This document shows, piece by piece, positions 1 through 64,000 of a stretch of 64,000 nucleotides of DNA. The first letter of the stretch is position 1. Every line of letters begins with the position of its first letter. The stretch is from Plumapathes pennacea (Eukaryota; Cnidaria; Anthozoa; Antipatharia; Myriopathidae), in assembly GCA_964036295.1 (NCBI GenBank), contig OZ038465.1, positions 10,694,167-10,758,166 of the forward strand. The letters run 5' to 3'. Made by a program: the position numbers and the translations under genes. The notes beneath the pieces were generated by a model. That model was not told where the DNA came from. It saw only the letters and a list, made by a program, of their open reading frames with translations, and searched no databases.

Positions 1-414
1 TGCGGCCAATGACTGGATAATCCTTTCCTTTTTTCTATCGACTGCACGGTTGCTTTGTTTGTCGGGCATTTTTGTTTTCTCGCGGACCTAGTTTTTCGTT
101 GAGGAATCGGGCCAAGAAAAAAAAAGAAAAGACTGACGAACTTCAACAAAAAAAAAAGAAGCAAAAGATTATATGTTAACTAGACATAACCGAGACGTTG
201 TGCTGTTCTGTCCTAGCCATGTCATTTCATAGGGCAAAGCATATCGCTGGTTTCAGTGCCATAAAAGATCAGATCTCTTCCTCAGAAATCTCAAGAAACT
301 CAGTAACAGAATAGTTTATCAGTTTTTTGATTCCGGCGATAACTCTGACTATTGCAATTATTTAACTTGGACAGCCTCAAAATACGGAAATCAAGTCCGA
401 GAACCTAGTTCACT
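1..414. other. Non-coding stretch downstream of the Cys-rich gene
   Basis: AT-rich sequence with several short A-runs and no convincing exon on either strand. It is probably the 3' untranslated region and flank of the minus-strand gene that ends at 415. Confidence 0.4.
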
Positions 415-2883
415 TTACATGCAGGAAAAACATGAAGCCACAGACAACAGTATATAAACAAGTGACAGGTCAGCGGTCACTGGTTTTGAGCCGGCCTGCG
501 CGGGTTGGCTGGTTGGTTTCGCTTTGGGCTGAGTGACCGCACATTGGTCAGTTCCTTTGGCATTGGGATCCCTGTTGCTAGGACAGAACGGATTGTAGTC
601 GGCCAAACTAACCTCAAGCAATTCTCTCTCTGTGGAAGTGTAGTTGCATTCTTGGTCAATTAAGTCTTTCAGGCATTTCTTGGCCTCGGCTTGCTGGCTG
701 AAATAAGCCACACCCTTTTAGCATCCGGTGTGCTTGAACCAGAGGTGGATCTAGGAGAGCTTTTAAAAAACGCCATTTTCTGTACCCTGGTTCCAGGGGT
801 CCAGATATTACTCCTTCAAGAATTTTCCGACAAACGGTGGCGACGAAGCAATCAGTAAGGACCTCCGAACGCTCGAGGTAGCAACCTCACTTCTATGAGT
901 TCAGCTGAACCTCGTCGCTGATTGGTTAATGTTTAACAAACACAGTGGCGATCGCGAGCGAGAAGAACTGGCATGAAAGTGAAGTTGCTACCTCGCGCGC
1001 TCAGAGGTTCCCTCGCCACCGTTCGCCTTTGCTGCTCTCTGCCGAGTCTTCGCCGCTCTTCATTGGCTAACTAGGAACCTCTGGAATCAGGGTACATTTT
1101 CCGAGGCTGAGAACTAAATTTTAAAATTTTGACCGGTTTCCGTAAACCGTTGCAAACCCGCCGGTCTGGATCCACCTCTGCTTAAACGTACGTCCAGAAA
1201 GGTAAAAAAATTGGTCAGTTTCTTTGACCCAAAACTAGGTTTCATAACTACTGCTTGTTCTTTTTTCTAACCTGCACAGTCGTGGATCGGACTTGCTTGC
1301 CCCATACATGGCATGGAAGGTTTCTACACAAAGTCTGCTTTCATTGGTGAACCGCTCGTTACAAGGCATTCCATTTGCTGTATTTACGTCTGGCAGCATT
1401 TCTGTGATGTTGAGCGATCCATCCGAGCAATGGACGTCGCGGTTGTACCTATCCCCCACAACAGTTTTAATGTGGCCCTCGGAGACGCTATAACCACGCG
1501 TACACGAACGAATCGCCTCCTGAACGCAATTTTTCATCAAAGTAAATTTGATACTAGGTGAAGAAAAACAACGTTTAACCAATTAATCATTTGTTAAAAC
1601 AATCCGGGAGAACATGTACGGCGGGAAAGACATACAGGAATTCAACTGTACTTCCAATGCTTCCGACTGCACAGTTAAGAACCGTAAGAATGCCTAACGA
1701 AATTTAAAATATGCATAACTATTGTGTTTACAATACTGAAATGTGCCAAACTGTAAGCTGCTGGTTATGAAAACTGTGGATTTAAAAGATGAATTGCGTT
1801 CATCCAACATTGTTTTCAAGATTTCATGACATTAGGTATCGTAAAATTACGTAAATAAACCTTGGATTTATATTTGTTCACGCGGGACTTTTCTTGGGCT
1901 TAGTTTCGGAAGAGGTAGGGAGGAGAGGGGAGATTTATTATCGGAGAAAACTTTGCTTTTCAAAAACAGTGATCTTTTCATAGTCATATGGCTTAAGTGG
2001 TTCACGTTTCTTTCAATTTTATGAAAGCAATATACTGGCAGTACCGTGATTAAAAAGGCTAAAATGATAATGTCCTGTTCAACGGCACATTCAATGTAAA
2101 AAGATCTCAAACAACTGTCATACAGTATCGAGTTCAATTTTACATAAAAAAATAACGATCCGAGTAAGAAGGACAATAAAACCTTCATTGGAATATACTG
2201 ATGGAAACAGGTTGTTTAAGCTAGTTTTTAAGGGTTGATACTATAGAAATGTATTATCAAATCCGGCAAACTTTACCTCAAATTTAAGGTGAATTGCATT
2301 ATGTGGGAAGTTAATAGTATCTTACAAGGGAGTAAATTACCTGCAGTTTCCTGTTGGGTCGTTTTTCACGGCCTTGTAAAACGCAGTGCTGCATTTCCGG
2401 GCTGAGCAGTAGTACTTCATAAAAGAACAGCTGCCAATGTCTGGCAACAGTGCCTCAACGAACAGGGAAGTCAGCAGAACTGTGAAAAAAAAAAAAAAAA
2501 AAGAAAAAGAAAAAAAAAAAAAGGATTTATGTACCTTCCTGCTACTGATAGCGACAGTATTATACAGATAGCGACTCTGAAATAAAATCACAGCAAAGTC
2601 AGGTGTGAGAAATAAGCAAAAGATGAAACACACATTTGTAAGTTCCTGAACAACCTTACAAATGTTCAGGACTTTAGGCCCGCGGTTTATACAAGGCTGT
2701 CCCGGAGAATCGAGTTACCTTGCGGGGTGTGCCAACCGAGCGCGTATCACACAGGAGCTGGAATAAGGCGTTCAAACGTGAACGTGGAAGTCAGATTGTT
2801 TGTAAATTAAAACAGGGAACGCAAAACTTACCTGATGCACACAAAAATAATAGCAGTAGAAAGTTTATAGCTTTAATTTTCAT
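415..2883 (-). CDS. Secreted cysteine-rich protein, probably GPI-anchored
   Basis: Four minus-strand exons join in frame: 2883-2832, 2479-2341, 1553-1272 and 697-415, giving 251 residues. All junctions are GT-AG and phases match (1, 2, 2). The first exon starts MKIKAINFLLLLFLCAS, a clear signal peptide. The mature part has many cysteines spread over three exons (for example CSFMKYYCSARKC, NCVQEAIRSC and KKCLKDLIDQEC) and sequons such as NIT, NES and NYT. A Pro/Lys/Gln-rich linker then leads to a C-terminal hydrophobic tail ending SCFSCM, with no charged cytoplasmic end, which is the usual shape of a GPI-attachment signal. I do not recognise the family, so the function is unknown. An extracellular, surface-tethered role is inferred from topology only. 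The third intron holds a hAT-like repeat. Exon structure is well supported; the GPI call is moderate. Confidence 0.75.
740..1180. mobile_element. hAT-like non-autonomous element (MITE)
   Basis: Lies in the last intron of the Cys-rich gene. Inverted termini CAGAGGTGGATCTAG and, on the other end, CAGAGGTGGATCCAG differ at one of 15 bases, and CAG(A/G)GGTG is a typical hAT terminus. Flanks cttgaac (733-739) and cttaaac (1181-1187) form an imperfect 7-bp direct repeat. Inside is a second inverted pair, gaggtagcaacctcacttc (near 877) against gaagttgctacctc (near 983). No transposase is encoded. Confidence 0.5.
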
Positions 2884-4498
2884 CGTGTACAGGCTTGTGC
2901 AATACTTTTATCCTTAGACTGTGGAACGCATTTGTCGACTGGATGTTTATAAACGCCGATGCTGCTGTGGAAATAACGGCAGGTGTTTTAGTAATGTGAA
3001 GTCAAAATCATAGACGTGTCAAAGTGGATTTGACTTATAACGTATATGTTATTACCTAGTAACTTTGCTTGGTTATTTTCCCATAATTCTGCAGTTTACC
3101 AACCACTGGAAACAGAAAATTATTATTTCTTGCCGACAGGACAACGCAGTAAACAAGATAAATTATTAAATATGAGTTCACCAATACTAACCACAATAAA
3201 GATATGCCGTAATAGAAAGGTTTACGATTGAATGTCGAAAGTAACTTTTGGTTTCTTTGGTTTTGTGTTTGTTACACTTTTAGCGAGGGGACAGATTTGG
3301 CAGAATTCCTGACCAATCAGGAACAAAAGTAAACCCCACGATTTCGACCTGCTCGCGCAAGCAAGCAAGACGATCGTGCGATGGTGGTGGATTTTTCTCA
3401 CACGCAGCATGAAATTTACGGTTATTTGAAGGCGAATCAGATATAATGACTTGTTTCCATATCCATATGTGCGAGATAAAAATCGTTCGGTGCATTACAC
3501 ATTAAAAACGAAAGAAGGCAGTTAACGTACCCTATGCCACACGTTTGTAGCTTATATTACAACAAAACAGCAAGTCAGAAATAACCAAGAAGCTTACCGA
3601 CACAGCATTCGAGTGACTCATGGAGTTTGGTTGACTTCGTGTTCAGAAAGCAACGTGGCGGTAATGTATTGCAGTAACGTGCGACAGAATTCACACGAGG
3701 GTATGTTTTAATTGCTTGCTTATCATCAACACTGTACTATGTCAACCATGATATACAAGAGCACCAAAAGAAATAACAGCTAACGCACAGGCGCACGAAA
3801 ATGGACGTAAACGCACCCAGACTTCAATCAAACAGGCGGAAAAAAAGTCACTATACACAAAGGAGACTAGAAAGCAAAGAAAAAGACAAGCAGGTCCCCA
3901 AACAACGTAGTCAAGTGGTTGGTTATGATGGGGTAGTACGTCCGAAACGAAGCAGGCCACATTCAAACGAAAACAGGTATTATTTTATTGAAGTATTTGA
4001 AATTATTGAAATTTTATTGAAGTTTTTGAGATGCCTTGGACAATAATAATCATTATGATTGTCATGCTCTTTGAACTGACCTATATAAATAGCTAAGAAT
4101 ATCAGAAATGTCTGATTCTTTTAAATAAATATATGTTGAATGACTACCGAAACTACAGTACACAAAGTAACCATATTGGACTTGCTGTACAACCTAGAAG
4201 TCCCGCGAACTTGCGAGACAAATTGCAGGAAAAGTAGAACAGTCTAATTTTGGCAACGTTTCAAAGAAAGTTACAAGCTCTCTTTTTTTTTCAAGGTACA
4301 AGAATTCGCTGCTACCCGGATTACTCCTCTGAAGGCCTAAGCTCCAGCTAACTTTCAAACTGCAGTCGCGGTACACACATGTATCTTATAAAGAACGATC
4401 CTAGAATAGGTATGATGACAACATTTCCTAAAAAACGGGAACACAGAAAAAAGATATGTACAATGATTCGTGCATTCAGCAAAAGCCAAATCGCAGGC
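2884..4498. other. Intergenic; likely sortilin 3' UTR
   Basis: No exon recognised. On the minus strand, AATAAA polyadenylation signals occur at 3989-3984 and 4018-4013, about 480-515 bases after the sortilin stop, so the higher-numbered half is plausibly its 3' UTR. The part next to 2884 should contain the promoter of the Cys-rich gene. Confidence 0.35.
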
Positions 4499-6210
4499 TC
4501 AGATCTCTAGCATGGCAGCGTCCTGCAAAACAATACAAATTTTTTAGTTGCATGTCCAAACTAGAGGTCACATGACTCGAGATACACCACGTGACTGGAA
4601 ACTCACCATTTTAGACTTCCTGAATGTCAGAAATGGAAAGAGTACAAAAATATGTAGAAATTTGCGTCCATCGAATTTCTCGCATTCATTACAAATCCTT
4701 TACTGGACTGACAGTGCTGTCAAATTTAAGGTTTTAATGCAACGGACCTGAAATATTGCTACATATTTTGGTGCTTTCTTCATTTGCGGCAAGGTAATTC
4801 ATTTTAGTCACGTGGTAAACTTAAGGTCATGTGACCTCCAGCTTGCAAAGGGCGTATTTGTAAAGTCAAAACGCGAAATAATTCTTCGGCCTTGGTTTAA
4901 AATCAATAAATGAACAAACAAACACACAACAACAAACAAACGAACAAACAAACAAACAAAGCTACTCACGTCTTCACTGTCATAGTCGCGGTATCTGCGC
5001 AATCCCTTGGGCCTCGGATCAAATGAATCGCCTTCCAAGTCTTCCATTAAGTAATCATCATCTTGACTAAGTTGCGAGTAAATGTAGGTCGGTTTACTGA
5101 AAACAAACAGCTCACCTTCAGTGCGAGGATTACAGCTGTTTTGAGGTGTGCCTTTCACGTCATGAGAACTCAGCCAATTAGAGGACGGAATTGTCTTTAC
5201 ACAAGAAGAAATTCAAACTATCTGTTGACATTGTCCTACAAAATTGGCCACAAAGACGTCAAATTAAAGGAATCTACTATTCTTTCTTGGATTTCCCACG
5301 CAGAAGCGCCACTTTTGCAAAACAATAGACGATCCGCGTATAAGAACGTTTCTTGCAAAACGAGCCTGGCCAGGCCTACAAGTCTCCCACTTGCTGATCT
5401 CATGGAATAGGTTTTCTCTTTTATATCGGAACTTCTTGTTAAGTGCAGGTTTTGTAACAAAAAAGCAAGGACAGGAAAAACAAAACCTCGAGTCATCCGT
5501 AACGCTTCCTACGCACGCGAGCGCCATACGATAACACGCTCATGTGCGCCCACGAACCGACAAGAGTAGTCGCACATGCGCCTAAGCCAATACAAACCGG
5601 CGAAACTGCATACACACCAGCGCACATACACACATCCACATATTTTGACGCACATATATGCATACATATGCGCGCATCCACTCAATGACACATTAAATGA
5701 GGAGACACTTACTATTGGCTTAATTTCCAGAATTTTCTGGCGAAGTACAGCACGCCTACAAGCGCCAAGACGAGGACAGGGATCACGATAAATCCAACGA
5801 TGGCTTTCTTGGACTTCAGAAACAGAAAAATCATGTCATTATTACTACTGTTACTGACACTGACACTGATAACTGATGGTATTATTAGAGCCGTTTTCGG
5901 ATGACTGTCGAAAACCAAAACCAAAGTAATCACACAGGCCAATCACAGAGACTGAGAGAAAACAGTTCAGCCAATTGGAAGCCAAAGTAATTCGCGTTTG
6001 GTCTTGCGTTTGGTTTTACTTTCCAATCAGCAGTGCGAGTACACGCCATCGCTTGCGTGAGAAGTGTTTGGTTTTGGTTTTGGTTTTGTTCCTGATTGGC
6101 TGAGCATGCCGACAAACTCGTGTGGACCAATCCGAAAGCGAAGCAAACGCAAAACCAAAGCAATCACACAATTACTTTCGACAGTCATCCGAAAACCGCT
6201 CTAGTACATA

Positions 6211-6254
<44 letters not shown>

Positions 6255-9200
6255 CCAACACTACTACCACTACTACTACTACTACTACCACAACCACTAC
6301 CAATACTAGTACACTCTCGCAGCCATCCTTATTCAATGAGTCCAGCTTGAAAAGCTTTAGCATCCCCGTCCAACTTAACACTGAATGTTAAAATATCCAT
6401 TCGCTCAAGAACAACGTGAAGATGTACCCATGGAGAGCTTGACTTAAGTGTTCACACCTTTAGGAGTTGCAAGTACCCCTTGGTGGAGTCAAAATCGCCG
6501 TTTTCAATAAAAGGGTCAAGTATTTGAGTTGATAATCTGCAAGGTCTTCAATTAACCAACCTTTCCACTTGCTGTCTTTTCTGTCACGTCATCTCTTAGA
6601 TTTAGACCGTAGTTGTACCAGGAGGCGTTCTTGCACTTCTGATGCGCCTCCAGGTAAGTCGTAACATCATAACTTTCCCCTCCCTCACACAAGTCGCCAG
6701 GGATACGGCGGTAGCTGTCGAGAAACGCATTGATCAGCCCTTTTATCCCTAAGATCATAATACAAATTCTCCTAGCTATTCAAGAAGACAATGTACTAGT
6801 GCTGTAGTGAAAATTGATAGCTCAATCAATGTACCCACACGCACGCACACACCCAATTTCGGCAGACCCAACACTGCAGATGATTTGTGTTGTGCTTGGT
6901 ACAATAAACCAAATTAATACAAATCTAATACACAGAAGGGAAACAACACAACACAACACAACACAACAGAAACAACAACAACAAGAAACAGCAACAACAA
7001 CTACAACTACAATAACAAAACAGGCAAACAATTGTAGTGACCACATCAACACAGAAATCTTACTGAACACGCACCCGAGATTGCCTTGCAAAGTGGCTGT
7101 GTTTCCATTAATACACAGGTCTGGTGGCTTTGACGCGTCTTTCTCGCACTTGGTGGTACCGGGCTTGCGATAATAGCCGTAGTCACTACAAAGCCAAACA
7201 CACAATCACTGTTAACTTCTCCCTGGTTCTTTGTTTAACAAAAAAAGAGAACCAATCGGCGACAAAATTCAAATTTTGTACCTCATACGAAACATGGAGG
7301 GAAACTTTCAACCGTTTGCTTGATTTTGTTCTTCCGTGCTTACGTATTCCAAGAGACAAACAAAATAATCTCTGGTACCCAGCGCTTCAGTAAAATGAAA
7401 TGCTTCTACTTACCATTCCATGTCTGCCAGGGTACACTTACAGGGAGTGAATACTTTCTTGGGCACATAGTCCACACCGTTGAAGCAACTGCAACAGAAC
7501 ATTACAAGATATGGTAACTAGACAGACTTAGCAAAGGCAATACGACGTCAAATGGTGACGTGACGTGTGTGTGAGTGGAGGTAAGCGCGCAACTCCTCGG
7601 AATCGCTTGGACTCTAGTTATCTGTACTTCCGGTCAGTCAACATGGCGTCGGACGTCGTGTCAAGACGCGAGAAGTGGCTTTTGCACGTCCCGATTAGAT
7701 CGCAGCACGTTTAGTCAATTTCCCCCTTTTCAAAGTTAGAAATAACTCTTTCACCGCTTAAAGACAGCTGTGTAGATATCCATGTTTCTTTTTTTGTTAT
7801 ACATAGAACAGTTTAAGCACACAATTCATCGTAAATTGTTCGGTAGTGACAGTAACTTGCTGATCACGCGCACAAACCATAATATAAAAGCTGAAATAGT
7901 CATTTAACCAGGAGAAAATATAGAAATAGTATATGGGTTTTTCTCTGCAAATGTACTCGAGGTTATATATTTCCACGAAGTGATTAATCAAAATGAACTT
8001 TTTCTAGTTTCGAATGGGAGGATTACGCTGTGCAAGTAAAATGTCCAGAAAAATAACGGGATAACGTCTTACAGTTTCTCCTTCTTGGGTCGGCGTATCT
8101 GGACAACCTTGCCCAATAGACAGCCACTTTTTTCGTTCTTCAAATGCGGCGTCCACATCTCGTAATCATCACCAGCGCCTGTCAAACCCAACACCACGAC
8201 ATCAAACGACGCACCAGTCTCCGCTCCAAGCTCACGTCCGAGATCTGGCTACAAGCCAATTTCACCTTCATACGCAGTAGCGGCTAATGGTCACATTTTA
8301 CTTCCGGTATAAATGGTCAGCTCTGAAGTAAATCTCTCTATACTCAGGGTCTCTTTATATGAGCCCGGTCAACTGGGCTGGCCCGGTTGTTGAGATCTCA
8401 CCTCACCACTATTTTCTTTGTAAAAATCTCGGTTTTTGCGACCGCGACCTCGGTAAACGGGCTAGACCGCTTTCTCATATGAATACTTCAACCCGGTTTC
8501 CGGGGTGAAACTTTTGGCCCAGGTCTTTGGTTTGTGCAGTCTACGTTTCGCGCCTTTTTCATCTCGGTAACCGGGCTGAAATTTCTCATGTGAACAGAAG
8601 ACAAAACTTCGTCCCGCTAACCGGGGTCTCATGTGAAGAAGCCCTTAATCTGGTCTTGTATATGCATAATTGCATTATGACAAATAGAGCAGTTCATCAA
8701 GTGGCCGGCCTCAACTGTATGAAGCTGTTTTCCTGTCAAAAATAACATTGGCTGTGTCAAGTGGAACTTAGTTCTTTTTGCTATTTGATTATGTGTAGTT
8801 GACATGAAATTCGTGCACTTGGGCTTAAAATGCTTGCACACCCAACTACGACTTGCACACCCAATGACGACTTGCACACCCAATGACGAAGAACGCCAGA
8901 TCGTCGTTCGCTTGCAATGGCATCGATTTGTTATTGAATGTTCTCGTTCGATAAACCGCTGACCGTCTTTTCATCGTGTTCAAAATCAGTTTTCTAGCAT
9001 GGCGGAACCGCGCGAAACATCGAGTGATCAAAATCTATGAAATATTGCAGTTGCTCTTCGTTAATGATGTATCTGGGCCTTCCACGGTCTTCTGTGAACA
9101 CCTTCTCCGACTGAAAGCCACGTTCATCTTGACTCTGTTCTTGACTCATCAAAAACTTCGCATCGGAAATACAGGAAAATACTCTGGCGTCAATATCCAT

Positions 9201-10413
9201 GACTTGCACACTGAGTGACAAAATATGCTCCACTCTGTCAAGTTTGTAATAAAGATAATCTAGATCATCAGCTCGCAAGTTCCCTGCATTTATTTTCTGC
9301 ACTATTTCCTGCAGCATGCAGCTGATGTTGATAGCTTCCGCCGCCATGTTGGAAATTCAAGTGCAACAGGACAGCGGTTACTCAATCGATAACAAATCGA
9401 TGCCATTGCAAGCGAACGACGATCTGGCGCTCTTCGTCATTGGGTGTGCAAGTCGTCATTAGGTGTGCAAGTCGTAGTTGGGTGTGCAAACATTTTAAGC
9501 CCAAGTGCACGAATTTCATGTCAACTACACATAATCAAATAGCAAAAAGGACTAAGTTCCACTTGACACAGCCAATGTTATTTTTGACAGGAAAACAGCT
9601 TCATACAACTGCGCACGAGTGTAAAAATGTCATATTGATATGCTTTGAATGGCCACTGGACAGTTTTGATTAAAGCTTACCCCTTTCACTCCCAAGAGTG
9701 ATCAACTTCAACTTTTACTTTCAGTGTCTCACCAGAAATATATCATACAGTAAGGAGAACTTTGCTTTTGATATCTTGTTCAAACTACAGCAGATTGAAC
9801 TATCAATTCTCACTACATCACTCATACAATTTCCTATTAAAAGGTTGGGAGAATGTGTATTTTGAGCTTGTATTTTAAGTGTTGACATTTTTACTCACAC
9901 GCCTGCTGTAGAACGTTGTGGAAGTCCACCGTGATCACCTGCCACTCAATGACTGGTAAAGAAAAGCCCCACAAACTGAAGCGCATGGTCTTCGCTCCTG
10001 GCTCTGTTACCAGTCCAGTCACATGGAATTCGCGTTCAGTGAAGCGATATTTAAACCAACAGCGGCCTTGATTGACAGAAAACCTGAAAAGCATAACACA
10101 CAGCGGACGATACTGTCACCAGAGCAGGATTCAGAAGTAGAAGAGAAACAAGGGTACTCACATCAAGTAATGCGAAGTTGACTTGCTAGAGGGCACTGCT
10201 ACAATTAAATTGCCATGATCAGCAATAGCATAGTGGTGGGGACCGTTCAGGACCTGAAGAACCAGAAGATGAGTAAGAGAAAGAAGCAAAATAAAGGGAA
10301 GAGGCGGTGGAGAAGGAAGAAGACGAAGACAATGGAAATGAAGACGAAAAAAAGATAACGGATAATACACAGAAGAAGCAAAAGACGACGAAGACGAAGA
10401 TGAAGACAGTACG

Positions 10414-10454
<41 letters not shown>

Positions 10455-13400
10455 TAAATATTTATATAGCACTGTTTCTATTAAACAATGTCCAAGAGCG
10501 CTTAACAAATATGAGAAATGTGCCCCAAAGTACCCCTTACAACGATGCCAAATAATAACTATAAAGTACGTATGTCATACAATGCGAGTGGGATGATAAG
10601 TCAGATAATCTTATAACACAGTCAAACTTCGCTATTTCGAACTCGGTTAATTCGAAGTCCCCATTATTTCGAAGTCAAGCCGAATCCACTTGGATTTATT
10701 TTTTCAGTCATTTACTATCGGCTATTTCGAAACCCTGCTATTTCGAACTCTTTTTCATGTCCCGTGCGACTTTGAAATAGCGGGGTTCGACTGTATTGGG
10801 AGAATTTGTATTATGAAACAAATAGAGTAGTCCATAGTAGGATGAGAGTGTGTGCATTGTAACTCACTTTGGACCAGCTGTAGCCTCCATCGTCTGTCAG
10901 CCACACGTCCACGTGACCTTGCAGGGCACTTCCTGGGTGAGCATGCGCAATAATCAGTCCCACGGCGTTTGGTTCGCTCAGGGGCCCCGTGGGAAAGCGC
11001 ACGTTTCTTGACTTACTGAACTGGTTGTGAATCTGCAGGGAGCAATTCTCGCCAGCCTAAACAAATTTCACGAAAAAGAAACCTGTTAACATTATGCTAA
11101 TCTTAGCTTTGGAGAAGGCAGGGTGGCAGGGAGTGGTGTTGGAACAATCGGCCATATTTTATACAAGGAAGCAATACCATCCTAATCAAAATAATCAAAA
11201 AGCGTTGGGACGATTTTCAAAACGTATCAATATATTTACAGCACAATTTTCACTCCGCACAAACTTTAAAGAGACCCTCTCATGGTAGATGCTTTGCGCG
11301 CCGATGTTTGTATTTTAATACATCCGGAGCTCGACTTTCCAGAGGCACCCACATTATGACTGATAAATCTGACTGTCACTGCTTGCCTCATTCAATCACT
11401 TTCTGGGTTTGTGCTGAATTGTTTCGCGATGGAAAGTACAAAAACATGACTGATCCGCTATTTTCGTATGATACGAAAATGGCCGCCGTCAGTCACTGGG
11501 TGCGCAAAGCATCTACGGCGAGAGTCGTCAGTCCTTTGTGCGTCGGAATATTCTCTCTACCATCGCCATCGTCCCGTTGTATGCTCGCGTGAGCAGATCG
11601 CAATTATGTTTTGGTTTTGATCCTCATTGGCCGAGAATGCTCTCAGCTTGTCTGCGTAGCAAACACAAGAGCAAAGCACACAGACGACTTCTTTCGACAG
11701 TCGTCGGAAAACCGCTCATCACATTCGATGTTTAAACTTGGACACAAGTGACAGCTGTGAAGATGTTAGCTAACTCACCCTAAGGTTTACACCTTTACAC
11801 TGTTCATCGCTTAGCGGGATGGTTTGCCACTCACCGCCTCTGTCCCACGTGATCAGAGACGTGACAGACTTATCTGACAAATAATAAGTATTGTATTACT
11901 ATTTATCTGCGTTATTTCTGAACATCATACACACCTTAACAGTGATACTGTTTTCAGAAAAACGTTGTTTGAAGGACTAAGAACAAGGCCTAAAGGCCTG
12001 ATGGTATATTACAATTAATTTTGAAGTAGCAGCTATTGTGACATTTTCTGGGAGGGTAGTCGAAGTTGGTTTTCGTGACGTCATCACTTTAATTCACAAC
12101 TGCTGACAGTTTGAATAGTTGTAATAAAAAAAAACTTGTTTTGCCTGTATTTTACAAGTTTTTACGGATTTATAATAATCACACTTCAAGTGCAACCAAC
12201 ATAGTATAAGTGAACAGTGTACATGGATCAGGCGTCCCAAGGCACAGTACACAAGCCATGCAGCACGATATTCAAACAATTTTCACATATCTTACCTTTG
12301 TTCATGCGGCTTGCAATGTATGTTCCCCTCATGGACTGCACCTTGTAGAAATCTGTAACCTGGTCATAGTTGGTGTACTGCAAAAAAACAACAACAACAA
12401 CAAAAAAAAAACAACAACAACAACAGAGACACCAAAACGGTAACGTAAGACTAACTCAGATACACAAAGTACAGTATAACGAACGTTGAACTTACAATAA
12501 AGTACACCAACATGTTTTGTGTTATTAATCAGAGGACTGCAGAACGCAACGACAATCATGCACACAAACAATCCAACCTACCACATGGTCTCTGAGGGAC
12601 TCACTGAAGACAATCCCATCAGCATCAGATGTGTATAGCACACCTTTACCTGTGTCTGAGTATTGTAAAAGATTGATCTCAAATTTCATTTTAACGTGTG
12701 CGGTAATCTCTATTTAACTCTATCTAATTTACCGCCTATACGTCAGTCTCCACACACTGCTCAACTACTTACTCGCTCGTATAAATACTGTATTCACGAA
12801 CTGACTCAATCCCAACCACATCATTTCACTGATGTGTTCGCCCTTCCCTGTGCTAGCCTGTGAACAGGCTCTCTCTCTTTTATGGCCGCATGGAGGCTGG
12901 GAGAGAGTTTGACATCAAAGTCTCTCCCAGCCTCCGCGCGGCCGTAAAAAAGAGAGAACCTGTTCACAGGCTACCTATGTGCGTGTACTGTAACTAGCAA
13001 TTTCTTACCTCCAGGGTCATCTACGTGAAGAAAGACCAATCCATCTGACTCATCCAGGATGGTGTAGAACTGTGAGAACAATTATAAAAAGAAAAAGACA
13101 GTTGTTCAAGAGCCATTGAATACACGTGACACAGCCACTACTAACAGTAGCTTGAAAAGTAACCCATTGTAAACCCTTGGACCTTTACTGTTGAGGATAT
13201 TTTGTTAACTTACCCTTTCGGGTGTCACGGCTGGGACCATTACTGGTTCAAATGAGTTCCCTCCATTCTTGGATACATGCATCACTCTGGTCCTGTTATT
13301 CTGAGAAAAATAAAAGCCAATAATAAAAAGGGGTTAAAATTACAATGTCAGCAAGTCAAAGGGAAACGAAATTTGGCTCGAGTTATCTAGAGTTCGAGTT

Positions 13401-16400
13401 ACAGTGCAGGGGTTAAAATTACAATGTCAGCAAGTCAAAGGGAAACGAAATTTGGTTCGAGTTATTGCCGGGAGGTTCCAGTTATCGGGGTTCCACTGTG
13501 TTCCCCTTGTCCTTTTTTCTGCCACACAATATTGCATGACAAAGGAAACTACAACCTCAAAAGCCATAGGTATGCACATAAGCATAATAAGCGTGTGTAA
13601 AGTGTGTGTAATAGGGTTACCATGACCACACTACCCTCCACTTGAGGCATCCTACGACCTTTACAACATCTGGGTAGCTCACAAACCCATCAGGACTCTA
13701 CGGGACTTTTTACTGACCAACATGAAGGACAAAGACAAAGCTAACGACAGACAGGGGACAGTAATACAGAATACCTTGTGCTGACTAGGAAGCCACCTAC
13801 ATCAGTGACACTGGCAGAAACCTGAACACGAGATTTACTGAACTCGAGCAACGAGCTACCAGAAACGGCGACATCAGAAATCACATTTCTGAACACCACC
13901 GACAGACTGAACACGACATTAACTGGGACTCTGCTGAATGCACCAGACCAACGATAAGGCGACAAAACGGACCAATTACATCAACGACTAGACACATGGG
14001 AAGTCGAAGCATCAGTCACCATACAACAGTCTTTCAGGAGACTACTCTAACCCAGATGATCACAACCAACCTACTGTTCACACTCCTGGGTTCAAACCAC
14101 TTTCCAAAATTGCAGTGTTAACAGGTCCAACGAAAATTCAAGAGTTCGCAAATCGAGATTCCACTGTAAAATATAACAGCATTATAAATACTGTACCTTG
14201 TTGTAATCAATGGTTACGAACAAAAATGGTCCTTGTAAGCCAAATGAATACACATGTTTTGCAACAACTAGAAAAACAAAAACAATAAAAAAAAGAACAA
14301 TAAAAATTTGTTCCGCTGAGAAAAAGGGATTAAAAGAGCAGGGAGTCCTAAAACGCAAGTTTCTGATAAAGTACACTGACTGTATAGGTTGAAGAAATTG
14401 GACCAGAAAATTTGTATCTCCAAGGGGCCATGTAATGTTCTGTTTATTTTAAAATACTAGATATCAAATAATGAAATATCTAGAACAAAAACATATCTCA
14501 CAGCCAAAATTTCCTGTCAGAACTTGTTGTCTCCAAAAATCAGGCGCATGCAGTGATCATATCCGATTTTAGAACTGGACTGAATAATAAAAATGGCAGT
14601 GTTGTATCCAGGATTTCAAAACTGGGGGTCCTTGGATGTGAAGAAAAGAAGGGGAAGAAATAGAATGGAAGAGAGAAAAAAATGTTAAGAAAAGAAGGAG
14701 AAGTGTTAAAGAGGAGTAGAAATAAAGAAAGGAGAAGTAGAAGGGAGAATTAATGAAATGGGATGCCAAAAAGAAACAAAAAAGGAGAAGGAGAAGGGAG
14801 AACTACATACTGTACAGGACAGTATTAGCTGACATAGAGGCTGGTTTACAAGTATGACACAAACATAAGCATGAACACAAACATAAACACAAACATAAAC
14901 ACAAACATAGTACACTGTCATTCTCTTATGCTATGCTTATGCTTGCACTTAGAATAGAAAGAAGGAAACATGGAAGAGGAAGAGAAAAAATGGAATGAAA
15001 AGTCAAATGGAAAAAGAGAGAAAAATGGGAAAGAAGGGGATACAAGTAAAATAAAGATATGTCAAATATATGAGTTGTGCAAAGGAGAAATGGAAAAGTG
15101 GGCAAAACAGAGGGGGGGGGGGTGGGTGGGGGGAAGATACTAAGAACAGATGGAGACAGAAGGGGAAACAAAAATATGCCAAGGACAAATGGAGGCTCAA
15201 AAATGTCAGATAGAAGAGCTTACTTTCAAAGGTTTTGCCAAGGTTTCTTGATCTGTACAAGTGAACATCTCCAAATATAATGCTAATGAAACCTTATAAT
15301 GACAGAAATTAAAAATAAAACATAAAACGGAAATTTGCCATGATATACCAATGAAAATTCTAAGAACAGTAATAAACTATTAATGATATTCATATAACCA
15401 TAATGGTATTAAGAATGATAACATAAAATGAATCGACTTAGGGTCGATGTATGAAATCTAGACGCCATAAAAGAATAATTCTTTATAATTATTGGAAGCT
15501 GACGTTTCTAGCACTAGTCCTTTGTCAAAGCAAATACAAAGGATAGTGCTTGAAAAGTCAAAATTAGCTTCCAATTCTTTTACAACTGTCTAGGTTTCAT
15601 ACGTCAACCCTTTGTTTATACATTATTATTTCTGGTGACACACACAACAATCATGGTTGTCTTGCCTTCCAAAACTGAAAGGGGAGGGGGAGGGGGGTGG
15701 TGTTGACAGGCACAAAGGCTGCTCTATCCTGACATTTCTGTTGAGGAAAGTAGGGGATTGGGCAAGTGAAATTTTCAAGCTCTGACTACATGCAGCTTAC
15801 CATGACTCTGATCTGCTATCATTGTCAGAAGAATAGTCTGCTCTTCCTCTTCAACCCTTTTATCACTCCTGGCACCCCTGGTAAAAGAAACAGTACAAAG
15901 TCTTAATGTGTTAAACTTGGTTCTCCGGGTCATTTTGTTTTCCACTCAAATTTACTCTTTGCTGTACTATTTTTACACCATGCATGTATTGTACCTTATT
16001 GGACAGTCAGTCAATTTTGTGTGGCTAAAGATAACAGATGAATAAATAAAAATGCACAGAGGAGAGTGAGGGAACTACAGCACACCTCACAGAAAGTTAT
16101 AATAATAATACAATATAACCCATGAAAGAATTATATTGTATTATTAATAACAACTCTCTGTGATGTGTGCTGCAGTTCCCTGCATAATGAGCAGTCCCCA
16201 ACTCATTATACAAATTCTCCCAATCTCTCAAGAAGAAAATGTATGAGTGATGTTGCAAGAACTGAATGTTCAATCAGCTGTCATCTGAAGCAAGCTACCA
16301 AGTTGTGCATATGGTATGATTATCTCTGGTGAAAAACTAAAAGAGAGAATTAAAGGTGACAATCGTAGGTACAATACCTTGAGCAACCTGGCTAGATTAC

Positions 16401-19400
16401 TGTAGCTTCTAAATAGTTCTTTTAGGTACAGCGACAGTAAAACCCAACTACTGCATATAATGTATTATCATTTTTCACCGGTATTTTATGTACATGCGTG
16501 CAGGTATTATAAACAGCAATAAACTTGAACTTACCATTTGACTGAATGCACAAACTTCCTGAGCATTGTCCACGTGGTACCAAAGTTGGTTGACAAGAAA
16601 GCCTGGTGTAATATATATTTTTTATTATATAGACATGAGTGCTTTACTGGAAAATATACCATGCGTAAAATCCATACAAAACTACATCTGGGACCCGAGT
16701 GGCGTATTTTCCATATCCTCACTAGTGAGGATATCGTTGGCATCATTTCCCACTTTTGCATGGTTGTTTGTGCAATTTCTCGTAAAACACTCGTGTCTAA
16801 TATAATAAAAAGAAAATTACAAGGCGGCTTGAAGATATGGATTTTATTTTCTCGTGGTAAAAACAATATTTTACTCACTCGCGAAGCGCTCGTTTGTAAA
16901 ATATTGTTTTCACCACTTGAAAATAAAATTCATATCTTCGCGCCACCATGTAATATCCTCTACACATTTAAAATTCAAAGCTCATTCAACAATAGGTTTC
17001 TTGGGTACTATAAAAGGAAATTACAGCATCAAAAAATATTTAGACTTGCAAAATTTTAGGTCCATAGCATTGAAACATCAAATTTGGCAGCCTTTTGAAG
17101 TGTTAAGAAGATTTGTATGGGAAAAGATGGTGAAGGGAAAGCCTTGCCTGGAGTGTGTAGGTGTATCTTAATTTGGTTACATTGTTATGTGTTTGCCTCA
17201 TTAAAACATAACTTAAGCCACAAACAAACAAACTCAATAAATATTACTGTATTACAACTGTAAAAAATAAATATTACTGTATTTTACATCAGAAAATTTA
17301 AAGGTTACAGTATGCATTCCATACCATACTATTGTGGACACTCTTGGCCAGGATCCAGTCTTGCTGTCGTGGGTGAAACAAAAGAGCTCCACTGACTTGG
17401 AAAGGCAGTCTATTCTGCTTCCAGGACACTCCCCCATCCACAGTCTTCACAATGGTAGATTTTGTTGGAAAGAATGGGGTATTGTATGAAACAAGGATTA
17501 CCTGAAATGGAAAAACAGACACAAAATGCAATTAAAAATTAACTTTAATACATAGATGTGTAACTTAAAAAGGGCCTCAGCCAATTCAGAGTGCAACTGA
17601 TTGACTGTATTCCGGAATAGGAATAGCTAAAATGATCCAAAGTTTTGCTTGTTCTGGAGGAAATTGTTTATAAAATGCTGAAATTTCGAACAGCTCCTGA
17701 ATCTCGACATAATTCAACTCCAAGATTCTGAACATGGGAAAGCAAAATACTTCACCAATCAGTATCACTATTCCTATTCAGGAATAGATCCAATCAAACC
17801 CGCCCTCAATGTTTTTGTTTACGTCTAGAAAATCGGCCAACACAAAATAACATATTAATCAAAAGAAAAGAAATTAATATATAGTTAGTAGCACTTTTAG
17901 ATCAAAAGAAACAAATGTTTTTTTTAAAGCAAGTCGGATGGAAATGGAGTGCTATTCACTGATCCACCTTTTTTAGGGTCCCTGAATGTCAAAAGAAGAA
18001 CAACAATCCATTTCTATCAGACTTGTTTGAGGAAAAGATTAGTTCCTTTTGATCTAAAAGTGCTGCTAACCTACTTTTTCTTTTGATTACTAAATTATTA
18101 GCCTTAGATTTTCTAGATGTAAACAAAAACATTGAACTGGCTGAGAGGTCCCTTAAAGTTTCTGAGTGCACATCTGGTAATAATTTACTTAATTGAGTTG
18201 GTGAGAGGTGGGGATTGAGCGAGGGAGGGGGATTCATGTACTGTTACAGTATAATCTATTACTGTACCAGGCTGGTCCATGTACATAGGCCAACTGTATG
18301 CAGTTGTTAAAACTCAAGGCAAGTATGACTGAATTAAGTACAGATCATACTGATTTATTATAGATTCACTTTGCATTCAATACCTTGTTCGGGTTCAGAG
18401 GATTTTTCATGATACCATAGTTCTTGCGAATATGAGCCCCAAACACTTCCTGGTTGACTCTCTTGAAACTTTTTCCATAGTCAGTGCTACAGAAAATTAA
18501 AAAAAAAACTATGTTCACACTTCATCCAATATATAAAACATGACATAAATACCTAAAACATAACACAGATAACCTGTCAAAATCTGTCCTACACTGTTAT
18601 ATTGTAGTTAGCACCTTGTTCTATTCATTGTGTTAAACCCCTATGGAAAATTATAACACTGTGGTGATCTTTGACCCCTTATAAATTTTTAGCTATTGAA
18701 CCCCCCACGCCTTAGAATTCATTTATCATTATGTGCGGAGTATAGATAATTTCTGGAACTAACTAAGTAACTAAAGAATTATCTTTATCCCAACCAGTCC
18801 TCACAAAACAATGTATAGTACCTTTTATATAACTGTGAGGGTCTGCTGAAAAGAAATCCAATTTCTGAAGTTGCAAGAAGTAAAATTGTCTGCAAGATTG
18901 AATAAAACAAAATATTTAGACAACATCAGATATAGAACCTACAGTCATGTGCTCTACTGTATGTTCTGGCAAAGTCTGTATTACTCAATCAACAAATCAA
19001 GAAGTAAACAATTATAGTACCAGGGCAATTCCTAAAGCCTTTGTCAAACAGACTCCCAAGTTGACTCAGTTAGTTGTCAACTTTGGTTTAAAATACTTAT
19101 AGATATCCTTTGGCCACTTGGGAATTGTCTTGGGCCAATCCACTGGAGGTCAAACTCAAATATGGAGGTCCAAGTTGAGGCACATTTTTCACCATTTGGC
19201 TGACCTAACCCAAGTCAAAGCTATTAATTGGAACTTGAAAATTGTTTTTGTGATGGTCAACTTGAGAGTTTGTTAAGAATTGCAAACTTGGCTTGAGCAA
19301 GGAGCCTGTTTAACCAGGTTCATGTGAATAGTGTATTATACTTGATTGGTCACTAGAGTTGATAGTCGGAGCCACTTTTTTTGATGTTTTAAAAAACATC

Positions 19401-20359
19401 AAAAATAATATTACTGTTCATGCAGCAATAAAGCAAACTGTGGGCATACTTTATAACTGTACATCAACAACATTGGAGTGCCAATAATTATAGCTACAGT
19501 ATACTTATATCGATATCATCATTGATAATTTCTAAACATAATACTGATGGTTCAGTATATAATATATTGTAATGACCATTTTTATTGTGAGATACACAAA
19601 AAAGCTCATAACCAGCACTTAAAAACCTGTCTGCATCTGCAGTGCATTAAAACATGCTTCACTCAAACTTTAACTTCCATAGTGACCACTAATTAATTAT
19701 TTATCAGTAGAAATTGTGTTTTCGAAATAAAAAGATTTATACGTATTTTTACTAAGTCCTTAACTTTAACAGTATAGAACACGCATGGGTCGACAGTATC
19801 ATTAGCAGTGTCCTCATTTTGACTTTGGAATCGTGAGAGATTTAATTACTGATGCAGAACTGCATGAAAATACAATACATTTTGTTATAACTTGAAGCCA
19901 CTTACCGACGATTCGCCTTTAGTGTTTCCAACCCAGCTCAATGATATACTCAACCTCGTTTCATTTGTAAATTTCCACTGAAATGAGAGCAATTAGAATG
20001 AGATCTATGTGTAGTAGACGTACTTTAGCACAGCACAGGAAAAACAAGCTCTTGTAAACATTAATTATAATGTAATTCGTACGTACGTCTGCTTTCTCCA
20101 CATGACTATCTGGACCTTCAGTTGGGTTGCCACAATCTCCTTCTCCGACCGTCATGGTATCTGGGTCTTCATCAGGAAGTACTCGTCTTCGTCTGCTCAA
20201 TTTATTTCCGTATTTTGTAGGCAGTGTTGTGCTGCTTGAATCCCGGCTTGAATGAAACAAATCTCTTAATGAGTTTTCCCGAACAAGTTCTCTCCTCTTC
20301 CTGGTTTCACTACGAAGAGTGGTGGTCAAGAGGCATATCGTAAGCAGAAAAAAGCGCAT
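4499..20359 (-). CDS. SORT1: Sortilin (VPS10-domain sorting receptor)
   Basis: Complete gene; 24 exons give 838 aa (human sortilin is about 831). Exons: 20359-20087, 19977-19906, 18889-18822, 18486-18384, 17501-17325, 16602-16535, 15877-15801, 15268-15224, 14267-14197, 13300-13214, 13069-13009, 12655-12582, 12377-12296, 11873-11779, 11056-10868, 10253-10162, 10083-9899, 8178-8073, 7488-7414, 7185-7075, 6714-6561, 5813-5713, 5096-4970, 4522-4499. Phases agree at every junction. Order: signal peptide; propeptide with furin-type RRRR at 56-59; VPS10 beta-propeller about 92-600, with BNR-type blades such as KTVDGGVSW and TDDGGYSW; 10CC cysteine module about 606-740; one membrane helix about 760-779; 58-residue tail. 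The tail keeps YSQL (795-798), a YxxPhi signal, and ends DSEDDAAMLEI, an acidic-cluster hydrophobic signal comparable to the vertebrate DDSDEDLLE end. Sortilins carry cargo between Golgi, endosomes and surface. The introns are loaded with small transposons. Confidence 0.95.
5888..6201. mobile_element. 314-bp TA-flanked MITE, copy 1
   Basis: Inverted termini GAGCCGTTTTCGGATGACTG and the matching right end, with TA on both sides (5886-5887, 6202-6203), as left by Tc1/mariner-type transposition. Copy 2 at 59528-59841 has the same length and differs at only about three positions. The shared 77-aa open frames inside both copies are repeat artefacts. It sits in the sortilin intron before the transmembrane exon. 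Confidence 0.8.
6211..6310. repeat. ACT trinucleotide microsatellite
   Basis: An uninterrupted then interrupted run of tac/act units in a sortilin intron. It produces long spurious poly-Thr and poly-Val frames. Confidence 0.9.
8715..9609. mobile_element. Long-TIR DNA transposon, truncated
   Basis: Two arms of about 220 bp, 8715-8936 and 9387-9609, are near-perfect inverted copies. Each arm holds three tandem units of about 20 bp (acttgcacacccaatgacg). About 450 bp lies between them, including a minus-strand frame at 9347-8994. It sits in the sortilin intron between the VPS10 C-terminal exon and the first 10CC exon. Confidence 0.75.
8994..9347 (-). pseudogene. N-terminal remnant of a transposon protein
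   Basis: A 117-codon frame starting MAAEAINISCMLQEIVQKIN, lying entirely between the two long inverted arms. Near its end, GRPRYIINEEQLQYFIDF resembles the GRP-x-hydrophobic-x-x-x-QL lead-in to a helix-turn-helix that I associate with integrase-type transposon proteins. The frame then breaks at a stop (9CC end FRAVPPC) and no catalytic domain follows. I infer a truncated transposon gene; the family call is tentative and rests on memory of similar sequences. Confidence 0.4.
9679..9870. repeat. Dispersed repeat, family with 55208-55406
   Basis: The segment starting acccctttcactcccaagag shares long stretches with 55208-55406, including tatcaattctcactacatca. It lies in a sortilin intron. The 55 kb copy shows inverted ends (ctcttttactaccaagagtg and cttgggagtgaaagggt), so this is probably a MITE family. 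Confidence 0.55.
10418..10452. repeat. AAT microsatellite
   Basis: Simple (aat)n run inside a sortilin intron. Confidence 0.9.
10618..10795. mobile_element. pogo/Tigger-like MITE
   Basis: Inverted ends ACAGTCAAACTTCGCTATTT and, from the right, ACAGTCGAACCCCGCTATTT, with repeated tatttcgaa motifs between. This CAGT(C)(R)AACC...TTCGAA pattern is typical of pogo-type non-autonomous elements. Related remnants lie at 13330-13495 and around 14120-14170. Confidence 0.55.
11590..11721. repeat. Decayed fragment of the 314-bp MITE family
   Basis: Carries the diagnostic right end tttcgacagtcgtcggaaaa followed by ccgctca, plus the internal tttggttttgatcctcattg. It is clearly more diverged than the copies at 5888 and 59528. 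Confidence 0.6.
12855..12972. repeat. 118-bp foldback hairpin
   Basis: Arms of about 50 bp (agcctgtgaacaggctctct to gaggctgggagaga, and their inverted partner) around a short loop. Lies in a sortilin intron, 37 bases from the exon ending at 13009. It looks like a palindromic MITE. Confidence 0.7.
13330..13467. repeat. 78-bp tandem duplication in a pogo-like remnant
   Basis: The unit beginning aggggttaaaattacaatgt occurs at 13330 and again at 13408. The second copy runs about 60 bases before diverging into ttattgccgggaggttcc. Confidence 0.7.
16069..16182. repeat. 114-bp foldback repeat
   Basis: Inverted arms of about 48 bp (gagggaactacagcacacct against aggtgtgtgctgcagttccc-like sequence) around a short AT centre, in a sortilin intron. 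A second repeat type, caaattctcccaatctct, follows directly. Confidence 0.6.
16823..16944. repeat. Foldback repeat in sortilin intron
   Basis: Arms ggcggcttgaagatatgg and, inverted, ggcgcgaagatatgaatttt extend about 55 bp each. The spurious 173-codon plus frame at 16538-17059 crosses it. Confidence 0.6.
17807..18134. repeat. 328-bp palindromic MITE
   Basis: Outer arms caatgtttttgtttacgtct and inverted caatgtttttgtttacatct. Further inverted matches (cttttagatcaaaag against ccttttgatctaaaag) show that most of the element folds back. Lies in a sortilin intron. Confidence 0.65.
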
Positions 20360-20571
20360 AATTGTGTTTCCTAAACAGAACTAAAAGAAATCAAAAGCCA
20401 AATATTTACATCGGCCTATTGAGCACGCTCTTTAAACGAAAACCGCTGACTGCATGTACTGCGCTACACTGGTCCGCTCACACCTCTCGCCCGCCTCATC
20501 GGGGCTGTATATTTTTGGCAGGCTAATCGGAACAGAAATAAGTAACTCACAAAATATCGCAAAGCAAAAGG

Positions 20572-20604
<33 letters not shown>

Positions 20605-21107
20605 GAGAAATAAAAATTAACAATAATGATCACGGTAAAACGAAGCAATTCTTGTACCAACACAATTTATTTGTGATTGAGAATTTTTCGCCACTTCCGT
20701 GAAGATATTGATGCCAGGCATCTTTCATTGTAACACCGAAAGATAATTTACAAAACTTTCCAAGAAACAGGAGGACGAATATTCCTTTCAATACACCGTT
20801 TTTGCAATGATAACGCACGTATTGCGCGTTTTGAGCAGGAAGGCAACTATAGACACATCTTCCGTTACGCTTCTTGAATATTTTTGGTGTTACTCATGCA
20901 TGATCGTCCTACATAGTCTAATAAATTAAATAAATAGCGCTTCTTTTTCTGGTACAGACTTTTTCTGTGCATTGCTCAAATTTACAGCAGGAAACCTCTT
21001 ACACGTAGTTTCTGATATTTGCAGTAGTGGATCGTAAGGATATTACAAGGTCAACAGAAAACTGACTTGTCTTTATTCGTATATATCATTTTAAACTCCT
21101 CTCCTTA

Positions 21108-21201
21108 GGCCTGTTTCAAACGTCAAACTTCACATGCGTCGAATGCAACGCAAATGAGCTAATTTATTATAATTGCGAATTGCGATGTTTGGAAACAGGC
21201 C
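21108..21201. repeat. Harbinger-like mini-element
   Basis: Inverted ends ggcctgtttcaaacgtc and, reversed, ggcctgtttccaaacatc, flanked by tta on the left and taa on the right. Short, non-coding. Confidence 0.45.
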
Positions 21202-21324
21202 TAAGCTACTGAACCATAACGCACGTAATTTCTTTTTCAACTGCAAGTGACACTCAACTTGTATAGCCTGCTGCTGTATCAAACCAGTGACTGGTATTTC
21301 GTCTGAAAGGACAATGTGTCAGGA

Positions 21325-21393
21325 CACGTGTCAAAGCATACAGGACACGTGACAAAGCATACAGGTCACGTGTCAAAGCATACAAGATACGTG
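21325..21393. promoter_or_regulatory. E-box array, four sites at 21-bp spacing
   Basis: CACGTG occurs at 21325, 21346 and 21367, and TACGTG at 21388, each in the same cagga-cacgtg-caaagcata repeat of exactly 21 bp. E-boxes with flanks such as TCACGTG or CACGTGAC are bound by bHLH-Zip factors (MITF/TFE, USF, MYC families). The array is about 1 kb upstream of the sortilin start codon. A regulatory role is inferred; a neutral minisatellite remains possible. Confidence 0.4.
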
Positions 21394-22754
21394 ACGAACA
21401 TGTACATGAATCAGCAATGTATATGAATTGTTAACATTTTACGCACAAAACAGAAAAAATAATTATATGCATAATTTATGCACAGTTTACCGCACTACGT
21501 CTTTTAAATCGTCGTCAATCATAATCATCTGACCCAATCTAACAAATAAAATACTGTTCACCAAATTAGTTTTTTAGTAATGATGAATACATTCGTTCTT
21601 GCTATTATATTATAAAAGATTAGAAGTTCTTGCCATGCATACAGAGTTCCTTCACATTGTACTCTTCAACAAAACATTACTAGGATTACTAAGGCCTCCA
21701 TCCTTAACCTTACGTCAACGAACAAAAAGTTTGCTTTTTTTTATTTTTTTCGTGCAACTGTCCTTTAAAACATAATCGAAAAATATCTTTAACGAGAAAA
21801 AAATAATTATAATGTATATTATTAGGCTTCCTTATATTACACGCTCTAGGTGGCTTTTTAGCCTAGTATATTCCACTTGTATTTTGGAAGCATTGTGAGA
21901 AATTGAGAGGCACTCCGGAGAGATTCATATTACTGAATTTGTGTACTGGAATAACTCTAAATATACACATTCATTCAAATTAACTACATTTACTACTATT
22001 GCACCTAACAAAAAGCCTGTAAATGCCTTGGCTTCCTGTGAAACCGTTCTTTGTGTTGCTCTCATCGCAGAACCTGTATATCTTCAAGTTTGTGCGGAGA
22101 GAGAAAGAAAATAACAGCAAAAACAGTTCCATCAGAGAGAGAAAAAAGCCTGAACATTGGCAAATCCTGCACACTTCGTTCAAATTCTCCGAAATCACTT
22201 GTACTCAAAGTACAAGATGTCCAAGTCCAATAACAACATTGTAACACAGTGAAGCCTAGGAAATTGGCTCATTCACGATCGTATAACTATTTTCTAACGG
22301 AATAAAAATTGTCGATGGGAACATCAACAGCATCAATTTGTAATTAAAGCTATAAGAAGAATATCTAAGAACACAAATTTGAAAAATCGCTGTAAGAGTC
22401 TGGACAGTTATACAGCTACAGTAGGCCCCCACTTGACTTGTAAAGTCCTCTGAAGTCTCGGTGGAAGAGTTCACATGATACTCGCTACCAATGGCATTTT
22501 AAAGCACCGCGTCTTCAGCAAGATGGAAAATATCTGAATTAATCCAAATAAAAAATTCTGGAGTTCGGATAGTTATCCAGCCAGGCCCCCACTTTACTTA
22601 TGCAATCCTCTGACGTACCCGTGGAAGAGTTCATGTGGTGTCCCAGATCCTCTATCAATGCCAGGCATTTTCCGAAAGCACCACGTCTTTAGCGAGATGG
22701 AAATTATAAAAAAATCTCTGGAGTCAGATAATTATCTTGCTATGCCCTCTTGTA

Positions 22755-25538
22755 CTATCTTCTGACATCTCGGTGGAAGAGTTCATCTTGTGGCCCCAAT
22801 TCTCCACCAACGACATTGTCTAAAAGTACTGCCTCTTCTTCGGATCCTGCCTCCACATCAACGTGGCGCTGATATTTCACTCTCACTTTGTCCTCCTTGG
22901 ACTGAAGAGCCTTTGCCTTTCGAGATTTCCGCATTAAGAAGTTGTCTACAACCCAGAACATGAAGGCCTGGCAAGGGGAAAAAACCACTCTTAGTGTAGG
23001 ACACGTCCACACTTACAGTAAGTGCTTTCATTTGAAAACGCATCTTCGCCGATAAGGCCTTTCGTCCACACTAAAGCGATTCTTGAAAACGGATATTTTT
23101 GAAAATTGGGATTTTCAAAAACGCTTCTTAAAGTAGAGACTCTCGAAAACGGACATGTTTTCAAATGAACCAATTGGTGTGAATGGGTGACTTCAAAAAT
23201 GGAGGTATTTCAGAATGCACGAAAGTCCATTAGTGTGGACGACTAGCTAGGCTTGTTTTGTAGACCGGAAGTTATTTTACGATACAGTACATATAGATAT
23301 GAAGTAATAGAGTGGTAAAGTGTCCCAATATTTTGCAAACTTTTAAATTCGAACTACTGCACATGATTTAGTGTACGTAGCTCTGTTGTAAGAATGTGAG
23401 CTAACTTAATTCAATTTTCTCTAACAGATAATTTTCTTGGCCTTTGTAATGTACACTATGGGCTTTTACATAAATATGCTACACAGTAAACTGTATATTA
23501 TCTAAAGGTGTGGGTCATAAATACAACTACCTTAGCACTCACATTAAATAGAAGTGGAACTACCAGCATCACAATAGCAAGTTCAATTTTAGGGTGGCCT
23601 CTGAATGGTTTGAGAATGAAGCTTCGCACACTTTCCCAAAACTTCAGCAAGAACAACATGGAAATGACAATTTTCTCAAAAATAACGACCACTAGGTACA
23701 AAGCACATTGGCCTATCCAAGCATTAAGTTGGGGAGGGGAACCTGCAAAGAAAAAGACAAAAAATAGGCTAAGTAAAACTTACATGTACCAATAAATAAG
23801 GAGAAACAAATTAACCCCAAGCAGAATTACGTGCTCTGTACAGTTTTATCTCATTTTTATTATTTGGTGTGACAGGCAAACATTCACGAAAAAATCATTC
23901 CTGCACCACTCAATATTATTGCCTTCTGAATCCTCTTGTGAAACCAAATTGCAATGAAACACTGGGAGCTACAACCTCAAAAAAGGCAAGAGTCAATTAT
24001 TCCCACCAAACCAATCAGATAAAAAGGGCATCCACCTCCTGATGAATGAAAGTCTGACCTGTAAAGGTATTACACAATTCTATTGTACAGTAGGATTCCA
24101 AAATAGAGAAAATAGAATATATAAAATGATACTCTACACACTAGTTAGAATACTATGCCACGTGAACTGTAGCCACTGTATGTATCATTCAAAGAGTTTT
24201 AATCAAAACAAAATAGTACTTTTCTCAAATTTTGCAGGTGAATGTATTTTGTTAATAACACCTACTGTATACATTACTGCAGTACAGCATGTGTGCAGGT
24301 TTCAAGTTACCCCTTGCATACCATATTCTCCAAATGTTAGTGAATCCCAGCCATTAATTCTGATGATAACTTGGGTGATTTGAAGGCAGATGTAGATGAA
24401 GATCAAGCCAACAGTGGAATCTAACAAAAAGTTGATGAAGTACCTATAACACAAACGATCAAAAAGTGATAAGTTCCTTCTGTATTCAGCAATTTACCAT
24501 ACAGTACTCACAATGACAATATATTGTTGATGAGTAGATGTATTTACTGTACTATGTACTGTGGTACGTGAATGTATTAATAAACTTTTATTACACGACT
24601 TCACATTTTCGAGTGCAAATACGGGCCAAAACGAGTGCAAAGACGGGAGCGTATTGTACTCGTTAGGAACCAGATCAACTGGTTTATTAGCTTACGTGAT
24701 CAGTTTTCGCAAGCAAAGTTTACGAACGCGTCATTTTTTGTTCCATTTTGCGCGTGGCAAGAATGTTTGCTAATAAACAATTTATTACACGAAAAGTCGT
24801 GCAATACGGCTGTATTTTTACTCGTCAGTTTTATTTTTTCTCGCCTGAAGCAGGCTCGAAAAAATAAAACCGACCCGTAAAAATACTCTGCCGTATTGCA
24901 CTCCTTCCTGTGTAATAACCTCTTTGTATTGCATGATGGTCAGATTGTGATGCACATCATAATGGCCTCATAACATTAATTTTAGTATATAATTATTGAT
25001 GTACACTACATGCCTGACATGATAAAAATTATACATGGCAGCTGTTCAACCATAAATCACCAGCCCAGATAGTTGAAACAGCTTTTAAACAAGCAGTCAC
25101 AAAAAATATATTACAAAGCAACTAATAGGAATGGTAATTCCGGGCTTGCAGACAGTGAAATACTGTAACAAAGTTGTAAATCAATGGTCGTAAATCAATG
25201 TCTTAAGGCTGGTTCACACGGTAAAGCAAGCTCAAGAGAATGAAAAGTGTTCCATTTTCTTACGCTTGCTTCACAAACTCTACCATGTGAACCGGTTGCT
25301 TGCACTTGCATTTGTGCTTGTTTTACCCGTGTGAACCAGCCTTTAGACTTGGCAAATAACTTCATTGTTTGGCTGGCCGTGTTAATTTATGACCAATTTG
25401 TGTCATGTTTCAAAATGAGACCAGAAATGTCCAAAAGTCTGTCACATCTCTCACAGGATATAACCTGCAGAGCAAAGTTTCTGAATATATACAAACATTT
25501 TTTTTTTATTTCGACCACATGAAAATTGGGGCAAGTGC

Positions 25539-25569
<31 letters not shown>

Positions 25570-27975
25570 TGTATGCGCTCAGGAACCTACGGAAATGCTT
25601 GCTACATAGGCTACTTACAGTGTGTTACTGACTGCAAGATATTGCACAAATGTATGTATAACTGGATTGTACAATATGTAAACTACAGCATCCATTCTGT
25701 TTCTGTCTATCTGTTCGTCTGTCTGTCAAAGTTTCTTTTCATCCTTCCTGATAAATATGTCTATAATTTATGGTATTGTAGTTGTCAGGAAGGATAAAGC
25801 AAATCAAAGCCAGACAGAAAGACAGACAGACAGGCAAGCAGACAGAGGGATAAGTTCATTACTCTTAAGCAAAATGACTAGAATGTACTGTACCATGTAC
25901 ATGGGTCCCCTTTAAAGTGTCCAGATAAAAGAATGTTTGCAAAGTGCATAAGTAAAGCTCCTACTGCTTGCTTGGAGGTGTCATAGAACCTGAAGCAGAA
26001 AAGAAAACTGTGGTACTGTCCACAAACAATACTGGAACATTGTCCCCTCAGAGTTAAAGCCAACTCTTCCCAGCTATTTATGTCACCATAAGGTACAGTG
26101 TGTATCATCTAAATACTAAAAACAAGAGATGGATGTGAATTCACAAGAGACAAGATGCATGGGAGATTAGGCACAAAGGCAGGAGAGTGATGCGGGTTTG
26201 CCAGAGTCTAGGATACAATAACACAAACTCTTTAAACTTTTCTCACATTGGAATCCAGACAAATTGGCAGACGTAGTATGGCAGACGTAGTATGTAACTG
26301 TATTCTACAAAGATAATGTTTTAAGTCCCTTCTTTTGTGTGTATTGTACATGTACCGTACAAGTGCTCACCATATTTTGACTGGTCGTCTTTCAATTGCT
26401 GGTTCTCTGAATCTCTTGACTGCAACAGAGCAAAAAACAATAAAAAGGGTGCTTTGCAGCATTAATCACAATCCTGGGAGGGAGGGGGAGGGGGGAGGGG
26501 GGGGGGGGGGTATTAATCACAATCCTATTTCAGACCTAAATGTGCAATTTTTTACCCTATTTCAGACCAAATATCAAAATCTCCAACCCCAGGCTCAAAA
26601 TCGATTACCCTATTTCAGACTAAAATGCTAAAATTGATACCCTTTGGGGTGGCATATACCTATGTGGCTTATATATGGGAGTACCTCACCCCACCCCTGA
26701 TCACAATACACCATAATTTAGGCAATGTAGAGAATAAATATAGAGCCATGATTTAATCTGGACAATAATTACTGTAGAAATCATGTTTACTGCAAAATGT
26801 CAAAATTTAGATCTTGATTGACATCATCTTATGACAAATATTGTAAAGTCTGCCAACAATAAATACAGCAGCTAATCTTTGGCAGTAGTGTAAGTTCAGA
26901 AGACAAAACCTTGTATCTTAATATGTACACTTTATTATGATCAAATAATTTTGACATGAATAAACTGTGTGATTTTTCTCTGTACACTGAGAACAAAAGC
27001 ATATAATTGCTTGTTAGGGATTATACAAATAAACTGACAACATAGAGCAGGATATGTCTACATGTACATCTTTGGACATTCATGCACGTTGCTTTGCCCA
27101 CACATCACCCAATAAACATGTTGTAAAAATTAGGGACAGAATTAGGAAATTGTTCTATTTGTCGAGAATAGTTATTGCAAAAACTTTAATTTTCTACAGT
27201 ATATTCAATAACTTGTATACTGATAATTTCACATTTTGGAGAATATTGTTTTGTCCGGTGTTCAAAAATAAATTAAGACAAACAAAATATGCAATATGAT
27301 GCGTGATAAAGAAAAGTATCATAGAGATGCGCGTCGGATTTAAAAGTGATCGTGATCTAAGTACCAAATTATTTCGAGGAAACAAAACTAGAGCTTAGCA
27401 TTAGGGCACAAGGAACTCTGAATTATCCGCTGTAATCGAAGCAATTAACCACTGACAGGTGGTGTACGGTTTGACTGGGAAAATAAATTACAATGAATGG
27501 TCGTTCGAGAATCGAATGTTTTTGTCGATTTTTTTAATCAGACGGAGAAAAATAAAGATAAAATTTATCTATATTTAATATAAATGAAGTCAACGAGTGT
27601 ACTAATCTGAAGAAGGGGAAGTATAATGACTGCAAAAGAACTGACCGAAATGCTTCAGCTAAAATTGATCAAATGACTCAGCTACAATAAATGCTCGACG
27701 CTGTTTTGAACCAGCAGTCACAAACACGCCGATCTGTGCCAGGACCAAGCACTCTTATAAAATCTTCCGAGATAAGTTTACTTACCTATTAAAATGCTAA
27801 ACGCGACCACAGCTAAAATTCCTTGTATAACGAGTCCAAATTCGTCATTTAGCTTGCATTTTATCAAGCCGTTTATGTCGACATCGGACGCAGTACGAGT
27901 CACTCGAAGAGACGAAGTCTTCACATCTGTAAACAAGAGCGAAGAGTTCGCTGTTGACGCTTCTCCTATCCTCAT
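22755..27975 (-). CDS. STIMATE: STIMATE (TMEM110) homologue, ER calcium-entry regulator
   Basis: Six exons, 27975-27786, 26419-26371, 25989-25894, 24443-24322, 23742-23543 and 22967-22755, join in frame to 289 aa (human about 294). Family blocks appear in order: FGLVIQGILAVVAFSILI, VKRFREPAIERRP, DTSKQAVGALLMHFAN, YFINFLLDSTVG, WDSLTFGEYG, WIGQCALYLVVVIFEK, IELAIVMLVVPLLFN and FMFWVVDNFLMRKSRK, then a charged C-terminal tail. Four or more hydrophobic segments fit a multi-pass ER membrane protein. In vertebrates STIMATE sits at ER-plasma membrane junctions, binds STIM1 and promotes store-operated calcium entry. The fourth exon uses the donor at 24321 (TATG/GTATGC), because reading ten bases further breaks the frame. 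Start is the first Met of the open frame. Confidence 0.93.
22990..23245. repeat. Inverted-end repeat in last STIMATE intron
   Basis: Ends read tgtaggacacgtccacac and, at the other side, agtccattagtgtggacgac. Repeated gaaaacggatattttt/aaaaatatccgttttc motifs lie inside. Non-coding, probably a MITE. Confidence 0.45.
24781..24920. repeat. Foldback repeat with TTATTACAC ends
   Basis: Arms of about 65 bp: ttattacacgaaaagtcgtg at the left and its inverted partner ending gtgtaataa at the right. A related ttattacacgacttcac lies upstream at about 24588, so the full element may start there. Confidence 0.65.
25206..25342. mobile_element. PIF/Harbinger-like MITE
   Basis: 137 bp with inverted ends AGGCTGGTTCACACGG and TTA target duplications at 25203-25205 and 25343-25345. 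Lies in a STIMATE intron. Confidence 0.7.
25539..25564. repeat. Poly-A run
   Basis: About 26 consecutive A residues within a STIMATE intron; there is no sign of a retroposed gene next to it. Confidence 0.85.
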
Positions 27976-28918
27976 ACCTCTAGAGATTCTCTCTTGTCAA
28001 CAGATTTCGAGTAGAATATCCCCTCAGCTAGATTTGGGCTTCCTCCCACACCTTCAAAACGAGGAAGTCATAGCTTTGCAGCCGCGCACATACTTTAACC
28101 CCAGGCTTCCACTCGGTATCATGGGAACGCACGGACTCCAAAGGAAAAAGTGGGGAGGGGTGGTTGGGGGTTAGAATTTTTGACTCTCGGTCTATAATTA
28201 TAGACTGTTGCGTACGGTCATTCATAGATTGTGTCACAAGGCCGGATCTATCCAGTAACATTACGGTGATGGTGATTAGCCATGATGCCAGATGCAGGCC
28301 CATAAAAATGACGATCATGATGGTGGCCTGATGGCAATGATGATATAAACGATGTCGGCGATCATGATAGCGAAGGTGATCATGATGATCTGAACAATTA
28401 ATCTTAGCTGTAAATTTTGTCCGGCTTAATCTGAAAGCACGGAGATGTCTCTCAAGCAAAGCCGCTTACTTTAAGATTCTAAGCTGAAGAAATTGATTCA
28501 GACCAAACGCTGGTATTTTGTATTACAGTTAACAATAGATCGAGTTGATGAAGAGTCAAATTTGGTAGGTGTAAAACTCAAACTGGTTTCCAGCGTCATT
28601 CTGGCTAATAGAAGAAACAAATAAACAAATTCATGCTCTGAATTTAACTCGTACAAAGATTACACGCACAAATTTATGAAAAGACTTGTTTCAAAAGTTA
28701 AGAGGAACCTGCGGTGCCTGCGGTGCATTTTAGCCCAAATAATACGGACACCTGTTAAAGAACAGCCACTAGCTAATTATACATCTTCCATTTAAAAATG
28801 AAAAGCAGTAACTGAAATAGAAACTGCTAAAACGAAGGGCACCTAGACCAGCGGAATCTTTGCAGGATATTTATACAGATTCGGGTTATAGAAGAGACTG
28901 AGAATACACGAGAGCAGC
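27976..28918. promoter_or_regulatory. Shared head-to-head spacer, STIMATE and vWA-tyrosinase
   Basis: 943 bp separate the divergent start codons. Contents: G-rich stretch near 28145-28175, a gatcatgatg-type low-complexity block at 28290-28400, and TATTTATA at 28868-28875, 44 bases before the plus-strand ATG, which could be its TATA box. No exon recognised. Confidence 0.35.
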
Positions 28919-31900
28919 ATGAAATGCGCTTGGTTGTTGCTTGTGTCTGTCTATTGTTTCACGTGGAGGATCAGTCTTGCCCTTGCCAGCCACAAACCAC
29001 AGCAGGCCCGCAAATCCAACAGAGGTATGCGTAAAGCAGTCAAAAGAGTTGTCCGCTCAAGAAATCGTTCATTTCATTTATGTTGAGTGTAGACAGTGCA
29101 GTGTTTCCCGGTAGATAATCGGCCAAATACGGCTTCCACACAAAGACCGGAAAATTTGGCGGACTCAGTTTCATTGCATGATCATTAGAACAGTCTAGCA
29201 TAACACTTGCGAAACGTCTCGCCGGTTTTATCAGTTTCGCAGAGTTTTCAGGTCGCCGTAGAATTTATTTTCAGATCGATGTCTTCAGTTCACATCATTA
29301 GATTTACCGGCAGAGCTTTGGTATGTCATATGCCGATAAATAAAGCGTGCCAGTGTTAGGCTCTAAGACATGTAAGAGCGTACAGGTACATCACGGCACG
29401 TCGTCCGCGACTCCTCCTTTAACCTGTTACTTCCCTTGTACGCATATTTCACTGATTTACCCAACCCATCCATACCCTCCACAACCACCCCCTGACCACA
29501 CAAATAACCTACTCACAGAACTGACGTGGGAGTATACTGTTAGTATAGTAGTAGTAGTAGCAGTAGTGACAGTAGTCGTAGCTGTAGGGTAGTCCGAGTA
29601 GACTAGTAGTGGTATTTAGTAGTAGTGGTGGTGTTTCTTCTTTTGGCTTACGTGTTTCTTCACAGATGACGCCTCAACACAGCATCACGATTCACAAATG
29701 GAAAGATTGCAGAAATTGTCCCAAGAACTGAATGAAAATTTTTTCCGACTTTCGATGCCTGAAAAGCATAACGCAGGTCAGAAAATGCCTTCAGTTGCTT
29801 TTCTCTCCCTAATTGTAACCTCATGCAACTCACCACTAAGGCTTGCCTCACCTCAACCACCTTTAAAAAAAGATAATGACTGTTTCTCTTTGATTTTAAA
29901 CTCTGTCCCAGGGTTGCCTCCCAAGTTGGATATCGTTTTTGCTCTGGATGCGTCCCAGGACTCCACGGTCGAAGGCTTTGAATTTCAAAAACAACTGGTG
30001 GAAAAACTTGTTGACGGCTTCAGTGTGTCTCTGAGTAGCACTCGAGTGGCTGTGGTCTCTTGCTCTTTGAATTATAACCATTTAAACTTTGACTTTAAAG
30101 CGTTTACTAACAAGAAATGCCTCTACGAAGCTCTACCAGTGCTCAGGTATAGTAGATAACTAATTGAATCTCGCGTAATAAGCTTTAGAAGCCGGGTGGA
30201 CTGTTAGTCCGAGGACTAAAAGTTACTTTGCCATGAAAATTCATTATAAAGTTTGAAGAAAATGGGACAAGAATGGTCCGTTTCTTACTGTTCCTTTCTA
30301 CAACATGGTCCTGGTCCTGGACACATTTGTCCAATCTAAAGCCATGTCAAGATGACTCTAAAGATTTTGAATTATTGTACATGTACGAGTTTTATCTGCA
30401 ATCAAAACAACTCTTAATTTGCACTATAGTCTACTATGCAGGTCTGTGATTGACAGTAATTTTGGTTTCACTTTCTTTTATCGTGCCCGTAATGTCTTTG
30501 TACAGGAATCCGCATGGATCACGCGCAATGGGACAATGCCTTCAGATAATTAACTGGAGAGTGCTGAAGACCCCACTGGGCATGCGTAAAGACTCCAAGA
30601 AAGTCGTATTTGTAATTACCACTGGAAAGACCCGGGTCTCAATTAATGCACGTATACCAACAAGAAAACTCAAGCGAAAGGGCGTGGAAATATTCGGACT
30701 TGGGATTGGACCGCGCGAGTGTGATTTCAACCAATTAAGGAACGTCGTCAGCTTTCCCGCCAAAACGCACATGTTTCGGTTGAAGAGATTAAATGATACA
30801 AGCGCCCTGTGTAAACTGCTCTCAGGGAAAGGTGTGTTTCTTCTAACAAATATTGATGTCTTTGGCTTTGTTAAGCCGTCTGTTTGCTGTCCTGGGCACA
30901 TAATTGAAGTCGCATCCAATCAACACTCACTTAAATAACTGCTCGCGAATGTAATGCATATAGCTTTCGTATCATGAGCCCTAAATATTTTATAAGCGTT
31001 CCAGTCGAAGTGGAGCAAGTGTTCGATACGTCAGCTTATACAGCGTTATGCTTGTGGCCACATTAACTGTAGGTTGGTAAATTATACATTTTCTCTATAC
31101 CGTCGCAAACCATCACTAGTTCTCACTAGCATTCCATAATTACTTATTTCTATATAGTCATTGCATTGTTACCTAAAAAAGAACAAAAGTTTAACATTTC
31201 AGTTAGCAACTGTGACTACTTATACCTTATCAATCCACAGGAACTTATTCATCTCTTTGCTATGGTGACAAAATTCACTACGATGAATGTGGTCGGAGAT
31301 GTGTGTGCGTCAAATCGGCTTTGCGCCAGTGTTCACGAGTGCGAAAAGACTTCCAGTCTATGGGCAAGGAAGAAAGACGCCGCTTTATTCGAGTTTTCAA
31401 AAAGGCTGCGACAACGAACCCATACAGGAGAAGGTTTGAAAAGCTTGCGGCTGTTTATACATTCAATTTTAAACGTGGTATTCATGACCGTAAGTTCTTT
31501 TTGCCTTGGCACCGGGCATACCTCCTAAAACTTGAAAACCTACTGAGCCAAATAGACTGTCGCGTCACAGTGCCTTACTGGGATTGGACACGAACATCCG
31601 GGAACCCCTGGAAGACAGGGATGTCCTCTGACCTCTGGAGCAGTGCAGCCTGTGGGCTCGGAGGAAATGGAACTGGAAAGGATCACTGCGTCAGAACCGG
31701 GCCCTTTAAAAATTGGAAAATACCTATTAAACATGGGCACAAGAAAACATGCTTGAGAAGAAGATTCCATGGTGAACTTCCAAACGAAGCAGCGGCATTG
31801 TTTGCTTTAGGCACGCCGCAGTCAAAGTTCTCAGATTTTGAATTGATTCTTCGCGTCTTTTTCTTTGACTCAGTTGCTTGTCATGTCGGTGGTGATATGT

Positions 31901-32184
31901 GCTCTGAAACCGCCGCATACACTCCAGAGTTTGCTCTATTTGCAAGCTTTGTTGATAAACTTTGGGCTGAGTGGCAAAACAAGAGTGAATATCACCGTGA
32001 TGTAGGCTTTCCGCACGTCTATTTGCCTCTGCCCGGGTTCAAAGACTACACTGGTGAAGTTCAGAGACTGGACCGGCAGCCTGGGTGTGTCAGAGTTCTG
32101 TACCAGGATCCATCTTTACGGGGAGAAGCGCGGACGGAAATCAATCGGCTGCTCAAAGGTATCAAATGGAACGTTTCTGTTTAA
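28919..32184 (+). CDS. Secreted vWA-tyrosinase fusion, predicted pseudoenzyme
   Basis: Five exons, 28919-29024, 29666-29776, 29912-30146, 30506-30831 and 31241-32184, give 573 aa. Order: signal peptide (MKCAWLLLVSVYCFTW); short charged helix; vWA domain about 74-260 (LDIVFALDASQD ... KKVVFVITTGKT ... GVEIFGLGIG); Cys motif ECGRRCVC; tyrosinase domain about 290-573. The tyrosinase fold is clear (FLPWHRAYLLKLE, VPYWDWT, EFALFASFVDKLWAEW). CuA keeps H341 and H350, but Tyr332 occupies the first His position. All CuB ligands are replaced (Phe468, Ala472, Phe493/Ala494), judged against the adjacent tyrosinase. The vWA metal site is also altered (DASQD, and TTG where TDG is usual). Copper catalysis is therefore not expected; a structural, binding or regulatory role in the extracellular matrix is inferred. 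AATAAA follows 40 bases after the stop. The vWA-tyrosinase pairing is not one I know. Confidence 0.9.
29531..29632. repeat. GTA microsatellite
   Basis: Degenerate tagtagtag run just before exon 2 of the vWA-tyrosinase gene. Confidence 0.8.
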
Positions 32185-32202
32185 TTTAACATAAAATCCC
32201 CC

Positions 32203-32229
32203 TCCCCCCCCCCCCCCCCCCCGAATAAA
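32203..32229 (+). terminator. C-tract and polyadenylation signal
   Basis: A run of about 20 C is followed by AATAAA at 32224-32229, 40 bases after the vWA-tyrosinase stop codon. The hexamer is the obvious polyadenylation signal; the C-run is simple sequence. Confidence 0.5.
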
Positions 32230-33606
32230 AAGTAGGTAGGTACACACAAAGACAAACTAAGACAAACAAACACCAAAACATAAAACAAACCGACATAAAC
32301 AAACACGGATAAATAATACAAACAACACTGATAAAACACAAGCAAAACAAACGCAAATACAGACACAACTACAGGCATAGGCACAGACACAAACAAAGAA
32401 CTCTGCGCAGCAAACATATGGACCGCTATTGGAATGCACTCATTTGGAGCTCTCAAGTTCAAATCAGTTTAGTAGGTTTAGTAATATTTCTTATTTGAGT
32501 TCAACTCACTCTGGGGGAGAAAAATGAATATACCTGTTACTTCTCAGTGATTAAAATAAGTTAAAACTAACGTTCACAAGAGAATTGTTTACTGAGTAAG
32601 GAAAACCCGGCATCCATACTTCACTCTGATTAAACTAGCAATGGTAGCACGCATACAGTTTCTATTATACTATAGTACGGATATTTAGACAGTCGGAGTG
32701 TATAAATGTGAATTCGCCAAAATGTCTTGCGCTTATAAAACCCAACCAGCTTTAACTTCTTTGATTAATCTTGCTTGTTCGTTTTCTGATTTCACAGTGC
32801 TACAGAAGGCTTATTTGTTTTGGTATCACCGTAACCAATCCTTCTCAAAATACACGCAGCAAGCCATGAAGAAGTTCCATGTTAAAGAAGAAGAAATGCA
32901 ACGGGCGCGCGTTTTGGGAGCCTACCTCTGAAGGAGATGGACTTTGGGTCGGAAAACGATAGACATTGCTACCAACGTCCTCTGAAAGTCCTGGGACCTT
33001 TCCTCTGGAGTACCGCTGCACCTGTTTCTTTTTTAAACACGAAGACGCGCTATAAAAGGAGAGGTGCCTAAGGTTTCTCGCCTTCATTTGTCAATCAACC
33101 GCGAGTCGCGCTAAAATTAACTTCGTGTCGAACTCACGTGATCACTCAATCATGTGTCAGCCTCAGTGCGACGATACTCTGGAACGCTATATCTTTTCTG
33201 TTTTTCTGTCTTCTTTGACACTACGGAGAAAATACTCAAACAAGAACATTCAAACAAAGGACCGAAACTAGTTTTCATGTAAAGTAAGGTTTCGTATTGG
33301 GCCTTGTTTTGAAGCAGAAGCAACATGCATTTATTTATTGAAAAGTGCTCGGCACGCTCTGATAAGCACACAAAACCAACGCACATACGGTGACGATGAC
33401 TAATGGCCAAAGTAGCCCACGTGATCACCTTCCCTGAGTTATCTAAGATCAAATGAGATTCGAGTTTATAATATCTTATACGCCTAAAGGAGAAGTTTTG
33501 TACCTAAGACCTTTTCAAAGACTTCTTACGTTTAGAAATGCAGATTACCAATTGTGGAAGAATGTTTTCTAGTTTGATAAATAGAAGTGCATACGATAAT
33601 TTTAGA
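32230..33606. other. Spacer between convergent tyrosinase genes
   Basis: No exon recognised. An aaacaaacacaaac-type low-complexity block lies at 32240-32400. TTTATT at 33331-33336 would be an AATAAA signal for the minus-strand tyrosinase. Confidence 0.4.
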
Positions 33607-36600
33607 TTAAAATTTGGTTGCGTTAATACTGTGGAACGGCACAGATACCATTGGCCTCTTCTTGTGTCTCGCCTGCCATCTTTCCCACATGGAATTACTC
33701 TTCTTTTGTACCATTCGTCTGCGCCTGCCAGATCGGCGGAGAGAGCTTAGCGGGAATCCCAAGGCTCTATCCCTTCTATTCATGCCTCGTTCAGTGGTCA
33801 ATGGTCGCGAGGGCTGAAGCTCTCGGAGCAATCTCTGGGCACGGTCTCTTTCCCTTCGCCCAATCCCGAGCCGCCGCAGCTGCCGTCGGCTGGCCGGTGT
33901 AAAGGAATGCCGAGGGAGTCTCCTCATTTGACGCACGCTCATCTGATCCAAACGATCGACAACGCGCCCGTATTCAGGATGCCGTGGATCGTTGTACAGA
34001 ACGCACTGGGCTGGCCGGCCTCTTCGTATCATGTAGGTGTTGTCCAAAAAGTTACGTGACTGATAGCGCGTCGAGATGAGTCGTCGGTTATTCCTGTTGA
34101 AATACGCGTTCATGTAACCATCACCAAGTTCCTGCCAGTTTGCCCAGAGTTTGTCCACAAAACAGTGATGCAAGAAGAACTCTGGAGCTTCGGCGGAGTT
34201 TAGGTTACACATGGTACCTCCCACGTTGCAGTGAAAACCATCATGGAGGTCTGCCCGTAGTTCCAGTTCGAAGCGATTAAATTGCCGCACTCGATTGCGC
34301 AGAAGTCGCTGGACTGCTATAATATCTGGAGGCCTCCCTAAAATACCACACGTGGAGTTAAGGATATTTAATCAACTTTGCGTCTTAGTTTCAGCCTTTT
34401 TATTATTTTGTATTATGTATTATTTTTATGGTCGGCAAATGGCAAGGCTAGATATAACTCGTGTTATGAACATATACCAAGAAATGAAGGCAACGTTTGT
34501 CTGATCAGTTTTTTGTATAAGTTTTTAGTAGTCAAATTTCGTACTGAACCTTGTGGCTTGCGTCGCCGTCAAACGAAACCACGTTTTCAATCGTGGAGCA
34601 GCAGAAAACAATCTCTTGCCAGCTGCACTGCTTGCTGAATAATTAGCAAGTCCAAGAAGCTTTTAGATTGATTTTGAACTATGAAAACATCATCAAAATA
34701 TCGTATTATCAAGAATTCGGAAATTTCCAGTTGAGCATTTTACGCTCCTTGACGTCAATATCACCATTGTAATTTACGATCTGAGGAAAGTGCAACTTTG
34801 TCGAATAGTCTTGGCAGTTTAGGGCCTTTACTCATTTTGTCGAAATTAATCTATCAGCGACACCTTTTTAAAACTAAGATAAGCTTGACGCCGATTCCGT
34901 AGATGCCAGCCACGCCATCAAGACGGAAGCAAGGCCATGTGAAGTTTAACGAAAATAAGGATCTACATTTGAGTCTAACGCCTTCAAACAGCACTTTTTT
35001 TGCCGATAAATACTTATGAGTTCCCATCAGGGATTGATTGACTTATCTCAGTTCCAACTCTTCGCCACAAATACGTAGCACAGTAAATAGAACAAAGTGG
35101 CAAAAATTTAACAAACCAAGTATCAATTGAAATCCCACAAGAAAAAAGTATCATACGCCCGTACTGATCCTCTCACGCGTGGTAAAACTTCAGTGAAAAA
35201 ATTGAAACAATTCTAGACTTACCGTTAAAACGTCTGGTTATACAGCGTCGATTGGCCGATCGGGTCATCCGCCACCTTCCTCTGGCGAATTCTCCGGTCC
35301 TAACACAGCCTCCTCTCCCATCCCCTCCCAAACCGCGAGGGCTTGGCGACCAGATGCTCTCGTTCAACCCGTTTGGCCGGCCCCTCCAGAAACTACCTGT
35401 TTCCCAAGGACGGCCCGAGAACAGCGACCAATCATGATAAGGCAAGGTAACCCTACAGTCGATTTCCTGCAACAGATCTTCAAACTCCAACATGTAATAT
35501 CTGTGCCAGGGTAGAAACTGTGCGCGCTGGTGAATTCCCGACATGAATAGTCTACTATGTTTAGAGACGATGCGATCGTACTTCCGTCTGTAGCGTCGGT
35601 CCACTCTCGCCCTTTTAATCGTGCTTATGTACCGCGCTCGCTCCTGTCCAGTCATGGATGTGAAGTCATTTCGAACCCTACAGCAGTCAACAGGTCTGCC
35701 GTTCTCGCAGAAACACGCCCGCCCGCATCGGTCGGTGACCTCCTGTCCTTCATTGTTCGAATTACACTGGGAAAGAACTCCTGCAGCAATAGACAGATAG
35801 AGGGTACATAAGTGTTAGGTCCGTTTCAAACGTCGCGCTACTGCCGTGCCGAACTCAATGCTTAACAGGGTTCACACAGAAAATAGGGAACCAAATTTCA
35901 TGATTATTGATGAATTAAATATATTTTGTGACCCAATGAAACTCTGGGCTGATTGTCCGGACCTTTCGGCTGAGGATTTGATGCCCGAGACAAGGGAGTC
36001 CAAACTTCCTTTTCCATGAAATTGCAATAATGTGAGCGGAAAACTCCAAATTCCACGACTTTTTCAGGCCTTGAAAGCAATTTTAAAACTCCACGCCCGT
36101 GTGAAGGCTGCTCATAGACGCTATTTTATAGCAAAAGCTGAGGGGAAGACGAGAGCCACGTGTAACTATTATAGCCAATCTCCGTGACCATCTGACGAAT
36201 CTGTCAAAATATATTTCTGGATTTGCTGAGGGCGAACCACACCACGTGGTAATAGTCCAAAATTGGGCGGCATTTAATGGAATGTTGAACTAGCTCATAA
36301 ATAGATTTTCAAAGGTCCACTGTGGATAAGAGACAGCCGGTAATAATGAATATAGGATTTCTTAGTCTACCCCCTTGTTAATAGTAATAAACGTTCATCG
36401 GCCGTGTGGTCACTCTATTTTTCAGTCAGCGGTCATTGCACACAAATATGAAATCAAGTGCAGATGCTGTAGTTCAATTTAATGAACCTTGTAAAACTTA
36501 GTAGTTCTTTCTTACAAAAGGTTGGAAATCTATGCTCACATGTAATGCTTCTTTTACCATTTATCGAAACGTATTCGTTGCCCCCGCAGCTTTCTAGCTG

Positions 36601-36859
36601 ATGCCATTAGACTGCAAACGTATCCATCTATTTAGCGCGGTTTCCATGCATAAAACTAGGGAAGTAAAGGGAAATGTGGTTTTATTTTTGTCCCTTAGTG
36701 GCCGAGAATGCTGTCAAACTTAATTGGACCAATCAAAAAGCGTAGCAATCACACGATTGATCTAAGTAGCTACTCAAAAACGGCTCTACTGGGTGCTGAC
36801 TGCGATTTACCTGATACAAGTGTGAGGCACCAGAGGGCCAGTAGCAACAGCCAGCTCAT
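33607..36859 (-). CDS. Secreted tyrosinase with intact copper sites
   Basis: Three exons, 36859-36811, 35780-35223 and 34337-33607, give 445 aa. A signal peptide (MSWLLLLALWCLTLVSG) is followed by a cysteine motif (RCGRACFCENGRPVDCC) and then the tyrosinase domain. CuA ligands H91, H100 and H109 (SKH, GIHQ, LPWHRYY) and CuB ligands H234, H238 and the HH at 259-260 (LHDGFHCNVGG, FFLHHCFVDKLW) are all present, so phenol/catechol oxidation is chemically possible. Tyrosinases make DOPA and quinones for pigment or protein cross-linking; secretion favours the extracellular matrix. The last 110 residues are very Arg-rich (RRERDRAQRLLRELQ and similar), an unusual basic tail. It shares the CGRxCxC...RVRxDF...SM lead-in with the vWA-tyrosinase lying tail-to-tail 1.4 kb away, so the two are paralogues. 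No vWA exon was found here. Confidence 0.92.
36692..36786. repeat. Decayed fragment of the 314-bp MITE family
   Basis: Contains ggaccaatcaaaaagcgtag, caatcaca and a terminal aaaacggctcta, in the first intron of the intact tyrosinase gene. Confidence 0.5.
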
Positions 36860-39333
36860 GTTTTCGGACCCGTCTCTATATTGTCTAGAAGATAAACAGA
36901 AAATACGTGTTCTTCAGTGAGGTAGCAAATCAATTACTCTTTGACTGTCAGTCTGTACCCCCCACCCCCCCTCCCCCCCCCCCCCCCCCACAAAGAAAAG
37001 GCTCTAGCAATACCTGATATTATTGGGGTCATGTGACTCAACTCATGCATTTGGAAGAATTCTTGTCAAACCATCATTTTGCTCATCTGTCTATAACTTT
37101 GACAAAAATATCTCTATTTCTTCCAATGGCAAGAACTGACTTTTTGACGAATAGCTGTACATACAGTGAATACATCAACACATGGCAAAAGTGTCAACAA
37201 GTTTCGGACGTCAGAAGCAGCCGCTGACAACTCGAGGTTGAAAGCCGCAAAATGGCGATTTTCAAAGATTAAAATTGGGATGGGGGGGGGGGGGGGGTAA
37301 GGGGGGGTATGGGGGACGCAAAATGCAAAAAAATAACCCGAGAAATCGATTATTCATACTTTGAAGATTCATTTAAAAATTCGTGATTTTTGCATACACC
37401 TTTCACCTTTAAAGCAAAGTAACTTGTTTTGTTCATTCAATGTACAGGTCCTGAACTATGGCATAATTCCGTTAAGTTAATCGCACCAGGCCCGTTTCGC
37501 ACGTTTTTCTCTCTTTTATAGTCTCTCTCTGAAAATAAACAGGTCGACGTTTTCATGTCCTAAAGACTGTGAAAACAAAGGAGCGTACTCTAGCCATATT
37601 GTTCCGCTTCGCGGTAAGGACACGGCACAATGCATAATTAATAGCAAAACCACGCCTTTGAAAGCCATTCTACTTGTCTCTTAAATCATAACACTTTTGT
37701 TCGCATTTGAAGAAAACCAGAATGCAGGTAATAAAGGAGAAACTGCCTAAAATTATTTATCAAGGTTTATGTACAGTTTACCGTAATCTCGCGTTTTTAC
37801 AAAAATTGCATTGAAATCGAGTACTTGACTATTCTATTAATTTATATCCACGTGTTACTCGTTGTGTCAGTGAGAATACTAGACTGAGTTGTTGTTTAAT
37901 TAACCAGTTGGAGATCTACTGCTGAAATCAAGTGTCTTATTTGTGTTCAGAGCTGACCGCAAACACGTGGGGAAGAAGGAAAAGGATTAACCAACGGGTA
38001 TAAGCAAAGGCGTGAAACTTACAGTCATAGACAAAAGTCCCGACCAACAATCATTTTTAGTTAATTATAAAATTAAACACATTTCTTTGAAATACGCTAC
38101 GGATTTAGCCTTTGTTCCAAGTGAGTTTGCGAATTTAAGAATTTAAGCCCGGCTTTTAAACAAGAGTTAAAATGTCCCTTAGCTGAAACCTGCGTTTAAA
38201 AATGTGACAAAGTAAATGTTCAAAACGCTTCAGCGCTCACCAGACTTTCACTGAGAAATATTACAACGTCTACTAACACTTTTCAAGTTTTCTACACATG
38301 AACTTTTCACAAATCTGCCTAAAAACCAAGTTAGCAAATGGCTACTTCAGAGATGAAAATCTTACCTGCTATCGACTACTATGAGGCTTTTTGTTCACTC
38401 TACTAACTGAGAGGACTATTACTTTAGTAAACTTGTGTGTACGGATAAGAGCATGAAATTATATGGTTTACCTGTTCCACTTAAAGCAGTGCACAATAAC
38501 CCTTATTCACAACAGCGCCATTCATTGGCTAAAATCTATTTTCAAAGGGTGACATAATACATGCTCGAGTTCTCGTGGCGCTGTTTAGAGTTTGTTGAAA
38601 AAAACAAACTGTTTTTTCTTCTTGTACACAATCCAAATAAGCATATCAGCACCACTCTCGACAAATTAACACAGGGGTGGCCGGAGAGAAAGATAACAAA
38701 AGATAAACCACAATCATTAAACCTGCCGTAAGTGACAAACCTGTCAAATTGTTTGAATTCAATTCAATGCACTTTTAGCCCCCTTTGGCTTGAAAAAGAC
38801 TTCATCATTTAAGTGCCCAGTAAGATATTACTACATAAACAACAAACTTTATTTTTGGCGTGGAAATATGCACGGATGTTTGTCCGATGATATTACGTCC
38901 TGTTCCAAGAAACGCTAAATCTCAATTATAACTGTGAACTTCGGGGATAGAGACAATTACCCACCCGTACTAGTTCCGCAGCTAAAAGTAGTTTATTGTC
39001 TTTAATATCCTACAAATATTTCGACAGTTCATCAGCCGGAGGTTATCGGCTGACAATACTCGAACAATATTGGGTGACGTATCATTTTGTCTCTGTTAGT
39101 TAAAAAAAGGCTTGAGGCTTGCACCATTCAAACTCTGGTGCCCAATAAATTATCCATAGTACAGCGTAAACTGGTTTTCAGTTAAACGTTATGTTGAACC
39201 TCGTTGCCTGTTTATAATAATGTCACAGCCAGTCACAAACAATTCAATGTGCCAGACAACTGGATTATTGGAGTGCACCAGATATAACCATGATCATGAT
39301 GGAACTAATATTTAAGAAATTTATGACGCATCA

Positions 39334-39481
39334 CCGTGTAGTATGGCCTCATCTAAACACGCGGGAAGTTGGGAGAACACGAGAGTAGCGTAAGGAAACC
39401 ACGAGGCCGCCGAGTGGTTTCCGGCGCTACTCAAGTGTTCTCCCATCTTCCCAAGTGTTTAGATGAGGCTATATTACACGG
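39334..39481. repeat. 148-bp foldback hairpin
   Basis: Arms of about 65 bp, from ccgtgtagtatggcctcatc to ggaaaccac and the inverted partner ending gaggctatattacacgg, with almost no loop. Typical palindromic MITE. Confidence 0.75.
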
Positions 39482-40241
39482 GAACCCGTTATATATTTCT
39501 TTTATAAAATAATCAGTCAAGTAAAATACATTATGTATCGCGTCAGTGTGTAATTATTATACTCTCATGGCAAATGGTGCAAAATACTCTCATGCAAAAT
39601 ACTCTCATATTACAGGTTATTTAGCCAATCAGAACGCGCGTAGTGTCATAGTTATTTCATAAAGAACTATAATTAATAGTTAAATCTTTTCAAAGCCTTT
39701 CTAAACTCTTTAAAGAGTGTAAAACAGGATACATCAACTCGAAAATATTTGAGTTGTTCGAAGTACGTGGTGCATACTGGCACTGCGTAATCACTTCAGA
39801 GACGAGTCACTCAACCTTTTGTTTAAATATATTGTTCGCACAGCTTCAAGAATAAAAACTGTAGTAATTGACTAATGGTAGAAATAGTTATAAATGTTAC
39901 AGGTAACCGGCAACTACGAGTTTCTTATGATAATCTTATCCCGACTGCAAGTCCGTGAATAAAGACAGCTTTGGCGTGATACAGTAACAGCTAAAAAGTC
40001 ATCTGACAAGCTTGGTTTTACTCGAGCTCCAGAAGCTAAAACAAATCTTGATTATCAAAGAAAGTCAGCTGAAGAATTGTTAGAATTGCAAGTATGGAGG
40101 TCTACTTCGGTAGGGACGTGATAAAATTTACGAGTGATATGGGATTCAATGTTGGATACCGCGACTACAAAACACGTAATTAGTAAGCCCTAGAACAACA
40201 CTCTCGTTTGCGCACAAAGCAACTCTGTTTTTACTGAGCTG

Positions 40242-40249
40242 TATATAAG
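40242..40249 (+). promoter_or_regulatory. TATA box of the EGF-vWA gene
   Basis: TATATAAG lies 64 bases before the ATG at 40313, allowing a 5' UTR of about 35-40 bases. Confidence 0.5.
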
Positions 40250-40312
40250 TTTATTGCATCTGGTTTGAAGTGCACCTGTACTTTAAACGTTGCAAGATAG
40301 TCTGGTATAGAA

Positions 40313-41814
40313 ATGTGGGATTCTGGCGTCGCCCGTGGAGTTATTTCGACAGCGACTTGTTTACTGATGTACAGTGTTTTATGGAGCTACTTTTCTATTG
40401 GAGGTGCGGGTAAAAGTGGTTACGATTTTCTATTTATCTAAGCCTATGACGTTGTAAGCGGACATTCAAATTAGGAGCCGATTGTAAGTAGCATGTAAGG
40501 AAGGGTCAATTTGACTTTAATGTAAAGCCCGTATACGTCCAGACAAGTTTGCAACTTGTGTAAAGGTGGATGGCCAACGGACAAGGAAACCGACTAAGTT
40601 GACTCAATTCACAAGACGACTCTTCAATATTTCCGTGATTTGCAACGGAGGCCAAACGAGAGACTTGTGTGTAAATTTGAGCCAGTGACCAAAGTCAAAC
40701 CAAGTCAACCAAAGCGGGTGGCTAAACTAATTGTACACAATTTTAAACGCACATCTAAAGCTTGGTTTAACTAATATGTTAGTTGGTGTAATGCGGTATA
40801 ACTGGTTGACTTGCAAGTCCGTTTGGCGAGTGCTTGAGAGTGGCGTTTCAAACGTCAATTTCAGAGTGGCAAATTTTTAGTGGCAATTAATGAGAATCTT
40901 AATTTACAGCGTTGACGGAACTACATGTAACCAGACATACAGCGGTACTGGATATGTAAAACTATGAACATAATTTACGTAGAACTTCGCTGTTGTCGAC
41001 AATGATCAATATTATTACCTTGTACTGAAGATGACTAAGCTAAAACTTTCGGTATGAAAAATAGACTAAACTGGCAGTGATCTTTTAGAAATATTTTAAG
41101 CCTGACTATCATTATCACATGAGCTCAGTGAAAGTCTAAACATACATTTTGGTTGTGACTAGTTAAAAAAATGCGTGCTTGCATGCAGTCGAGAACAATC
41201 AGTCAATTACTGAAGAAAGTAATCAATATCATAATCAAAGTACCTCTGAAATTAATTCAATTATTTTGAGTCAAAATGACCTATGAACAGTTCATAACGC
41301 CCCTTGTATTTTACTCAAATATAAACTGCTACACTTTTTAATCCAGAGAGCTCCGAGAGGTCAACTTGGACACAATATCCACTTCGGCCATGCTTGAACT
41401 CTCACTTAAGTGTAAATTTGTAAAATTACTTCTCAGACCTCCGGCTGAGAACATTACACGAGGAATTATCACAGCATCCAACAGTGCCAGGTCTATTACT
41501 ACGTACACATCGTATGACTTTGCGCCGTGCACAGAACGAGCAAAACACGACGCCTGTGATCAATGGACCAATTGTTTACAACTATAGTTTTGGCAGGACA
41601 GAACAACATTATCTTCAACTTCCTGACGAGTCAGTTATGCAAACAAAGACTCTAGTCACTTGTTAGCTCCTGGTATAATTAAATAAACAAATCCTATACA
41701 CTTTTCTTACGGCCTTGAACTAAAAATAAAAGAAGAGGCGAAAAAACCAACAGACGATCTTGACCAGATGAACTAAACCACAAGAAAACTCTATCCACTT
41801 AAACAAAAAAATAA

Positions 41815-41868
<54 letters not shown>

Positions 41869-44800
41869 CTGCTCCATCAGAATAGTGTACCACAGAACCC
41901 TTTGCGAACAGTATTCGTTTTAGTTATTCGGAAATTTCTTCATGATCTAAGCGCACATATTATAACCCTGATATCTGTAGCTATTACTCCTCATCCCCTT
42001 GAGAAGCTGGTCTGTTCACATTACCACCAGCAGTTTGATATGATCATATAAAGATCGCATCTTCCTGTACAAGATTTTTCATCCGACGTGATCAAAGTCA
42101 CGAAAGAAAGGGAACATATGGGGGGTACACCCCTTCTGCCCCCATATCCTAGATGGAGACAAGGGATAGTAATCTAAAGAGAGAACGTTCTGCATTACAT
42201 GACACTAACCTTGTTACTAACGCATCTTGTCTCTTCTTAGACACGTATAACCCCTGCGAACTCTCCAACCACACGTGTCCCCAGAACAAAATCTGTGTCG
42301 GCAACTTTGCCTGCATCTGCGCCAACGGGAGCTACGGAGACAATTGTGAAATACGTAAGCAACTAGTTCATTTTATCTAGCATCCGAATAACCTTTTAAA
42401 GTAAGAAGACTAAGAAGTATGGTAGCCCACAAGTGCAAAACAAAATACTTTCTTTCAAAACAAAATACTTTATTCTAAAACAAACTACGGCTTTATTCTA
42501 AACAATTTACTCTTTTCTAGAACAAAATACTTTTTTCTAAAACAATTTACTTTTTACGCAAAACAAAACTTTCTTTTGTGCGAGGTCCCGGATGTGAACG
42601 GGAGAGCCTTCCCACGTGGATGGCCGGGTACAAGCTACACAATGGCCAACATGGCGTACTGTTGCTCTTGTGGCACGAAATACGAAGTAGGAAAAGGCAA
42701 GATTTTGCTCCGGTTGTGGTGAGCTAGAATCTGAAAGCACAAGTACGACAACAAATCACGGAGAAAAGCCTGCCAAGACACCCACACTGTCCTTCCAGGC
42801 ATTCAAATCTCGCAAAGAAGCTGCGTGCGCGACTCACTTTCGCCCTCCGAAGAAAGCAAAGCAGCTTCACTAAAATGGCGACCGTGTGCCTTTCGTTTGA
42901 TCAATGCCTTTTTAAGGATTTTTGCATATGTACTGGTCACCCTAACCGACAAGGGTAGAGTTTTGCCCCATTGCTTCTTCAGGGATGCTCCTCAGGAAGA
43001 AATTGTATCACTCCGATCTGAATGGTCACTTCTTTCTCGATCCGCTTTGCTTTCTTCGGAGGGCGAAAGTGAGTCGCGCGCGCAGCTTCTTTGCGAGATT
43101 TGAATGCCTGGAAGGACAGTGTGGGTGTCTTGGCAGGCTTATCTCCGTGATTTGTTGTCGTACTTGTGCTTGGGCTTTCAAATTCATGCTCATTACCACA
43201 ACCGAATAAAGTATTTTGTTCTAGAAAGAGTAAATTGTTTTAGAATAAAGTATTTTGTTTTAGAAGAAAGTATTTTGTTTTGAAAGAAAGTAATTTGTTT
43301 TGAAAGAAAGTAATTTGTTTTGAAAGAAAGTAATTTGTTTTGAAAGAAAGTATTTTGTTTTGCACTTGTGGGCCACCGTCAAGAGTCCTGGTGTCTGATT
43401 TCATAATCTTGAGTACGAGTACAGACATACATCGGACTTATTATAATTCATACAATTTCCGAGCCAAAAATACTAGGGGATGCTTAAAATAGCGTTAAAA
43501 AAATATTGGGAAAATGTGAAAAAATATAACCCAGAGTCTGGAATCCAGAAAATCTTAAGGGTTGGATGCCAGAATCCAGAGACTCTTTCTTGAGGGATTC
43601 TCTTCAATGTGACGATCGAAATTTTTCTTGGCCAGTTGTATAAAGCACAATAGATACATGCTTATCAATGTGGATTGCTTAGCTTTCAGGCCATGTGTAG
43701 TTAGCATGTACTTTAACTTAATCTTCGCAGCAGTAACTATTCTTTCATCTTTAAAGTGAGCACATTTCTTGTATTGGCGTCGCTGAGACCGTGAGTGGTT
43801 CATAACCCAGCATCGGCAGCTGCGAGATTATTTTTCGTTCATGTCTTTGTTGCAGCATGCAGCGTAACCAGATATGACTTGGCATTTGTCACGGCGGGCA
43901 GTCCTTCATTCTTCGAACATTCAAATTACAGGGGAATACGCGAGGTCATGCAAACACTCGTCAAATCACTAACCGTCGGAGTGAAGGACGTTCATATTGG
44001 TTTAGTGACGAATCGTGGCCGTTTAGGGTTTCCTTTTGAACACGATAAAAACTTAATTAGCACGCTAATTAATAACAACACATATCTTGACGGGTGGACC
44101 ATTTACACTGGCAGAGCTCTGAACAAGACAAGAACAGATTTGTTTCGCAGCTCTCGCATAGGAGTGCCTCGCGTGATACTTGTTCTCGCCGATAAAACAT
44201 CGGAGGACGATGTGAGTCTGCCTTCTAAATTATTGCGAGAGAATGGTACACTTATCCACGCTCTTGGGATTGGCTATTGTTACAGTCTGCTGGAGATGAA
44301 GACAATGGCGAGTGATCCTGATTCGGACCACGTGGTCGTTGTGACGTCACAGCTGCTGTCCTCTGTTATCACCAAACTCCACAAGAATTTATGCAATGGT
44401 ATAGAGAAACGATACACTAAAGGAACTTCAGTGTACTTTTAAGTGATTCCATCCACACCGTAACCTTGACAAATGTTCATACCTTACAGCACCGTATCAT
44501 GATACACTACACCAAGCATTATTATCAAAACCACGTCATGCCTCACCCTAGGCTATCATTTACCATACCTTGCTATACTCTGCTATATCATGTCACACAC
44601 AACACTAACATCTTACTACACTTTACATGAGAATGTCGCAGCGTACCTTGCCAAATAATGATTTCTACTAAACCCTACCATATCATAGTGCTATAACATG
44701 CCCATAAAACCATACCAAAGTATAACTATTTAGCACAGTTAATTATCCAGCATCATACCAACAACACCGTCCCACCGTAATACACCATAGCACATCACAC

Positions 44801-45563
44801 CGTTTCACGAAATACTAGAAAATCCTACATTACACCACGACTCCAAACAAAAAAGCGAAACTACCATAACAGCCCTGATAACTTATTTTGCCATGCCACC
44901 ACATCTGATCCACATACGCCATTGCGATACAATGCCGTTGCATGAAATGACAAACCACACCACATGCCACTTCCTACTTTACTATTCCACATTCTACGAT
45001 ACCATGCCGCCGTATCATGGTATAACGTCACATGCTAAACCATGTCAAACTAGAGCACTCCTATTCTATATCACGCTTTAGTATATACCACACAAGTGAA
45101 TAGTGCTTTTCGCGCGCTCTGATTGGCTCCTCAATCTCGGAATATCAAGTACTATGCACCTCCCGGCGGCTTCCGGTAAAACAAAATGGCACGCGAACCC
45201 AGTTTTTGCCCACTTTTGTCGGAAATAAAATAGCTGTTTGGGAGTTGGCTATTAAACTCGTGTGGTATATACTAAAACAATTATTCGCCGAAGTGGAGGT
45301 GAATAGCGGTGGATATTTACCTCGCCGAAACGGTTCGGTAAATATCCACCGCTATTCACCTCCACTTTGGCAAATAATTGTTAAATAACATACTTGATAC
45401 TGTTGTATCAAATTACATCATACTAGCCACGCTGTCTTTTTGGTTCCAGATGTGCAGCCTTGTCGATTTGCGAAATGTCTGAATGGGGGGACATGCACTA
45501 ATCAGGGGAACTCGTTCAAATGTGGCTGCGCGCCTGGTTGGACTGGTGTCAACTGTGAATTAG
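40313..45563 (+). CDS. EGF-vWA-EGF extracellular protein, 3' end not found
   Basis: Four exons, 40313-40403, 42241-42354, 43856-44398 and 45450-45563, all splice in phase 1 and give 287 residues so far. Order: hydrophobic signal or anchor (MWDSGVARGVISTATCLLMY); EGF module (CELSNHTCPQNKICVG ... CICANGSYGDNC); vWA domain about 70-248 (RYDLAFVTAGSPS ... VPRVILVLADKTSEDD ... IHALGIGYC); second EGF module (CRFAKCLNGGTC ... CGCAPGWTGVNC). The first metal-site Asp of the vWA is missing (VTAGS instead of DxSxS). Adhesive or matrix function is inferred. Reading through the last donor reaches a stop at 45628. A phase-compatible final exon may exist at 48979-49094, but it is weak, so the 3' end is left open. 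Intron 2 contains a large foldback transposon. Confidence 0.82.
41815..41866. repeat. AAT microsatellite
   Basis: Simple (aat)n run in intron 1 of the EGF-vWA gene. Confidence 0.9.
42651..42866 (+). pseudogene. Captured gene fragment, zinc-ribbon start (left arm)
   Basis: Reads MAYCCSCGTKYEVGKGKI, then a one-base frameshift, then CSGCGELESESTSTTNHG and on to LSFQAFKSRKEAACATHF and RPPKKAK. Two CxxC pairs form a zinc-ribbon pattern. The frameshift makes it non-functional. The same protein segment is encoded again, inverted, in the right arm, so the element appears to have copied part of a host gene. I do not recognise the parent gene. Confidence 0.5.
42865..43203 (-). pseudogene. Captured gene fragment, right arm and centre
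   Basis: On the minus strand from 43203: GCGNEHEFESPSTSTTNHG, then LSFQAFKSRKEAARATHF and RPPKKAKRIEKEVTIQIGV as far as a stop at 42979. One frame over, the sense continues with KKQWGKTLPLSVRVTSTYAK and ILKKALIKRKAHGRHFS. It therefore extends further into the parent protein than the left-arm copy. Frameshifted and with no start, it is treated as a pseudogene. Confidence 0.5.
44450..45090. repeat. G-poor degenerate repeat
   Basis: About 640 bp, very poor in G on the plus strand and full of variants of taccatatcatacca and cacaccac. Looks like an old, decayed tandem array in an intron of the EGF-vWA gene. Confidence 0.55.
45278..45383. repeat. 106-bp near-perfect hairpin
   Basis: Arms of about 52 bp (caattattcgccgaagtgga to gtggatatttacc, and its inverse) with almost no loop. 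Ends 66 bases before the second EGF exon. Confidence 0.8.
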
Positions 45564-45758
45564 GTAAGCAGGACATTGAAAAATGGGTGGCGCGTTACAT
45601 CACCCAGACAGTATATAACCTCCTATAAAGCTATATTAGATTTTCCATCGTTCTACTCCCAATAGTGATGAACTTTAAAATGCCTTTCCGTCCTGCCCAA
45701 CAAAACGCATGCTGACACAATGTCCAGAACAACCAAAAAAAAAAAAGGGGGAACCGGC

Positions 45759-46034
45759 TGTTGCTCTGATATTCAGAGCAGGTAAAATTGGTGTTCTGAT
45801 ATTTAGAGCAGTCAAGTTTGGTGTTCTGATATTCAGAGCAGATGAAATGAGTGTTCTGATACTAAAGCAGTCAAGTCTGATGTTCTGATATTCAGAGCAG
45901 ATAAAATGTCAGTGTTCTGATACCTAAAGCAGTCAAGTCTGGTATTCTGATATTCAGAACAGATATGATGGGTGTTTTGGTATTTAGAGCAGTCAAGTCT
46001 GGTGTTCTGATATTCAGAGCAGGTGAAATGAGTG
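45759..46034. repeat. Minisatellite, ~22/44-bp unit
   Basis: About eleven copies of ggtgttctgatattcagagc alternate with agtcaagt- and aaaatg-type spacers. One more unit lies at about 46762, beyond the neighbouring transposon, so that element probably inserted at or near the array. Confidence 0.85.
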
Positions 46035-46051
46035 CTCACTCTAATATTTAA

Positions 46052-46740
46052 GGTCTCGATAAAGGTTCGCGCGTCCCTTTCGGAAAAAAATCATTGTAGC
46101 GTTACAATTGAACTCACAAAAATGTATTTACATCGTTGTAAAGGTCTTGGACAGCAGATTACAGATCTGGTGTAATCGTTTTCAGGCACATTTGAAAATG
46201 AAGTATGATTGAGGCTAATTTGAAACTTAATTGTTTCGGAAACAGGAAACAAAACTTCTGTCGGTTTTATTTGAAAATGCTAAAACAACTTTTTTCTGAC
46301 ACTCAATGAAGTAAAAGACTAAAATACTGTGTCAGCGAATTTTGATCCGTTTTCTTTTAAGGATTTTATTCTCATTTAAGTGGAGGGAACGTTTCAGAAC
46401 CCGTTTTTTATACAAATTATTTAATAAAAAATGAACGAAAACGGTATTGGAGAAGAATGTGTTGTCTATAGGTCACGAAAATTTGAGCAATATTGACAAA
46501 AGCGCTCGAAAGTTTTGTTTCCTGAAAGACCTAGTGATTTTTTACAGAAGATCCTTTATCAATCTGATCTGGATCGCACTCCACCTTTAACGTGTATGAA
46601 AAATGTAATAATAGATCTGCATTCTTCAGTCCCAGACCTTTGCAACGGTATGTTGTACGTGTATATATCTCAAATAGCAACGCTACAATGATTTTTTTCC
46701 GAGAATATTTTTGAGGAACGCGTGAACCTTTATCGAGCCC
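46052..46740. mobile_element. TTAA-flanked inverted-repeat element
   Basis: 689 bp bounded by TTAA on both sides (46048-46051, 46741-46744), with inverted ends GGTCTCGATAAAGGTTCGCG and GGGCTCGATAAAGGTTCACG and further inner inverted matches (aaaaaaatcattgtagcgtt). A TTAA target is the piggyBac signature. No transposase frame. Confidence 0.65.
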
Positions 46741-46744
46741 TTAA

Positions 46745-49282
46745 AGCGAACATACAGGCAAAATCGGTGTTCTGATATTCAGAGCAGGCGGGTGTTCCAA
46801 TATTTGTAGCCATAACCACTTACTTGAGTGACCAAGATGCCTATTGGTTGTGTTTCAAGACAAAACCCAGTGAGAAACACTTCTTATGAAAAAATTAGTT
46901 TTATTCGCATGTTTATTTTTATGCAAAATTAATCAAATTAGAGCAACAGAGGCAACAGCCATTTCGGAAATGTTGTGCCGTATAATTATTATCTAAAACT
47001 ACTGTTATTTCTAAACATGTTTATCTATGTTTGGTTCAACAATTATTGTATAAATGACAGAGATATAGACAGTCACCTTTCACGTCGTGCAACCAACATG
47101 GAGGACAGAAAAGTAAGGTAAGTTTTACATCCGAATAAAAGCTAGTCAAATAGGTAAATCATACAAATAAAATATCTCAAGTTCCCTGATTTGCTGTGAC
47201 ATAGATGAAAATACTGGATAATGATGTGAAAGTTCACTTACCGATATATGTTCAGTTGTCCACCAGCCCAAAACTTCTGACCTTGCATACTTGGTTGATG
47301 GATCTGACCTTGTCAGCCAAAAAAACATATCGTGATGAATCAGCGCGGTGGTAAATTTACTCCGCGCAAATAATACCCGAGGGCCAGATATGATTTTGTG
47401 CAACAAGACTAGATCAGGTGGAATATGGAAAGTATCAAATTATTTTGATTATCCCTGCATGGTTGCCAAAGTTTCTTCCCTCAGGTGGAGCCACGGGGAT
47501 GCGCGCCATGCACATGATTGTAGCGAATCTGGAGCCATTGCCAGTGACTGGAACTCGGACAATCACACAGCACGCCCCAAAGTGCACTCACTGAAGTTGT
47601 TACTGATAGTTGGACCACCTTACCATTCAACCCCACTAACCAGTGTGGGCATTGCTGACTCAGAGTTCCAGGGCGAGCGGTGGACACACGGTTTGTGCGA
47701 AGTTGCACTGGCCAGGTTAAACAGGCCAGTTTCACACCACGGCCAAGAGTTGCTAAACTCTGGTGTTCTGGTGTTTCATCTGTTGTTATGGACGTGTAAG
47801 GCTGCTGCTCAGCTTAGTATGTCTTAGGAACGGTCTGTTTCTGTGCTTGCCTGCCAAAGAAAACAGGAAAATATTGTCAATGCACAAGCCTAATTACGGG
47901 GTGAATAATGGTGATTAAACGCTTTTCCCATGAAAGATCGCAAAACATTCACAAAGTATATTCTTGTACTATTTCAGATAAAAAAAGTAAAGACAGAAAG
48001 CTATGAAATGGCAATGTGCCACAGGTTAACTCACGAGAATAAAAAACTTAAATAGATCGTACACAGTTCAGAGAACTTGGCATTTTATAACTTCCTTGTG
48101 TGAGGGTTAATAGAACCGATATTACCTCGTTAGGGAATCGATTCATGAGCATAGCACCAATTCTACCATGATCATATAGTGAGAGCTCTTTCCCCAAGAA
48201 CCCGAGCCATGTTGACACCAGAAAACCCCACGAGTATTGGAAGAGCTTTGGTTTGCCACGTCTGTTGAAACGAAATGAGCCCACCTCTATTCATTTTCCT
48301 GACCTGCCTGCTTTAAGCAGCACTATAGGTGCGGGCATTTCGAACTTCAGCTAGGCTGATCACCTGCAGGTAGCCCTCCAACTGTTCCATCTCCGGGCGT
48401 GGATCTGTGTTAGCTGTTGCTCGTCTGTATCAAGTCGACAACCCTTCCTTCTGGTCAGCTTCATCTTGACCGTTCGCAGATGATGAGTCGCTACTTTCTG
48501 ACTGGCTGCAAACGTCGGCTCTATACTTCATCCGGGGCTTCGTCCTAGTGGTCACTGTCAACCTCTATGCCAATCCCAGTCGCCATTGTTTCGACCAGCT
48601 TATTGGCTGCCTTTCATGTGCACGGTACTTGATGGCTGACTGGTCGGCCAAGTATATCCTAATTCATGACGGCTTCTGAACAGTGGCCGCAGTGGCAATG
48701 TCCCCGGTACGAAGTTCTTCTCATCCCCGGAGCAAGAGAATGCTCGTAGGAAATATAGCTGGCATCATTTCCCTGCCGTCCCTTTCCATCTTCCGGGCTT
48801 TTTTTAGGAGGAAGTTAATTTTTCCTGTTTCCTTTCCTTCTCGACTGCATGATATGTCGAGAGATTTGATGTCTAAGGCACATTTCCCCTCACTGCAAAA
48901 GTTCTGTGAATGAATAAAATGTTAGTTAATATATCGATGTCTGCATTTTACTTTGAATTCGCTCTGTGCTTGGTTTAGACCCGCTAATCTTAAACTGTCT
49001 ACCTGTGGGAAACGTTGATGGGACAGAAACAGACGAACAAAAACGAAATTTTTATATAAGTTGTTTGCGATCAACTGTCAATTTATTGGACTGAAAAATA
49101 GAAACAAAGCGCAGAGCGAAAACAATAGACCAGCTCCAGTGGACAAACGTAAATAGTTCTTCTGGTAATAAAATAAGCCAATCGGCATGGGATTGTGGAA
49201 ACGTCAAAGAGCCCACACAAAAGATAATATATGTAACCTCTGCAGCTGCCGACGGTTTAAAAAGTCAAGTTTAACGCGAGGG
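46745..49282. other. Intergenic, no gene recognised
   Basis: Open frames occur on both strands between 47146 and 47830 and at 48048-48284, without a domain I recognise. ATGGAGGACAGAAAAGTAAG at 47098 is followed by a good donor (GTAAGT), but no partner exon was found. The part after about 49150 belongs to the duplicated unit shared with the intact GPCR. Confidence 0.4.
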
Positions 49283-50175
49283 ATGGAACCCTACGAAAAC
49301 TCTACACACTTGCCTCACAAAGACGAAGATCAAGACTCCAGTCATGGCGTCTTTTGGTGGGAAGTTTATATCTTTCTCGTAATGATTGTCCGCACGGTGA
49401 CAGTAAACGCTTTCGTCATTTTCCTTATAATACACAAGAAAGTACTAAAAACGGCCACTAACTTGATTCTGGCGAGTCTGGCGTTGTCTGATATTGATGT
49501 GTAGTGGCCACGCTAGACTGGGATGGCACATGTACCGCCTTTGCGATTTTCGTCAAATTCATCTCTTTCACATCGGTAGCGCACATCCTTTTGCTCACAG
49601 GTGATCGGTATATCTATAAAATGTTTGCGCTTCGTTGCGAAGATCTCGTTCATCGTGGACGAGCTTGGAAGGTTTTGCTGATCACTTGGATGATGACTAC
49701 GTTATCGGGCACCGTTCCATTGATCTGGCTGGTAGGTGACGAATACGACGATTCTCAAGAAGAGCAGTATTACCAAGAAGACCAGAAAGAGAAGATTTAT
49801 CACGTCTTCTCGTTTGCGTTCTTCTTTTGTCTCCTCTTCGTGGTCATCACTTTCATGGATGTCCATATGATGTGCATCGTACATCGACAGACTAAACTCA
49901 TTTATCAACGCAATCTGCCAAGCCAACTGCGCAAGCAAAGTGCACATCAACTGATCGGGAGGAAGAGAAAAGCGGTGCTCACTTGCATTATCATACTGAT
50001 CGTATATGTTGTCTGTTGGCTGCCATATTTCGTGCTTGCTCTCATGAAGCAACCTATTAATTTGGCCATTTGGCTGCAGTGGCTCATCTACCATGTAAGA
50101 TTTCTATCGTCTGCTTGTAATCCGTGGTTGTACACGCTGAGGAAGTATGATTTGAAACGGGCTACCGTCTGCTAG
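49283..50175 (+). pseudogene. Rhodopsin-class GPCR pseudogene
   Basis: The first of two tandem copies. It starts MEPYENSTHLPHKDEDQDSS, matching the intact copy, but after LASLALSD a deletion of about 30 bp removes most of helix 2, shifts the frame and meets a stop at 49502. The rest reads on in another frame (TGDRYIYKMF, CWLPYFVLALMK, NPWLYTLRKYDL) and ends early, at a TAG where the intact gene has TGG, so the cytoplasmic tail is lost. From about 49675 to 50150 it is almost identical to the intact copy, while the 5' third is clearly diverged. Confidence 0.85.
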
Positions 50176-50675
50176 CTTAGAGAAAGTCTTCCCGAAGTGT
50201 CTGTCCAATTTGCCTTTAGCAGTGACGGGATTATGATGGGCTTGTTCCGCGGAACATCGCTCGGAAACAAACGTTTTCCAAGTTAAAATATATAACCAAA
50301 ATACACCTTACGGTTACTGCTTCACAGTTTTAATGCACGAACAAATAGATGAACCAACACGAGAAAAAAACATAGGAAAAAAGAAAATATCATAACTATC
50401 ATTTTCAGCCGAAACGCGCTTCAAATGGCGCCGACTTTTGTGCGGTCACAAAATTTGACAGAAGAAATAAAGAGAAGACAAGTGTAGGGTGATCACGATA
50501 AGCCAGCGCACTAACGCCGTGTGCGGACGTTATTACGAGCTTTTCTGGTAACAGAAACAGAGAAACCAGCCAATCAGTAGACGATTGTGGTAATATCTAA
50601 GAGTGTACACAGAAAATAACATACTTAATCTCTGCAGCTGCCGACAATTTACAAAGCAAAGTTCACTCGCAAAGG

Positions 50676-51722
50676 ATGGAACCCCACGCTAATTCTACTC
50701 ACTTGCCTCCCAAAAATGAAGATCAAGATGCCAGTCTTGGTGTCGTTTGGTGGGAAGTCTGTATATTCCTCGTAATAATTGTTCCCACAGTGACAGTTAA
50801 TGCTTTTGTCATATTCCTCATAATGCGCAAGAAAGTACTAAAAACGGCCACTAACTTGATTCTGGCGAGTCTGGCGTTGTCTGACTTTCTCATGGGCGCC
50901 ATCGGTATTCCATTGATACTGGTGTGCAGTGCTGACGAACAAGACGGCATATGCACCGCCTCTGCAATTTTCGTCAAATTAATCTCTTTCACGACGGTAG
51001 CGCACATCCTTTTGCTCACAGGTGATCGTTATATGTACATCATGTTTACGCTTCGCTATGAAGATCTCATTCAACGTGGACGAGCTCGGAAGGTTTTGGT
51101 GATCACTTGGATGATGACTACGTTATCGGGCACCGTTCCATTGATCTGGCTGGTAGGTGACGAATACGACGATTCTCAAGAAGAGCAGTATTACCAAGAA
51201 GACCAGAAAGAGAAGATTTATCACGTCTTCTCGTTTGCGTTCTTCTTTTGTCTCCTCTTCGTGGTCATCACTTTCATGGATGTCCACATGATGTGCATCG
51301 TACATCGACAGACTAAACTCATTTATCAACGCAATCTGCCAAGCCAACTGCGCAAGCAAAGCGCACATCAACTGATCGGGAGGAAGAGAAAAGCGGTGCT
51401 CACTTGCATTATCATACTGATCGTATATGTTGTCTGTTGGCTGCCATATTTCGTGCTTGCTCTCATGAAGCAGCCTATCAATTTGGCCATTTGGCTGCAG
51501 TGGCTCATCTACCATGTAAGATTTCTATCGTCTGCTTGTAATCCGTGGTTGTACACGCTGAGGAAGTATGATCTGAAACGGGCAGCCGTCTACTGGCTCA
51601 GACAGATTTTCCCCTGTCTCCCGCTGAAGCGTCGAAAAGAAAACACATCGATAGCACTCATGACGACTGGAACCGAGGAGAGATTGAACAAAACGCAAGG
51701 GCTCGATGATCATGAAGTGTAA
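50676..51722 (+). CDS. Rhodopsin-class GPCR, orphan, intron-less
   Basis: 348 aa in one exon with seven hydrophobic segments. Class A marks: LALSD in helix 2 (D70), GDRY after helix 3 (116-119), CWLPY in helix 6 (254-258) and NPWLY in helix 7 (289-293). A short N-terminus with an NST sequon precedes helix 1; an acidic second outer loop (GDEYDDSQEEQYYQEDQ) and a 50-residue tail are notable. The Met at 50676 (MEPHANSTHL) is the first in frame and aligns with the duplicate. Ligand unknown; cnidarian genomes hold many such intron-less receptors. It is about 500 bases downstream of its pseudogene copy. Confidence 0.9.
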   Translation: MEPHANSTHLPPKNEDQDASLGVVWWEVCIFLVIIVPTVTVNAFVIFLIMRKKVLKTATNLILASLALSDFLMGAIGIPLILVCSADEQDGICTASAIFVKLISFTTVAHILLLTGDRYMYIMFTLRYEDLIQRGRARKVLVITWMMTTLSGTVPLIWLVGDEYDDSQEEQYYQEDQKEKIYHVFSFAFFFCLLFVVITFMDVHMMCIVHRQTKLIYQRNLPSQLRKQSAHQLIGRKRKAVLTCIIILIVYVVCWLPYFVLALMKQPINLAIWLQWLIYHVRFLSSACNPWLYTLRKYDLKRAAVYWLRQIFPCLPLKRRKENTSIALMTTGTEERLNKTQGLDDHEV

Positions 51723-54581
51723 CGACCATGACAAACACAACTAACACTAAACAGTGTGTCAGTGTTATACCCACCCACCAACACATGTTGCCCTTTAAGT
51801 CAGTGTTTCCTCTTTTGAATTCTGTATCTGGAAATAAGTTGACAATGGATATGATTGTGAGACATTTCCACTAAAGTGTTCGGGCCTGAGGCCAACAATT
51901 CATCTCCTAAAAGTTTGTCAAAGTACAAAGAAGCTGGTTGCGAAAGAAAGCGGTAAAATATAGATAGTCAAACCTATGAGATAAAGTCACTGATTTAAGA
52001 CATTTCAGGTGCAGTTTGGCGTGACATGGTGTGCCATTATTTTTTTTGCGAAATTCACGAGACTAAGCAAAATGGGTCTGTCACATAAATTTTACCGAAT
52101 GGATAATTCTCTTTCGTAAAAGTTTTGAGCAGTTTGGCGGTCTTGCAAACAAACTGTAGTATCAAGCGAGAAAATATTAGACTCAGAACTTAAATAGATC
52201 GTTTCTCCGCCGTATTTAATGTAGGTAACATGTCGGAGAAAAATTTTGAGTAACTTCCACCTAATTTCAGACGTTCTCCAAGCTTTGTGAGAATATTCAG
52301 GCTCAGCTTATGGTTTAACGTATAATTGTTCCTTAACCACTGACCGCGGCAACAGAAATGATAATCCGCATTAGCTTTAAAGTTAACTTTTTGAGTGCAT
52401 TTAGGCTTGATTGGTGATTTACACTAAAGCAGACTAAGATACTATACGCCCATTTCATTTTAAGTGCCGTAAATACATAGATCCGTCGTCTGGCTACCGA
52501 CAGTATTGCTTATAGATTATGGGTTCGTCAGTTTGGCAACTGACGTTAAAATACATAAAGCCAATCGAAATTTCAGTGCAACTGCAGCACCTGCTTTAAG
52601 ATTTATCTAATTTCATATTAATATTAATATTCGTATCGTGAGGTTGTTGGTTAATTGCCGAATTAGCCTTGTGATAATCTCTTTCTAGTCACCGCACCCA
52701 CACGATGATCAAGTTCAGATGAGTAGTGAAATTGTTATTTAGTAACTTAATGCTTAGACAACATCTGCTTGTCTCGGGAGTCAATATAGAGAGGAAAGGC
52801 CGACGTGAAAATATAAAGGGTCAACTTTTCGTCTGAAACTGAAAATTCGTATTCTGTAGGCTTGAAGCCCAAAATAAACTGGTGTAGGAAACTGATAACC
52901 TAAATTATATCTCGAAATCGATTTAAAAAAATCAATCATCTGAATGCCGCCGCGTCACAAAGTCTGGGAAGATAAAATATAAGTCACCAGTGAAAATTAG
53001 AAAATAGTAGCAGACTTTTGTCTACTTTTATCTCTAGGGTATTCTGGCCTTATCTTGGCGAAAACCAAAATCGGCAAGCAAGCATGGCTTTGAAGTTGAA
53101 TATAAATAATGGGTTGAAATAAACCTTCACTGAATATTTACCGACTATTATCACATCAGAAATGACTTGCAATAAATAACATAAAAGGAATACATCTTCT
53201 GGATAAGTGCTTGCGTCACGTGACGTCGCGTCAGACTTGGAACCAATCAGAAACGACCTTTCTAGCTGATATCTCAGGCTGCCAATCGATATCACGTGTG
53301 CCACGAGTGCGAAAACGATCATCGACGAATAGAGATAAGGTCCGAAGAAAACATATCGGTGCATTTCCGGGCACACATTGGTAAAACAACGCGACATTAG
53401 GGTATTTCTAAGATGTCTGTTGAATCTCTCTAAAGTGAGGCTTGGCGCGAAACCTTCCTTATGAGACTTAGTTTGATTTGCATGAAAATAAGCACTGCGA
53501 ATAAATAAGCAGGGACCCAGTTCCCAAGCCGTACGAGGAAAAAGCTCGGTCCCAGTTCGTGTTTGAATCAGGACATAAGTAAATATAAAATACTATACAA
53601 CAAATTTGCAACAGTGCCTTGTACTATTTACTGTTTCTCGTAAAATTAAGAACATCTGGCAATTCCTAGTACAAAATTATATATCTTCTGTGTAGTACAC
53701 CGGCGAATGAAAACTAAGTTTGAATGCAATGAATGTATACACTATAGTTCGCTTCACAATAAAAGTGAATTATACTGAGTCCCGAAGCTAAGAAGGAATT
53801 TTCTAAAACAAGTCCCCATTACTAACGCAGATACTGGCCCCACTTAGGCCCAGTTCAGACGCCCATCTTTTCATGAGCCGAACTGTTGATTCAGACGCCG
53901 TACTTATTCCACCGAACTTAGTTGCAGCAAATTGATATTAAATACATAAAAATATATAATAATAATTTATGCATTAGAAAAGTTCGGCGTCTGAATCAGA
54001 GTCGCCCCAAAGCCGTACTTCCCGGCTGGTTCAGGCGTGAAGAACGGCTGAGCCGTTCTTAATAGCTGTTATTGCAGATGTCAGTGGTTTGACATACAAA
54101 CGAGGCGAATGGGTCATTTCAGCATTGTATTGACCCGACAGACTCGTTTGCACGCTTGAAAAAACAAAAGAATGTTGGACCGCAGGCTCAACTGCAATAA
54201 CAGCTATATTGAATCAGACGCCGAACTTTTTATGTACTGCATTGAATATATTTAGGTTCGACTCATGAAAAGATCGACGTCTGAACTGGGTCTTAGCATT
54301 GTGAGCTGTCAGTGCAACAAATAATGATCTGTACACGAGACCCACGAGGGCACCTTGTAAAGTTAGCACGATAGCTTACACTTCAAGCCAAAGGACCAAA
54401 ACCAAATGTCGGCGTCCTACAAACCCATTTACTCTTCTCTCCCCTTTCCCCCAAACCTCCGAAAGTGTATCACATCCGCAACTTCAACTTCCTCACAAAG
54501 AATAACAGTGTCCACTGAATGCAGCGAAGTGTCCGCGCGCGAGGAACGTGGACGGCTATCATTTACGTCTTGACAACACGA
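51723..54581. other. Intergenic, no gene recognised
   Basis: AT-rich sequence. A 115-codon minus frame at 53397-53050 has hydrophobic stretches but no splice or family support. The only clear structure is the Harbinger-like element at 53847-54292. Confidence 0.5.
53847..54292. mobile_element. PIF/Harbinger-like MITE, 446 bp
   Basis: Inverted ends GGCCCAGTTCAGACGCCCAT and GACCCAGTTCAGACGTCGAT, with TTA duplicated at 53844-53846 and 54293-54295. Inner inverted copies of gaatcagacgccgaactt occur too. Non-coding. Confidence 0.75.
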
Positions 54582-57500
54582 TCACTGACTTCGTTCGACG
54601 ATGGATGATTTCAGACTTTCCATGACTTTGTAAGGATCCACGTTGACGTTTGGTGTCTATAAAATGAGGACAGAGCATTGGGCATTAAGTAATCGAACGA
54701 TTGTGTGCAACAGGTAAAGCAGAATTGTAAGAGACATAACTTAGTTCATCATGGGTTATACAACTGGATCCATAAAAAAACACGGTTTGTAGGTACTTAC
54801 CCCGAACAATTCGATGGAACTGACATCTGAACGAGCTCTGCAAACAAAGATCACAAATATTATTTCTCAATTTTGATGATGACACGCCCTAACATGTGGA
54901 AGCTGCTGTGATGCAAACTTACAATACACTTAGCCAGGTCCAGCTATTTTACAGGTATGCCACTAGAACTACTTTAATTACATAAGACAATTCCTGACAG
55001 TATAAAGATAAAAATCGTAACCCAAGTTTACTTCATATAAAACAAATCGCGACGCGCCCGTCCTAAATTTTGACTGAACTCCCACTAATAAAATCTAGGG
55101 TGTCCTGACGTTTTAGAAAACAACAACAACAACAACAACAATCGTACAAAACGTAAAATCACCACTGTGGACACCCAAGTACCCTCCAAAAATGGTTCAA
55201 ACTTGAACTCTTTTACTACCAAGAGTGCTCAACTTCAATTTTTTTTCCAGTTTCGCACCAGAAATATTGCAGACTACAAAGAGAATTTGGCTTTTGATAC
55301 CTTGCTCAGATAAAGGCTGACTAAACTATCAATTCTCACTACATCACTGAATTTTCTTCATAAAAGGTTGAGGAATCTGTATTTTCAGCTTGGGAGTGAA
55401 AGGGTAACTTACCCTGAAGGTAGGCCTCTGTAAACAATTCTGATCATCATCGGTAGATCACTATTAGCAGGGTCTGCAGTCTAAAGAAATGGACAGATTG
55501 ATCAACAGTAATAACACCTGAAATATTAACCTAAGGTCCTGTTACACGAGGTAACATGTTGCAGTGACATGTCCCTACAGCATGTCCCTGTCCAGCCGCA
55601 TCGTGTGACACGTATTTGATTTTGTCGTGGGGACGTGCAGCTGGAGTATATGTTGCAGCGAAAGTCGCGTCGTATGACACGTATTTTATTTATGGTCGTG
55701 GGACGTTGCAGGGAAGACCGTGACTTTTTATTTACTTATTTTATTTTATTTTATTTTTATTTTTATTTTTACAGATTTGTCACAGCGACATTTCGCACAA
55801 GAATGTCACACGAGGCGACCGAATCTGTGTCATGCCTCCCTAGTTTGAGAAAATTAACGAAATTCGGCACAGGTTCAAATTATAGATCATTTGACGGTCA
55901 CCGAGACACTTGCTGAACTAGATGTTTTACCCGTATTTCCGTGTAAAGTTTTTATTATTCTGTACTTCGTATGACAGAATGACTAAAATGAACCATAAAT
56001 TCGACGAACCTACGGCGTCCGTTACCCTCACTTCCAGGAAAAAGAAATATTGGTGAAGGTAAGGCTGAAGTTCGAACTTCTCAGAACCATCGAGTTGAAT
56101 ATTCAAACGGGATAACAAAACAATCTGAATAGACTGCTTGGAGATCATAGGAGTTCCTATTGAAGATCGATAGGCCACAAAAAACACTGACGAGATCGTT
56201 GTAAAGGTCGGAAACACATCGTAGTTGAGTAGGACGTGAAGGACATCTTCACAAACTTTCGCCTACCCGCCATAAAATCCACAGCTGCACCCGACAAGAA
56301 CCCAACAGTAACCAACAAACCGTACCCACCAACCCATCTCTCTACAACGATCAGTAAACTCTGTTCCAGGGTTTCACTTATAGAGAAGTTTAACTGTACT
56401 AGTGATGACTGACACAAAAAGCCGCTTTGAAGACCATTGAGGCCAGGTTTTGTTACAGAACAAGGTGTCCTTGAATACTCAAAATTCTTACCAGTCTAGG
56501 AAAAACCATCCCTGTACTCAAAGCGTATAAATGCAAGTCCTCCACAAAAACTGTGAATGGGAGAAAAACAAAATTGCTCGTTAGAAATACAAAACCCTCT
56601 ACCTCAACTGTCATTCTACCTCTGGAACAACATGCTTGAGAGGTTTTCTGTCGAAAATCAACAACAACAACAACAAATGTTTTACGAGGAAGCCTAGTTC
56701 ACTAAGGTGGTGATTTTCACTAGGGTCCTACAAAATATAATACATATACTGTATCGAGTATTGCACGAACAATAAATATGTACCGAATAGGGTGCAATAT
56801 TTCTATAAGTTACTTCAATTTCCCTGTTAGGCTGTGTGTGACATGTTTAAGTAACCCTGAGAACAGTCAAGTGTGCAAGGGAAAAATTGACGGTGTTTTT
56901 ATTCGCTTTCCTATTTCAAAATGTGCAATAATTTGTGCACAATCATTGCAAAATAAGAGTTTGACACGGAACATTCGTTCCGTACAGTGGAATATAGCAC
57001 TGGCATCGAGATCTTCAGGAAAGTGGTGAAAATTTTCAGTCCCTGTTCGCACTTGTAAAAAATAATTCGAAACTAATGTTGACGTTAACAACTTTCCAAG
57101 TTCAAACGGAACTTTGTCGACGACGATTATTATGTTTAAAAACATTACCAAACTTCGAAGAAGCCCTCATCCTACTTTGGATGCTTAGTTATCTATCCAG
57201 TGTACCCAGGCCCTTATCTTGGTACAATATTTGTTTGCGTTTATCCCAAGCCAAAACTGTAGCAGGAACCTTCTTAGTCAATTTTCAGCTGATAAAAGGT
57301 ACTGACTAACCTCTCATAGTGTGATAAAGTAATTTGAAGATGTCGTCACCAGGTTCCTTGCTGATCAGTAAAACTTCAAATGACGCCTGAGGAGTCTGCA
57401 AACAGCAATGACAAAACTAAGACTCAGTAAAATCTCAAAAGATATGGTAAGGATATATACATGCTACCAAATTTGTTTAGACCAATCAAAAAGCGTAGCA

Positions 57501-60148
57501 CACGCAAAACCAAAGCAATCACTTACGACGGACATCTGAAAATCCCTCTATACACGCATAATACTATACGTATCGCATACACACACAAAACAACAAAACA
57601 ACAAAAAATTCAATACACACAACACTAAACACGCCAAACAAACACAAAACACAGATACACAAAGAACAAAGTATCCTATAAATTCACAAAACACTGAAAC
57701 TTACACAAACCACACATCAAATACACAAACACAAAACTACCTGCAACACATCACGTACACACAACGAACACGGGTATAAAACGTCCGACAACAAGAAACT
57801 TTAAGATCCGACGAGACGGCATCTGGAACGCCGTGGCCGAGGAAGGACTAAAAACAGACAGCCGTTTTAGAGGCGGTGTTGCATTGATATGTGTACACCG
57901 TACACATACTGTGACGTGGCCGAAAGTGCAAATTTTCCCGCTTTAAAAGCGTGGCCCATTTGTGGTCCTCCTTCGACCACGGCGGTGGTTAATATGCTAA
58001 GGACCATGTGACACTCACCATGTACGCCATAACCGATGCCTTACCAAAGTGCAGTGCTAAACCAAGGACATCATGAATCTGAAACAAGACAGCGTACATG
58101 ACGTCATAAATCCGGTCAAGCTAGATTTTCCTGTTGATATTGTAGCACTGACCTTCAGCAGCGTTGAGAAGTAGTTGGCGCCGTTGTGTTTCGCGGCAAA
58201 CTGTATTGACGCCGCGTGAAGACGATTCCATTTAGCTGCAGAGACAGACGGAACGAGTGCTTGAATTAATTCATTTGTGGGTTAGTGAGCCTGTGAATGA
58301 GTAATTCAGTGAACGAGTAATTGGTAAGAAACGAACACACACACATACACAACGTTTCTTCGTGTTGGGAAGCGAAACCAGCCTTCGATTGTTTTTTACA
58401 TAATTATATATATATCACGTCGCAAACAGAAACATCGGATTGGCTGGTAAGTCCCGTTTAATTTAACCCGCCTCGATTAGCCGTTGCTACTGCGAGTAAA
58501 TGTATACGTCGTGTCCATTATGTGCTCGAGAAACTTCACTTCAATGACTGTGTCAGTGGGAAACTGGATGAGTGAGTGATACATGAATGAGTGCGCGAAT
58601 GTGAATGAGTGGATGGACGAACGAGTGGATGAATGAATGAATAAATGCGTGAATGGATGAGCGAGTGAATGATGAGTGAATGTGAGTGCGTGAATGCGTG
58701 AGTGAGTGGATGAATGAATGAGTGAATGATTGTGAATGAGTGACCGACTGAGTGACTGTGAGGGAGTGAGTGAGTGAATGTGAGCGAGTGAGTAAATGGA
58801 TGAGGGGGCGAGTGAGGAGTGGAAGTGAATGTGTGAGTGTGTGAGTGCGTGGAAGTGTGGGTGAGTAAGTGGGACTACATACCGTAATACTGGTTAGAGG
58901 CGACAGTCACATGCAAATGTGGATGAATTTGACTGGCGCTCGCCTTTGGCAAGACGTCCCAGTAGATGTGGGGCGCATTGAAGTTACTATCGTGTTCATG
59001 AGCCTTCTGAAACCTGCAACAAACAAAACCAAGGGATAAATTCAATAAATATTTACACTTGTATTTTACAAGTTGGACCATTATTCCAACACAAAACTCT
59101 GCAATAGTATTTGGTGCTGGGAAAAGGTGTGCTCTTGCTCCATCTAGTAAAATACACTTCACACACTTCGTATACGTGGCTACACATTTGAGTGCTAATC
59201 CTTAAGTCGACAAACTTCGGTAAAGGAATCTTAAAGTCAACTTTGTCACCATAAATTGAACTTACGATCTTATGATATGCCTTCGTGCAATTTGATTCGT
59301 CACAGAGGTCGAGTAGGCAAATATTGTCTTGCGATTTTTTTTTTTTTTTTTCTTTTCGGCTGGCAGCTTAATATGATGCGAATCATCGGCCAATGTAAGC
59401 ATGACCAAAGGAAGGTCTGAAACACACTTACAAGTCAGCTTAGCACCCATTGTTCCAAGGTGGTTTCCGTGGTTACGAAGCCAGAAAACGTGACTTTACT
59501 TGAGTCGTTCATACTACGTAAGGACTAGAGCCGTTTTTGGATGACTGTCGAAAACCAAAACCAAAGTAATCACACAGGCCAATCACAGAGACTGAGAGAA
59601 AACAGTTCAGCCAATTGGAAGCCAAAGTAATTCGCGTTTGGTCTTGCGTTTGGTTTTACTTTCCAATCAGCAGTGCGAGTACACGCCATCGCTTGCGTGA
59701 GAAGTGTTTGGTTTTGGTTTTGGTTTTGTTCTTGATTGGCTGAGCATGCTGACAAACTCGTGTGGACCAATCCGAAAGCGAAGCAAACGCAAAACCAAAG
59801 CAATCACACAATTACTTTCGACAGTCATCCGAAAACCGCTCTAAGCTGACTTGCAAGTGCACTTATAAATCCTAATGTAAAATAGATACTGCAGTATCTA
59901 CACAAGCACAGCAATGTTGGGAGTTTTCTGACTTTTTAAAAAAATTTATCGTCCATTTGACTATTTTACTTAAAAACGCTCCAATGGAGACTTTTGTTGA
60001 GTATATGATTCCTCTAATTTTCCAAACTACAAACTGCTTAACCATGCAGTTTAGGGGCAGGGTGCGCCTCAGTTCTTCAATTCAGCGGCTCGTACGTCAA
60101 CTGGTGTGAAACTCACCATCTTTGGGCAATTTCCATCGCGTCTAGAAT
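54582..60148 (-). CDS. GALT/HIT-fold protein, N-terminal exons missing
   Basis: Nine exons splice in frame to a stop: 60148-60117, 59013-58883, 58235-58153, 58078-58019, 57395-57311, 56550-56492, 55480-55413, 54837-54801 and 54656-54582, giving 209 residues. The first begins at an acceptor, so at least one earlier exon is needed and was not found up to 64000. ILDAMEIAQRWFQKA, then YWDVLPKASASQIHPHLHV, follows the order of galactose-1-phosphate uridylyltransferases (helix, then FEN-GAAxGxSNPHPHGQ). Here the active-site motif is HPHLH, closer to the HIT-type HxHxH. So a nucleotidyl-transferase or hydrolase of this superfamily is likely, but the substrate is unknown and true GALT activity is not claimed. 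Ending: ELFGTPNVNVDPYKVMESLK. Confidence 0.75.
55208..55406. repeat. MITE-like repeat touching a splice site
   Basis: Inverted ends ctcttttactaccaagagtg and cttgggagtgaaagggt; same family as 9679-9870. Its right end is 6 bases from the splice donor of the exon 55480-55413. Confidence 0.6.
57474..57556. repeat. Decayed fragment of the 314-bp MITE family
   Basis: Contains gaccaatcaaaaagcgtagc, acgcaaaaccaaagcaatca and an end resembling ggacatctgaaaatccctct. An A/C-rich acacaaac block follows to about 57770. Confidence 0.6.
58560..58873. repeat. GAGTGAATG minisatellite
   Basis: About 310 bp of degenerate gagtgaatg/tgagtgag units, ending some 10 bases from the donor of exon 59013-58883. Confidence 0.85.
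59528..59841. mobile_element. 314-bp TA-flanked MITE, copy 2
   Basis: Same length and ends as 5888-6201, flanked by TA at 59526-59527 and 59842-59843. Sits in the first visible intron of the GALT/HIT-like gene. Confidence 0.8.
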
Positions 60149-62018
60149 CTAAGACAAGAAATACAGAGAAGATACTGAGACAGAGCACAATTGATAACAC
60201 GAGAGAGTTATAGACAGAGGGAGGCACCAGACTGCAAATATTCCCTGGTCGTATTGTGGGAGTCCAGAAGAGTATTACGCGCGGAAAATGAGGCACTGCG
60301 CGCAGTATACGACCGTCCGACCGCACTGTACTCAACAAAAGGGTTTGGATTTTTGTTCACCTGTCGAAGATTATATATTTAGCGTGCAACAAAAGCCGGG
60401 TCCGCTAAAATATTTCTTTAACAGGAACCACAGTGGAGTCCCAATAATTCAAACTATCAATAACTCAAACCACAAGTCGTTTCCCTCTATTTTGCTGACA
60501 CTGTAATTTTATTCCCGATATCTCGTTTCCTTTGGATTCAACTCTAGTTTATTCAATTATTCTTAGCATGGAGGGAAACTTTTAGAAGCTTTTTTGATAA
60601 CGTTCAGCTTTGTTTTCGCGCCGGTGATTGTTCTTTACGCCAATATATACATCAAACGGCATCATCACATTAACGGCTGCTTTCCTTAAGAAAGAACATT
60701 TCTTCAAAATTCTATCGACACCCTGGTTTACGTAATACTTTCAAAAAGGAAACATAATAGATTTGTGACTAGTCTTGCAAATAAATCATCTTATTTATAC
60801 CACACTTGAAACTACCAGTTTTCAATTATCACATTTTTAAAGCTTTAAAAAAGGCTTTACGTGCAAGCTTTCTCGCTTGTTATCATAAAAAGCTTTTAAT
60901 CCAATCACAAGGTAAATGTTTAAACGCCATTAAACCGACGCACTTGCAGATAAGAACTTTTAGAAAGCTGATACGGTCATAAATTACCCAAATATAATGT
61001 AGTAAATACGTACATTTATCTGTGTTCAATAAGTAGTTGCCAATCGTAACCAACAGTATTTTATTACAGGTATAAAAATCATCCGCTAATATAACAATAC
61101 TTGAATAACATAATCGCTTGACAGTCATTTTAATCTGCGCCCATGATTCCTAGAGCAGATTTTTTTTGAAGAAAAAAGGCGGTACAGCAAAATCTTTCAC
61201 CTGTGAGTAACCAACAACGACTCAGGCATGACAAGTTCCTTTTACTTCCACAAATATAACTCCAAAGACGGATATAAGTAACTCTTAAAAGGTTCGCTCG
61301 GGTTCCAAGCTGATGAAGTGCAATATGCACTTTTTTAATCAGATGCTTCATCAAGACCTAGCGTTGCTTAGCTGCACCAACGCGGAGTTTTAAGTAGCCC
61401 CCAAAATAGAAATAAAAAAATACTAAGACCCCTCCATCAATTTGACAGCCGTCACAAAGTAGCTCTGTTCGGCCATTTGGGTTGAAATGAAAGCAAATCC
61501 ACTCTCTGAAATGGTCACATGCAGGCTTTTCGTCTTTTCATCTAATCTTTTTGCGGTACAAATTGACAGGTTGTGACGTTAGCAAGCGCTGCGGCGCCGC
61601 TGTTACCGGACAGGTGTACCTAACCATACATCAACAAAGTGTCCATCAAATTCATAGAAGCTATTATGCTATCAACAACATGCAGGAACAAAAACCTTTG
61701 ACGTGTCCTGTCAGAAACATACGCGAGATAAGAGCGAGCAAAAGCAACAGAAGTCCAGTTCAATTCAGGAGATCACAGCGTTCAAGTGTACACACGGCAG
61801 GCACATTTACTCAGCTAGCAAACCTAAACACCTAGCAAGCTACGAGGCAGCTCTTCACACAGGACGATAATACTGATTAGCACCCCAATCCAGCCCGGCT
61901 GGCTGAAAATTTAAAGTGATTATACTTTTCAAGTTATACACTTTCCGGAGCAAGGCGCGCTGGCAATTTAAGTTGGGGCACAGCGCCGTTAGAAAGTAGT
62001 AAGAAGACCAAAAGCGCT
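60149..62018. other. Upstream of the GPCR; no exon recognised
   Basis: Searched on both strands for the missing GALT/HIT-like N-terminal exons and for GPCR leader exons; none could be supported. It is either an intron of the minus-strand gene or intergenic. Confidence 0.35.
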
Positions 62019-63038
62019 ATGGGAGATCCAAACAGCAGCTTTCTCAACGCCACACTAAACCCTACGGCCGCAAAGAACGACGAAAGCCAAGCCCTTCCTT
62101 TCGACATCGGCTCTGCAAGCCTCGCCTCGGGAATCGTGCTGGCGGTTCTTTCGCCCATTACGGTCATCGCGAACGGGCTGTTACTGTTTGCAATCTATAG
62201 AGATCCATTCAGGACATTTCGAAGTGCGACGGCGTGTTTTCTGATCGGCTTAGCCGTCACAGACCTCGTTACTGGTCTGGTTCCCGAGCCTATGGTGGCG
62301 GTCTGCTATTTTCTGATCTACCTAGAGCATCCTGCGTCTGCTCATTGCCCCAAGGTGTTTCCCATCGCCGGCATCACAGCTTCGATTACAACCAACTCGA
62401 CTTTCCTCTTAGTGCTAGCCTTCACCGTTGCGCAGTACGTGGCCGTTTCTTGTCCGATCAACTACAAGCGCTTCATCAGCACGAAGCGTACAGTGATCTG
62501 CGTTCTGCTCATTTGGGCGTACACGACGTTCTTCGAGTTGCTTGGCGAGATCGGCGTCTCGCAAGAAATCGTCGAGAAAATCGATCTGCACCTTCACTCG
62601 ACACTGACAATCCTATTGAGTGTGTTCATGTACGCCTTGCTGCACCAAACTTTCAGCCGGCAAATGCGTCTTCACTCGCCCTCTAACAGCTGCACCATAA
62701 CAACGACAACGTCAACAGCAGCGACAGCAGCAGCAACAGCACTAAGGAACCAAGCTAGCGCTTCCAGAAGAACAAGACGAAACATTGTGGAACGCAAGTT
62801 TGTTAAAATTAATCTTCTTTTAATTTCAATCTTCATTTTTTGCTCTCTCCCGAGTGCCATAACGTGGTATTTCTACTTTTACTGGCCAGAAATGCGAAAT
62901 AGTCGCGCATTCTTCATTACTCGGGTTATCGTGGACAACACGTTATATCTTAAGTTTGTTTTAGATCCATTTGTTTATGCATGGCGATTGCCAAGGTATC
63001 GTCAAGCGTTGGTGAAAGCGATAATGTGCGAAGGTTAA
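62019..63038 (+). CDS. Rhodopsin-class GPCR with AQY in place of DRY
   Basis: 339 aa in one exon, seven hydrophobic segments. N-terminal sequons NSS and NAT; helix 1 carries ANG (51-53), helix 2 LAVTD (D82). The usual DRY at the inner end of helix 3 is AQY (138-140), and NPxxY in helix 7 is DPFVY (316-320). The third inner loop is Thr/Ala-rich (TITTTTSTAATAAATAL) then basic (RRTRRN). Start is the first in-frame Met. The loss of the DRY acid and arginine suggests altered G-protein coupling or basal activity. Ligand unknown. AATAAA occurs in an AAT run about 70 bases after the stop. Confidence 0.88.
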   Translation: MGDPNSSFLNATLNPTAAKNDESQALPFDIGSASLASGIVLAVLSPITVIANGLLLFAIYRDPFRTFRSATACFLIGLAVTDLVTGLVPEPMVAVCYFLIYLEHPASAHCPKVFPIAGITASITTNSTFLLVLAFTVAQYVAVSCPINYKRFISTKRTVICVLLIWAYTTFFELLGEIGVSQEIVEKIDLHLHSTLTILLSVFMYALLHQTFSRQMRLHSPSNSCTITTTTSTAATAAATALRNQASASRRTRRNIVERKFVKINLLLISIFIFCSLPSAITWYFYFYWPEMRNSRAFFITRVIVDNTLYLKFVLDPFVYAWRLPRYRQALVKAIMCEG

Positions 63039-64000
63039 CTTTGTCAGCAAGAAGAAATTAACTTGAGGGATCATTACTCTGAAAAAAAAAAAATAATAAT
63101 AATAATAATAAACGAAACAAAAAACCGCTAATCCAGAGGGAATCAAAGGTTTAGAAATGAAAACTAGAACAAGACCTTGAACAAATCGATATTAGTATAG
63201 CGAACCGTGTTTATACACGAAATTATCGGCTTTTATTTGAAACAGAAACTAATTTTATTGTGTACATTCATAAAACGCAAAAGCGGAGAAAAAAAAAGTG
63301 TTTCTAAAAGAACACGAGTATTAAGTAATACATAATTCAAACTGAAACAAAAAAGCTACCTGTGGGAAAGGGCCCTTAAGAATATAAAAGAAAAAAAATG
63401 AAGATATTCATAAAAGTGACAAGATATTGACAATGACAGAAGTCATATAAAGCACATCATGCAATTTGTTGAAACTGCAATTGAACTACTGCAGAATAAA
63501 TTTTCGCGCTTCATGTATATTATATTGAGTGTGTCAAAAGTCTTGAGGTGGATCAATAAATATAGATATGAATCTATACTGGATAATGAACAAAGATGAA
63601 GGCACAAAATAACACACATTTATGCTGTGTGTACTCAATATATAACAATATGTATAGACTTATAGATATCTACAAGAGAAATATGTATATGCATAATTCC
63701 AAAACCATGACCAACAAAAGAACAGGTGGTGCTAAGAATTTATAAACAATATATAACTAAAAACACTATTGATTTCTTTCATTCATTCATTTCTTCCCTC
63801 CTTCTTTCGTCCTTTTACAAACACATAAATTACACAAACGTAGACCTCTGTCACAGAGGCTGACCCTATCCCAGTCTATATGTTTTTTTTTTTAAGCGGC
63901 ACTAACGCCTTCCCTTGTCCAACAGACGTGCGATCCGAGCGCGGTTTTCCGATTGATTTACGTTAACACGAAACAAAAACCATAGTACATTCCAATTAAG
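63039..64000. other. 3' flank of the GPCR
   Basis: AT-rich; an (aat)n run at about 63093-63111, several AATAAA hexamers (for example near 63497 and 63557) and a T-run near 63882. No exon recognised. Confidence 0.4.

Follow-up and report, generated by a model that had tools for sequence, protein, structure and literature searches.

Each copper of the type-3 copper proteins is bound by three conserved histidines (accessible sections of PMC3658974). Hexamerins and cryptocyanins are storage proteins and copper-free relatives of hemocyanin, and in the millipede Cleidogona the hemocyanin HcBI2 has three of its six histidines replaced, one of them by tyrosine, and lies on a faster branch (PMC6034248, from the portion of its text available to us). 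Coral tyrosinases are studied as enzymes of melanin and immunity: going by the excerpts available of these papers, tyrosinase is reported from an immune cell type of stony corals (PMC8162421), it correlates with melanin in corals (PMC11579526), and in the skeleton proteome of red coral it is found alongside separate vWA proteins (PMC7853314). The terms 'vWA' and 'von Willebrand' are absent from the accessible part of the type-3 copper protein survey PMC3658974, and in the accessible text of a mostly non-subscription literature we found no description of a vWA-tyrosinase fusion or of a ligand-less cnidarian tyrosinase. Here we describe a gene of the black coral Plumapathes pennacea that a domain search alone would count as an enzyme, with a Pfam match to tyrosinase at 5e-26 despite the missing ligands of its copper pair. 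It lies in a 64-kb window, the whole stretch of DNA that was analysed (C4:10694167-10758166, contig OZ038465.1), and its relatives were sought in the genome of 290 Mb in 24 contigs.

Gene model and domain architecture

The focal gene is encoded on the forward strand at 28919-32932 of the window. Its spliced model has six exons, all five introns being GT-AG, and yields a protein of 609 residues in which a signal-like N-terminus is followed by a vWA domain and then a tyrosinase domain. Exon 1 (28919..29024) carries the start codon and a hydrophobic N-terminus that resembles a signal peptide by eye, and exon 2 (29666..29776) encodes a short, probably helical linker; a similar segment was also recognised by eye upstream of the vWA domain at C9:1109k. 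The vWA domain is divided between exon 3 (29912..30146, Pfam VWA 3.8e-10), with the MIDAS-like motif DASQD, and exon 4 (30506..30831, 1.6e-10), which is preceded by a phase-2 intron; each half-exon scores above 23.8 bits for PF00092. The MIDAS motif for metal-dependent adhesion is DxSxS, of which DASQD is a degenerate form that does not fit the pattern, and adhesion by this vWA domain without a MIDAS is possible.

Exon 5 (31241..32158) encodes the tyrosinase domain, without CuB ligands, at 92.8 bits for PF00264 against a curated cut-off of 22.6. This is the sole Pfam match of the exon at E-values up to 0.1, hemocyanin-type domains being absent. A structure model places the domain in the tyrosinase fold, its alignment consisting mostly of intact bacterial tyrosinases and being biased toward that fold. 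Exon 6 (32798..32932), with the C-terminal tail and stop codon, is supported by its splice sites and by a similar tail in the neighbouring tyrosinase gene. The original prediction had ended the gene at the TAA at 32182-32184, without a sixth exon, which has to be corrected, as this stop falls within the last intron of the better model, where the GT donor following position 32158 joins 32798-32932.

The neighbouring tyrosinase is convergent, on the reverse strand at 33610..35814 (open-frame parts 35814-35223 and 34337-33610), and has all six histidines. Elsewhere in the window, two tandem open frames of class-A GPCRs (49498-50175 and 50601-51722) share 93% identity over 218 residues, the open frame of the first being without the 5' part, and a further class-A GPCR open frame is found at 61920-63038 (7tm_1, 8e-13). 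There are also a single-exon vWA open frame at 43795-44442, to which no tyrosinase domain was seen attached, and a tandem array of 4.6 copies of a 60-base unit at 45758-46034.

Loss of the copper ligands

Genome-wide, at least 29 Pfam tyrosinase matches were obtained, read as 24 genes, both figures being lower bounds. Nineteen of these genes, among them the focal gene and the convergent neighbour, belong to the focal type and were all aligned; the other five, of another type and clustered on C12, are omitted from the counts. One of these five, at C12:2812247-2812930, has an in-frame TAG inside the match.

Histidine stands at each of the six ligand columns in all 18 other focal-type genes. In the focal gene it remains at two, both in CuA: His341 (31483..31485) at the second position and His350 (31510..31512), which lies in the PWHR motif, at the third. 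The first CuA position is occupied by Tyr332 (TAT, 31456..31458). None of the three CuB ligands is left, Phe468 (TTT, 31864..31866) and Ala472 (GCT, 31876..31878) standing at the first and second positions, and Phe493-Ala494 (31939..31944) replacing a pair of histidines, with all these codons on the forward strand. We take the second histidine of that pair, the counterpart of Ala494, as the third CuB ligand, because the first is isoleucine in the paralogue C4_571 and leucine in a bacterial tyrosinase (L024).

The spliced model reproduces exactly the numbering of Tyr332, Phe468, Ala472, Phe493 and Ala494 in the original prediction; the fold markers LPWHRAY, YWDW and FVDKLW are all present in the protein, and the reading frame proved intact as claimed, together with the splice sites. 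The claim that most copper ligands were lost stands for four of the six, and can be refined to all three of CuB and one of the three of CuA. An alternative alignment that would place histidines at CuB had been named as a check, and none is possible, because a scan of the whole protein found no H-x3-H anywhere and a single H-x8-H, formed by residues 341 and 350. With two of six, the protein lacks the full set of histidines, three per copper, of a functional type-3 copper protein. With CuB gone altogether and CuA short of one ligand, no binuclear type-3 copper centre is expected to form, and known chemistry would then predict no oxidation of phenols.

Nothing we found suggests that the ligand codons were mis-sequenced or misassembled; an error of this kind would have had to alter seven or more nucleotides across four codons (nine across five if Phe493 is included) in a frame that is otherwise intact, so that there is hardly any chance of it. 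The two leftover histidines bear on another account, in which Tyr332, His341 and His350 would form a repurposed mononuclear 2-His-1-Tyr site for copper, zinc or iron with a new activity. Both histidines keep the family spacing and the remaining CuA ligand has been replaced by tyrosine, itself a possible metal ligand; however, His350 belongs to the PWHR motif, both histidines may be retained for structural reasons, and the CuB positions are filled by phenylalanine and alanine. We regard such a site as unlikely.

Conservation of the rest of the domain

Fifty columns are invariant among the 18 other genes, six of them ligands and 44 not. The focal gene retains 43 of the 44 non-ligand columns as against two of the six ligands (Fisher p 3.1e-4), which is the pattern of a pseudoenzyme, with catalytic residues lost and fold residues kept. 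In a leave-one-out control, the number of non-ligand columns lost is zero to two in 17 of the 18 other genes and three in the convergent neighbour. Cysteine columns (cysteine in at least 8 of the 19 genes) are all kept (9/9). If the criterion is relaxed to a shared residue in 16 or more of the 18 genes, 64 of 75 near-invariant non-ligand columns are kept and 11 are changed; four of the changed ones (352, 478, 487 and 493) are close to a ligand, one to seven residues away, and the pocket may thus have been remodelled.

Selection on the focal branch

Since the paralogues are old and their synonymous sites saturated, we used a neutral-tail approach, which asks for the longest fully neutral stretch that is tolerable at the end of the focal branch, over 266 codon columns with the ligand codons and the first histidine of the pair excluded. 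The best estimate for the focal gene is 0, and a tail of 0.035 substitutions per site brings 2dlnL to 3.8, alike in three tree placements; making the whole branch neutral, with other parameters fixed, costs a 2dlnL of 126. Neutral tails of 0.05, 0.1 and 0.2 were simulated in nine runs, and the best grid point was always the true value or the adjacent point. The tails of 0.1 and 0.2 were recovered in all six runs, and those of 0.05 were estimated as 0.02, 0.02 and 0.05, with zero not excluded (2dlnL 1.2 to 3.3). Among six real genes the best tail is 0 in the focal gene, C6_5468, C9_1105 and C9_848, 0.02 in the neighbour and 0.05 in C4_571; the last two values indicate that an estimate of 0 is not automatic. 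In C4_571 itself (C4:571597-572142), which has isoleucine at the first histidine of the pair, a zero tail is rejected (2dlnL 10.9), and it is possibly a copy under relaxed constraint.

Conventional branch estimates carry less weight. In a first codon model the branch omega is 0.10, with 2dlnL of just 3.6 at 0.3 and 7.2 at 0.5, and in a second the focal branch length ran to its bound, synonymous sites being saturated; owing to this saturation, omega also averages over a long branch, part of which precedes the loss. Because omega is weak in this sense, we rely on the neutral-tail bound.

These results bear on the possibility of recent decay, in which function was lost and the gene is drifting, with stops yet to accumulate. 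The focal branch is the longest in the family tree and 11 of the 75 near-invariant columns are altered, as such decay would have it. However, within this one genome purifying selection has not relaxed to neutrality, as a neutral tail beyond about 0.035 is rejected; 43 of the 44 invariant non-ligand columns, the frame and the splice sites are preserved; and in a tail of 0.035 the probability of at least seven changes in the 12 first and second ligand-codon positions is 3.7e-8, a tail of about 0.41 substitutions per site being required for seven such changes at P 0.05. Free decay is rejected by these sequence data, and recent decay as an explanation is very improbable. Partial relaxation of constraint is possible, considering the length of the branch and the fact that simulated tails of 0.05 resemble zero. 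Either the ligands would have changed slowly while constraint continued, or they would have changed rapidly through adaptation, and in the latter case the loss could be recent.

From the open frame, it had been proposed that the gene encodes a constrained pseudoenzyme and is not dying, and this now has further support from the conserved columns (43/44, Fisher p 3e-4) and the neutral-tail bound of ~0.035. As four of six copper histidines are lost and nearly all else is preserved, we prefer this reading to a decaying gene, and consider it likely (probability roughly 0.7) that the focal protein is a pseudoenzyme with a non-catalytic binding or scaffold role.

Origin of the fusion and relatives of the gene

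Three other vWA-tyrosinase fusions occur in the genome, all on C9 (841k, 848k and 1109k), and the fusion as such is not the unusual feature, as each of them retains six histidines. A phase-2 intron interrupts the vWA domain of all three at the place where the focal gene has its own, and the junction between vWA and tyrosinase is in phase 1 in 841k and 848k, the two that were read across, which matches the focal gene. Many other vWA matches in the genome span the phase-2 intron point in one open frame. At the MIDAS stretch the C9 genes read, by eye, AVVSSSL or LVLTSFT, without the first aspartate. Because three ligand-intact fusions share the phase-2 intron inside vWA, a single fusion event probably preceded the ligand loss.

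On its own, the tree is compatible with this order and does not establish it. In the first search the focal gene lies between the neighbour plus a C6 gene and the remainder, and in the C20 search it groups with four C9 genes (support 71/58). In AU tests, grouping the focal gene with the three C9 fusions is not rejected (p 0.42), and neither is grouping it with the neighbour plus the C6 gene (p 0.39). A cluster of seven tyrosinase genes, all ligand-intact and with short branches, occupies ~64 kb at C7:13609975-13674016, which suggests a recent local expansion.

Beyond this genome, a collection of prokaryotic contigs yielded at least 547 confirmed tyrosinase stretches, and of the best 80 of these, 79 carry every one of the six ligand motifs according to a motif script; the remaining one (L046) has FHH, outside the script's pattern, and is intact on reading. 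Ten stretches of viral contigs matched a search pattern and none was confirmed as a relative, and no relatives were found in the phage collection.

Possible function

The focal protein is a divergent member of an alpha-type tyrosinase family and has its vWA-tyrosinase architecture in common with the three ligand-intact paralogues. Its CuB site has gone entirely, together with one CuA ligand, while evolution of the remaining domain was not neutral. The protein, with a calculated pI of 9.8, is predicted to be secreted and basic. Outside the cell its vWA domain would anchor it to matrix or to other proteins, and the tyrosinase fold, with phenylalanine, alanine and tyrosine at ligand positions, may serve as a binding or scaffold module, which might bind tyrosyl or phenolic ligands, for example, or associate non-catalytically with active tyrosinases. 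A more specific and rather unlikely version would make it a matrix pseudo-tyrosinase acting as a decoy or regulator of the ligand-intact tyrosinases, or one whose CuA half is a mononuclear 2-His-1-Tyr site with new chemistry.

A role in storage or as a bulk structural protein would have a parallel in the hexamerins and cryptocyanins, where type-3 copper proteins have lost ligands in a similar way (PMC6034248, accessible part). However, in counts of K+R, D+E, Cys and His the basic excess alone stands out, and several paralogues share it; no second close copy of the gene was found in the genome searches made, and the vWA domain points to adhesion instead, all of which makes a storage role quite improbable. 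The pseudoenzyme reading offers a clean case of an active site dismantled while the remaining fold appears to be under selection. As ligand-intact controls share the same genome (three sister fusions and 15 other paralogues), the binding and catalytic roles of the fold are separable by experiment.

Comparison with known systems

The focal protein differs from the alpha-subclass tyrosinases of cnidarians and molluscs, and of bacteria such as Streptomyces and Bacillus, in the loss of four of six ligands and in the vWA domain placed in front. It shares the order of vWA and tyrosinase with the three C9 fusions, which are unlike it in their six intact histidines. Human TYRP1, which retains six histidines and binds zinc, likewise differs from a protein with two. 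Further comparable systems are Cleidogona HcBI2, the hexamerins and the cryptocyanins, which, as described in the available text of PMC6034248, are also type-3 copper proteins with ligand histidines replaced; they belong to the arthropod hemocyanin superfamily and have a proposed storage role, whereas the focal protein has lost CuB wholly and carries a vWA domain. Type-3 copper proteins with lost ligands are therefore already known from arthropods, and the ligand-less, vWA-fused cnidarian tyrosinase may be regarded as a variant of these.
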